From Tidjanibacter sp. (lineage in GTDB: Bacteria > Bacteroidota > Bacteroidia > Bacteroidales > Rikenellaceae), in assembly GCA_017466345.1 (NCBI GenBank), contig JAFTUI010000011.1:1-41029 (forward strand): a stretch of 41,029 nucleotides of DNA, given 5' to 3'. Below are positions 1-41,029 of this stretch, in pieces. The notes below the pieces were generated by a model. The model was not told the origin of the DNA. It saw nothing but the letters and a program-made list of their open reading frames with translations, and searched no databases. The position numbers and the translations under genes were made by a program. Within the stretch, counting starts at the first letter, position 1. The number at the start of each line of letters is the position of its first letter.

Positions 1-179
1 TCGGATGGCTCAACACGTATTTGAAGAATTGAGACTTGAGACTTGAAAATTGAAACTTGAAAATTGAAAATTTTGGTGCGCCTCTGGCGCAGTAATAAAA
101 ATAAGCAGGCGCAATCTGCACCACAACTTTCAACTTTTAACTTTCAACCCAAAAAGTCGTTGGACAAAAAAACTAAGGT
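1..179. other. Left-edge intergenic region with repeats
   Basis: No complete gene is visible. Positions 3-32 could be the last codons of an upstream plus-strand gene (reading ...GWLNTYLKN then TGA), but nine codons cannot be assigned. Positions 20-64 hold degenerate 7-bp repeats of the AATTGAG/AATTGAA type. A small hairpin (77-82 with 86-91, TGCGCC/GGCGCA) is followed by an A/T-rich run and matches the hairpin at 16667-16681 except for its loop, so it may be a terminator for the upstream gene. Positions 123-148 hold a second set of imperfect 7-bp repeats in inverted orientation. Confidence 0.5.
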
Positions 180-857
180 ATGAAACGAGATTTTGTACAA
201 GACCGCAGAGCGGGAGATAGCAGGGGCGACATTATTTTCGCTCTGTTTGGGCACGCAACAATAGGTTTGGAGTGGAATGGCAAGCACGTCTATGTAGACC
301 CTTGCTGTTCGGAGGCAGATTTTACGACTCTGCCCAAGGCGGATGCTATACTTATAACTCATCATCACGATGACCACTTCGATCCTGAGGCAGTGGAGAT
401 GTTGCGCAAGAGCGATACGGTAATCATTACCAATGCTGTGGTGGCTGCGGAGTTGGAGGGTGCCGAGGTGCTTGGTGAGAGCAATCGCACCTTTATGAAC
501 TCGTGGTTGGCGGTGGAGCGAGTGCCTGCCTACAACATTGAACGCACGCAATATCATCCCCGCGAAAGGGGCGACAATGGCTACATCATTGAGCTGGCAG
601 GCAGGCGCACCTATGTTGGTGGCGATACGGAACTGACACCCGAAATGAGGGCTGTGGAGGGTATCGACTACCTCTTCCTGCCCGTAAATCTCCCCTATAC
701 GATGACCGTAGAGATGGCTGTGAAGGCTGCCAAAAGCATCAAACCACGCATCTTCTATCCCTTCCACACCATAGGCACTCCGCCTGAGGAGATAGCCCGC
801 ATCCCACTTCTTCTTGCCGAAGAGGATATGGAGGTTGTGGTAGCACCTATGGAGTAA
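180..857 (+). CDS. MBL-fold metal-dependent hydrolase (UlaG/UPF0173-like)
   Basis: A 225-residue protein with a single metallo-beta-lactamase fold. Visible metal ligands are the HxHxDH motif at residues 61-66 (THHHDDHFD), H126, D149 in VGGDTE and H196 in YPFHTIG. The length and the opening FGHATIGLEWNGKHVYVDP resemble the UlaG/UPF0173 group, cytosolic hydrolases whose substrates are mostly unknown, so no reaction is assigned. The ATG at 180 gives about 17 residues before the first predicted strand, a little longer than usual for the group; no other ATG lies between it and the fold. The gene converges on the recombinase gene and shares its terminator, the stop codon lying in the hairpin stem. 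Confidence 0.88.
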   Translation: MKRDFVQDRRAGDSRGDIIFALFGHATIGLEWNGKHVYVDPCCSEADFTTLPKADAILITHHHDDHFDPEAVEMLRKSDTVIITNAVVAAELEGAEVLGESNRTFMNSWLAVERVPAYNIERTQYHPRERGDNGYIIELAGRRTYVGGDTELTPEMRAVEGIDYLFLPVNLPYTMTVEMAVKAAKSIKPRIFYPFHTIGTPPEEIARIPLLLAEEDMEVVVAPME

Positions 858-898
858 AAATTAGAGGTTGAAAGCAAAACTTTCAACCTCTAATTTTT
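856..898. terminator. Bidirectional intrinsic terminator, 19-bp stem
   Basis: A perfect inverted repeat (856-874 with 880-898, loop CAAAA) with A5 at one end and T5 at the other, so it can work in both directions. It overlaps the stop codons of both convergent genes (855-857 and 897-899). Confidence 0.9.
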
Positions 899-1886
899 AC
901 TCCAACCAACTAAGTATCTCGCGGTTGGCGGTATCTATGATGGAGTTGTCGAGAGAAGTGAGGTATATGCGTGTGGTCAATTCGGAGGTGTGTCCCATAC
1001 CCGCACTGATGACCGAAATGGGGACATTGTGGTCCCTGGCGGCTGTTGCCCAACTATGGCGAGGAGTGTAGGAGGTTAGTTTGCAGCCACAATTCAACAT
1101 TCGTGAGAGTATCCCCAGATTGCGGTTATAAACATTGAGTGCCCTTCCATACTCCCTATACGCCTCCACTGCATCGGTTGAGGAGAGTAGCGGAAAGAGG
1201 TAGGGCGAGTGTCGAGAGGCATAGCGGTCCAAGATGCGCTGTATGCAGGGCTCAACCCTCACACAAAGCAGTTGCCCCGTCTTGTGGCGTGAGTAGCAGA
1301 TGGTGCCGCCTTGCAGGTTGCTCTTTGTGAGGTAGGCAATATCCACAAACGCCATTCCGCGAGAGAAGTAACTAAACAAAAAGAGGTCGCGACTGAGCGC
1401 AAGCGGCGACTCTTCGGGAAGCGAAAGTTCGTAGAGTTGCTTTATAACCTCCTCTTTGATGGCGCGTTTGCGAGTCTTATCCACCCCCGTATAGACCTCC
1501 ACAAATGGGTATGTTTGTGGGATGAGCTTTTGGCGTACAGCCCTATTATAGACCGCCCTGAGGGTGCGCATATAGAACGAGCGCGAATTGCGCACCAAGC
1601 CATTGTGTATCAGAAAGGCATCGTAACGACCAACCCACTCTTCGTTGATGGCAGCCAAAGGAGTGTCGCTCTCGGTTTGCAGAAATCTTGCAATGCTACA
1701 CATCGCCTTCTGATAATTTTGCACCGCCCCAAAGCGATTTACCGTCCCGAATTGTTCAATCAACATAGCCATATAGTCGAGCAGTGGTGTTTGGGCTGTC
1801 GTAGGTTTCGAGTGTTCGTTTGGCACAAGGTTGCCGCTCTGCGTTGTGGTCTTTTTTGTTCTTTTTTCCATAGGTTTTTTAAGCAT
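897..1886 (-). CDS. Tyrosine-type site-specific recombinase (integrase family)
   Basis: A 329-residue recombinase. Residues ~35-120 fit a SAM-like core-binding domain and residues ~145-325 the catalytic domain. Candidate active-site residues are R176 (FSRGMAF), K202 (SRHKTG), R276 with H277 (SYTPRHSWAT), H299 (GMGHTSE) and the nucleophile Y308 (RIYL). The first His of the HxxR box is Tyr273, a substitution that I recall being common in Bacteroidetes recombinases. There is no arm-binding extension, no excisionase, no tRNA next to it and no phage gene, so it is an orphan: a resident DNA-inversion enzyme or the remnant of a mobile element. The start at 1886 is uncertain; an in-frame ATG at 1871 is an alternative. 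An intrinsic terminator lies only ~18 bases upstream of the start. Confidence 0.9.
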   Translation of the reverse strand: MLKKPMEKRTKKTTTQSGNLVPNEHSKPTTAQTPLLDYMAMLIEQFGTVNRFGAVQNYQKAMCSIARFLQTESDTPLAAINEEWVGRYDAFLIHNGLVRNSRSFYMRTLRAVYNRAVRQKLIPQTYPFVEVYTGVDKTRKRAIKEEVIKQLYELSLPEESPLALSRDLFLFSYFSRGMAFVDIAYLTKSNLQGGTICYSRHKTGQLLCVRVEPCIQRILDRYASRHSPYLFPLLSSTDAVEAYREYGRALNVYNRNLGILSRMLNCGCKLTSYTPRHSWATAARDHNVPISVISAGMGHTSELTTRIYLTSLDNSIIDTANREILSWLE

Positions 1887-1903
1887 TTGAAGTTAATAAA
1901 AAA

Positions 1904-1925
1904 AGCCCCTACGCTTGTAGGGGCT
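1904..1925 (-). terminator. Intrinsic terminator of the CoA-transferase gene
   Basis: On the minus strand an 8-bp stem (1918-1925 with 1904-1911, AGCCCCTA/TAGGGGCT, 6-base loop) is followed by a U-rich run. It lies 26 bases after the CoA-transferase stop codon and directly upstream of the recombinase start. Confidence 0.85.
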
Positions 1926-1951
1926 AATGTTAGACATATCTCTATCGGTTG

Positions 1952-3253
1952 CTATTTGCTCTTCAACCTCAGGAATGAGTAGCCGAAGCGTTCGCAAGCA
2001 GCCCTCTCCAACTCCTCACGCACCGAGGGATGAGCAATCTCGATGAGTGCCTTAGCCCTCTCGGCGAGGTTTTTGCCTTTGAGGAACGCTGCGCCATACT
2101 CCGTAACTACATATTGCGTCTGGAAGCGGGTGGTAACAACGCCCGCACCCTCGGTCAAGACGGGTTTGATTTTCGACACACCCTTTGGGGTTATGGAGTT
2201 CATAGCGATGAAAGTTTTGCCACCCTCAGAGAGTGCTGCACCATACATAAAGTCGTGCTGACCACCCACGCCCGAGAAGATGCGGGTACCTATGGAGTCA
2301 GCGCACACCTGACCCGTAAGATCCACCTCTATGGCGGAGTTAATAGCCATAGCCTTAGGGTTTTGGCGGATGCGGAAGGGGTCGTTCGTCCACGCCACAT
2401 CCTTCACCAATAGGTCGGGGTTGTAGTCCATATAGTCGTAGAGTCTGCGCGAGCCGAGCGAGAGGCAGCAAACAGTCTTGCCCCTCTCTACAACCTTCTG
2501 CGAGTTGTCAATAACACCACTATTTATAAGTGGCACCACACCATCGGTCAGAGCCTCAGTGTGCAGACCGAGGTTTTTGTGGTTCGTAAGTGCCGCAAGC
2601 ACAGCATTGGGAATACCGCCCACGCCAATCTGCAATGTTGCACCATCGGGTATCTGCTCGGCAATGTAGCCGCCAATCTTCCTCTCCTCCTCGTTGGGCT
2701 CAACGGTGGGCAGAGCAACAGGCTCGCAATCAACCCTCACAGCAGCATCTATGCGGTCGATATGTACCAGCGCATCGCCATAGGTGTAGGGAATGCGGGG
2801 GTTAATCTGTGCGATGATAACCTTTGCAGTCTCGGCAGCACTCACTGCCAAGTCCGCCGAAATACCGAAACTGCAATAGCCGTTAGCATCAGGCTCCGAA
2901 CAGTTTAGCAGCGCCACATCGTACTTCACATAGCCCTCCCTAACCAGCGCAGGCACCTCGCCCAAGAAGCAGGGTGTGATGGAGCCATAGCCCGAGGCGA
3001 TAGCCTTGCGGTAGTTGTTTGCCACAAAGAAACTCTGGGGCGTGAAACTCTCCATCATCTCGGGAGTACCATAGGGGATGTCGCGTGTGCCGATGGCGAA
3101 GGCACTATACACCTCCACACCTCGCAGTTCGTCAGCCCTCGCAACCATAGCATCCACCAACACCTCGGGGATACTTGTGGAGCCCTGAACATATACCTTG
3201 TCGAAACTCTTAATCAACTTTGCCGCCTCGGCAGCCGTAACAAAATTAGCCAT
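1952..3253 (-). CDS. Acetyl-CoA hydrolase/transferase family CoA-transferase
   Basis: A 433-residue cytosolic enzyme of the acetyl-CoA hydrolase / 4-hydroxybutyrate CoA-transferase family, which moves CoA between short acids through a glutamyl-CoA intermediate. The expected catalytic Glu is E233 in LGLHTEALTDG; QIGVGGIPNAVL (208-219) is a typical family segment and the length fits. The substrate cannot be read from sequence. Because the window also carries methylmalonyl-CoA decarboxylase and epimerase, propionyl-CoA:succinate CoA-transferase, the last step of propionate formation, is a reasonable inference; acetate or butyrate are alternatives. It lies 46 bases after the aminotransferase gene on the same strand, separated by an AATTGAG array, so co-transcription is possible. 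Confidence 0.9.
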   Translation of the reverse strand: MANFVTAAEAAKLIKSFDKVYVQGSTSIPEVLVDAMVARADELRGVEVYSAFAIGTRDIPYGTPEMMESFTPQSFFVANNYRKAIASGYGSITPCFLGEVPALVREGYVKYDVALLNCSEPDANGYCSFGISADLAVSAAETAKVIIAQINPRIPYTYGDALVHIDRIDAAVRVDCEPVALPTVEPNEEERKIGGYIAEQIPDGATLQIGVGGIPNAVLAALTNHKNLGLHTEALTDGVVPLINSGVIDNSQKVVERGKTVCCLSLGSRRLYDYMDYNPDLLVKDVAWTNDPFRIRQNPKAMAINSAIEVDLTGQVCADSIGTRIFSGVGGQHDFMYGAALSEGGKTFIAMNSITPKGVSKIKPVLTEGAGVVTTRFQTQYVVTEYGAAFLKGKNLAERAKALIEIAHPSVREELERAACERFGYSFLRLKSK

Positions 3254-3261
3254 ACATTACC

Positions 3262-3295
3262 GAATTGAGAATTGAGAATTGAGAATTGAGAATTC
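3262..3295. repeat. AATTGAG 7-bp tandem array
   Basis: Just over four exact units of a 7-bp repeat fill the gap between the aminotransferase stop and the CoA-transferase start. The same array type occurs at about ten other intergenic sites in the window. Confidence 0.9.
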
Positions 3296-3299
3296 GGAT

Positions 3300-4607
3300 T
3301 TATTCTACTAAATTCTCGAACATTGCCAGACGCTCGTCCAGCAGGTTGTAGTGGTGGGGTTTGATTGCCGATGAGCAGGCTCGAATACCCTCGTAGTCGG
3401 AGCCCGTAGAGGCAAGCACAATACCACTCACGCCACACTGCAAGAGTTTTTCGAGCAACTCGCCCCCCTTCATATCCTTGTATCCGATGGTGAAGAAGAA
3501 GCCACTACCAACGGGCTCGTCCACATCCTTGTCGTAGACCAAATGGAAGCCGTGGCGTGAGAGGATTTCGCGAATACGCTCTGTGCGCAAAGCATACTCC
3601 CTTACCTCCTCGCGGTAGTTATATGTGCCCTCCGTAGCGCGGCGAAGCATCTCGGCAAGAGCCATCTGTGCCGAGTGCGACACGCCCGATGAGAGAGTAT
3701 AGACGAGTCTATGCACCAATACATTGCCGAACGAGGGCAGACCAAAACGCTCCCTGAGGTCCTCGCTTTTGCGGGCAAAGAGGTGGTCGGAGATGCAGGC
3801 TACGGCAATGCGCTCTCCTGCATAGGAGAAAATCTTGGATGCACTCATCAGCAAAATGTAGTCCTTAGCCCAAGGCGTAACACTCACCTGTGTGGGGAGT
3901 CCCGTTGCGGGATTTACATCCTTGCGGAAGTCCATAGTGAGATATGCCAAGTCCTCAATCACAACTGCTTCGTACTTATTAGCAAGTTCTCCGATGGTCC
4001 TCAGTTCGCTCTCGGTAAGACACATCCACGAAGGGTTGTTGGGGTTGGAGTAGAGGATGGCTGCAATCCTGCCCGTGGAGAGGTACTCCTCCAACTTGGG
4101 AGCCAACTTTTCGGCTCGATAGTTGTAGACGTCAAAAGCCTCTCGCCTTATGCCCAACACGTCTGCCTGAGTCTTCTGCACGGGAAAACCGGGGTCTATG
4201 TAGAGGATGGTATCCTTCCTTTTGTCAAGCGCAGAGACAGCCATAAGCGAAGCGAAAGTGCCTTGCATAGAGCCTACGGTGGGTATGCAGTGGGCGGGAG
4301 CGATGTCAGCACCAATTATCGCCCTAACGAACTTCGAGGCAGCCTCTTTGAGTTCGGGCTCGCCTTCGAGCGAAGGATAAACGGATGCAACGCCCTCGTC
4401 CAGAGCCCTCTTTTGCGCCTCAACGCCCACCTTTGATGCGGGCAGTCCGGGAACGCCAATCTCGAAGTGTATAAACTCCTCGCCTGTCGCCTGCTCGCAC
4501 TTCTTTACGAGCGACACGAGTTGTCGGATGGAAAGGTCTTCCACCGAGCCGACCTCCATCTGGTGCAATGCGCCCTCAATCAGAGCGCGGTCAATCAAAG
4601 TATTCAT
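3300..4607 (-). CDS. PLP-dependent aminotransferase, class I/II
   Basis: A 435-residue fold-type I aminotransferase. Visible family features are the cofactor-contact region PTVGSMQGTF, the YSNPNNPSW segment that positions the carboxylate-binding Asn, the strand VVIEDLAYL with the Asp that contacts the pyridine nitrogen, and the Schiff-base lysine in SASKIFSYAGERIA. The amino donor is not recognisable; aspartate/aromatic aminotransferase-like enzymes are the nearest group. A Bacteroidetes promoter lies upstream at 4643-4673, and the CoA-transferase gene follows on the same strand. Confidence 0.88.
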   Translation of the reverse strand: MNTLIDRALIEGALHQMEVGSVEDLSIRQLVSLVKKCEQATGEEFIHFEIGVPGLPASKVGVEAQKRALDEGVASVYPSLEGEPELKEAASKFVRAIIGADIAPAHCIPTVGSMQGTFASLMAVSALDKRKDTILYIDPGFPVQKTQADVLGIRREAFDVYNYRAEKLAPKLEEYLSTGRIAAILYSNPNNPSWMCLTESELRTIGELANKYEAVVIEDLAYLTMDFRKDVNPATGLPTQVSVTPWAKDYILLMSASKIFSYAGERIAVACISDHLFARKSEDLRERFGLPSFGNVLVHRLVYTLSSGVSHSAQMALAEMLRRATEGTYNYREEVREYALRTERIREILSRHGFHLVYDKDVDEPVGSGFFFTIGYKDMKGGELLEKLLQCGVSGIVLASTGSDYEGIRACSSAIKPHHYNLLDERLAMFENLVE

Positions 4608-4642
4608 CTTGTAGTTTTAGTAGTGGTTTTAGGTTCAATCCA

Positions 4643-4673
4643 CAAATATAGGCAACTCAACCGAGATTTCAAA
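4643..4673 (-). promoter_or_regulatory. Promoter of the aminotransferase gene
   Basis: On the minus strand, TTTG (4673-4670), 19 bases, then TATATTTG (4650-4643): a full match to the Bacteroidetes -33/-7 consensus, about 36 bases before the ATG. The surrounding text TCAATCCACAAATATAGG recurs at the mce operon promoter (24795-24812). Confidence 0.8.
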
Positions 4674-4722
4674 GCCCCCAAACCACCAAAAATGCCTACT
4701 GCTAAAAAAATAACAAATAATG

Positions 4723-4753
4723 TTTGCCGAAAGAGAAAATAGGTGTATCTTTG
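4723..4753 (+). promoter_or_regulatory. Promoter of gcvH-mdh
   Basis: TTTG (4723-4726), 19 bases, TATCTTTG (4746-4753): an exact Bacteroidetes consensus, ~53 bases before the gcvH start. It diverges from the aminotransferase promoter. Confidence 0.85.
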
Positions 4754-4806
4754 TGGTTAATAAAATCCGAAACAAACACTAATAACTCTAAAAATAACTA
4801 AACACT

Positions 4807-5184
4807 ATGAACATTCCCGCAGAATTGAAGTACTCGAAAGACCACGAGTGGATTAAAGTTGTAGATGGCAACGAAGCATTGGTAGGTATTACCGACTTTG
4901 CACAGGGCGAGTTGGGCGACATCGTATTCGTAGACGTTCCCACCGTGGGTGAGGTGGTTAATGCTCACGAGGTTTTTGGCTCCATCGAGGCTGTGAAGAC
5001 CGTTTCGGACGTATTTCTGCCCGTTACCGGCGAGGTTCTCGAACTCAACCCCGAGGTTGATGCAGACCCCGCACTCGTAAACAAAGAGCCCTATGAGGGT
5101 GGCTGGCTCGTTCGTATCCGTATGGAGAACCCCGCCGAGCTCGAAGACCTTCTGGACGCTGAGGGTTACAAAGCACTTTTGTAA
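4807..5184 (+). CDS. gcvH: Glycine cleavage system H protein
   Basis: A 125-residue lipoyl carrier. It opens with ELKYSKDHEWIKV, typical of GcvH, and carries the lipoylation lysine K64 in the motif GSIEAVKTVSDV. H protein shuttles the aminomethyl group between the P, T and L proteins of glycine cleavage; none of those partners is in the window. Full length compared with the usual ~126 residues. It has its own promoter, and mdh starts 39 bases after its stop with no separate promoter seen, so the two are probably co-transcribed. Confidence 0.97.
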   Translation: MNIPAELKYSKDHEWIKVVDGNEALVGITDFAQGELGDIVFVDVPTVGEVVNAHEVFGSIEAVKTVSDVFLPVTGEVLELNPEVDADPALVNKEPYEGGWLVRIRMENPAELEDLLDAEGYKALL

Positions 5185-5223
5185 TTTATCAATTAATAAA
5201 TAACAAATAATTAGTTAGGAAAA

Positions 5224-6174
5224 ATGGCAACAAAAGTAACTGTTGTAGGCGCCGGTAACGTAGGCGCAACTGCTGCAAACGTAATGGCTATCCGTAAGGT
5301 GGCAAGCGAAGTATGTCTTATCGACATCAAACCCGACCTCTCGGAGGGTAAAGTGCTGGATATGTACCAGACCTCGACTCTTCTGGATTTCGACACCAAA
5401 CTCGTAGGCGTAACCAACGACTATAAGGCTACCGCTAAGAGTGATGTTGTTGTTATTACTTCGGGTGTTCCCCGCAAACCCGGTATGACTCGCGAGGAAC
5501 TTATCGGTGTAAATGCTAACATCGTTAAGTCGGTAGTTAACAACATCTTGGAGTACTCGCCCAAAGCCATCTTCGTTATCGTATCGAACCCTATGGACAC
5601 TATGGCATACCTCACCTTGAAGGCTACCGGTCTTCCCAAAAACCGCGTGATTGGTATGGGTGGTGCTTTGGACTCTTCGCGCTTCCGCTGCTACTTGGCA
5701 AAGGCTCTGAAAGCTGACATCCGCGATGTTGACGGTATGGTTATCGGCGGTCACGGCGACACCACAATGATTCCTTTGGTAGAGAAAGCAAGCTACCGCG
5801 GTGTGCCCGTAAGCCAGCTCCTCAGCAAGAAGAAACTCGCTCAGGTGGCTGCCGACACTATGGTAGGCGGTGCTACCCTCACCAAACTCCTCGGTACTTC
5901 GGCTTGGTATGCTCCCGGTGCAGCTATCGCAAGCGTTGTAGAGAGCATCTTGGGCGACCAGAAACGTGTTATCTCTTCGAGTTGCTACTTGGAGGGCGAG
6001 TATGGTGCTGAGGACCTCTTCATCGGCGTTCCCGCTGTTATCGGCAAGAACGGTATCGAGAAGATTCTGCCCCTCAAACTCACCGCTGACGAGAAGGCTA
6101 AATTTGAGGCAAGCGTTGCAGCCGTGAAGAAGACCAATGAGGTTCTTTATGAGATTGGCGCCCTCACGAAATAA
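5224..6174 (+). CDS. mdh: Malate dehydrogenase (LDH-like MDH)
   Basis: A 316-residue NAD-dependent dehydrogenase that interconverts malate and oxaloacetate. It has the Rossmann motif GAGNVGATAANV (9-20), the substrate-binding Arg in GVPRKPGMTRE that specifies malate, the conserved SNPMDTMAYL region and the catalytic His177 in GGHGDTTMIPL. In fermenting Bacteroidales this enzyme works in the reductive branch from oxaloacetate to succinate, which feeds the methylmalonyl-CoA module at 20.5-24.7 kb. The ATG at 5224 follows an AGGAAAA stretch. The operon ends in a repeat-rich hairpin region from 6172. Confidence 0.97.
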   Translation: MATKVTVVGAGNVGATAANVMAIRKVASEVCLIDIKPDLSEGKVLDMYQTSTLLDFDTKLVGVTNDYKATAKSDVVVITSGVPRKPGMTREELIGVNANIVKSVVNNILEYSPKAIFVIVSNPMDTMAYLTLKATGLPKNRVIGMGGALDSSRFRCYLAKALKADIRDVDGMVIGGHGDTTMIPLVEKASYRGVPVSQLLSKKKLAQVAADTMVGGATLTKLLGTSAWYAPGAAIASVVESILGDQKRVISSSCYLEGEYGAEDLFIGVPAVIGKNGIEKILPLKLTADEKAKFEASVAAVKKTNEVLYEIGALTK

Positions 6175-6298
6175 AAAACGATTTTAGCGGGCAAATTTTG
6201 CACCGCTCTGCGATAGGCGAGTTCCTCATTTGCGACAAGCAAACTGCGGACTCGCCTTCTTGTTTGGTGCAAAATTTTCTCCGTTAAAATAGTTTTTA
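6172..6298. repeat. Structured repeat copy E1 downstream of mdh
   Basis: Two ~31-base outer arms (from 6172 and ending near 6298) are nearly complementary, both containing the sequence for AAATTTTGCACC. They enclose an inner hairpin 6216-6256 with arms GGCGAGT/ACTCGCC. Read on the minus strand the core is CCGCA-GTTTGC-5 bases-GCAAAT-GAGG, the signature of the structured family at 8682, 20460 and 34468. The element starts at the mdh stop and may also end its transcript. Confidence 0.8.
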
Positions 6299-6658
6299 CT
6301 GCTTGGGAAAGTAAACTGCGGAGTCCGCTCCTTCTTTTGGCACAAAAATCCCTCTGTTATATGCGCTTATTGAGTAGAAAGAAATCCCAACACAAAAGAG
6401 GCGTTACGCCTCCGCCTAAAATCCGCTCGCTTATATGCGCTTATTTGTGGTGTTTGGGGAACTTCCCCTCTAGGTTAGAGGGGGTGCTGCGAAGCAGCGG
6501 GGGCGTGTGTTTTTTGTCTAACGTCAAAGGTCCTAAGGCATATAGGGCATATAGGGCTTATAGGGCATATAGGGCTTATGGGAATTTAATGACCTTAACG
6601 ACCTTAATGTCCTTATCAAACCTCCCATTTCCTCCTATTTCTCCCATATCACTCATAA
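6299..6658. repeat. Composite intergenic repeat region (minus orientation)
   Basis: No gene is seen. 6301-6357 is a partial right half of the structured repeat. 6466-6512 is a hairpin module related to 20063-20108 and 40851-40896. 6515-6535 is a GTTAGAC/TTGACGTTAG module in reverse. 6539-6585 is a 9-bp array (GCATATAGG/GCTTATAGG). 6586-6620 is a 9-bp CCTTAA-type array, followed by a C/T-rich stretch up to the truncated surface-protein gene. Read in reverse, the module order parallels that at 34330-34540 and 40760-41029. Confidence 0.75.
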
Positions 6659-7726
6659 TCAATCACTTGTAAAATATCAAAAAGTGAGAGTTCTTTCACA
6701 GCACTCAATCCCAGTTTCAAGTTTGAAGTTCAGAACGCTTTCTTGAAATTTACTGCAGCTAAGGATGCAGTAGTTACCATTGCTGGCGACAACAATCTTT
6801 TGTCGGCTGCAAGCGTAGAGATCACCGGTACAGGTGATGTTCAGTACGTTGCTATCAACCCCGTAGAGGCTACTTTGTCCTACTCGATTGGTGGTGTGCA
6901 GTGCAAAGAGGTAAATTTGCCTTTCGCAGCTAAGAATATCTACAATCTCGGCAAGTTGGTAGCTCCTTACAAGTGGGGTTTCTATGGTGCTCATCAGGGA
7001 TGGGATGTAGAAAATCCCGATAAGATGTTCGAAGTTGCAGAAAATGTTTATGCAGCCAAGAATGTTACTCTCGCTTCCAATGGCTTCAAATTTATCAATA
7101 TCGAAAGCATTAACTATGTAGAGCCCAACAACCCTGTATATGACTTGTATCTCAAACCAAATAGCAACTGGAAATCAGCTAATGCTCGTTTTGCTGCATA
7201 TTTCTTCGGTAATGGCGAAAAATGGGTAAGTATGACCAAAGTAGATAATGATACATGGGGCGTGAATAAACCTACTGATAAAAACTACCCCAGCGTTATC
7301 TTCTGCCGTATGAACCCCAGTGCAGCCGCAAACAACTGGGATAACAGGTGGAACCAAACGGGTAATATTACAATTTCCACCACATTCAATGGCAAGAACT
7401 GTATTTCTATCAACGATGGACAATGGGACTGTGGTTCAAACTTTACCACAAGTACTATTACTGTCGATAATACTCCTTATTGGGAGCGCACTGACTTCGG
7501 TGCTTGGAAAGATAGCGGTAATGGTTATTTCAACTACTCCACCGAAATGTCTGTTGGTGCATGGTATCAAGTTGCTGACAATAACTTAGGCGGTCAGTCT
7601 TACAATATTGGTGTTGATGACTTTACCAAGACATACGATATTTATATCAAAGAGTCGGTACAAACTTGGGGTAGCTTGCTTGATTACACTATTGTTGAGC
7701 ACGGTACAGAAGTAACCTTCGAATAA
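6659..7726 (+). pseudogene. 5'-truncated surface protein (fimbrillin-like plus CBM-like domains)
   Basis: An open frame of ~355 codons runs from just after a TAA at 6656-6658 to the TAA at 7724-7726. It has no ATG near its beginning and no signal peptide; the first usable codon is TTG at 6743. The first ~85 codons (SFKFEVQNAFLKFTAAKD onward) look like the interior of a fimbrillin/Mfa-type beta-sandwich. Codons ~165-260 (YLKPNSNWKSANARFAAYFF; VIFCRMNPSAAANNWDNRW) resemble a carbohydrate-binding-like module seen in secreted Bacteroidales proteins, possibly CBM26-like. The upstream neighbour is repeat sequence, so the 5' end seems to have been lost by rearrangement. A strong terminator follows. 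It is either a pseudogene or a silent cassette; the domain names are tentative. Confidence 0.65.
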
Positions 7727-7755
7727 TCCACTCCTTTAAGGAGTTAGAATAATCA

Positions 7756-7797
7756 AACCGCCTCGGTCATCACGACCGAGGCGGTTGTTTTATATAG
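7756..7797 (+). terminator. Intrinsic terminator after the surface-protein remnant
   Basis: A 13-bp perfect stem (7756-7768 with 7774-7786, AACCGCCTCGGTC) with a 5-base loop, followed by GTTTTATAT. The intact terminator suggests that the remnant was once the 3' part of a functional gene. Confidence 0.85.
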
Positions 7798-7806
7798 GGC
7801 GGATGG

Positions 7807-7881
7807 GAGGTTAAGGAGGTTAAGGAGGTTAAGGAGGTTAAGGAGGTTAAGGACTTTAAGGACTTTAAGGACTTTAAGGAC
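7807..7881. repeat. Double 9-bp tandem array
   Basis: About five units of AGGTTAAGG pass into about four units of ACTTTAAGG with no break in the 9-base register. The array sits between the terminator at 7756 and the stop codon of the four-helix-bundle gene. Confidence 0.92.
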
Positions 7882-7900
7882 TTTAACGTCCTTAAAGGTT

Positions 7901-8464
7901 TTAATGATTATGTTTTTCTCTTGTGGCAAGTCGGGCACGTGTCATCTGTTCGCGCACTCCCCCATTTTGCAGAAAGTCTTGTTTGTGCCTCTCTAAGAGG
8001 CGATAGAGTAGGTAATCGGTCTGGTAGATAAGGATTATCGCCATATTGGCAATGGTCTCGGCAGAACGCTCGGGAAGCAATGCACGATAGTAGGCAGAGT
8101 CGTTGTGTTCTCCACACACCTTGCGAGTACGGATGTATCGTTCATCGTCCTTGCTCCACTGGTCCAAGCCCCTTACACGCAAGTAGTCCTCATAGTCGGC
8201 GAGTAATTCTCGGAGGCTCGCTTTGGCTACATTAGTGAGTTTTATCTCCGTTTCGGTGGAGGTTACCGAGGCTGCTGCCCCCTCGGCAATATTCTGCTTG
8301 CCAGAGCGTGCAGCCTGCACCATTTGGTCTATGGTGCGGTCGTTTGCAGCGAGGAAATGGTGTGCGAAATAGTAGGTTATATCGTAGATGCACTCCGCTT
8401 TCTGATAGGCTATCAGTTCCTTGTAGTTGCCCTTCTGGGGGAGGAAAGTATTTAATTGATTCAT
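7901..8464 (-). CDS. Four-helix-bundle protein with suffix domain
   Basis: A 187-residue protein that fits the S23/four-helix-bundle family extended by the 'suffix' domain named in TIGR04258. The core segment is ELIAYQKAECIYDITYYFA, then DRTIDQMVQAARSGKQNIAEG, then KLTNVAKASLRELLADYEDY; these are amphipathic helices with the conserved RSG..NIAEG turn. The family is homologous to the Avd accessory protein of diversity-generating retroelements, but no reverse transcriptase is nearby and stand-alone members have no settled function. The last ~50 residues are basic and polar (REQMTRARLATREKHNH). TATCTTTG at 8494-8487 (minus) is a candidate -7 element. The gene is flanked by repeats on both sides. 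Confidence 0.85.
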   Translation of the reverse strand: MNQLNTFLPQKGNYKELIAYQKAECIYDITYYFAHHFLAANDRTIDQMVQAARSGKQNIAEGAAASVTSTETEIKLTNVAKASLRELLADYEDYLRVRGLDQWSKDDERYIRTRKVCGEHNDSAYYRALLPERSAETIANMAIILIYQTDYLLYRLLERHKQDFLQNGGVREQMTRARLATREKHNH

Positions 8465-8769
8465 AGCAGCAAGTCGTTGATTAAGGCAAAGATAGCAAAT
8501 AGGTCATTCTTAGCCAACTTTTCAAACAAGAAATTTGACCAATAAGTCATTAAAGTCCTTAAACACTTAGTCCAAAAAACGCCTTTTAGCGGAGGAAATT
8601 TTGTGCCAAACAAGAAGGCGACTCCGCACAGCGCTATCACATTCGAGTGCATAGTGTGTGGCGAGTAGTAGGCGCACAAGAAAACTCCCTCCGCAGTTTA
8701 CTAAACGTAAATGAGGAGGGAGTTTATCGCAGTGCAACGACCTAATCGTCCACAATATGCGCTCGAATT
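8465..8769. other. Intergenic region with promoter motif and structured repeat E2
   Basis: No gene. The minus-strand -7 motif TATCTTTG (8494-8487) probably serves the four-helix-bundle gene. 8545-8566 carries TTAAAGTCC-type repeats. 8575-8745 is structured repeat copy E2, whose best part is described separately. Confidence 0.7.
8682..8725. repeat. Structured repeat E2 core hairpin
   Basis: Perfect 11-bp outer stem (8682-8692 with 8715-8725, AAACTCCCTCC/GGAGGGAGTTT). Inside it are GCA, an inner stem GTTTAC/GTAAAT (8696-8701 with 8707-8712), a 5-base loop, and GA on the 3' side. The layout is identical to 20460-20503, which has different but equally complementary outer arms. Confidence 0.9.
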
Positions 8770-9648
8770 TTAGAATTTGACAAGCAAACCAATACCCGCC
8801 ACCTCCTGAATCTGCAAGCAGGGGTGTGCCGAACCATCGGGTTGGGGGATGCTGATGTTGTCATCGTAGATCATATGGAAGTTGGCGTTTGCCGAGAGCC
8901 ACTTATTAATCTTCAAGTCGAAGCGTACAGTCCAGTCAACATCCACATTCTGGGGTTTGTCGAGGAAGTTGGAGAAGAGGTTTAGACGGGTATAGCCCGA
9001 AAGGTCGCCCCAAATGGTACCCTTAGCCTCAATCTTCACGTTACCACCAAACTCGTGGCGGGTGGAGGTACCATCCAAGCCGTAGATGGGTTGCAGAGCC
9101 TCCTCGGTGACCACCGTAGCCTTCCACGTTGCGGGCGAGGCGTTGACCGACAGCCAAGCCTTAGGGTTCCACTCCACACCAAGACCGCCACTGAAATAGG
9201 CAGGAGCCATAAAGCCCGAAGTCTGTTTGTAGCCGCCCTCAGGGAGTGCCACAGCGTAATCATAGCCGTTGGCAAACTGGGTGTTGAATTTCAGCAGAGC
9301 CGAAACGTAGAGGTTGTCGTAGACCTTCTGACCATAGGACGAGGAGAGATAAATCTTGTCGTTGGTCTTGCGCATACCGTTGCTCTCGGTGCGGTTAAGA
9401 CCATACGCCAACTCCAAGCGGTTCTGCCACAGCGAGGAGCCCTTCTTATAGTCGACCGAGTAGTTGAATTGGAAGTCGGCTGCCACGCTGGGGTCGCCAC
9501 CGGCTGCCCAATTCGTAAGAGTCATCTGCGAGCCCGTGATGCCTGCGCTACCTGCCATAGTCCAAGGCGAAGGTTCGGTAGTGGGTTCCTCTGCAAAGAG
9601 CGACACACTCACCGCAATAGCCAAAATTGAGAGTAAAATTTTCTTCAT
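8770..9648 (-). CDS. DUF3078-like outer-membrane protein
   Basis: A 292-residue secreted protein with a signal peptide (MKKILLSILAIAVSVSLFA, cleavage before EEP). The mature part alternates short beta-strands and ends in aromatic GIGLLVKF, typical of an outer-membrane barrel. The segment WAAGGDPSVAADFQFNYSVDYKKG and the strand pattern match what I know of DUF3078. Its role is unknown. The reading frame stays open upstream to 9711, but the ATG at 9648 begins the signal peptide and lies ~40 bases after a -7 motif, so it is the chosen start. The gene diverges from rnpB. Confidence 0.85.
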   Translation of the reverse strand: MKKILLSILAIAVSVSLFAEEPTTEPSPWTMAGSAGITGSQMTLTNWAAGGDPSVAADFQFNYSVDYKKGSSLWQNRLELAYGLNRTESNGMRKTNDKIYLSSSYGQKVYDNLYVSALLKFNTQFANGYDYAVALPEGGYKQTSGFMAPAYFSGGLGVEWNPKAWLSVNASPATWKATVVTEEALQPIYGLDGTSTRHEFGGNVKIEAKGTIWGDLSGYTRLNLFSNFLDKPQNVDVDWTVRFDLKINKWLSANANFHMIYDDNISIPQPDGSAHPCLQIQEVAGIGLLVKF

Positions 9649-9687
9649 AGTCGTATGATTTTTATTTTGATTATAATTTCTCTGTCG

Positions 9688-9719
9688 CAAAGATATACAT
9701 TTAATTCTCAATTCTCAAT
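9688..9719 (-). promoter_or_regulatory. Promoter of the DUF3078-like gene
   Basis: On the minus strand TATCTTTG (9695-9688) is preceded by ATTG (9719-9716) at 20 bases. The -33 half falls inside the AATTGAG-type array at 9700-9737. Confidence 0.65.
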
Positions 9720-9737
9720 TTTCAATTCTCAATTTTT
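9700..9737. repeat. AATTGAG-type 7-bp array (reverse orientation)
   Basis: About four units of CTCAATT/TTCAATT fill the space between two divergent promoters and overlap the -33 regions of both. Confidence 0.85.
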
Positions 9738-9750
9738 ATAGGTACTTTTG
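9720..9750 (+). promoter_or_regulatory. Promoter of rnpB
   Basis: TTTC (9720-9723), 19 bases, TACTTTTG (9743-9750). The RNA's first paired base, at 9756, lies six bases after the -7 element, as expected for a start site. Confidence 0.75.
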
Positions 9751-9755
9751 TCGGC

Positions 9756-10167
9756 GTGTTTGGCGTGGGGGTTTAGTCGCTGCCTCCCTTTGGGGAGGGA
9801 GAGGAAAGTCCGAGCAACACAGAGCACCGTACTTCCTAACAGAAAGTTGTCGGCAACGGCAAGGTTCAAGGTAACAGAAAACAACCGCCCCGCAAGGGGT
9901 AAGGGTGAAAAGGCGGGGTAAGAGCCCACCGCTCGTGTGGCAACACTTTGAGGTCAGTACCACCTACGGGTTGCAAGTTCAAGTATATCGACAGTATGTA
10001 GGGTTGCTCGCCCGATGTCGAGGGGTAGAACGCTACTTTTTAGCCTGCGTGTGAGCGCAGTGTATAGATTAATGACTAAAACCGCCCATCTGCAAGGAGA
10101 AGGCTCTGCGTAGCCTCTCCGAGGATGCAAGCGGTACAGAACTCGGCTTATACCCCGCACCAAACAC
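9756..10167 (+). ncRNA. rnpB: RNase P RNA, bacterial class A
   Basis: A ~412-base catalytic RNA that removes 5' leaders from pre-tRNAs. The universal conserved blocks are present: GAGGAAAGTCCGAGCA near the 5' end, ACAGAAAACAACCGCC and GGTAAGGGTGAAAAGG in the middle, GTAAGAGCCCACCG, and CAGAACTCGGCTTATA near the 3' end. P1 pairs GTGTTTGG (9756-9763) with CCAAACAC (10160-10167), which fixes both ends. P1 is followed directly by a T-run and probably forms part of the terminator. Protein ORFs that can be drawn across this region are accidental. Confidence 0.97.
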
Positions 10168-10199
10168 TTTTTTCTGAATTGAAAATTGAAAATTAAAAA

Positions 10200-11420
10200 T
10201 TGAAAATTAATCCGCTCAACATAGAATCATTCGACTACGAGTTGCCCGATGAGAGAATTGCAAAGTTCCCTCTCGCGGAGCGTGACCACTCCAAACTTTT
10301 GGTATGGAGGGAGGGCACCATTGCCGAGCGCAGGTTCTACAATCTGGGCGAGGAGTTGCCCGAGGGAGCATTGCTCGTCTTTAATAACACCAAGGTATTC
10401 CGCGCAAGGCTCATTATGCACAAGCCCAGCGGCGCACGCTTGGAGGTCTTCTGCTTGGAGCCTCACGCACCTGCCGACTACGAGAATGCCTTTTCGGCAA
10501 GGGGCGAGAGTCAATGGCGTTGCCTTGTGGGCGGCTTGAAGAAGTGGAAGGAGGGCGCACTTGTCATCGACTTCGAGATGAATGGCAAGCCTTGCCGTTT
10601 GGAGGCTTATCGTGGCGAGCAGATAGACAAAGCGCACGTTGTGACCTTCCGTTGGGATGCAGACGCCACCTTTGGCGAGATTATAGAGCACCTCGGCAGG
10701 ATACCCATACCGCCCTACCTCAACCGCGAGTGTCAGGAGATTGACAACACTCGCTATCAGACGGTCTATTCGCGCATCGAGGGCTCGGTGGCGGCTCCTA
10801 CGGCAGGACTTCACTTCACACCCCGACTGATTGAGGAGTTGCACACAAGGGGCATCCAAACCTCGGAGGTTACGCTTCACGTTGGCGCAGGCACCTTCCT
10901 GCCCGTCAAGGAGAGCGATGCCTCGCTCCACACGATGCACACCGAGCATTTTGTGGTGGAGAGAGCCACACTCCATAGGCTCATTGCCAACGTGGGGCAC
11001 ATCTTCTCGGTGGGCACTACCAGCACCCGCACCATAGAGTCGCTCTCGGCACTCGGATGGAGAGTCGTGCAGTGCGGCTCGCCCGAGGCAGAGAGAGTAG
11101 TTGGTCAGTGGGAGATATACGACATTCCGAGCGAGAAGAGTGGCAAAGAACTGCTCACAGCACTCGCCGATTGGATGGAGCGCGAGGGTATTGAACACCT
11201 CTCGGCTGCCACCCAAATTATGATAACACCCTTCTACCGCTTCCGCATCATAGATGGTCTTGTGACCAACTTCCACCAGCCCAAGAGCACCCTATTGCTC
11301 CTGATTTCGGCTATTGTGGGCGAGGAGTGGCGCAACATCTACCGCTACGCTATGGAGAACGATTTCAGGTTCCTCTCCTACGGCGATAGTTCGTTGCTCT
11401 TCGTGCCGAAGCAATTTTGA
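10200..11420 (+). CDS. queA: S-adenosylmethionine:tRNA ribosyltransferase-isomerase
   Basis: A 406-residue enzyme that transfers and isomerises the ribosyl group of S-adenosylmethionine onto preQ1-tRNA to give epoxyqueuosine. It starts in the family style (FDYELPDERIAKFPLAERDHSKLL), with VFNNTKVFRARL, PPYLNRE, SVAAPTAGLHFT, LHVGAGTFLPV and TNFHQPKSTLLLL, all conserved in QueA. It is ~50 residues longer than the E. coli enzyme because of insertions. The start is TTG at 10200: an in-frame TAA lies two codons upstream and the next ATG is ~70 codons in, inside the domain. The TTG is embedded in AATTGAA repeats. It leads the run queA-ygiQ-dnaB. Confidence 0.95.
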   Translation: MKINPLNIESFDYELPDERIAKFPLAERDHSKLLVWREGTIAERRFYNLGEELPEGALLVFNNTKVFRARLIMHKPSGARLEVFCLEPHAPADYENAFSARGESQWRCLVGGLKKWKEGALVIDFEMNGKPCRLEAYRGEQIDKAHVVTFRWDADATFGEIIEHLGRIPIPPYLNRECQEIDNTRYQTVYSRIEGSVAAPTAGLHFTPRLIEELHTRGIQTSEVTLHVGAGTFLPVKESDASLHTMHTEHFVVERATLHRLIANVGHIFSVGTTSTRTIESLSALGWRVVQCGSPEAERVVGQWEIYDIPSEKSGKELLTALADWMEREGIEHLSAATQIMITPFYRFRIIDGLVTNFHQPKSTLLLLISAIVGEEWRNIYRYAMENDFRFLSYGDSSLLFVPKQF

Positions 11421-11448
11421 ATTTTGAATTTTGCATTTTGAATTCCAA

Positions 11449-13209
11449 ATGTCACGTTTCCTTCCAACATCCGCCAAAGAGGTCGAGGCTCTCGGCTGGG
11501 ACTACATAGATGTCATTCTCTTTTCGGGCGATGCCTACATCGACCACCCCTCGTTTGGCATTGCTGTCATAGGCAGGATATTGGAGGCAGAGGGCTATCG
11601 TGTGGCGGTAGTTCCTCAGCCCAATTGGAGGGACGACCTGAGGGACTTCAAGAAGTTGGGTGCTCCGAGGCTCTTTTTTGGTGTGTCGGCAGGCTCTATG
11701 GACTCTATGGTCAATCACTATACGGCTGCCAAACGCCTGCGCCACGATGACGCCTACACCCCCGGAGGTGCTTTCGGTTTCCGCCCCGACTATGCCGTAA
11801 GAACCTACACCCGAATACTCAAACAGCTCTATCCCCATACGCCCGTCATCATTGGCGGTATTGAGGCTTCGCTTCGTAGGCTTACCCACTACGACTATTG
11901 GAGCGATGGTCTTATGCCCTCTATTCTTGTGGAGAGCGGCGCAGACCTTCTGATGTATGGTATGGGCGACAGAAGCATTATTGAGGTTGCTAAGGCTCTT
12001 AAAAACGGCTACAATGCCAAACTACTACGCAAACTCCCTCAGGTGGGCTTTGTTGCCGACAAGGAGTATGTGGAGCGGCTGCCCAAGGAGAGTACCATCG
12101 TGATGCACTCTTTCGAGGAGTGCCAGAGGAGCAAAGACGCCTTCGGAGAGAACTTCGTGAGGATGGAGGTTGAGAGCAACCGAATGGAGCAGACCAAGAC
12201 CATTGTGGAGCCTACGGGTGGCAAATATGTGGTCATAAATCCTCCCTACGAGCAGATGACCACCGAGCAGTTGGACCATAGTTTCGACCTGCCCTACACT
12301 CGCCTACCCCACCCCCGCTATAAGGACAAAACAATCCCCGCCTATGAGATGATTAAGCACTCGGTAAATATCCACCGAGGCTGCTTTGGCGGTTGTTCGT
12401 TCTGCACCATTTCGGCACATCAGGGCAAGTTTGTAACCTCGCGTAGTGAACGTAGCATCCTTGCCGAGATTGAGAAAGTTAAACTCCTGCCCGACTTCAA
12501 GGGCTACCTCTCGGATGTGGGCGGTCCCTCGGCAGATATGTACCGCTTGGGAGGTAAGAATACCGACCTATGCCGCAAGTGTGTGCGCCCCTCGTGCCTC
12601 ACGCCCAAGGTGTGCCCCAACCTCAACCGCGACCTTTCGCCTCTTCTCGACCTCTACCGCAAGGTGCGCGAGGTGAAGGGCATCAAAAAGGCGTTCATAG
12701 GTAGCGGCATACGCTACGACATACCCGATGATGGCGGCAGGTATATGAGGGAGGTAATACTGAATCACACCTCGGGACGTCTGAAAGTGGCACCCGAGCA
12801 TACCGAGCCTCACGTTCTCAGGCTGATGCGCAAACCTCTCTGGGAGGAGTTCGAGAAGTTGCACACTTTCTTCCATAGAGTATGTAGGGAAAACTCGCTA
12901 AAATACCAACTCATACCCTACTTTATCTCCTCGCACCCGGGTTGCAGGGAGGAGGATATGAAAAAGTTATCAACAAAGACTCGCGCCCTAAATCTTATGA
13001 CCGAGCAGGTGCAGGACCTCACACCCACGCCTATGACGCTCTCCTCGGTGATGTTCTACACGGGCAAGAACCCCTATACGGGAGATGATGTCTATGTTGC
13101 TAACAGCCGAGAGGAGAAATGTCAGCAAAAAAGTTATTTCTTTCGGGGCAAAAAAGTTGAAAACCGAGGCAAAAAGAGTACCTTTGACCAGAAGAAACGA
13201 AGAAAATAG
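11449..13209 (+). CDS. YgiQ family radical SAM protein
   Basis: A 586-residue radical SAM protein. The FeS motif is C312-x3-C316-x2-C319 in GCFGGCSFCTISAHQG, as in YgiQ proteins. The N-terminal ~190 residues (LGWDYIDVILFSGDAYIDHP) form the family's B12-binding-like region, and YFISSHPGCREEDM and NPYTGDDVYV near the C-terminus are diagnostic. The biochemical role of the family is not established. The ATG at 11449 (MSRFLPTS) fits the family start; the frame extends six codons further to a TTG within a TTTTGAA array. The C-terminus is a basic tail rich in Lys and Arg. dnaB begins six bases after the stop. Confidence 0.94.
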   Translation: MSRFLPTSAKEVEALGWDYIDVILFSGDAYIDHPSFGIAVIGRILEAEGYRVAVVPQPNWRDDLRDFKKLGAPRLFFGVSAGSMDSMVNHYTAAKRLRHDDAYTPGGAFGFRPDYAVRTYTRILKQLYPHTPVIIGGIEASLRRLTHYDYWSDGLMPSILVESGADLLMYGMGDRSIIEVAKALKNGYNAKLLRKLPQVGFVADKEYVERLPKESTIVMHSFEECQRSKDAFGENFVRMEVESNRMEQTKTIVEPTGGKYVVINPPYEQMTTEQLDHSFDLPYTRLPHPRYKDKTIPAYEMIKHSVNIHRGCFGGCSFCTISAHQGKFVTSRSERSILAEIEKVKLLPDFKGYLSDVGGPSADMYRLGGKNTDLCRKCVRPSCLTPKVCPNLNRDLSPLLDLYRKVREVKGIKKAFIGSGIRYDIPDDGGRYMREVILNHTSGRLKVAPEHTEPHVLRLMRKPLWEEFEKLHTFFHRVCRENSLKYQLIPYFISSHPGCREEDMKKLSTKTRALNLMTEQVQDLTPTPMTLSSVMFYTGKNPYTGDDVYVANSREEKCQQKSYFFRGKKVENRGKKSTFDQKKRRK

Positions 13210-13215
13210 TATACA

Positions 13216-14823
13216 ATGGCAAACGAAACACGATACAAAAAGGGGAAAAACGAAGAGGCATACAAGGCTGTAACCGAAGTACAAGGCAGGGTATTGCCCC
13301 ACGCCTTAGACCTCGAAGAGGCTGTACTCGGTGCACTGATGCTCGAAAAGGATGGTATCATCACCGTTCAGGACTACCTTTCGGGGGCAGCTTTTTATAG
13401 CGAGGCTCACCGCATAGTCTATGAGGCAATAGAGCGACTCTCGCAGGAACTCAAACCCATCGACCTTCTGACCGTCACCGAGAAACTCAAACAAGAGGGA
13501 CAACTCAAAGCCATTGGCGGTGCTCCTTTTCTTGCACGACTGACACAGAAGGTGGCTTCGGCTGCCAACCTCGAATACCACGCCACGATTGTGGCTCAGA
13601 AATATGTACAGAGGGAACTCATACGCGCCTCAGACGAGATTCTGCAACGCTCGTTTGACGAGTCGAAAGACCTTTCGGACCTGCTGAACTTTGCCGAGCA
13701 GGAGATTTTCAAGGTTGCCGAAGGTCACATCTCCAAGGAGGTGCAGTCTTCGAGCAACATCCTCAGGGAAACTATGCGACTGATTGAGGAGGCGAGCAAG
13801 AAGGGTGGCAAGATTAACGGAGTGCCTACGGGCTTCCGCGACTTGGACAAACTGACGCTCGGCTGGCAGCCCTCGGATATGATTATCATTGCTGCACGTC
13901 CCTCGATGGGTAAGACCGCCTTTGTGCTCTCTATGGCTCGCAACATTGCAGTGGATGAGCAAAAGCCCGTTGCCTTCTTCTCGTTGGAGATGAGCGCAAC
14001 GCAACTTATGATGCGTCTGTTGGTGGCAGAGGCTCAGCTCGACTCGCGCGATGTGCGTAGTGGTAGGCTTACTCCCGAGCAATGGTCGCACTTGGAGAAG
14101 TCGGCAAAACCCCTCTCGGAGGCTCCTTTGTTCATTGACGACACACCCGCACTGCCCGTTACGGAGTTCCGCTCGAAGGTGCGCAAACTCAAAGCACAGC
14201 ACGACATCCAACTTGTCATCATCGACTACCTGCAACTTATGACGGGTCCTCAGGATACCAAAGGCAACCGCGAGCAAGAGGTGGCATACATCTCGCGCAC
14301 GCTCAAAGCCATTGCCAAGGAGCTCAACATACCCATCATCGCCCTCTCGCAGCTCAACCGTTCGGTGGAGTCGCAGGGAGGTAGCAAACGTCCTCAGCTC
14401 TCCAATCTTCGCGAGAGTGGCGCCATCGAGCAGGATGCCGATATTGTTGCCTTCATCCACCGTCCCGAATACTACGGACTTATGCAGTTGGAGGACGGCA
14501 CTACAACCAAAAACCTTGCTGAGATTATCGTTGCCAAGCACCGTAATGGTGCTACGGACACCATCCGTATGAAGTTCCTCAACGACTTTGCACAGTTCTG
14601 CGACTTCGATCCGCTTGCCGGAGGCGGTTTCTCGGGCGAGAAGGAGTTTGGTAGTGCGATAGATGGCGGAGGCTTTGAGATGGCTGGCGGTGGAGGCTTT
14701 GGCGGTGGCGGAGGTTTTGCCTCGGCAGCCGATGATTTCGCCCTGCCTCCAAGCCCTACGGGTGCTGACGGCTCGAAGGCAAGGGGCTCAGCAATGAGCA
14801 CCTCGGAGGAGGCACCTTTTTAG
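13216..14823 (+). CDS. dnaB: Replicative DNA helicase DnaB
   Basis: A 535-residue hexameric helicase. Residues ~25-125 form the N-terminal collar domain (LPHALDLEEAVLGALML). The RecA-like motor has Walker A ARPSMGKTAF (K233), Walker B VIIDYLQLM (334-342), the SLEMS motif and LRESGAIEQDADIVAFIHR with the arginine finger. After residue ~465 a Gly-rich disordered tail leads to the final residues SEEAPF, which resemble the acidic-hydrophobic tip of SSB. The short gap after ygiQ suggests a shared transcript. The stop codon runs straight into an AATTGAG array. Confidence 0.97.
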   Translation: MANETRYKKGKNEEAYKAVTEVQGRVLPHALDLEEAVLGALMLEKDGIITVQDYLSGAAFYSEAHRIVYEAIERLSQELKPIDLLTVTEKLKQEGQLKAIGGAPFLARLTQKVASAANLEYHATIVAQKYVQRELIRASDEILQRSFDESKDLSDLLNFAEQEIFKVAEGHISKEVQSSSNILRETMRLIEEASKKGGKINGVPTGFRDLDKLTLGWQPSDMIIIAARPSMGKTAFVLSMARNIAVDEQKPVAFFSLEMSATQLMMRLLVAEAQLDSRDVRSGRLTPEQWSHLEKSAKPLSEAPLFIDDTPALPVTEFRSKVRKLKAQHDIQLVIIDYLQLMTGPQDTKGNREQEVAYISRTLKAIAKELNIPIIALSQLNRSVESQGGSKRPQLSNLRESGAIEQDADIVAFIHRPEYYGLMQLEDGTTTKNLAEIIVAKHRNGATDTIRMKFLNDFAQFCDFDPLAGGGFSGEKEFGSAIDGGGFEMAGGGGFGGGGGFASAADDFALPPSPTGADGSKARGSAMSTSEEAPF

Positions 14824-14856
14824 AATTGAGAATTGAGAGTTGAGAGTTGAAAATTA
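14823..14856. repeat. AATTGAG 7-bp array after dnaB
   Basis: Nearly five units of AATTGAG/AGTTGAG begin within one base of the dnaB stop codon and lead into repeat A1. Confidence 0.88.
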
Positions 14857-14859
14857 ATG

Positions 14860-15060
14860 GCGGGTGTGCGAGCGTAACGCAGAAATTGCCCACAGAGCGT
14901 AGCCGCCAAAACAAGAAGTACAAACTTAACACAGAACAGCGGGTGCGATATGTGAGGTAAGTTCAAGGCTTGCGATGGGCGAGAAAACGGAGTTTGCTCC
15001 TCGCAAATGAGGATTTCGAGCACAAGCATAACGCAGAAATTGCCCACAGAGCGCAGCCGC
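14860..15060. repeat. Dispersed repeat A1 (partial plus full unit)
   Basis: A partial unit (14860-14909) and a full unit (14938-15060) share the ending AACGCAGAAATTGCCCACAG and GCGCAGCCGC. The full unit opens with AGCGGGTGCGATATGTGAGG and contains the core hairpin GTTTGC (14992-14997), TCCTC, GCAAAT (15003-15008). The two-part layout recurs at 27081-27283. The 3' end lies only 8 bases from the comM start codon, so the repeat forms most of its leader. No other gene lies in the dnaB-comM gap. Confidence 0.88.
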
Positions 15061-15068
15061 ACAAAGTT

Positions 15069-16622
15069 ATGGCATTTAGGAGAGTATATAGTTCAGCAGT
15101 AGTGGGTATTAACGCCCTCACAGTGGAGGTCGAGGCAAATGTCTCGCCAGGTATAGGTATGTATTTGGTGGGACTGCCGGATAGTGCCGTCAAGGAGAGC
15201 CACGAGCGTATTCGCTCCGCCTTCGAGAATAGCGGACTGAGGATGGTGGGCAAAAAGACCATCGTAAATCTCGCGCCTGCCGACCTGAAAAAGGAGGGCT
15301 CATCGCTCGATTTGCCCATAGCCATTGCGATGTTGGCGGCAACCGAGCAGGTGGCAAATGAGAATATAGGCGAGTGGGTGATTATGGGCGAGTTGTCGCT
15401 CGATGGCACAGTAAAGCCCATAAAGGGTGCTCTGCCGGTGGCTATTGAGGCTCTGGCAAAAGGTTTTAGGGGTGTGATACTCCCCAAAGAGAATGCCGAT
15501 GAAGCGGCAGTTGTAGAGGGTTTGGAGGTTATTGGGGTAGGCTCGCTCAAAGAGGCTGTCGATTTCCTCAATGGAGTGCTTCCCATATTCCCCACCAAGG
15601 TCGCAACCGAACTGCTCTTTGTGGAGCGTGCCAATCGTTATGGCGAGGACTTTTCGGATGTAAAAGGTCAGGAGTACGTCAAGCGTGCTTTGGAGGTTGC
15701 GGCAGCAGGCGGTCACAACATTGTGATGATTGGTGCTCCGGGCTCGGGCAAGACTATGCTCGCCCGTAGGATGCCTACGATTATGCCCCCTTTGTCGCTC
15801 GAAGAGGCTCTCGAAACCACCAAGATACACTCCGTAGCGGGTAAGCTCGGCAGCGAGAAAGGACTCCTCACACGCCGTCCATTCCGTGCGCCCCACCACT
15901 TGGCCTCGGCAGTGGCTATGGTGGGCGGTGGCAGCAACCCCCAGCCCGGCGAGATTTCGCTCGCCCACAATGGCATACTCTTCCTCGATGAGCTGCCCGA
16001 GTTTGGCAGGTCCATATTGGAGGTTATGCGCCAGCCATTGGAGGACAAGGTGGTGACCGTTGCGAGGGCTAAGTACTCGGTGGTCTATCCTGCAAACTTT
16101 ATGCTCGTAGCTTCGATGAACCCCTGCCCTTGTGGCTACTACAACCACCCCACCAAGGAGTGCAACTGTTCGCGCTACGCTGTGGAGAAGTACATAAACA
16201 AAATTTCGGGTCCCCTAATGGACCGTATAGACATACAAATAGAGGTCACGCCCGTAGAGTACGACCAGATGCAGGAGCGTCAGCCTGCCGAGCCCAGCAG
16301 TGCCATTCGCCAAAGGGTTATTGCCGCCAGGGAGCGTCAGCAGAGGCGTTTTGAGGGCATCGAGGGTGTCTTTACGAATGCTATGATGAATAGCGCGATG
16401 ATTGCCGAGTTCTGTCCTCTGGACGAGCAATGTAGCGCACTGCTCGGTAGGGCTATGGAGCGACTGTCGCTCTCGGCAAGGGCCTACAACCGCATCATAA
16501 AGGTTGCCCGCACCATTGCCGACCTCGAAGGAGCCGAGCAAATCAACTCCTCGCACATCGCCGAGGCTATCGGCTACCGCAACCTCGATAGGGAGAATTG
16601 GGGTGTGAGAGTTGAGAATTGA
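15069..16622 (+). CDS. comM: YifB/ComM family Mg-chelatase-like AAA+ ATPase
   Basis: A 517-residue AAA+ protein. Residues 1-~170 form the Lon-protease-like ChlI domain (VEVEANVSPGIGMYLVGLPD, LDLPIAIAML). The ATPase follows with Walker A GAPGSGKTML (~222-231), Walker B ILFLDELPEF, and the C-terminal Mg-chelatase-like domain (SARAYNRIIKVARTIADLEG). A cysteine cluster (NPCPCGYY...CNC) is typical. ComM is a branch-migration helicase that helps integrate transforming DNA. The ATG at 15069 gives the standard start MAFRRVYSSAVVGI; upstream codons are repeat A1. Its stop lies within an AATTGAG array. comEC follows on the same strand. Confidence 0.95.
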   Translation: MAFRRVYSSAVVGINALTVEVEANVSPGIGMYLVGLPDSAVKESHERIRSAFENSGLRMVGKKTIVNLAPADLKKEGSSLDLPIAIAMLAATEQVANENIGEWVIMGELSLDGTVKPIKGALPVAIEALAKGFRGVILPKENADEAAVVEGLEVIGVGSLKEAVDFLNGVLPIFPTKVATELLFVERANRYGEDFSDVKGQEYVKRALEVAAAGGHNIVMIGAPGSGKTMLARRMPTIMPPLSLEEALETTKIHSVAGKLGSEKGLLTRRPFRAPHHLASAVAMVGGGSNPQPGEISLAHNGILFLDELPEFGRSILEVMRQPLEDKVVTVARAKYSVVYPANFMLVASMNPCPCGYYNHPTKECNCSRYAVEKYINKISGPLMDRIDIQIEVTPVEYDQMQERQPAEPSSAIRQRVIAARERQQRRFEGIEGVFTNAMMNSAMIAEFCPLDEQCSALLGRAMERLSLSARAYNRIIKVARTIADLEGAEQINSSHIAEAIGYRNLDRENWGVRVEN

Positions 16623-16663
16623 GAATTGAGAATTGAGAATTGAGCGATGAGAGTTGAGAATTA
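16611..16663. repeat. AATTGAG 7-bp array overlapping the comM stop
   Basis: About seven imperfect units. The first TGA of the array is the comM stop codon. Confidence 0.88.
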
Positions 16664-16666
16664 ATG

Positions 16667-16690
16667 TGCGCCTACGGCGCATATTTTTTA
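16667..16690 (+). terminator. Intrinsic terminator-like hairpin before comEC
   Basis: TGCGCC-TAC-GGCGCA (16667-16681) followed by TATTTTTTA. It lies after the comM stop and 16 bases before the comEC start, so comEC would need read-through. The same hairpin with another loop is at 77-91. Confidence 0.7.
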
Positions 16691-16705
16691 ATCCCGCACT
16701 ACCCT

Positions 16706-18166
16706 ATGCGAAACCTACCGCCTTTTCTAAGAATTTTGCCACTCGTTGTGGTGGGTATACTCTTGGGAAACGTACTCACCATTGAGGCGTGGTGGGTGGC
16801 TGCGGCTGCGGCTCTTTGTTCGCTCATTGGCTACTTATGGCGCAAAAGGGGCGTTGCAGAGATATACATCTCACTCTCGATACTCCTTTGGGCGATGGCT
16901 TCAACCGAAATACGCACACCCAAACAGATACCAGAGCCTTCGGCTCCCTCTGAGGTGGAGGTTGTCGTAGCCACCGTACCTCACACTTCGGGGCGTTGGC
17001 AACAATGTGAGGCAGCGTCCACCATAGACAACCGAAGTGTGAAGATTATGCTCCGTGCCGACACCGCAATATGCGTTTCGCTCGGAGAGAGGGGCATAGC
17101 AAGTGGCTATCTAAATCCTCTGCCAGAGGGTTCTTATGGCAACCTTATGCGCCGCAGAGGGTTTGTGGGCACACTCTACATTACCTCGCCTCTGGATTGG
17201 CAACCACTCGGCATCACCACCTCCCCTGCCATTGCTGCACGCAGGGTGCAACATACTCTCGCAGGGCGTATTGACTCTCTCGGCTTGGAGCATAACGAGG
17301 GAGCTATCGTGAAGGCTATGCTCTTGGGCGAGAGGAGCGACATCAGCCCCTCGCTACGCAAGGCATACTCTCGCGCGGGTGCTTCCCACATCCTCGCCAT
17401 ATCGGGACTCCACGTTGGTATTGTGGCAATGGTTGTATGGTGGCTCTGCTGGCTACTGCCTATTGTGGGACGTAGGGGACACATCGTGCGCAACTGCATA
17501 GCCTCCGCCATAATGATACTCTACGCCATCATCTGTGGATTGTCGCCCTCGGTAGTGAGGGCAACCATTATGTTTGTGGTGGCGCAGATGGCTCTCGGCT
17601 ATGGCACCTCGCGAAATACGATGAATACACTGTGCGGCGCAGTGACTATAATGCTACTCTTCAACCCCAACAATCTCTACGACATCAGTTTTCTGCTCTC
17701 GGCCACAGCTGTGGCGGGTATCTTGGTAGGTCTGCGCCCAATGAGTGAGTTTATGGGTGGCGAAGGTGGCGGTGCACTGCTAAGAGCCCTGAGAGGTGTT
17801 GTCGTTGTGGGATTGTGCTCCACCCTCGCAACACTTCCACTTGTTGCGCACACATTCTCCACCGCAAGCCTTGTGGGAATTTTTCTCAACCCTATTGTGA
17901 TACTTACTGCCGAAATTATTGTGACCATCGGATTAATTTGGGTATCTTTGCCCTTTGGGTGGTTACAACCTGTCGCCAAGTGGATAATTGGCGGAGCTGC
18001 CGAGTTGCAAAACCGCACTGTGGAGTATGCCTCGGGGCTCTCGTGGTCGGCGGTGGAGTGCGAGGTACCACTATGGGTAACACTCTTAGCCTACGGAGCA
18101 ATGTTAGCAGCCATTATTGTGGCCTCACAATGGAAAGAGCGTAAAAGATGGAAAATGGAGATTTAA
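16706..18166 (+). CDS. comEC: ComEC/Rec2-type DNA uptake channel, short form
   Basis: A 486-residue polytopic membrane protein. After two N-terminal membrane helices (residues ~8-50) comes a soluble OB-like region (~70-190, EVEVVVATVPHTSGRWQQCE), then the competence domain with the diagnostic GASHILAISGLHVGI at ~226-240 and about seven hydrophobic helices. ComEC conducts single-stranded transforming DNA across the inner membrane. The C-terminal metallo-beta-lactamase domain of long ComEC proteins (~700-780 residues) is absent and the protein ends after the membrane domain. The start MRNLPPFLRILPL at 16706 is preferred over an ATG at 16664 that lies in the terminator hairpin. Its end overlaps the next gene by 19 bases. 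Confidence 0.92.
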   Translation: MRNLPPFLRILPLVVVGILLGNVLTIEAWWVAAAAALCSLIGYLWRKRGVAEIYISLSILLWAMASTEIRTPKQIPEPSAPSEVEVVVATVPHTSGRWQQCEAASTIDNRSVKIMLRADTAICVSLGERGIASGYLNPLPEGSYGNLMRRRGFVGTLYITSPLDWQPLGITTSPAIAARRVQHTLAGRIDSLGLEHNEGAIVKAMLLGERSDISPSLRKAYSRAGASHILAISGLHVGIVAMVVWWLCWLLPIVGRRGHIVRNCIASAIMILYAIICGLSPSVVRATIMFVVAQMALGYGTSRNTMNTLCGAVTIMLLFNPNNLYDISFLLSATAVAGILVGLRPMSEFMGGEGGGALLRALRGVVVVGLCSTLATLPLVAHTFSTASLVGIFLNPIVILTAEIIVTIGLIWVSLPFGWLQPVAKWIIGGAAELQNRTVEYASGLSWSAVECEVPLWVTLLAYGAMLAAIIVASQWKERKRWKMEI

Positions 18167-19302
18167 GCATACTTTTAAGCCCCGAATTTGGGCAGGAGGT
18201 GGAGCGCAACCTCACGCGAGAGCCAAACGCTATCGCTCTGGATAGGCGTGTGCTCAATGCTCGTCTTGTGGCTACCGAGGTGAAGTATCTCCAAAGGGCA
18301 ATGAAGAAACTCCCCTCCTACTACGCCGCACGCGCCATACTGCCCTCGCTTGCCTTCGAGCAGTCGAGTAGCGAGGAGTGCGCCGCTCACAAACCCTTTT
18401 CGGGCTCGCTGGCGGTGGATTTGACCTGCGGATTGGGCGTTGATACTCTCTACCTCTCCAAGCGTTTCGAGCGTGTGGTAGCAATAGAGCGCAACTGCGA
18501 GTTGGCAGCCATAACACGCCACAATCTCTCGCTTATGGGCGCACGGAATGTGGAGGTTGTGTGTGGCAACTCGGAGGAGTACCTTGCAACGCTCACTCAC
18601 GCCGACCTCATCTATGCCGACCCCGACAGGCGCAGTGTTGAGGGCAAGAAGATGGTCTGCTTGGAGGACTGTTCGCCCAACATCGCCGCCCTACTGCCTC
18701 TGCTCCGAGAAAAAACCGACCGAATTGTCGTAAAACTATCGCCTATGTTCGATACCAAAGAGGCGTTGGTGGCTTTCGGCAAGGGGGCAAGCGTGGAGGT
18801 GGTGTCGCTCGGTGGCGAGGTCAAGGAGGTGGTGGTAACGTGGAGCCGCGAGAGTACCGAGAGCCGCATAACAGCCACAGCACTCGGCTTAGGGTCGTTC
18901 GGAGTTGCTGCCGAGCGCGAGAAATCCTCCACAGAGCACACTTTCAACCCCACGCACTACGGCTATCTTGTGGTGCCCGATGCTGCTCTACGCAAAGCGG
19001 GGGTGGTGGCAGAGTGGTGCAAGGCTGAGGGGATGGACCACTACGGAGCCTACGCCTTTGCAACCGAGAAACCCACAACCACTATGGGACACCTATATAA
19101 TATAGAGCAGTGCCTACCGTGGCAACCCAAAAGGCTCAAACCTCTCGTGGGGCGTACCATACAAGTCATCCGTCACTCCTTCCCACTCTCAACAGCCGCC
19201 ATCTGCAAGGCTCTGGGAGCAAAGGAGGGCAAAGGCGACAGGTGGGCTTTTGCCGAGATAGAGCACGAACTATGGGCATTGAAGATAACAGAAACAAAAT
19301 AA
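18148..19302 (+). CDS. Class I SAM-dependent methyltransferase with THUMP-like domain
   Basis: A 384-residue protein. Residues ~85-230 form a Rossmann-fold methyltransferase with motif I VDLTCGLGVDTLYL, the acidic residue in VVAIERN and the catalytic-region motif YADPDRR, a DPPY variant seen in this family. The C-terminal ~100 residues (HYGYLVVPDAALRKAGVVAE; IQVIRHSFPLS) match the THUMP-like domain of Bacteroidetes methyltransferases. The substrate is probably RNA but is not known. The 19-base overlap with comEC and the 5-base gap to kdsC indicate a single transcript. Confidence 0.88.
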   Translation: MENGDLSILLSPEFGQEVERNLTREPNAIALDRRVLNARLVATEVKYLQRAMKKLPSYYAARAILPSLAFEQSSSEECAAHKPFSGSLAVDLTCGLGVDTLYLSKRFERVVAIERNCELAAITRHNLSLMGARNVEVVCGNSEEYLATLTHADLIYADPDRRSVEGKKMVCLEDCSPNIAALLPLLREKTDRIVVKLSPMFDTKEALVAFGKGASVEVVSLGGEVKEVVVTWSRESTESRITATALGLGSFGVAAEREKSSTEHTFNPTHYGYLVVPDAALRKAGVVAEWCKAEGMDHYGAYAFATEKPTTTMGHLYNIEQCLPWQPKRLKPLVGRTIQVIRHSFPLSTAAICKALGAKEGKGDRWAFAEIEHELWALKITETK

Positions 19303-19307
19303 AAACT

Positions 19308-19853
19308 ATGGGAAACTTTAAGGAAGATATTGCAAAGGCTGAGGCTTTTGTATTCGATGTGGATGGTGTCTTTACCGATGGAGGTATCATCCCTTTGGCA
19401 GATGGCGACTTCATCCGCAAGTACAACGCCAAGGATGGCTATGCGGTGGCTTACGCCATAAAGATGGGCTATAAGGTCATTGTCATAAGCGGTGGCAGGG
19501 GCGCAATACTGCGAAAACGCTTCGAGCACTTCGGTGTCAAGGAACTCCACCTCGATGTTGCCGATAAGTTGGGCTGTCTTGAAGAGGTAATCGCCCGCCT
19601 TGGGCTCAATCGCGAGAATGTTATCTTCGTGGGCGATGACATCCCCGACTTGGAGTGTATGAAGGCTGTGGGGCTGCCCGTAGCGCCTGCCGATGCCGCC
19701 TGGGAGTGCATCGAGGCTGCTCGCTATGTGTCCGAGTTCGGTGGCGGCAAAGGCTGCGTGAGGGATATTGTCGAACAGGTGCTCCGCGCCCACGGTAAAT
19801 GGGCTCTCAACTCCGAGGGAGTGACCTGCTCAAAAGACGTTAAGAGCAATTAG
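19308..19853 (+). CDS. kdsC: KDO-8-phosphate phosphatase, HAD superfamily
   Basis: A 181-residue HAD phosphatase of the KdsC type, which makes KDO for lipopolysaccharide. Catalytic Asp17 and Asp19 lie in FVFDVDGVFTDGG, the Thr/Ser motif in VISGGRGAILRKR, the Lys in ADKLGCL and the metal-binding acid in VGDDIPDLECM. The family acts as tetramers without a cap. The frame is open for 66 codons upstream, but that part shadows the methyltransferase; the ATG at 19308 (MGNFKEDIAKAEAF) gives the family length. N-acylneuraminate-linked HADs are a less likely alternative. Repeat-rich sequence begins after the stop. Confidence 0.92.
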   Translation: MGNFKEDIAKAEAFVFDVDGVFTDGGIIPLADGDFIRKYNAKDGYAVAYAIKMGYKVIVISGGRGAILRKRFEHFGVKELHLDVADKLGCLEEVIARLGLNRENVIFVGDDIPDLECMKAVGLPVAPADAAWECIEAARYVSEFGGGKGCVRDIVEQVLRAHGKWALNSEGVTCSKDVKSN

Positions 19854-20346
19854 GCTGTGCCTAATTTTTGTCCAACGTCTAACGTCCAACGTCTAATGGC
19901 GCGGGCGGGGAAGAATGCACTTTCTTCTCCGCCCGAGTCTTTAATAGGGGAGATGGGAGAAATGAGAGATATGAGAGATATGAGAGATATGAGAGATATG
20001 AGAGATATGAGAGATATGAGAGATATGAGAGATATGAGAGATATGAGAGATATGGTAGTTACAGACCTCTCCCGCTGCTTCGCAGCACCCTCCCCTAACT
20101 TAGGGGAGGGTTACAAGGGTTACAAGGGTTACAAGGATTACAAGGAGTCTTAGTATGCTACCCCTGTTATCCCTGTTACCCCTGTTACCCCTGTTACCCC
20201 TACTACCCCTACTACCCCTGCTACCCCTGTTACCCTTGTTACCCCTGTTACCCCTATAACCCCTGTAAAACACCTCCCCCTAATTCACGGGTATCTTTTT
20301 TAATACCCGTGAATTAGGGGGAGGGAGTCGTTAGACGTTAGACCGA
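19854..20346. repeat. Composite repeat region between kdsC and the mmd operon
   Basis: No gene; an ORF reading MRDMRDMRD across it is an artefact of the array. In order: GTCTAACGTC/GTCCAACGTC repeats (19870-19896); a 9-bp ATGAGAGAT array of about ten units (19961-20053); a hairpin module (20063-20108) ending in CCTCCCCTAACTTAGGGGAG; a 9-bp GGTTACAAG array (20109-20148); a 9-bp CCCCTGTTA-type array of about twelve units (20160-20266); a 22-bp hairpin (20273-20324); and GTTAGAC repeats ending in CCGAAAAA (20329-20349), after which structured repeat E3 begins. Confidence 0.85.
20273..20324. terminator. 22-bp perfect hairpin, probable terminator
   Basis: A perfect 22-bp stem (20273-20294 with 20303-20324) with the 8-base loop CTTTTTTA. 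The inner part, GGGTAT-loop-ATACCC, recurs on the minus strand at 24934-24961 with different outer arms. It lies between the convergent kdsC and mmd transcripts, so transcription termination is the simplest role. Confidence 0.6.
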
Positions 20347-20515
20347 AAAAAACGATTTATGCGGAGGAAATTTGGTGCCAAGCAAAAAGGCGAGTCCGCA
20401 GTTTGCTGGTCGAGAGCAGTAAAAATTCATAGAACGAGATGGATGCAAGGCATACAAGAAAACGGCTTCCGCAGTTTACTTAACGTAAATGAGGAAGCCG
20501 TTTATCGAAGTATAA
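20347..20515. repeat. Structured repeat copy E3
   Basis: Left arm 20347-20400 resembles those at 8575-8628 and 34436-34476 (GGAGGAAATTT, GTGCCAAGCAA, GAGTCCGCA). The core hairpin 20460-20503 has a perfect 11-bp stem AAACGGCTTCC/GGAAGCCGTTT, the inner stem GTTTAC/GTAAAT and a 5-base loop. Compared with 8682-8725, seven of the eleven outer pairs are the same and the rest are changed on both strands. Confidence 0.88.
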
Positions 20516-20543
20516 CGCAGCAGACGCTCGTTATATGGATTTT

Positions 20544-21749
20544 TTAGCCGAGGAAGCACAGCAAAATACCCGCCGCCACCGCCGAACCAATAACACCCGA
20601 CACATTGGCACCCATAGCGTGCATCAGCAAGTAGTTGCTGGGGTTGGCTTTGAGGCCCTCGTTCTGCGATACGCGAGCAGCCATAGGAACTGCCGACACA
20701 CCTGCCGAACCAATAAGAGGGTTAATCTTCTTACCCTCGGGCAAGAATACGTTCATAAGTTTTGCGAGCAGAACACCACCTGCCGTACCGCACGAGAATG
20801 CTACAATACCGAGAGCCAAGATACCAAGGGTCTTGAAGTTCAAGAAGGCATCGGCAGTGGCAGTAGCACCTACGGTAATACCGAGGAGGATAACCACGAT
20901 GTTCATCAGCTCGTTCTGAACGGTCTTTGCCAGACGGTCCACAACACCGCACTCTTTCATAAGGTTACCGAGCATCAAGCAACCAATAAGAGGTGCTGCG
21001 CTGGGCAGAATAAGGGCGATGATGATGGTGATAACAATGGGGAAGACAATCTTCTCGGTCTTGGATACCTGACGCAAAGTGGTCATCTTAATCTGGCGCT
21101 CCTTCTCGGTCGTCAGACCCCTCATAATGGGGGGCTGGATAACGGGCACGAGAGCCATATAGGAGTAGGCAGCAATAGCGATGGGACCCAACAACTCAGG
21201 AGCCAACTTCGAGGTGAGGTAGATGGAGGTAGGACCATCGGCACCACCGATGATACCAATCGAACCAGCCTGCTCGGGGGTAAAGCCCATAGCGTAAGCA
21301 CCAATGAAGGTCATAAAGATACCAATCTGTGCAGCAGCACCCATCAAGAAACTCTTGGGGTTGGCAATCAGTGGACCAAAGTCGGTCATTGCGCCAACGC
21401 CAATGAAAATCAAACAGGGATAGATGCCGAGTTTAACGCCCAGATAGAGAAAGTCCAAAAGACCGCCACCATTGGCGAGTTCCTCCCAGTGAACGTGACC
21501 TCCCGAGAAGAGTTCCGAGTGGAACATCTCGGCACCAGGGAGGTTCGTGAGAAGCATACCGAAAGCGATGGGAAGCAGCAGCAAAGGCTCGTACTGCTTC
21601 TTGATGGCGAGGTAGAGGAGGAAGCAAGCGAGTGCCAACATCACAAGGCACTTCCAGCCGCCAGCCTCAACGAACATCATATAGATACCCGAAGATTGGA
21701 GGAAATCTACGATGCTCTCGCCTACGAACGAAGAAAGGAATGTAGTCAT
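20544..21749 (-). CDS. mmdB: Methylmalonyl-CoA decarboxylase beta subunit (Na+ pump)
   Basis: A 401-residue polytopic membrane protein of the OadB/MmdB/GcdB family. It decarboxylates carboxybiotin on MmdC and uses the energy to export Na+. The signature [20 protein letters not shown] contains the conserved Asp that binds sodium, followed by [16 protein letters not shown] and a second conserved block [18 protein letters not shown]. Around ten hydrophobic segments are visible. It is last in the operon, 23 bases after mmdC. Length is close to the usual ~400, with a longer N-terminal hydrophobic region. Confidence 0.95.
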
Positions 21750-21772
21750 ATCTCTGTCTCCTTTACTTTATT

Positions 21773-22228
21773 TTAGCCGAGAATAATCAGAGCATCGCCC
21801 TCCTGAACATTTGCGCCCTGAGCAACGCAAACCTCCTTAACAACACCTGCGCGGTCGGCAGTGATGTTGTTCTCCATCTTCATAGCCTCCAAAACAGCTA
21901 CGGTCTGACCAACAGTCACATTATCGCCAACCTTAACATTGATAGCCAAAACAGTACCGGGCAGGGGCGAAGAGATCTTAGCACCACCTGCTGCGGCTGC
22001 CTTAGGTGCTGCGGCTGCTGCGGGAGTAGGAGCCGAGGTGGGAGCCGATGCCGAGTAGGTTGCTTTGGATACCTGTGGTTTGCTGGTAGGCATAGGTTTA
22101 ACACCGTCTACCTCAACGATATACTCGTTGCCATTAACGATTACGCGAGCAGTTTTCGAGGTGTGGTCGAGTTTATCGAGCTGCACTTTGTACTCGTTGT
22201 CGTTGATTTTCAAGTTATAGTTTTTCAT
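21773..22228 (-). CDS. mmdC: Biotin carrier subunit of methylmalonyl-CoA decarboxylase
   Basis: A 151-residue protein. Residues ~1-43 form a small N-terminal domain, ~45-82 an Ala/Pro-rich flexible linker, and ~85-151 a biotinyl domain. Biotin is attached to K117 in VLEAMKMENN. The protein carries carboxybiotin from MmdA to the membrane subunit MmdB. BirA, which would attach the biotin, is encoded at 33.5-34.2 kb. The gene lies 31 bases after the gamma-subunit gene on the minus strand. Confidence 0.95.
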   Translation of the reverse strand: MKNYNLKINDNEYKVQLDKLDHTSKTARVIVNGNEYIVEVDGVKPMPTSKPQVSKATYSASAPTSAPTPAAAAAPKAAAAGGAKISSPLPGTVLAINVKVGDNVTVGQTVAVLEAMKMENNITADRAGVVKEVCVAQGANVQEGDALIILG

Positions 22229-22259
22229 CTTTCTGTGTTTGTCTTAACTAATAAAATGA

Positions 22260-22613
22260 TTATTTGTGTTCGGGAAGACGGGTAAGACCGTGAATCTTCG
22301 AGTTCCAGGGCGAGTATGCACGTTTGATGGTCTGGATGGTCAATACCTCCGACTCCCTATCGTGCTCCTCACCTGCTGCAAGGCGGATAGCCATAGCGAT
22401 AGCGGCAACCTCCTCAGCAGTAATCATACCGGGAAGCACCACCTCTGCGGGCATCTCCTCGCCCTTGGCAGCACTCTTCTTGGCAACTTTCTGTTTGTGC
22501 TTAGCGGCAAATGCTACACCAAAAATCCTGATGATGTAGATCAAGAGCACCAAGGTAAGCGCAACAATCAAGAAACCAATAAGAGTAATCCACAAAACTT
22601 GTGACCAATTCAT
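22260..22613 (-). CDS. OadG-like gamma/delta subunit of the decarboxylase
   Basis: A 117-residue protein with one N-terminal membrane helix (residues ~8-34, LWITLIGFLIVALTLVLLIYIIRIFG), a Lys-rich linker and a C-terminal soluble region ending in YSPWNSKIHGLTRLPEHK, a typical ending for OadG-family subunits. These subunits tether the carboxyltransferase to the membrane pump. Position between mmdA and mmdC supports the assignment. Whether to call it gamma or delta depends on naming. Confidence 0.88.
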   Translation of the reverse strand: MNWSQVLWITLIGFLIVALTLVLLIYIIRIFGVAFAAKHKQKVAKKSAAKGEEMPAEVVLPGMITAEEVAAIAMAIRLAAGEEHDRESEVLTIQTIKRAYSPWNSKIHGLTRLPEHK

Positions 22614-22638
22614 ATTGTTTCGTTTTTAATGGTTCTTA

Positions 22639-24201
22639 CTACAAAGGAATGTTGCCGTGTTTCTTAGCGGGGTTCACCAGACGTTTGGTTGCCAAGCTCT
22701 GCAAAGCCCTAATCACGCGGAAGCGGGTGTTGCGAGGCTCAATAACATCATCGATGTAGCCGTAACTTGCTGCACGGTAGGGGTTCGAGAATTTGTCTTT
22801 GTACTCCTGCTCTTTCTCGGCGATGAGGGCAGCGCGAGCCTCGGGAGTCTCGGCAGCCTTAATCTCCTTAGCGCACAATACCTCAACAGCACCACTTGCA
22901 CCCATAACTGCAATCTCGGCGCAGGGCCAAGCGTAGTTGATGTCGCCACGGATGTGTTTCGAGCTCATAACGATGTAGGCACCACCGTAAGCCTTGCGGA
23001 GGGTAACGGTAACCTTAGCAACCGTAGCCTCGCAGTATGCGTAGAGGAGTTTTGCACCGTGGTCGATAACACCACCATACTCCTGACCGGTACCGGGCAA
23101 GAAGCCGGGAACGTCTACGAAGGTAACGATAGGAATGTTGAAGGCATCGCAGAAGCGAACAAACCTTGCAGCCTTGCACGAAGCCTTAATGTCGAGCACA
23201 CCTGCCATAAACTTAGGCTGGTTGGCGATGATACCTACGCTCTGACCATTGAACCTTGCAAAACCAGTGATGATGTTGCGAGCATAAGCAGCCTGCGACT
23301 CCAAGAACTCACCATTATCCACAACAGCGTGGATAACCTCGTACATATCGTAAGCCTTGTTGGGGTTGTCGGGAATGATGTCGTTGAGCGAATCCTCCAA
23401 GCGGTCGATGGGGTCCGAGCAAGCAACAACGGGGGTATCCTCCATATTGTTCTGGGGGATGTAGCTGATAAGCTGGCGGGTAATGTTGATAGCCTCCTCC
23501 TCGGTATCAACTGCAAAGTGGGTAACACCCGACTTGCTGGCGTGTACGCTTGCGCCACCGAGTTGCTCCTGAGTTACGTCCTCGCCTACAACGGTCTTAA
23601 CAACCTTAGGACCAGTAAGGAACATATAGGAGGTGTCTTTCTTCATAATTACGAAGTCGGTCAGTGCGGGCGAATAAACTGCACCACCTGCGCAAGGACC
23701 AAGAATCAACGAAATCTGGGGAATAACACCGCTCGACATTACGTTGCGCTGGAAAATCTCTGCATAACCTGCCAAAGCGTTTACACCCTCCTGGATACGA
23801 GCACCACCCGAGTCGTTCAAGCCGATAACGGGAGCACCATTGCGCATTGCCATATCCATAATCTTGCAAATCTTCTCTGCCATAGTGAGCGACAAAGAAC
23901 CTGCCGATACAGTGAAGTCCTGAGCAAATACATAAACCAAGCGACCATCTACGGTACCATAACCGGTAACAACACCGTCACCAAGGGTGTGGCTCTTCTC
24001 CATACCGAAGTCTACGCAACGGTGAGTTACGAACATATCGAACTCCTCGAAGCTACCCTCGTCCAAGAGCATTGCAAGCCTCTCGCGAGCGGTATATTTA
24101 CCTTTCTCGTGCTGAGCGTCAATACGTTTCTGACCGCCGCCCATCTTTGCCTCCTCGCGCAACTCAATCAACTGCGCGATCTTATTTTGTATCTCACTCA
24201 T
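22639..24201 (-). CDS. mmdA: Methylmalonyl-CoA decarboxylase alpha / acyl-CoA carboxylase beta subunit
   Basis: A 520-residue carboxyltransferase of the crotonase-like ACC-beta family. It moves the carboxyl group from methylmalonyl-CoA to biotin on MmdC. Features: the N-terminal half with [12 protein letters not shown], the oxyanion regions [18 protein letters not shown] and [16 protein letters not shown], and the second half with [16 protein letters not shown] and [17 protein letters not shown]. Length is standard. The same fold serves propionyl-CoA carboxylase, but the genes next to it (mce, gamma, biotin carrier, Na+ pump) fit the decarboxylase. Second gene of the mce operon. Confidence 0.95.
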
Positions 24202-24276
24202 AATTGTGTTTTATTGAGTTTAATTTTTTAATGATGATTTTCTCGATTCTCAATTTTGAATTTTGAATTCAAAACC

Positions 24277-24696
24277 CTACTCCTCGCATTTGCAACCGGG
24301 GCAGCAGAGCTCTGTCAGCACGCCTTTGGTCGACTTGGGGTGGAGGAAAGCGATGTTCAAGCCCTCGGCGCCTTTGCGGGGAGCCTTGTCGATGAGGCGT
24401 ACCTCTTTCTCTTCTGCCTCTGCCAAGCACTCTGCAACATCCTCAACGGCGTAAGCGATGTGGTGGATACCCTCGCCACGTTTCTCGATGAAACCTGCGA
24501 TAGTACTCTCGGGGCAGGTGGGCTCCAAAAGTTCGATTTTGGTCTGACCAACTTTGAAGAAAGCGGTCTTAACTTTCTGGTCTGCAATCTCCTCAATGTT
24601 GTAGCATTTAAGACCCAATACCTCCTCGTAGTAAGGAATTGCCTCTTCAAGACTCTTCACTGCGATACCCAAGTGCTCGATGTGCGAAATTTTCAT
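24277..24696 (-). CDS. mce: Methylmalonyl-CoA epimerase
   Basis: A 139-residue vicinal-oxygen-chelate protein that interconverts the (R) and (S) forms of methylmalonyl-CoA, linking the B12 mutase to the decarboxylase. Family features: HIEHLGIAVKSLEEAIPYYE with the metal-binding His8, the IELLEP strand, GEGIHHIAYAV with the second metal-binding His, and FLHPKSTKGVLTEL with the last acidic ligand. The extra C-terminus (CCPGCKCEE) is Cys-rich. It is the first gene of the operon; the mutase itself is outside the window. Confidence 0.96.
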   Translation of the reverse strand: MKISHIEHLGIAVKSLEEAIPYYEEVLGLKCYNIEEIADQKVKTAFFKVGQTKIELLEPTCPESTIAGFIEKRGEGIHHIAYAVEDVAECLAEAEEKEVRLIDKAPRKGAEGLNIAFLHPKSTKGVLTELCCPGCKCEE

Positions 24697-24802
24697 AACG
24701 TTTTGATTTTTAATGTTATTAATTATTAAAGTTAATTGTTTTTGCTATTACTTTTTTTGCCCCTAATACACGCGTATTGCGCACGCGCGCACATTCAATC
24801 CA

Positions 24803-24833
24803 CAAATATAGGGACTATAATTGAAAGTTGAAA
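24803..24833 (-). promoter_or_regulatory. Promoter of the mce-mmd operon
   Basis: Minus strand TTTC (24833-24830), 19 bases, TATATTTG (24810-24803). The transcript would have a ~100-base leader. The sequence around the -7 element matches that of the aminotransferase promoter at 4643. Confidence 0.75.
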
Positions 24834-25237
24834 ATTGAAAATTGAAAATTGCGTATTTTTTGTCAGGAGTGAGAGGAGTGACAGGAAAAACAAGAGGAAC
24901 AGGAAAAACAAGAACACTCCCTCAAAAAACCACTCGCGGGTATAAAAAAAGATACCCGCGAACAATGTGGCGACCGTTAATTTTGAGAGCGGTAGATACC
25001 AACCGCCCACCTTTGGTGGTCGTGCCAGGACGGAGTTTTGCAACCCGTATTACTCCTGTTACTCCTATTACCCCTATTACCCCTATTACCCCTGTCATTC
25101 CTATTATCCCTGCCTCCGCTTCTTCCCTCGCCCCCTATTTTTGCAATTTTTTCGCTCAAACAATGGGCAATTCTAAAAAAATTCAAGAAAATTTTGAAAA
25201 ATTTTAATAAAGATGACTAATTATTAAAAAATATATT
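24834..25237. repeat. Repeat-rich intergenic region before the ROK gene
   Basis: No gene. 24825-24852 has AAAATTG-type 7-bp repeats; 24866-24915 has degenerate repeats containing GGAAAAACAAG; 24934-24961 is a hairpin (TCGCGGGTAT/ATACCCGCGA, 8-base loop) whose inner part matches the one at 20273-20324 in reverse; 25049-25110 is a 9-bp ATTACCCCT-type array of about seven units. The last ~100 bases are A/T-rich. Confidence 0.8.
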
Positions 25238-25245
25238 TATCTTTG
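25238..25245 (+). promoter_or_regulatory. Candidate -7 element of the ROK gene
   Basis: TATCTTTG, 32 bases before the ATG at 25278. No good -33 motif is seen at the usual spacing. Confidence 0.55.
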
Positions 25246-25277
25246 TTGTTGGAAATAAAATTTAAGATTAATTCACA

Positions 25278-26507
25278 ATGGCACTTCTTAAAGATTTCTT
25301 CTATCAACCGGGCGGCGAGAATCTAAAAGGTATCTCACACAAAAACGTCCTTTTGAAGCAGAGTATCATAGCCTATATGGCTGTATACGGTTGGTGCACG
25401 CTCGCAGAACTCACTAAGGCTCTGCATATTAGCGTACCAACAATGACCAAGCTTGTGGGCGAATTGGTCGAAGAGGGTGTTGTGGTTGATAATGGCAAGG
25501 TGGAGACTGCGGGCGGTAGGCGTCCCAACATCTTCGGTTTGGCAAATACTGCCATCTATTTTACGGGTGTAGATATTGGTCGTGACTACATCTGTATGCT
25601 CGTTACCGACCTGAAAAACAACGTCATAGTTTCCGAAATACACACTCCTTTTTCGCTCTCGGATGACGAGCCTTGTTTTAGGAACATCTGTAATATCATC
25701 AACACTTTCCTCGACAATTGCGGCATCGAGAGGAGCAAAATCCTCGGTATGGGTGTCTGCATTGCCGGACGTGTAAATCCCGCCACAGGTCACAGTTATA
25801 TGTTCTTTACGGGTAGCGAGAAGTCGCTCAAAGAGAACATCGAGGAGGCTACGGGCATAACGGTATTAGTCGAGAACGACACCCGCGCACGTTGCTTTGC
25901 GGAGTACTACTCTGGCGACACTGTGAAGGAGAAGAATATGCTCTATCTGCATCTTGGCAAGGGTGTTGCCATTGGTATTATTGCTGAGGGTAGGCTCTAC
26001 TATGGCAAGAGTGGTTTTGCGGGCGAGTTTGGTCACACACCTTTCTTTAATAATGAGATTATATGTTCGTGTGGCAAGAAGGGTTGCCTCGAAACCGAAG
26101 TTAGCGGCATAGCCATCGAGAATAAGATGGCGGAGCAGATAGCTTCGGGTGTGAATACCATCTTGCGCGAGAAGTGGGCTGCGGGCGAGACAATACATAT
26201 TGACGACATCATCTCGGCGGCAAAGAATGACGACAACCTCTCCATTGAGCTCATCGAGGAGGCGGGCGAGAAGATTGGTAAGAGTATTGCATTCCTCATC
26301 AATATCTTCAATCCTGAGCTTGTGATCATTGGCGGTAATATGTCGCAGGCAGGCGACTACCTGATGTTGCCCCTGAAATCCGCAACCAACAAGTACTCAA
26401 TGAATTTGGTATACAAAGACACCCAATTCCGTCTCTCGAAGATGGGAGCTGATGCGGGTGCACTGGGTGCAGCAATGCTTATTAGAAACAAGGTAATCGG
26501 CTTGTAG
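25278..26507 (+). CDS. ROK family transcriptional regulator / sugar kinase-like
   Basis: A 409-residue ROK protein. Residues ~25-80 form a winged helix-turn-helix (WCTLAELTKALHISVPTMTK, then the wing to GGRRPNIFGL), marking it as a NagC/Mlc-type regulator. The sugar-kinase fold follows with the nucleotide loop TGVDIGRDYI, the conserved Asp in VENDTRARCFAEY, the EXGH-type motif GEFGHTPF and the zinc motif CSCGKKGCLE at ~262-271. Because the catalytic Asp is kept, it may still bind or phosphorylate a sugar. The target operon is not evident. The acetyltransferase gene begins one base after its stop, so the two are coupled. Confidence 0.93.
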   Translation: MALLKDFFYQPGGENLKGISHKNVLLKQSIIAYMAVYGWCTLAELTKALHISVPTMTKLVGELVEEGVVVDNGKVETAGGRRPNIFGLANTAIYFTGVDIGRDYICMLVTDLKNNVIVSEIHTPFSLSDDEPCFRNICNIINTFLDNCGIERSKILGMGVCIAGRVNPATGHSYMFFTGSEKSLKENIEEATGITVLVENDTRARCFAEYYSGDTVKEKNMLYLHLGKGVAIGIIAEGRLYYGKSGFAGEFGHTPFFNNEIICSCGKKGCLETEVSGIAIENKMAEQIASGVNTILREKWAAGETIHIDDIISAAKNDDNLSIELIEEAGEKIGKSIAFLINIFNPELVIIGGNMSQAGDYLMLPLKSATNKYSMNLVYKDTQFRLSKMGADAGALGAAMLIRNKVIGL

Positions 26508-26508
26508 T

Positions 26509-27042
26509 ATGAACGCGCTGGAAACCGACATAATAAAACTGCGTGCTCTCGAACCCGAGGATGTAGATATACTCTATCGTTGGGAGAACGACCCTCGTGT
26601 GTGGAGAGTCAGCGGTACTGTCGCTCCTTTCTCGAAGTATATCCTCAGGCGATTCATCGAGAACCAGAAGTACGACATCTACGAGACTCGCCAAATGAGG
26701 TTAGTCATCGAATCCAAGAGCAGTGGCAAGCCCGTGGGAGCCATCGACCTCTACGACATCGACCCCTACAACCACCGTGCAGGTGTGGGTGTGCTCATCT
26801 ACGACAAGGAGGACGAGGGACAAGGTTATGCTTCGAGTGCTTTGCAGGCACTGATACGCTACTCATTCCAGATACTCGGCTTGAACCAACTGTGGTGCAA
26901 CATACTCTCCAACAACACCCGCAGTCTTAACCTCTTCCGCAGCAAAGATTTCAGCGTGGTGGGTTTGAAGAAGGAGTGGGTGCGCACAACCACCGATTGG
27001 CTCGATGAGTATATGTTGCAACTCATCAACCCGATGAAGTGA
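26509..27042 (+). CDS. GNAT family N-acetyltransferase
   Basis: A 177-residue acetyltransferase resembling the SpeG/RimJ subgroup. It starts IIKLRALEPEDVDILYRWEND, has the central strand GAIDLYDIDPYNHRAGVGVLI, the acetyl-CoA loop in DEGQGYASSAL (motif A, here Q/GxGxA-like) and the C-terminal LGLNQLWCNILSNNTRSLNLF. Spermidine N-acetyltransferase-like activity is possible, but the substrate is unknown. Translationally coupled to the ROK gene (1-base gap). Confidence 0.92.
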   Translation: MNALETDIIKLRALEPEDVDILYRWENDPRVWRVSGTVAPFSKYILRRFIENQKYDIYETRQMRLVIESKSSGKPVGAIDLYDIDPYNHRAGVGVLIYDKEDEGQGYASSALQALIRYSFQILGLNQLWCNILSNNTRSLNLFRSKDFSVVGLKKEWVRTTTDWLDEYMLQLINPMK

Positions 27043-27080
27043 ATGCAAAATTCAAAATTCAAAATTAGTTTACCACAGAA

Positions 27081-27283
27081 TAGCGGGTGCGCGAGCGAAA
27101 CGAAGAAATTAGCCACAGAGCGCAGCCGCCCAAATGAGAATTACAAACTTAACACAAAATAGCGGGTGCGATATATGAGGCGAGTTCAAGGCTTGCGAAG
27201 CGCGAGAAAGCGGAGTTTGCTCAGCGCAAATGAGCATTTCGAGCGCGAGCGTAACGAAGAAATTACCCACAGAGCGCAGCCGC
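27081..27283. repeat. Dispersed repeat A2 (partial plus full unit)
   Basis: Same two-part structure as 14860-15060: a partial unit (27081-27130), the linker TTACAAACTTAACACA, then a full unit (27161-27283) with the core hairpin GTTTGC (27215-27220), TCAGC, GCAAAT (27226-27231). It fills most of the gap between the acetyltransferase and slyD-like genes; an ATTTTGAATT-type 7-bp array precedes it (27042-27067). Confidence 0.88.
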
Positions 27284-27320
27284 CCAAACAAGAATTACAA
27301 ACTTAAAGAAAATAATAACT

Positions 27321-27866
27321 ATGAAGATTGGAAAAGAAATGGCGGTAGCAATTAGCTACACGCTGACAGTAGATGGCGAGGTTGCAGATCAGGCAACCAA
27401 AGAGGCTCCCCTCAAATTTGTGTATGGTATCGGTATGTTGTTGCCTAAGTTCGAGGAGTACCTCTTGGGCTTGGAGGCTGGCGACAAATATGCCTTCACA
27501 CTCTCTCCCGAGGAGGGCTATGGTGTTAAGAACCCCCAGATGGTTATAGATGTACCCAAAGCCGCTTTCGAGATTAACGGCACCATCGAGGAGGGTCTGC
27601 TCACCATTGGCAACCGTATTCCTATGATGACACAGATGGGTCAGCCCGTCATTGGCGTTGTTGTGGAGGTTTCGGACGAGGCTGTGAAGATGGACTTCAA
27701 CCACCCTATGGCAGACAAGACTCTCAACTTCGAGGGCGAGGTTGTGGATGTTCACGAGGCTACCGATGATGATTATCCCCACTCGTGTGGCTGCGGCTGC
27801 GGCGAGGAGGGTTGCGGCTGCGATGGCAACTGCGAAGATGGTTGCGAGGGCGGTCACTGCCACTAA
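27321..27866 (+). CDS. slyD: FKBP-type peptidyl-prolyl isomerase, SlyD-like
   Basis: A 181-residue SlyD-like isomerase/chaperone. The FKBP core (residues ~1-70 and ~120-150) is interrupted by the IF chaperone domain (~70-120). Family motifs are YTLTVDGEVAD, PLKFVYGIGMLLPKFEEYL and FNHPMADKTLNFEGEVVDV. The C-terminal ~30 residues are rich in Cys, His and Gly (HSCGCGCGEEGCGCDGN and on to GGHCH), a metal-binding tail as in nickel-handling SlyD. Acts in the cytosol. The stop codon lies in a 19-bp terminator stem. Confidence 0.95.
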   Translation: MKIGKEMAVAISYTLTVDGEVADQATKEAPLKFVYGIGMLLPKFEEYLLGLEAGDKYAFTLSPEEGYGVKNPQMVIDVPKAAFEINGTIEEGLLTIGNRIPMMTQMGQPVIGVVVEVSDEAVKMDFNHPMADKTLNFEGEVVDVHEATDDDYPHSCGCGCGEEGCGCDGNCEDGCEGGHCH

Positions 27867-27907
27867 AAACAATTAGCCCCCTCACTCCGAGGGGGCTAAT
27901 TGTTTTT
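27865..27907 (+). terminator. Intrinsic terminator after slyD, 19-bp stem
   Basis: A perfect stem 27865-27883 with 27889-27907 (GC-rich centre AGCCCCCTC/GAGGGGGCT), 5-base loop, ending in T5. It overlaps the stop codon, like those at 856 and 36921. Confidence 0.92.
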
Positions 27908-27942
27908 AATTCAAAATTCAAAATTACCATCTACAAACATAA

Positions 27943-28062
27943 GGTTGCGATATATGAGGCGAGGAAAAGGCTTGGTTTTGATTTTGCTCCGCAGTTTACC
28001 GAGCGTAAATGAGGAAGCAAAATCAAAAGTATAACGCAGAAATCGCCCATAGAGCGCAACCG
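27943..28062. repeat. Dispersed repeat A3
   Basis: A single full unit: GCGATATATGAGGCGAG at the start, the core hairpin GTTTAC (27994-27999), CGAGC, GTAAAT (28005-28010), outer arms TTTTGATTTTGCT/AGCAAAATCAAAA, and ATAACGCAGAAATCGCCCAT towards the end. It ends 13 bases before the 28076 start codon. Confidence 0.88.
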
Positions 28063-28075
28063 ACTCTCAATTCGT

Positions 28076-28393
28076 ATGGACTTTACCTTAATACACTACA
28101 CCGAAGGCTGGCGCATAGGTGCCACAGTAACACTCTCGGGAACACCCGCGGCAGGCACGCTTGTGAAAGCCTCGCTCGACACTCCCGATGACTACACCGA
28201 TATATATTATATCGACAACGTACTTTGGGGCGATGGTGGCGAGAACTATCTCTTCGTGCGCCCCTTTGAGGGTTATGGCGAGATGGCTCCAATGACCGAG
28301 ATTGACCGCCTGAAAGAGGGCATCAAGGAGGTCACTGAGGCTGTCGACAACCTCAATGACAACATTATGGAGAAGTTGTCGGAAATTGTTTAG
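28076..28393 (+). CDS. Small hypothetical protein
   Basis: A 105-residue acidic protein that I do not recognise. The first ~70 residues suggest beta-strands (FTLIHYTEGWRIGATVTLSG; YTDIYYIDNVLW), and the last ~30 form an amphipathic helix, probably a coiled coil (EIDRLKEGIKEVTEAVDNLN). No signal peptide or membrane segment. The ATG at 28076 follows repeat A3 closely, so the leader is short. Its last four bases overlap the end of the convergent HsdR-N gene. Codon usage looks like that of its neighbours, which supports a real gene. Confidence 0.7.
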   Translation: MDFTLIHYTEGWRIGATVTLSGTPAAGTLVKASLDTPDDYTDIYYIDNVLWGDGGENYLFVRPFEGYGEMAPMTEIDRLKEGIKEVTEAVDNLNDNIMEKLSEIV

Positions 28394-28842
28394 AGGGGAA
28401 AATCGATTTTGGTATAAGTACCCTTTTCGGAGAGAGCATAAGCCTCTACAAGGCGACCATTAGTGACCACCACTTGGCGGGCACCGATAACGCTATTGTA
28501 GCGCACCACTTGGTCCACTACCGACTGCGAGAGAGCCACTTCGGGAGCCTTACACTCCACCACAAGCCACGGCTTCATCTGCCTATCTACCACAACAATA
28601 TCTGCCCTTTGCGCTTGTCCATTAAGCATAACGGGATACTCCTCCACAATGTGCGTTGCGGGGACTTTGAGCCTCTCTGTAAGATGGCGCACCACCCTAC
28701 GGCGCACCTCCTCCTCGGGCGTAAGGCGAAGCCACAAACCTCGTTGTGGAGCCCACACCTCAACGCCCCCATCCGCCCCTTTGCGGCAGCGCGAAAGGTG
28801 GGGCGAGAAGATTAAATCGTTGTATTTTTCGTTATCTTCCAA
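28390..28842 (-). CDS. HsdR N-terminal-domain nuclease-like protein
   Basis: A 150-residue protein matching the type I restriction enzyme R-subunit N-terminal domain (HSDR_N). The PD-(D/E)xK nuclease core is visible: D81 in RADIVVVD and E96-x-K98 in WLVVECKAP, followed by VVDQVVRYNSVIGARQVVVTNG, the family's QxxxY-type motif region. It has no helicase part and no modification genes nearby, so it is a stand-alone family member, not a restriction system. Function unknown. TATATTTG at 28872-28865 (minus) is a good -7 element upstream. Confidence 0.9.
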   Translation of the reverse strand: MEDNEKYNDLIFSPHLSRCRKGADGGVEVWAPQRGLWLRLTPEEEVRRRVVRHLTERLKVPATHIVEEYPVMLNGQAQRADIVVVDRQMKPWLVVECKAPEVALSQSVVDQVVRYNSVIGARQVVVTNGRLVEAYALSEKGTYTKIDFPL

Positions 28843-28887
28843 AAAAAGTGTACTTTTATAGGGTCAAATATAGCAAAATTATTTCGT

Positions 28888-30222
28888 ATGAAACGCATAG
28901 CAACACTCTTTTGGGCTCTTATGAGTCTTTCTACACTCTCCCTGTCGGCACAGGTCGAGGGCTATACACCTGCCGCTGAGGCTCTTGGTGCGCCCCAAAA
29001 CACCGCCCACGCAAGGCTCACTCCTCGCAGTGCTTTTGTATGCTACCCCTCGCGCGAGCAGATGGAGGCAGGCGGCAAGAGCGACCTTGCAATACCTCTG
29101 AGTTCGTGGCAGGTGGACTCGCTTGCCGAGGGTGTGAGGTACACCACACGCTTCAAACGCAACTATCGCTACGATGATAAGCAGATTGTATTGCGCATTG
29201 AGGGTGCTACGGGAGCCGTCAGCGTTGCCACCAATGGCGAGGAGAGGGGATACTCCGCCTCGGGCATCGGTCGCTTGGAATTCGACCTTACGAAGCACCT
29301 TGTGGAGAACAACAACACCATCTCCATAACCGTCCATCGCAACTACGCCGCACGCGCCATAGAGCCCGCACACAATGGCGAGCTCACATTCGCTCGCGCC
29401 ACACTCCTCACCCCTCCGAGGGTTGCTGTGGCAGACTATGTGGCTCGCACAAGTTTCAACAAGCAGGGCGATGGTCTGCTCAACTTGGGCATTGTTATGC
29501 AGTCGTTCCTGCTCAACAGCAAGGAGTACACCATCTACTACGAACTCTACTCGCCCGAGGGTAAGATGGTCAGCAGTGCCAACAAAACACTCACAACCCG
29601 TATGCTCTCGCGCGACACGGTAAACTTCTTCGCCCGCATACCCCAGGTGGAGCGTTGGAGCCCCGAAAATCCCAACCTCTATCGTCTTGTGGTCTACACT
29701 CGCCACGAGAACCGCATCAAGGAGTTCAACAATGCCGAGATAGGTTTCCGCACCGTAGGCACCGAAGAGGGCAAAGTGCTGCTCAATGGCAAGGAGGTGG
29801 AGATTAAGGGCGCACCCCTCGCCTACACCACCGCCGAGCAGACCACCGAAGAACTCCGCAGGCTCAAAAAGGAGGGTTACAACCTTGTATTTACCTCCCG
29901 CCCTCAGCTTGACGAGTTCTACACTCTCTGCGACCGTGAGGGTATGATGGTGTGTCCTTCGGCAGACATCACCTCGCCCGATGCCGACTACGCCACCTCG
30001 CCCAGCAACAATCCCGCGTGGAAAGAGGCGTATCTGTGGAGGGCTATGGCAGTCTATCACGCCACCAAAATCCACCCCTCGGTTGTAATGTTCTCTATTG
30101 CCAACAATGCGCAAAATGGTATTTGCCTCTACGAGAGTTACCTTGCAATGAAGGCACTGGATGGCGAAACACGCCCCTTCATCTACCCCAATGCCGAGGG
30201 CGAATGGAATAGTGACCTTTAA
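28888..30222 (+). CDS. GH2-derived protein, probably catalytically inactive
   Basis: A 444-residue secreted protein (signal peptide MKRIATLFWALMSLSTLSLSA, cleavage before Q22). The order follows glycoside hydrolase family 2: a jelly-roll-like domain (~50-170), an Ig-like domain (~180-300, WSPENPNLYRLVVYTRH) and part of a TIM barrel (VLLNGKEVEIKGAPL; LRRLKKEGYNLVFTSRP; EFYTLCDREGMMV). In active GH2 enzymes the acid/base Glu lies in SLGNE; here the segment HPSVVMFSIANNAQNG has Asn407 in that place. The protein also ends before the region that carries the nucleophile. It may be a glycan-binding or structural pseudoenzyme. A strong terminator follows. Confidence 0.8.
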   Translation: MKRIATLFWALMSLSTLSLSAQVEGYTPAAEALGAPQNTAHARLTPRSAFVCYPSREQMEAGGKSDLAIPLSSWQVDSLAEGVRYTTRFKRNYRYDDKQIVLRIEGATGAVSVATNGEERGYSASGIGRLEFDLTKHLVENNNTISITVHRNYAARAIEPAHNGELTFARATLLTPPRVAVADYVARTSFNKQGDGLLNLGIVMQSFLLNSKEYTIYYELYSPEGKMVSSANKTLTTRMLSRDTVNFFARIPQVERWSPENPNLYRLVVYTRHENRIKEFNNAEIGFRTVGTEEGKVLLNGKEVEIKGAPLAYTTAEQTTEELRRLKKEGYNLVFTSRPQLDEFYTLCDREGMMVCPSADITSPDADYATSPSNNPAWKEAYLWRAMAVYHATKIHPSVVMFSIANNAQNGICLYESYLAMKALDGETRPFIYPNAEGEWNSDL

Positions 30223-30244
30223 TAACTGATAACTGACAACTATT

Positions 30245-30285
30245 AGTTCGCGGGTAACATTTTTGGTGCCTGCGAACTTTTTTTT
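30245..30285 (+). terminator. Intrinsic terminator after the GH2-derived gene
   Basis: A 10-bp stem AGTTCGCGGG/CCTGCGAACT (30245-30254 with 30269-30278, one G-T pair) followed by a T-run. Confidence 0.85.
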
Positions 30286-30294
30286 GCCAAAACG

Positions 30295-30325
30295 CTTGCA
30301 GGTTTTGAAAAAAGTAGTACTTTTG
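30295..30325 (+). promoter_or_regulatory. Promoter of tRNA-Gln
   Basis: CTTG (30295-30298), 19 bases, TACTTTTG (30318-30325), ten bases before the mature tRNA. The -7 element is identical to that of rnpB. Confidence 0.75.
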
Positions 30326-30335
30326 CACTCGCTAT

Positions 30336-30406
30336 TGGGCTGTGGTGTAATGGTAACACAACAGATTCTGGTCCTGTTATTCATGGTTCGAGTCCGTGCA
30401 GCCCAA
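30336..30406 (+). tRNA. tRNA-Gln (anticodon CTG)
   Basis: Acceptor TGGGCTG/CAGCCCA, D-arm GTGT-AATGGTA-ACAC, anticodon stem ACAGA/CCTGT with an A-C mismatch next to the loop TTCTGGT (anticodon CTG), T-arm CATGG-TTCGAGT-CCGTG. CCA is not encoded, as is usual in Bacteroidetes. Confidence 0.93.
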
Positions 30407-30412
30407 CTAAAA

Positions 30413-30447
30413 GGAGGTTTTCCACTACGGAAAACCTCCCTTTTTTT
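30413..30447 (+). terminator. Intrinsic terminator after tRNA-Gln
   Basis: An 11-bp stem GGAGGTTTTCC/GGAAAACCTCC (30413-30423 with 30429-30439), 5-base loop, then T7. Confidence 0.92.
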
Positions 30448-30493
30448 ATCTCTCTATTTCCTCCGCCCTATGGGTGGGGGCTAACACCGCCCA

Positions 30494-31339
30494 CTATGGC
30501 ATTGGTGCCAGCTGCACAATGCGCTCAGCCGAGGAGCCATAGAAGTCACTATGCATCACGCTCGTATACTCGCCAATACCAGCATTCGGGTTGCCCTCTT
30601 CGAGCCACCAGCACCAATAGAAGGCATAGATACCAGCCCTCTGCACCTCTGCAAAAACCTCATCCACAATGCGGAACGAAAACCAGCGGAAGTGATTCTT
30701 GGCTCTCGGAGTGTACATATCCTCCTGAGGCTCAGCAACGAGTTGCAGCACAGCAGTGTCCCCTGTCGAGGAATTGGCATCGTAGTAGAGGTCCACATCG
30801 GGCACCCTATCGGTGGATGCGATGGTAGAGGTATAGCAGACATTGACATTTATATATCCACCTCCCACACTCACTTCGTAGGGTATGACGGGGGCTTTGA
30901 GTAGCGACACAAAGTCCCCATCTTTCCACTCAGGCTCGTTCTCCACAACAGCGGCATACACGTCACTCTCCGATGGTTGTTGGGCATAATAGATCTCCAT
31001 ATCCTTCACTTCGAGTGGATAGAAGCAATTTAGGCGCACATTGAAGCCTCCCTGAGGGTTGTTGCCGAGAATGGTATAGTTGAACAGCACACGTCCTTTG
31101 CGCGTGGCAATCTCCTCGTGCGAAGTCTGGGCACCAATCGCCACAATATGGAGCGTAGTACCGTTATCTGCCTCAATATACATCTGGTCGTTCACGAGCC
31201 TACCGAAAGCAGTGATATAGTCGGGAGTGGCACCCTCTATATACATATCTCCATTCATCTCGGCACTACACGCTGCCACCGCAAGAGTACACACAACAGC
31301 CAGCAGACGCCACAAGCGATATTTTATCTCTTTAATCAT
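30494..31339 (-). CDS. NigD-like lipoprotein
   Basis: A 281-residue lipoprotein. The signal peptide ends in the lipobox LAVAAC with the lipid-bearing Cys24. The layout, an OB-like first half (~40-110) followed by a beta-sandwich (~130-281), and segments such as MYIEADNGTTLHIV fit the NigD-like family of Bacteroidales, which is widespread and without a defined function. It is the third gene of a minus-strand operon, 20 bases after the beta-barrel gene and downstream of the sigma factor. The tRNA terminator faces it at its 3' end. Confidence 0.78.
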   Translation of the reverse strand: MIKEIKYRLWRLLAVVCTLAVAACSAEMNGDMYIEGATPDYITAFGRLVNDQMYIEADNGTTLHIVAIGAQTSHEEIATRKGRVLFNYTILGNNPQGGFNVRLNCFYPLEVKDMEIYYAQQPSESDVYAAVVENEPEWKDGDFVSLLKAPVIPYEVSVGGGYINVNVCYTSTIASTDRVPDVDLYYDANSSTGDTAVLQLVAEPQEDMYTPRAKNHFRWFSFRIVDEVFAEVQRAGIYAFYWCWWLEEGNPNAGIGEYTSVMHSDFYGSSAERIVQLAPMP

Positions 31340-31359
31340 CGTTTTTCTCCCTCATTGTG

Positions 31360-32643
31360 TTAGTTAAATGCAAAGTGCAAACCGAAACGTGTCGAAAAGC
31401 CCAGCGGATGAACCGTTCGATAGTTGGCAACATAACCTACGGGGGCTCTCCAATAGGTGCAACCCACCTCGCCAAAGAACCCTATATTACCCCACAAGGC
31501 GTAGGTAGCACCCACTGCCGCATCGAGCGAGAAGGTCAGCGGTGGCACTTCAAGGTCATATTGCTGCACAAACTCTCCGTCCATATAGCTCTTATCGTTG
31601 GCGTTGATACACAGCTCTACTGTACCGCCCACACGACCATAGAGCGACCAGCGATTGAACTCGGCAAAGTGGAGTGCCAATGCAACGGGCACACCCAAGT
31701 AGTCGAGGGTGCGCTTACGCGAATAGTGGCTCATAGAGCCTTCCGTATTGCTCTTAGAATAGACATTCGTATACACAAGACCACTATTCACCGAGAGCCA
31801 ATCGCTCAGCGAGTAGCTTACCGTAACTCCCACCGTTACGGGCATAAAGTGTTCGAGATTGGAGCTGGGATTTTGCTGTACAAGCGTAGGCGAGAAATAG
31901 TTACCTCCCGTTGTTTCGTTCTGCTCCTTAGTTACCATAGGGCCATTAGCCAAATTGTTGAGTACAATGTGGCCATAGTTGAAACCCACATTTTGGGCGT
32001 AGAATCCTACCTCAATGGGGCGCAGTGTACCTTTGGGCTGTTCTTTGCCCGACATAGCAGTGCGCCAATACTCCTCCAACTCCTGCTGATTTTGGCGCGA
32101 GGAGCCTATGCGCTTACTCCTTGTGCTCTCGCGCTTGGTGGTTTGTTGGGTCTGCTCAGTATTCTCTTCCGCGTTCTCAGCAACCAGCTGTTCCTCTATG
32201 GGCTCGGTCTCTTCTCTCTCCATCGCCACACTCTCTTCTGGCGCAATTGCAGCGGCTTTTGTTACGGGAGTGGAAGCCACAAGGCGAGTGGTTATGGTTG
32301 CAACCTGCTCTGTCTTAGGGGTGGCTTCGGAAATAGGCAGCAAGGGCTCCTCGTTGAGTTCCTCTACAATCTGCTCCGCCATAATCTCCATCTCCACAGG
32401 GGCGTTATCCCTCAAAGCCACAACCACCACAAGGGTAAGCATTGCTGCCACCAAAGCCGCAGCAACACCCCTCACGAAAGGTCTATTCCAAAGGGGTACA
32501 ATCTTCTTAGACTCTTTTGCAACCTCCATTGTGCGGAGCGTCTGCTCGATGCGCTCGAACATACCCACGGGGGGCACGTCCTCCACCGAGCGCAACTTAT
32601 CGCCCAGAATCTCGCTAAATTTATCGTCCTTATAATCTATCAT
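31360..32643 (-). CDS. Membrane-anchored outer-membrane beta-barrel protein, likely sigma partner
   Basis: A 427-residue protein with three regions. Residues 1-~55 are a cytosolic segment (MIDYKDDKFSEILGDKLRSV) like short anti-sigma domains. Residues ~57-77 are one hydrophobic helix (GVAAALVAAMLTLVVVVAL). Residues ~80-200 are a Glu/Thr/Ser-rich linker, and ~205-427 show alternating strands of an OMP_b-brl type barrel (HFMPVTVGVTVSYSLSDWLS; SLYGRVGGTVEL; final GLHFAFN). No cleavable signal peptide is present; the single helix lies too far from the N-terminus. Directly downstream of the ECF sigma gene. The cytosol-to-outer-membrane reach is inferred. Confidence 0.8.
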   Translation of the reverse strand: MIDYKDDKFSEILGDKLRSVEDVPPVGMFERIEQTLRTMEVAKESKKIVPLWNRPFVRGVAAALVAAMLTLVVVVALRDNAPVEMEIMAEQIVEELNEEPLLPISEATPKTEQVATITTRLVASTPVTKAAAIAPEESVAMEREETEPIEEQLVAENAEENTEQTQQTTKRESTRSKRIGSSRQNQQELEEYWRTAMSGKEQPKGTLRPIEVGFYAQNVGFNYGHIVLNNLANGPMVTKEQNETTGGNYFSPTLVQQNPSSNLEHFMPVTVGVTVSYSLSDWLSVNSGLVYTNVYSKSNTEGSMSHYSRKRTLDYLGVPVALALHFAEFNRWSLYGRVGGTVELCINANDKSYMDGEFVQQYDLEVPPLTFSLDAAVGATYALWGNIGFFGEVGCTYWRAPVGYVANYRTVHPLGFSTRFGLHFAFN

Positions 32644-32669
32644 AAAATCGTGTTCTCACTTCTTTGGGG

Positions 32670-33209
32670 TTATCGATACTCTTTCTCAATCAGTTCTGCC
32701 AAACGTGTTTTGGCTCTTTGTAGCTGGCTGCGGCTTGTTGACTCGGTTATGGAGAGCATCTTGGCAATCTCTGCGTGGCTATATCCCTCCACAGCGTACA
32801 ACATCAGCACCATCCTAAATCCTTCGGGCAGCCGCTCCACAAGCCTTAGCAGTTCCTTGTCGTTCAACTGCTCCAAAGCCTCGGGCGGTGCCCCTCCCAC
32901 AGTGCCTGGCGGCAGTTCGCTAATGTCGTCATCCACCGCACCGTGTGCCGACTCTCTGCGTAAGTGATTGAGGGCTGCCGTAATAAAAATACGCCTCATC
33001 CAACCCTCAAAAGAGCCACTCCCTCGGTAGTCGTCTATCTTGGTATAGACCGTGACAAAGCCATCGTGGAATACATCCTCAGCCTCCGCACGAACCCTCA
33101 CATAGCGCCTTACGAGCGAAAACATCGCCGTAGCATACCTCTCGTAGAGTTCCCTGCGAGCCTCCGAGTCGCCCTCGCGGCAACCTTGTATGATGCTCTC
33201 AATGGTCAT
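32670..33209 (-). CDS. ECF-type RNA polymerase sigma factor
   Basis: A 179-residue sigma factor. Region 2 (~10-85) has the core-binding and -10 recognition segments (ARRELYERYATAMFSLVRRY; AEDVFHDGFVTVYTKIDDY; WMRRIFITAALNHLRRE). Region 4 (~120-175) has RLPEGFRMVLMLYAVEGYSH and the helix-turn-helix EIAKMLSITESTSRSQLQRA. The ATG at 33209 (MTIESII) is preferred to an upstream TTG. It heads a three-gene operon with the barrel protein and NigD-like lipoprotein. Its leader contains a GGGGGC/GCCCCC hairpin (33241-33264). Confidence 0.95.
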   Translation of the reverse strand: MTIESIIQGCREGDSEARRELYERYATAMFSLVRRYVRVRAEAEDVFHDGFVTVYTKIDDYRGSGSFEGWMRRIFITAALNHLRRESAHGAVDDDISELPPGTVGGAPPEALEQLNDKELLRLVERLPEGFRMVLMLYAVEGYSHAEIAKMLSITESTSRSQLQRAKTRLAELIEKEYR

Positions 33210-33481
33210 TTGCCTTTCTCTCAATAATTAGATGCACAAAGGGGGCAAAACGTTGCACGCCCCCTGAAATTTTTGTCTAACGACTTTTTTCGCACCTTTT
33301 TGTAAAAAGGTGCTACCAAAAACTTTTATGCGATACTTCGTATCGCTTTCTTCCTCCCAGCGAGTGCATATCGTGAGGCGAGTTCAAGGCTTGGTTTTGA
33401 TTTTGCTCCGGAGTTTACTCGCGGTAAATGAGGAAGCAAAATCAAAAGCATAACGCAGAAATCGCCCACGAGATGTGCTCG
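33210..33481. repeat. Hairpin-rich gap between sigma operon and birA, with repeat A4
   Basis: No gene. 33241-33264 is a GGGGGC hairpin. 33292-33313 (GCACCTTTTT/AAAAAGGTGC) plus 33330-33346 (GCGATACTTCGTATCGC) form the two-hairpin element also seen at 38222-38274. 33366-33481 is dispersed repeat A4, with core GTTTAC (33413-33418), TCGCG, GTAAAT (33424-33429) and outer arms like those of A3. It reaches the birA stop codon. Confidence 0.85.
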
Positions 33482-34198
33482 CTAAATTATGAATTCAATC
33501 TCTTTGAAGAGATACGGTACCACCATACCCTCACTCTCCACCAACAACTCGCCCGTAGATTTCACACCACGGATGATGCCGTGCACAACATTGCCCGAAG
33601 GCAGGCGGTATTTGTGCTCCGAGTCCTTGCGGTAGAGCAGAGCGTCATACTCCCTCTCCAACTCCTCGGGAGCGGTTTGCAGTTGTCCATAGCGGCTCTC
33701 CAAAGCATCGTAGAGCGTCTGAAACACATCGTTAAGGTCGAAACTCCTGCCACCTTCCAGCGCCATAGAGGTGGGATTGGGCACCCACTCCTCAAACTCC
33801 TTTTGGTTGATATTCAGACCAATACCCACAATAGTGCGTGCCAATTTGCCGTCCGTACCGAGGTCGTGCTCGATGAGTATGCCGCAAATCTTCTTATTGC
33901 CGACATAGATGTCGTTTGTCCACTTGATTTTGGAGCGAATGTCGTACTTTGCGAGAGTATCTGCCAGAGCCAGAGCCACAGCCTCCGAAAGCAAGAACTG
34001 TCGGCGAGCCTCCAAAAACGTAGGCTCCCACACGAGCGAAAAGGTAAGGTTCTCCCCTGCCCTGCTGCTCCAAGAGTTGCCCCTCTGCCCCCTGCCTGCG
34101 GTCTGCTCACGGGCAATGATGGCGTCACCGTGACGATAACCCGCCTTCTTAGCCTCCGTATTGGTCGAAGGAAGCGATTTGTATATCAATACTGCCAT
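33482..34198 (-). CDS. birA: Biotin-[acetyl-CoA-carboxylase] ligase
   Basis: A 238-residue monofunctional biotin protein ligase without the DNA-binding domain of E. coli BirA. The biotin/ATP-binding loop is GRGQRGNSW (~36-44); other motifs are KWTNDIYVGNKKICGILIE and TIVGIGLNINQ, followed by a small C-terminal SH3-like domain. It attaches biotin to lysines in EAMKM motifs; MmdC at 21.8 kb is the likely substrate in this window. The stop codon lies at the edge of repeat A4 and the start is followed upstream by an AATTGAG array. Confidence 0.95.
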   Translation of the reverse strand: MAVLIYKSLPSTNTEAKKAGYRHGDAIIAREQTAGRGQRGNSWSSRAGENLTFSLVWEPTFLEARRQFLLSEAVALALADTLAKYDIRSKIKWTNDIYVGNKKICGILIEHDLGTDGKLARTIVGIGLNINQKEFEEWVPNPTSMALEGGRSFDLNDVFQTLYDALESRYGQLQTAPEELEREYDALLYRKDSEHKYRLPSGNVVHGIIRGVKSTGELLVESEGMVVPYLFKEIEFII

Positions 34199-34429
34199 AG
34201 GTTCGAATTGAGAATTGAGAGTTGAGAGTTGAGAATTGACGAAAAAATGGTTTTTCGTCCAAAATGCTCACGCTCGGCAGAGAAAACTTGTTTTCTATGC
34301 CCTCGCTTAATCGCATTTGCGAGAATTGAGGGTTGAAAGTTTCCCTATAAGCCTTATATGCCCTATAAGCCTTATAAGCCTTAGGACTTTTGACGTTAGA
34401 CGTTAGACGTTAGACCATAATCCCTGCGA
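34199..34429. repeat. Composite repeat: copy 1 of a ~185-bp direct repeat
   Basis: No gene. An AATTGAG array (34203-34240) leads into 34231-34414, nearly identical to 40652-40842: hairpin ACGAAAAAATGGTTTTTCGT, a CCCTCGCTTAATCGCATTTG segment, the 9-bp array CCCTATAAG/CCTTATATG (34346-34384), TTAGGACTTTTGACG and three GTTAGAC units. Confidence 0.9.
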
Positions 34430-34536
34430 GTGGGTTTTGTGGAGGGATTTTTGTGCCACGCAAGAGAGCAAGTCCGCAGTTTGCTCGGCGCAAATGAGGA
34501 ACTTGCGAGTCGAAGCGTGGTGCAAAAAGCACCCAC
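34430..34536. repeat. Structured repeat copy E4
   Basis: Outer arms GTGGGT/ACCCAC (34430-34435 with 34531-34536), a middle stem around GTGCCACGC/GCGTGGTGC, and the core GCAAGTCC (34468-34475), GCA, GTTTGC, TCGGC, GCAAAT, GA, GGAACTTGC (34498-34506). The single unpaired T in the 3' arm also occurs in E1 and A3. Confidence 0.88.
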
Positions 34537-34565
34537 AAGGCACGCTCGCTCGCGAGATGTGCTCG

Positions 34566-35387
34566 CTATACTGATACATTAAATTCGCGCAGCGCATCAT
34601 TGAGCGAAGTCTTTTTGTCGGTACTCTCCTTGCGCTGACCGATGATAAGGGCACAACTTACGCCATAGTCGCCTGCGGGATAGTGGCGTGTGTAGGTACC
34701 GGGGATAACCACCGAGCGAGGTGGCACATAGCCCTTATACTCAACAGGTTCTGCACCCGTAACGTCTATGATTTTGGTCGAAGCGGTAATGACCGTATTG
34801 GCACCCAAGACTGACTCTTTGCCAATGCGGACACCCTCCACGACAATACAGCGCGAGCCGATGAAGCAGTTATCCTCGATGATGACGGGTGCTGCCTGCA
34901 CGGGCTCCAACACACCGCCAATACCCACGCCACCGCTAAGGTGCACGCCCTTGCCAATCTGTGCGCACGAGCCTACAGTAGCCCAAGTATCGACCATAGT
35001 GCCGCTATCGACATAGGCACCTATATTTACATACGAAGGCATCATAATCACGCCCCTTGCGAGGTAGGCACCTCGGCGAGCCACTGCGTGGGGCACAACC
35101 CTCACACCCAACTCCTTATAGCCCGTTTTAAGGGGCAGTTTGTCGTAGAATTCGAGGTCGCCGGCGTGCGAAGTGGTCATCTCGTGTGTGGGGAAGTAGA
35201 GGATAACAGCCTTCTTTACCCACTCGTTCACCTGCCAAGTGCCGTCCTCGGTAGGCTCTGCAACACGCAGTTTGCCCTCATCGAGGAGCGTTACTACCTG
35301 CTCAATAGCATCGAGTACCTCGGGATTGTGGAGCAACTCGCCATTCTCCCACGCCGCCTCAATATGATTTTTCAGTTCGCTATACAT
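34566..35387 (-). CDS. dapD: 2,3,4,5-tetrahydropyridine-2,6-dicarboxylate N-succinyltransferase
   Basis: A 273-residue trimeric left-handed beta-helix enzyme that succinylates tetrahydrodipicolinate in the diaminopimelate/lysine pathway. Hexapeptide repeats are obvious from residue ~105 (GVRVVPHAVARRGAYLARGV, then GAYVDSGTMVDTWATVGSCA and GKGVHLSGGVGIGGVLEP). The N-terminal helical domain starts MYSELKNHIEAAW, the usual beginning, so the ATG at 35387 is chosen; an in-frame ATG at 35453 would add 22 residues. LysC, from the same pathway, is 1.5 kb away. Confidence 0.95.
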   Translation of the reverse strand: MYSELKNHIEAAWENGELLHNPEVLDAIEQVVTLLDEGKLRVAEPTEDGTWQVNEWVKKAVILYFPTHEMTTSHAGDLEFYDKLPLKTGYKELGVRVVPHAVARRGAYLARGVIMMPSYVNIGAYVDSGTMVDTWATVGSCAQIGKGVHLSGGVGIGGVLEPVQAAPVIIEDNCFIGSRCIVVEGVRIGKESVLGANTVITASTKIIDVTGAEPVEYKGYVPPRSVVIPGTYTRHYPAGDYGVSCALIIGQRKESTDKKTSLNDALREFNVSV

Positions 35388-35546
35388 ACTTTTTGTTATT
35401 AGGTTATATGCCAAAAGCATCTCATCTATATCTTCTTTCAGTCCACCATTCATATCTTTGCTTGGTTTTTGCCATATATCTATCTACAAAGGTGGCAAAA
35501 AAGTAGCAGAAAAGGAAATTAGTGGGCATTTTTTTCCTCTTTTTAT

Positions 35547-35554
35547 TATCTTTG
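35547..35554 (+). promoter_or_regulatory. Candidate -7 element of the acyltransferase gene
   Basis: TATCTTTG, 48 bases before the ATG at 35602. A second TATCTTTG lies at 35453-35460. Neither has a clear -33 motif. Confidence 0.5.
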
Positions 35555-35601
35555 TACTTTATACTACACTAAATGACACAATTTTAACAGACTTCTCTAA
35601 T

Positions 35602-36906
35602 ATGGAAAACAAAGACAACACCCCAAAGCAGCCAAAACTGCTCGATGACAAGACACCTTTGGTGGAGGGTGCCAAGAGGCTCGATATGAGTGCCAAGCCC
35701 AAGAGGGTATCGTGGTGGCTCCGCCCCATACTCTGGATTGCATCCATCCCCGTAACGTGGATTCATCGCACACACATCAAGAGGGTGAATATGGAGGGCG
35801 TAAAGCGTCCCTACCTGCTCCTATGCAACCACAATGCCTTCTACGACTTTATGGTAGCCATAAAAGCCACCTTCCCAAATCAGGCATACTACATTGTGGC
35901 GATTGACGGTTTTGTGGGCATTGGCGGCATACTCCACTGGCTTATGGCTCGCATCGGCTGCATCCCCAAGCGCAAGTTCACAAACGACACCCGCTTGGTG
36001 CGACAGTTGCGCGAGGTGAAGGAGCGCCGGAAGATTGTTGCTTTCTATCCCGAAGCTCGCTATTCGCTCTGTGGCACCAACGCCATACTTCCCCCTTCGC
36101 TCGGCAAACTCGTAAAGTTGCTGAAAATGCCCGTTGTGACACTCATCACACAGGGCAACCATATCAACTCCCCATTCTGGCATACGGGCGACAGGCTCAT
36201 CAAAACCGAGGCTACAATGAAGAAGATTCTCTCGGTGGAGGAGATTGAGAAGATGGACTACAACCAGATTATGGAGGTTATAAACCGCGAATTCTACTAT
36301 GATGATTTTGCTTGGCAACGCGACAACCAAATCCGTATGACCAAGAAAACCCGTGCCGAGGGTTTGCACAAAGTACTCTACCAATGCCCCCACTGTGGCA
36401 AGGAGTTCCGTATGGCAAGCGAGGGTGCGCAACTCTGGTGCAAGGAGTGCAGTCATCGCTGGTGGATGAACGAGTATGGCGAATTGGAGGCCACCGAGGG
36501 CGAAACCCATTTCAGCCACATCCCCGATTGGTATGAGTGGGAGCGAGAGAACGTGCGCCGCGAAGTGGAGGCAGGTACCTACGGCACCACCTTGCGCTCA
36601 GATGTCCGCGCACTGCCCCACCCCAAAAAGTTTGTCGAACTCGGCGAGGGTGTGCTCACGCACGATATGAACGGCTTTGTGCTGAGGGGCGAATTTGACG
36701 GTATGGAGTACTCTATGACACTCCCCGCACCACAGCGTTACTCCATACACATCGAGTATGACTATCGCCGCTGGAAGCGCGACTGCGTAGACCTCAGCAC
36801 CCTGACGGACACAATGTTTGTCTTCCCCCAGGGCGAGGATTTCTCGGTAACGAAAATCTCTCTCGCCACCGAGGAGTTATACAAATTCCACAACAAAAAA
36901 GAGTAG
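35602..36906 (+). CDS. PlsC-like acyltransferase with C-terminal zinc ribbon
   Basis: A 434-residue protein. Residues ~30-230 form a PlsC/LPLAT-type acyltransferase: a hydrophobic start (WLRPILWIASIPVTWIHR), the catalytic HX4D motif in NHNAFYDF and a variant of the PEG motif in YPEARYS. Residues ~270-310 contain a zinc ribbon (CPHCGKEFRM ... LWCKECSHRW), and the last ~110 residues are unassigned beta-rich sequence. 1-acylglycerol-3-phosphate acyltransferase-like activity is likely; the ribbon's role is unknown. The chosen ATG follows the promoter; the frame extends 48 codons further upstream but through the promoter. Confidence 0.85.
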   Translation: MENKDNTPKQPKLLDDKTPLVEGAKRLDMSAKPKRVSWWLRPILWIASIPVTWIHRTHIKRVNMEGVKRPYLLLCNHNAFYDFMVAIKATFPNQAYYIVAIDGFVGIGGILHWLMARIGCIPKRKFTNDTRLVRQLREVKERRKIVAFYPEARYSLCGTNAILPPSLGKLVKLLKMPVVTLITQGNHINSPFWHTGDRLIKTEATMKKILSVEEIEKMDYNQIMEVINREFYYDDFAWQRDNQIRMTKKTRAEGLHKVLYQCPHCGKEFRMASEGAQLWCKECSHRWWMNEYGELEATEGETHFSHIPDWYEWERENVRREVEAGTYGTTLRSDVRALPHPKKFVELGEGVLTHDMNGFVLRGEFDGMEYSMTLPAPQRYSIHIEYDYRRWKRDCVDLSTLTDTMFVFPQGEDFSVTKISLATEELYKFHNKKE

Positions 36907-36920
36907 CGTTAGACGTTATA

Positions 36921-36963
36921 CCGTAAAACAAATGGCGATTAAAAATCGCCATTTGTTTTACGG
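36921..36963. terminator. Bidirectional terminator, 20-bp stem
   Basis: A perfect stem (36921-36940 with 36944-36963) with loop AAA lies between convergent genes. The lysC stop codon straddles stem and loop, so the last LysC residues are encoded in the stem. It is preceded by a GTTAGACGTTA unit. Confidence 0.88.
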
Positions 36964-38210
36964 ATAATACGCAACACCTTTCGTGACCTCTGAGTCATAT
37001 AGACATTCTCAGCCTCAACAAACTCCGCAAGGTGCTCGTGGCGGTAACCTCGGATGGTAAGAAGTTCCATATCGGTATTGTACTTAACCGTAAAGCCCGC
37101 CTCGTGCAGTGCCTCAACAATCTCAGCAAGGTAGCGTGTGGAGTCGATGCAGAGTGCCATACTGATAGCCGAGTTCTGCACCAAGTGCACCTTTGCCCTA
37201 TGGCGTTCCAGAATTGCAAAGACCTCCGCCATACGCTCCTCCAAGATGAACGAGTAGTCCTCGGGCTTGATGGAGAGCAGTATCTGGTTCTTTTTGAGTA
37301 TCAGAATAGGGGTGTCGATAGGTTTCTCAATCTCTGCCTTAATGACACTACCCGGCAGCGAAGGATTCACAAAGCACCTCACATAGAGGGGTATGCTCTT
37401 GTTTTGCAGGGGTTTAATGGTCTTGGGGTGGATAATTTGCGCACCGCTATATGCAAGTTCTATGGCATCGAGGTAGGTCAGTTCGGGAATGTAGGTGACA
37501 TTCTCGAACTGCTTGGGGTCGCCATTGAGGATACCCTCCACGTCCTTCCAAATTGACACGCTCTCGGCATCGAGGATGTAGCCCGCAACAGCTGCCGAGT
37601 AGTCCGAGCCCTCGCGACCAATGGTGGTTGTTGCGCCCTGCTCGGTGGCACCAATAAAGCCCTGACCGACAATAACCCTTGCGGTGGCATACTCCACAGC
37701 ACGCCTTAGGCGGGGCGTGGAAGCCTCAATATCTATGTTGGCATCGCGGAAGCGGTTGCTCGTGAGGAACAAGCGTCTCATATCGAGCCACTCGCTCTCC
37801 ACGCCCGCCCTTGTGAGGTAGTCGCTGACGATGGAGGTAGAGATGAGTTCGCCAAAGCTCACAATCCTATCGTACCACTCCTCGTAGGTACGGCTCTTGG
37901 GGTTGGCGAGGGTAATAATCTCCTCCAACTCCTCGTAGAAGCCCCTCACCCTTGCGGGCAGATGTGGCTCGCCCCACAAGTCGGCAAGAATCTCGGCGTG
38001 GTAGTCCACCACACCCTGCATAGCCACCACAGCCTCGCCCGTGCGACCATTCCAGAAACTCTCCATAACCTTTTCGAGGGCATTGGTAGTCTTGCCCATA
38101 GCCGAAACGACAATAAAGAGCCTACCCTCCGTCTGGCGAGCAATCTCCACAAGGTTCCTAACACCCGCTGCCTCCTTAACCGAAGCACCACCAAATTTAT
38201 ATACTTTCAT
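36939..38210 (-). CDS. lysC: Aspartate kinase
   Basis: A 423-residue monofunctional aspartokinase, the first step towards lysine, threonine and methionine. Kinase motifs: KFGGASV (4-10), VVSAMGKTTNAL, FGELISTSIVSDYL, TTIGREGSDYSA and SIWKDVEGIL. Two ACT-type regulatory units occupy residues ~290-420, so lysine or threonine feedback is expected but the effector cannot be told. Its 3' end lies in the terminator at 36921. Upstream is the two-hairpin repeat at 38222-38274 and then the hydrolase gene on the same strand. Confidence 0.96.
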   Translation of the reverse strand: MKVYKFGGASVKEAAGVRNLVEIARQTEGRLFIVVSAMGKTTNALEKVMESFWNGRTGEAVVAMQGVVDYHAEILADLWGEPHLPARVRGFYEELEEIITLANPKSRTYEEWYDRIVSFGELISTSIVSDYLTRAGVESEWLDMRRLFLTSNRFRDANIDIEASTPRLRRAVEYATARVIVGQGFIGATEQGATTTIGREGSDYSAAVAGYILDAESVSIWKDVEGILNGDPKQFENVTYIPELTYLDAIELAYSGAQIIHPKTIKPLQNKSIPLYVRCFVNPSLPGSVIKAEIEKPIDTPILILKKNQILLSIKPEDYSFILEERMAEVFAILERHRAKVHLVQNSAISMALCIDSTRYLAEIVEALHEAGFTVKYNTDMELLTIRGYRHEHLAEFVEAENVYMTQRSRKVLRIIRKTNGDF

Positions 38211-38221
38211 ACCTTTTCTTT

Positions 38222-38274
38222 GCGACTTTTTATAAAAAGTCGCCCAAAAATTTCTCGGCGATACTATGTATCGC
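38222..38274. repeat. Two-hairpin repeat between hydrolase and lysC
   Basis: GCGACTTTTT-AT-AAAAAGTCGC (38222-38243), CCAAAAATTT, then GCGATACTATGTATCGC (38258-38274). The same order occurs at 33292-33346, and the first hairpin plus CCAAAAATTT at 39093-39121. Confidence 0.85.
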
Positions 38275-38291
38275 TATAATACTTTCTTGAA

Positions 38292-39083
38292 TTATTGCAC
38301 AAAAGCCCTAATAGCCTCTGCACACGCCTCGGGCTCCTCGAAGTAACCGAGATGTCCCGAATTTTCGAGCCACACGACCTTCGCCTGAGGTTGTTCGGCG
38401 ACCATCTTCTCCGCCTTTTCGAGAGGGATGTAGCTATCCTTCTTGCCCAAGATGAAGAGTTGGGGCAGCGAGGATTTCTGCAACAGCTCGGTACTATCCT
38501 CACGCTCCTTCATACCCCTCAGCAGTGCCACAACACCCTCGGGCTCGGTAACCAACACCTGCTCTTCGAGGAAGATAATCTCGTCCTGCATACGTTTGAG
38601 GTTGTCGCTCGCAAAGCCGTTCTTGGCAGCCGTAGTTGCCAGCAGGTCCTTATGACCGCCCTCCACGAGAGCAATTTCCCTATCCCTATCGGAGAGTTTC
38701 TCTGGGCTGTCGGGGTAAGGGGTAGAACTGAGCAGCACCAAGCCCTCCAACCTCTCGGGGTGCAGGCGCAGGGTTTGGAGTGCCACATAGCCACCCATAG
38801 AGTGACCTACAATGGTAGCCTTCTCAATCTCCAACTCATCGAGCACTCCCACCACCGTATCGGCAAGGAAACTCATCGTGTGTTTCTCGCCCATAACCTG
38901 CGAAATGCCGTGTCCGGGCAGATCCATAGCCACCACCCTATACTCCTTCGAGAGCAGTTTGGCGAAGTCCTCCCACACATCGAGGCTCTCCAAGTAGCCG
39001 TGCAACAGCAAAATAGTCTTTTCGCCCTTGCGGCTATCTGCAATGCGCAACGCGCAACCATTCGATATAATGAATTTTTCCAT
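38292..39083 (-). CDS. Alpha/beta hydrolase
   Basis: A 263-residue alpha/beta-fold hydrolase. The oxyanion motif LLLHGYLES, the nucleophile Ser95 in the elbow GHSMGG, the Asp in [12 protein letters not shown] and the His in [10 protein letters not shown] complete the triad. A cap domain lies at ~125-195. It resembles esterases/haloperoxidase-like enzymes; the substrate is unknown. The ATG at 39083 (MEKFIISNG) is preferred; 11 upstream codons in frame fall in a repeat. It lies between metK and lysC on the same strand. Confidence 0.92.
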
Positions 39084-39139
39084 ATTCTTCTCGGCTTTTT
39101 GTAAAAAGTCGCCCAAAAATTTTTAGTGTAGATTTTGCT

Positions 39140-40390
39140 CTACAAATTAAAAACTTTCTTGATGTTTTCTACTTCGTCCAACTCCTCCCAGCCGAAGAAT
39201 TTTATTGTTTCTGTGGTGGTCTTACCGTTCCTTATGAGCGTCACCTCTTTGGTATAGGGGCGGCGACCGAAGTGACCATAGGAGGCTGTGGGCTCGAAGA
39301 TGGGGTTGGTAAGCCCGAAGCGTCTAACGATACTTGCGGGGCGCAAGTCGAACATTTCGTCTATAACCTCCGCAATCTCCCCATCGGTTTGCGAGATTTT
39401 TGAGGTGCCAAAGGTGTCCACAAAGATGTTGATAGGCTCTGCCACACCAATGGCATAACTAACCTGCACCAGCATACGCTCTGCGACACCTGCGGCAACC
39501 ATATTCTTGGCGATGTGGCGTGCGGCATAGGCTGCCGAGCGGTCCACCTTCGAGGGGTCCTTACCCGAGAAAGCACCACCACCGTGTGCGCCCCTACCAC
39601 CATAGGTATCTACAATAATTTTGCGACCCGTCAAGCCCGTATCGCCGTGAGGACCACCAATAACGAACTTTCCTGTGGGGTTGACATAGAGAATGTACTC
39701 CTCGCCAATCAGGTCGGCAAGGTGGTCGCCAGCCCTCTCCAAACGCTCCTTGACACGGGGAATGAGGATGTTGCGTACATCCTCGGCAATGATGCGCTGG
39801 CAATCCTCGAAGTCATCGTGCTGTGTAGAAACGACAATGGTGTGTACCCTCTGAGGGGTGCCGTTGTCGTCATACTCAATGGTTACCTGACTCTTCGAGT
39901 CGGGACGCAGGTAGCACATAACCTTACCCTCGCGGCGGATGTCAGCGAGTTCTTTGAGGATGACGTGCGAGAGGATGAGCGTTGCGGGCATCAACTCGCG
40001 GCTCTCGGTACAAGCATAGCCGAACATAATACCCTGGTCGCCTGCGCCCTGCTCCTCTTCGGTTTCGCGCACCACGCCCTGGTTGATGTCGCTCGACTGC
40101 TCGTGAATAGCCGAGAGTATGCCGCACGAGTTGCCGTCAAACTGCAACTCACTGCGATTGTAACCTATCTGGTTGATTACTCGGCGTGCAACACCCTGAA
40201 TATCAACGTATGCATCCGAGCGCACCTCGCCCGACACAACAACCAAACCCGTGGTGCAAAGAGTTTCGCAAGCTACCTTGCTTGCGGGATCCTTGCGCAA
40301 AAATTCATCGAGAATAGCATCCGAAATCTGGTCGGACACCTTGTCGGGATGTCCCTCCGATACCGACTCCGATGTGAACAAAAAAGCCAT
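39140..40390 (-). CDS. metK: S-adenosylmethionine synthetase
   Basis: A 416-residue enzyme making S-adenosylmethionine from methionine and ATP. All signatures are present: [20 protein letters not shown], the [12 protein letters not shown] hexapeptide region, the metal-binding stretch, and [20 protein letters not shown]. Compared with the ~385-residue E. coli enzyme there are small insertions and a longer C-terminus ([19 protein letters not shown]). Expression is probably controlled by the SAM-II-like leader at 40533-40617, about 140 bases upstream of the ATG. An AATTGAG array lies just upstream of the start. Confidence 0.97.
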
Positions 40391-40404
40391 ACCTTACAAA
40401 ATTC

Positions 40405-40431
40405 AGAATTGAGAATTGAGAATTGAGAATT
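40405..40431. repeat. AATTGAG 7-bp array in the metK leader
   Basis: About three and a half units, 15-41 bases upstream of the metK start codon, inside its transcribed leader. Confidence 0.88.
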
Positions 40432-40473
40432 ACGAGAATCCTCAACAATCAAATCTTCAATTTGGTTAAACGT

Positions 40474-40530
40474 CTATTTCTTAGGTGGGTAGTTTGGTGC
40501 GAGAGGGTTGGAGCAAACGCTCCAACTCAT
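40474..40530 (-). CDS. Possible 18-codon leader ORF of metK
   Basis: ATG (40530-40528) through TAG (40476-40474) encodes MSWSVCSNPLAPNYPPKK. The start codon comes three bases after the conserved AAAAAG of the riboswitch, the position normally taken by the regulated start codon in SAM-II. It is out of frame with metK. Its codons overlap a strong hairpin (GTTGGAGC/GCTCCAAC, 40526-40507). There is no direct evidence of translation. Confidence 0.4.
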   Translation of the reverse strand: MSWSVCSNPLAPNYPPKK

Positions 40531-40532
40531 TG

Positions 40533-40617
40533 CTTTTTAGCACTTTTTTGCCCCTCGGCAACTCTCTTGGAGCCCCATAGGTGGCGTGGTTTGCAAGCAG
40601 CCAAATCTTTCCACGCC
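40533..40617 (-). promoter_or_regulatory. SAM-II-like riboswitch upstream of metK
   Basis: Minus strand. P1 is a perfect 7-bp stem CCACGCC/GGCGTGG (40617-40611 as GGCGTGG, with 40589-40583). Its loop is AAAGATTTGGCTGCTTGCA followed by AA, holding the SAM-II invariant pieces GATTT and TTGCA. The 3' strand contains GTGCTAAAAAGC (40543-40532), matching the conserved GCTAAAAAG. Loop GCT can pair with the following AGC to form the pseudoknot; in the classic SAM-II this pairing is made by other bases. An extra hairpin TTGCC-GAGG-GGCAA (40561-40548) is inserted in the connecting segment. The aptamer begins at the predicted transcription start. The gene downstream makes SAM, which fits. Confidence 0.8.
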
Positions 40618-40618
40618 G

Positions 40619-40648
40619 CAAAGGTACAAAAAAAGTTGAGAATTGAAA
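40619..40648 (-). promoter_or_regulatory. Promoter of metK
   Basis: Minus strand TTTC (40648-40645), 18 bases, TACCTTTG (40626-40619). The expected start site falls at about 40612-40614, the first bases of the riboswitch P1 stem. Confidence 0.7.
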
Positions 40649-40651
40649 ATT

Positions 40652-41029
40652 GAGAATTGACGAAAAAATGGTTTTTCGTCTAAAATGCTCACGCTCGGCA
40701 TAGAAAACAAGTTCTCTCTGCCCTCGCTTAATCGCATTTGCGAGAATTGAGAGTTGAAAGTTTCCCTATAAGCCTTATATGCCCTATAACCCTTATAAGC
40801 CTTAGGACTATTGACGTTAGACCTTAGACGTTAGACGTTAGACAAAGAAAACAGACCTCTCCCGCCTTCGGCACCCTCCCCTAACTTAGGGGAGGGGTAC
40901 AAGGGTTACAAGGGTTACAAGGGTTACAGGGAGTCTTTCCTTGTGACCCCTGCTATCCCTGTTACCCTTGTTATCCCTGCTATCCCTGCAACTCTTAGGA
41001 CTATTGACGTTAGACGTTAGACCGAAAAA
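40652..41029. repeat. Composite repeat region at the right edge
   Basis: No gene. 40652-40842 is copy 2 of the direct repeat at 34231-34414 (hairpin, 9-bp CCCTATAAG-type array, TTAGGACTATTGACG, GTTAGAC units). 40851-40896 is the CCTCTCCCGCCTTCGGCACC hairpin module; 40899-40930 a 9-bp GGTTACAAG array; 40943-40990 a 9-bp CCCTGCTAT-type array; 40994-41029 repeats TTAGGACTATTGACG with GTTAGAC units and stops at CCGAAAAA, the point after which E3 begins at 20347. Confidence 0.88.

Follow-up and report, generated by a model that had tools for sequence, protein, structure and literature searches.

SAM-II riboswitches are often described as hiding the ribosome site with their own pseudoknot, and Bacteroidota use few Shine-Dalgarno sequences. 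The metA-type SAM-II family (RF00521) shares with the aptamer studied here P1, similar conserved words and, probably, the H-type pseudoknot plan. The "long loop" form of SAM-II is listed for Bacteroidetes and marine samples in Table 1 of Weinberg et al. (2010; PMC2864571). According to the excerpts of PMC2258182 (2007), SAM-II mechanisms were at that time without experimental establishment, SAM-II aptamers meet their platforms via the distal pseudoknot, and in riboswitches with a P1 switching strand the ligand-free aptamer strand pairs with the platform. In Sinorhizobium meliloti, the excerpts of PMC9373788 describe a metA SAM-II riboswitch that controls a start 74 nt downstream with a Shine-Dalgarno sequence inside the riboswitch, and an AUG close behind the aptamer is unused as a start in its context. 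SAM-II action at a distance therefore has precedent, by another mechanism. The searched sections of PMC12121620 contain nothing on SAM-II.

Here we analyzed the metK leader of a 41,029-nucleotide stretch of Tidjanibacter sp. DNA (the window) together with the metK leaders of its relatives. Like the S. meliloti metA element, the aptamer would act on a far start, past a nearby AUG; in place of a Shine-Dalgarno sequence inside the riboswitch, however, we propose a hairpin that covers the start and competes with a helix formed with the aptamer. As in P1 switching-strand riboswitches, a ligand-free aptamer strand would pair with the platform, but this strand would be the 5' strand of P1 with L1 and not the distal pseudoknot. 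We found no description of such a platform in the literature searched, outside which lies the supplement of PMC2864571 on SAM-II variants. With a probability of roughly 0.6, the metK riboswitch acts translationally, by a swap of pairing partners at a distance.

Identity and anatomy of the metK aptamer

By its sequence, the metK mRNA begins with a riboswitch of the SAM-II long-loop type, RF01726 (Table 1), which bears out the SAM-II-type riboswitch that an earlier note on this DNA had placed before metK. In a 381-base scan, RF01726 aligns full-length to the minus-strand leader with an E value of 2.8e-6, beyond chance; across the whole 1.8-Mb genome the same match has an E value of 3.2e-6, and the second-best match one of 0.88. 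The P1 helix, GATTT, TTGCA, the A-rich stretch and GCTAAA of the model are all present, and the landmarks that the note had read from the minus strand all lie where it put them. The aptamer sits upstream of a SAM/methionine gene, metK, as RF01726 does in the window's family, and we infer that it binds SAM. The note had pointed to the RF00521 covariance model for a search. The 381-base scan of the window's metK leader yielded nothing at E <= 10 for RF00521, the metA element treated in the excerpts of PMC1273637, and membership in that family was dropped.

Table 1. Features of the metK leader in the window
Feature	Position	Strand	Basis
Putative -7 promoter element TACCTTTG, abutting P1	40619..40626	minus	Sequence; Bacteroidota-type consensus
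SAM-II long-loop aptamer	40527..40620	minus	RF01726 model positions 1-60, 39.7 bits
P1 5' strand GGCGTGG	40611..40617	minus	Sequence and RF01726 alignment
GATTT	40607-40603	minus	Sequence
GCT in L1, putative pseudoknot partner of AGC 40534-40532	40599..40601	minus	Sequence; permutation support weak
TTGCA	40596-40592	minus	Sequence
P1 3' strand CCACGCC	40583..40589	minus	Sequence and RF01726 alignment
Extra hairpin between P1 and 3' strand, subclade-specific; first three bases overlap P1 3' strand	40550..40585	minus	Predicted fold
Conserved 3' strand GCTAAAAAG	40533..40541	minus	RF01726 alignment and sequence
18-codon leader ORF MSWSVCSNPLAPNYPPKK, ATG at 40530	40474..40530	minus	Judged incidental; not conserved in genus
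Hairpin GTTGGAGC-GTTT-GCTCCAAC after the aptamer	40507..40526	minus	Fold; no U-run follows on the minus strand
Element GCACCAAACTACCCACC, complementary to aptamer 5' strand (proposed SAM-free partner)	40484..40500	minus	Duplex, -16.6 kcal/mol
CCACCTAAGAAAT, proposed 5' arm of metK-start hairpin, weak	40476..40488	minus	-6.0 kcal/mol with 40402-40387
ATTTTGTAAGGTATGG, spanning the metK start; candidate 3' arm of the start hairpin	40387..40402	minus	Duplex and fold
metK, methionine adenosyltransferase	39140..40390, start 40390	minus	TIGR01034, 516.7 bits

The match falls below the curated RF01726 cut-off of 44 bits, and for this reason the default Rfam scan of the window shows just RNase P and a tRNA. 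Compared with its Rfam model, that RNase P RNA (class A; 9761-10166, plus strand) carries a ~39-base insertion close to the 3' end. The low RF01726 score plausibly results from a hairpin inserted right after P1. This hairpin, which the earlier note had also seen, is predicted at -16.0 kcal/mol (z -1.90; 11 of 200 shuffles equally stable), and an insert stands at the same place in 12 of 22 genus leaders, where the gap from CCAC to GCTAA is 25-86 nt, as against 11 nt in the other 10. The genus inserts vary in sequence and are more stable than the shuffle mean (z -1.41 to -5.74). Insert-free genus leaders score 51.3-57.6 bits (L034 67.1); of the insert-bearing leaders, nine align to the whole model with 33.8-51.5 bits, and the alignment of the three whose inserts are longest is confined to positions 6-35, at 21 bits. 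The curated cut-off therefore misses members that carry an inserted hairpin. The window's aptamer differs from RF01726 in its sub-cut-off score and its extra hairpin, and our verdict is that the riboswitch is ordinary in identity and a new variant in anatomy.

The note had further proposed that the pseudoknot is retained with changed bases. Three GCT/AGC base pairs could form; the permutation support, over 82 combinations, is weak, the L1/tail helix being 3.02 long against 2.91 when permuted, with 205 of 5000 permutations as good. At the other end of the aptamer, TANNTTTG, which we take to be the Bacteroidota -7 box, precedes GATTT by at most 40 nt in 82 of 131 leaders; a control stretch lying 80-120 nt upstream contains it in 2 of 74. 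The element abuts P1 in the window's subclade, so that transcription probably begins inside the 7-bp P1, within its 5' strand, and perhaps just ~5 bp of P1 are transcribed.

RF01726 matches are widespread among the relatives. They were found at E <= 1 in 189 of 201 family genomes (above the cut-off in 167), at E <= 1e-4 in 97 of 149 genomes of the order, and at E <= 0.5 in 23 of 24 genus genomes, above the cut-off in 13 and adjoining metK in 22. In L046, whose MetK is 91.6% identical to that of the window, the match at the same place reaches 45.0 bits, above the cut-off. Three loci are irregular. L034 (G104:C213) is listed under the genus, but its nearest leaders are Alistipes-type and its genome is incomplete, and it may be a stray or contaminating contig. 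L056 (G037:C8:1048874-1048935) is a second RF01726 match (45.2 bits) followed by a metK start that looks decayed by eye and then by another gene, possibly a relic copy of the riboswitch. L045 (G076:C5:43171-43230) has a 49-bit match without a metK hit alongside.

Between the aptamer and metK

In the window, GCTAA lies 151 nt before metK, and the aptamer 3' strand does not directly occlude the metK start, as the earlier note had argued. The long gap to which the note drew attention is real but not specific to the window. Among 141 leaders with both aptamer and metK (Rikenellaceae family and order set), GCTAA is 61-224 nt from the metK ATG in 140, and a distant aptamer is therefore the rule in these bacteria; the median is 85 nt over the 135 leaders used in the analysis. 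These leaders (131 distinct, 74 in a less redundant subset) were drawn from 30 plus 60 further loci among the matches listed in 201 family genomes, from the genus loci and from 30 listed order loci. Loci without metK at the match (L045, L053, L056, L057, L059, L060) and weak matches in the window's own genome (L002-L004) were dropped. Six leaders entered the distance count alone: L101, L109, L129, L140 and L149, left out by the pattern used (GATTTG >50 nt before metK), and L025, whose metK was missed by tblastn. A later check placed the aptamer 70-217 nt before metK in five of the six and 6 nt in L109, so the filter would have hidden direct-occlusion cases such as this one. In L109 (G126:C76, reverse strand), an Alistipes relative, the aptamer runs into the metK start (GCTAAAATG), with GCTAA 6 nt before the ATG; in its relatives the separation is 60-200 nt.

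A separate named set comprised 80 metK loci, of which 79 were scanned (the match in L220 lacks the start) and 42 carry the aptamer by a pattern search that may miss aptamers. The 38 loci tested have the aptamer at 53-221 nt; four stood aside from the tests, L151 and L152 (Rikenellaceae or Alistipes; ~71 nt), and L154 and L230, in which the aptamer reaches up to or over the metK start. With L109, L154 and L230, a direct-occlusion layout exists beside the distant one.

The ATG at 40530, close behind the aptamer of the window, opens an 18-codon ORF, and the earlier note had read this as control through leader translation. On such a reading, SAM would govern translation of the ORF, and the ribosomes there would set the structure before metK. 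The ATG indeed follows GCTAAAAAG, the frame crosses a hairpin, and L054, L055 and L058 begin with the same codons, ATG AGT TGG. The comparison across relatives that the note had suggested speaks against it. Counting ATG starts only, an ORF of at least 9 codons within 25 nt of GCTAA occurs in 8 of 22 genus metK leaders, at three offsets (6, 7 and 11); L043 and L049 have an ATG with an immediate stop, and the other 12 have no such ATG ORF. The ORF is absent from L046, L047, L048, L050 and L052 despite 89-92% identical MetK. The peptides differ save for the first residues MSW, common to the window, L054, L055 and L058, so that the conserved short ORF by which a leader-peptide attenuator is recognized comes down to, at most, three residues in four leaders. 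We therefore rejected leader-ORF control as the main mechanism, regard it as very improbable, and consider the ORF at 40530 best seen as incidental.

A long leader containing hairpins could also serve transcription control, with SAM favoring termination in the leader, intrinsic or Rho-dependent. In the scan of 40380-40800, however, there was no intrinsic terminator (hairpin and U-run before metK) on the minus strand and one hit on the plus strand. An intrinsic-terminator platform was accordingly rejected, and termination of either kind appears quite unlikely. The plus-strand hit, at 40505-40528, is the leader hairpin read on the opposite strand, where GCTAAAAAG provides the T-run that makes it terminator-like.

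Dual complementarity of the post-aptamer element

Many leaders continue behind the aptamer with a stretch resembling CAGCCAATTTTTCCCATTTTATACGTTTAAC, and TAAAATGGG or a similar sequence follows at the metK start. The first half of this element can pair with the 5' strand of the aptamer, GGAAAGATTTGACTG, and the second half is complementary to the metK start. Examples of the start pairing, picked by eye, are CCCATTTT/AAAATGGG in L010, CCATTTTAAAAT/ATTTTAAAATGG in L035, CCATATTAA/TTAATATGG in L051 and CCATACGTT/AACGTATGG in L107, and, with one far-end mismatch allowed, CCATAATAATT/AGTTATTATGG in L048.

Both complementarities exceed those of shuffled sequences. The start:leader duplex has a mean z of -1.89, with z < -1.64 in 72 of 131 leaders as against 10 for a control upstream stretch. 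For the aptamer-strand:leader duplex the mean z is -1.46, with z < -1.64 in 56 of 131 (control 11); the leader stretch was taken from nine bases past the G of GCTAA, so that in some loci it includes one or two pseudoknot-strand bases, which may have raised the aptamer scores slightly. Exchanging partners among leaders, a permutation that leaves shared ancestry in place, gave z -15.0 for the start and -6.2 for the aptamer strand in the 131 leaders, equalled by 0 of 2000 permutations; for the 74 less redundant leaders, the values are -9.1 and -5.8 (0 of 5000). In the 38 named loci, a set that is separate but not blind, its leaders having been inspected before testing, the values are -4.0 and -5.4 (0 of 5000). 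Taken singly, 32 of 131 leaders have a swap rank below 0.05 for the start and 25 of 131 for the aptamer strand, and 13 and 35, respectively, fall behind more than half of the swaps. Single named loci rarely stand out, with z < -1.64 in 4 of 38 for the start and 10 of 38 for the aptamer strand. These tests use duplex energies, which replaced an ungapped start-helix count because many helices are bulged; that count beat the swaps in just 81 of 117 leaders, and 14 of 131 were unscorable.

Folding points in the same direction. In folds that lack the aptamer, the start has an accessibility of 0.227 as against 0.425 in shuffles, and it is lower in 106 of 125 leaders (the 131 without the 6 longest). 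When the RNA is cut before the start, pairing of the aptamer strand with the leader is 0.733 as against 0.515, higher in 119 of 125. In aptamer-free folds of the 74 leaders, counted without a shuffle control, at least 2 AUG bases are paired upstream in 52 (37 of 51 leaders of the family and 15 of 23 of other families), and each of the positions -8 to -1 uses five or six pair types. In the named set, where 36 of 38 loci fall within the length limits, start accessibility is 0.410 as against 0.443 in shuffles, lower in 21 of 36. Since this is hardly below the shuffles and few named loci stand out, support for the start hairpin comes mainly from Rikenellaceae. Where the aptamer pattern is missing, the metK start is more open than in shuffles (0.571 and 0.511 in 36 of the 37 pattern-negative named loci; L176 has 2 bases upstream and was left out), and the start hairpin thus accompanies the aptamer. 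When 58 leaders were aligned with MAFFT and folded with RNAalifold, P1 alone was recovered, because the alignment of the platform is too poor.

This covarying start hairpin is left unexplained by a standby or loading-site mechanism of the Sinorhizobium metA kind, in which the pseudoknot region would be a ribosome contact site on which initiation at the distant metK depends. The precedent in the excerpts of PMC9373788 and the 151-nt gap of the window would suit such a mechanism. No Shine-Dalgarno sequence is seen in the window's 3' strand (AAAAAAGTGCTAAAAAGCAATG). Bacteroidota, moreover, rely little on Shine-Dalgarno sequences, and we hold a standby site to be improbable here.

The proposed partner swap and its standing in the window

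In the partner swap that we favor, the leader element 3' of the aptamer would have two alternative partners, the aptamer 5' strand (the 5' side of P1, GAUUU and L1) and the region where metK translation is initiated. At low SAM, the aptamer strand would capture the element during emergence of the RNA, which would keep the metK start free. At high SAM, P1 and the pseudoknot would lock the aptamer strand, and the freed element would pair with the metK start, so that translation falls. The swap would amount to feedback on SAM synthesis. Computation shows the identity of the aptamer, its distance from metK and, over many relatives, the two complementarities; SAM binding, the direction of switching and a co-transcriptional order of events are inferred. 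In equilibrium folds of the full RNA, start accessibility is 0.314 with the aptamer strand free and 0.235 otherwise, higher in 108 of 131 leaders; the gain exceeds 0.1 in 42 of 131, and 5 change by more than 0.1 in the opposite direction. Because this opening is small, switching would need either kinetic control, through the order in which the RNA folds, or the energy of SAM binding.

For the window, there is moderate support for the aptamer pairing, and the start hairpin is weak. Pairing of the aptamer strand with the whole leader made before the start is 0.51 as against 0.16 in shuffles, with 3 of 20 shuffles as high, and the duplex (z -1.10; 9 of 100 shuffles as strong) is not significant alone. 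At the start, CC, ACCU and GAAAU would pair with GG, AGGU and AUUUU, and of these pairings, those of ACCT with AGGT and of GAAAT with ATTTT occur in the aptamer-free minimum free energy fold. This start duplex has a z of +1.76, with 98 of 100 shuffles as strong; start accessibility is 0.401 as against 0.373 in shuffles and 0.413 at equilibrium with the aptamer strand free, and the window is outside the 52 leaders with a paired AUG. The mechanism is therefore argued from the family and is, for the window, plausible but unproven, since its start pairing is no better than in shuffles.

That same start pairing is what a degenerate switch would leave, if the aptamer persists in the window and the platform has been disrupted by repeats expanding between the element and the start. 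A 7-bp repeat array occupies 40400-40431, between the two arms of the start hairpin. The aptamer landmarks, however, are intact, and the aptamer-strand complementarity is kept in the sister leaders L046, L047 and L052 (z -1.99, -2.89 and -3.26), with little in L054, L055 and L058 (~ -0.25). Degeneration is unlikely on balance, if somewhat less so than a standby site or termination.

The repeat unit is CAATTYT; a 19-base pattern built on it matches the window 22 times, with overlaps, and none of 100 shuffles. Its sites are 3263-3295, 9702-9734, 10177-10202, 16610-16642, 24819-24851, 40400-40432 and 40634-40659, besides single sites. Arrays flank the riboswitch on both sides and occur in the promoter region of the window's metK leader and of several sister leaders. 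In addition, short tandem arrays (9- and 18-bp units, GACGTTA) lie at 40764-41022, in the non-coding contig end.

Beyond the window, we give even odds to the broader proposition that the Bacteroidales metK SAM-II long loop has a platform of its own, so far undescribed. Its element would alternate between the aptamer 5' strand and the start codon and coevolve with both, and a start ~60-220 nt away would be regulated without Shine-Dalgarno occlusion. The mechanism departs from the leader-translation reading, and natural pairs of compensating leaders make the partner swap directly testable. If the swap is correct, Bacteroidota contain a large SAM-II lineage that works differently from pseudoknot occlusion, and start-codon hairpins may be a common riboswitch output where Shine-Dalgarno use is low.
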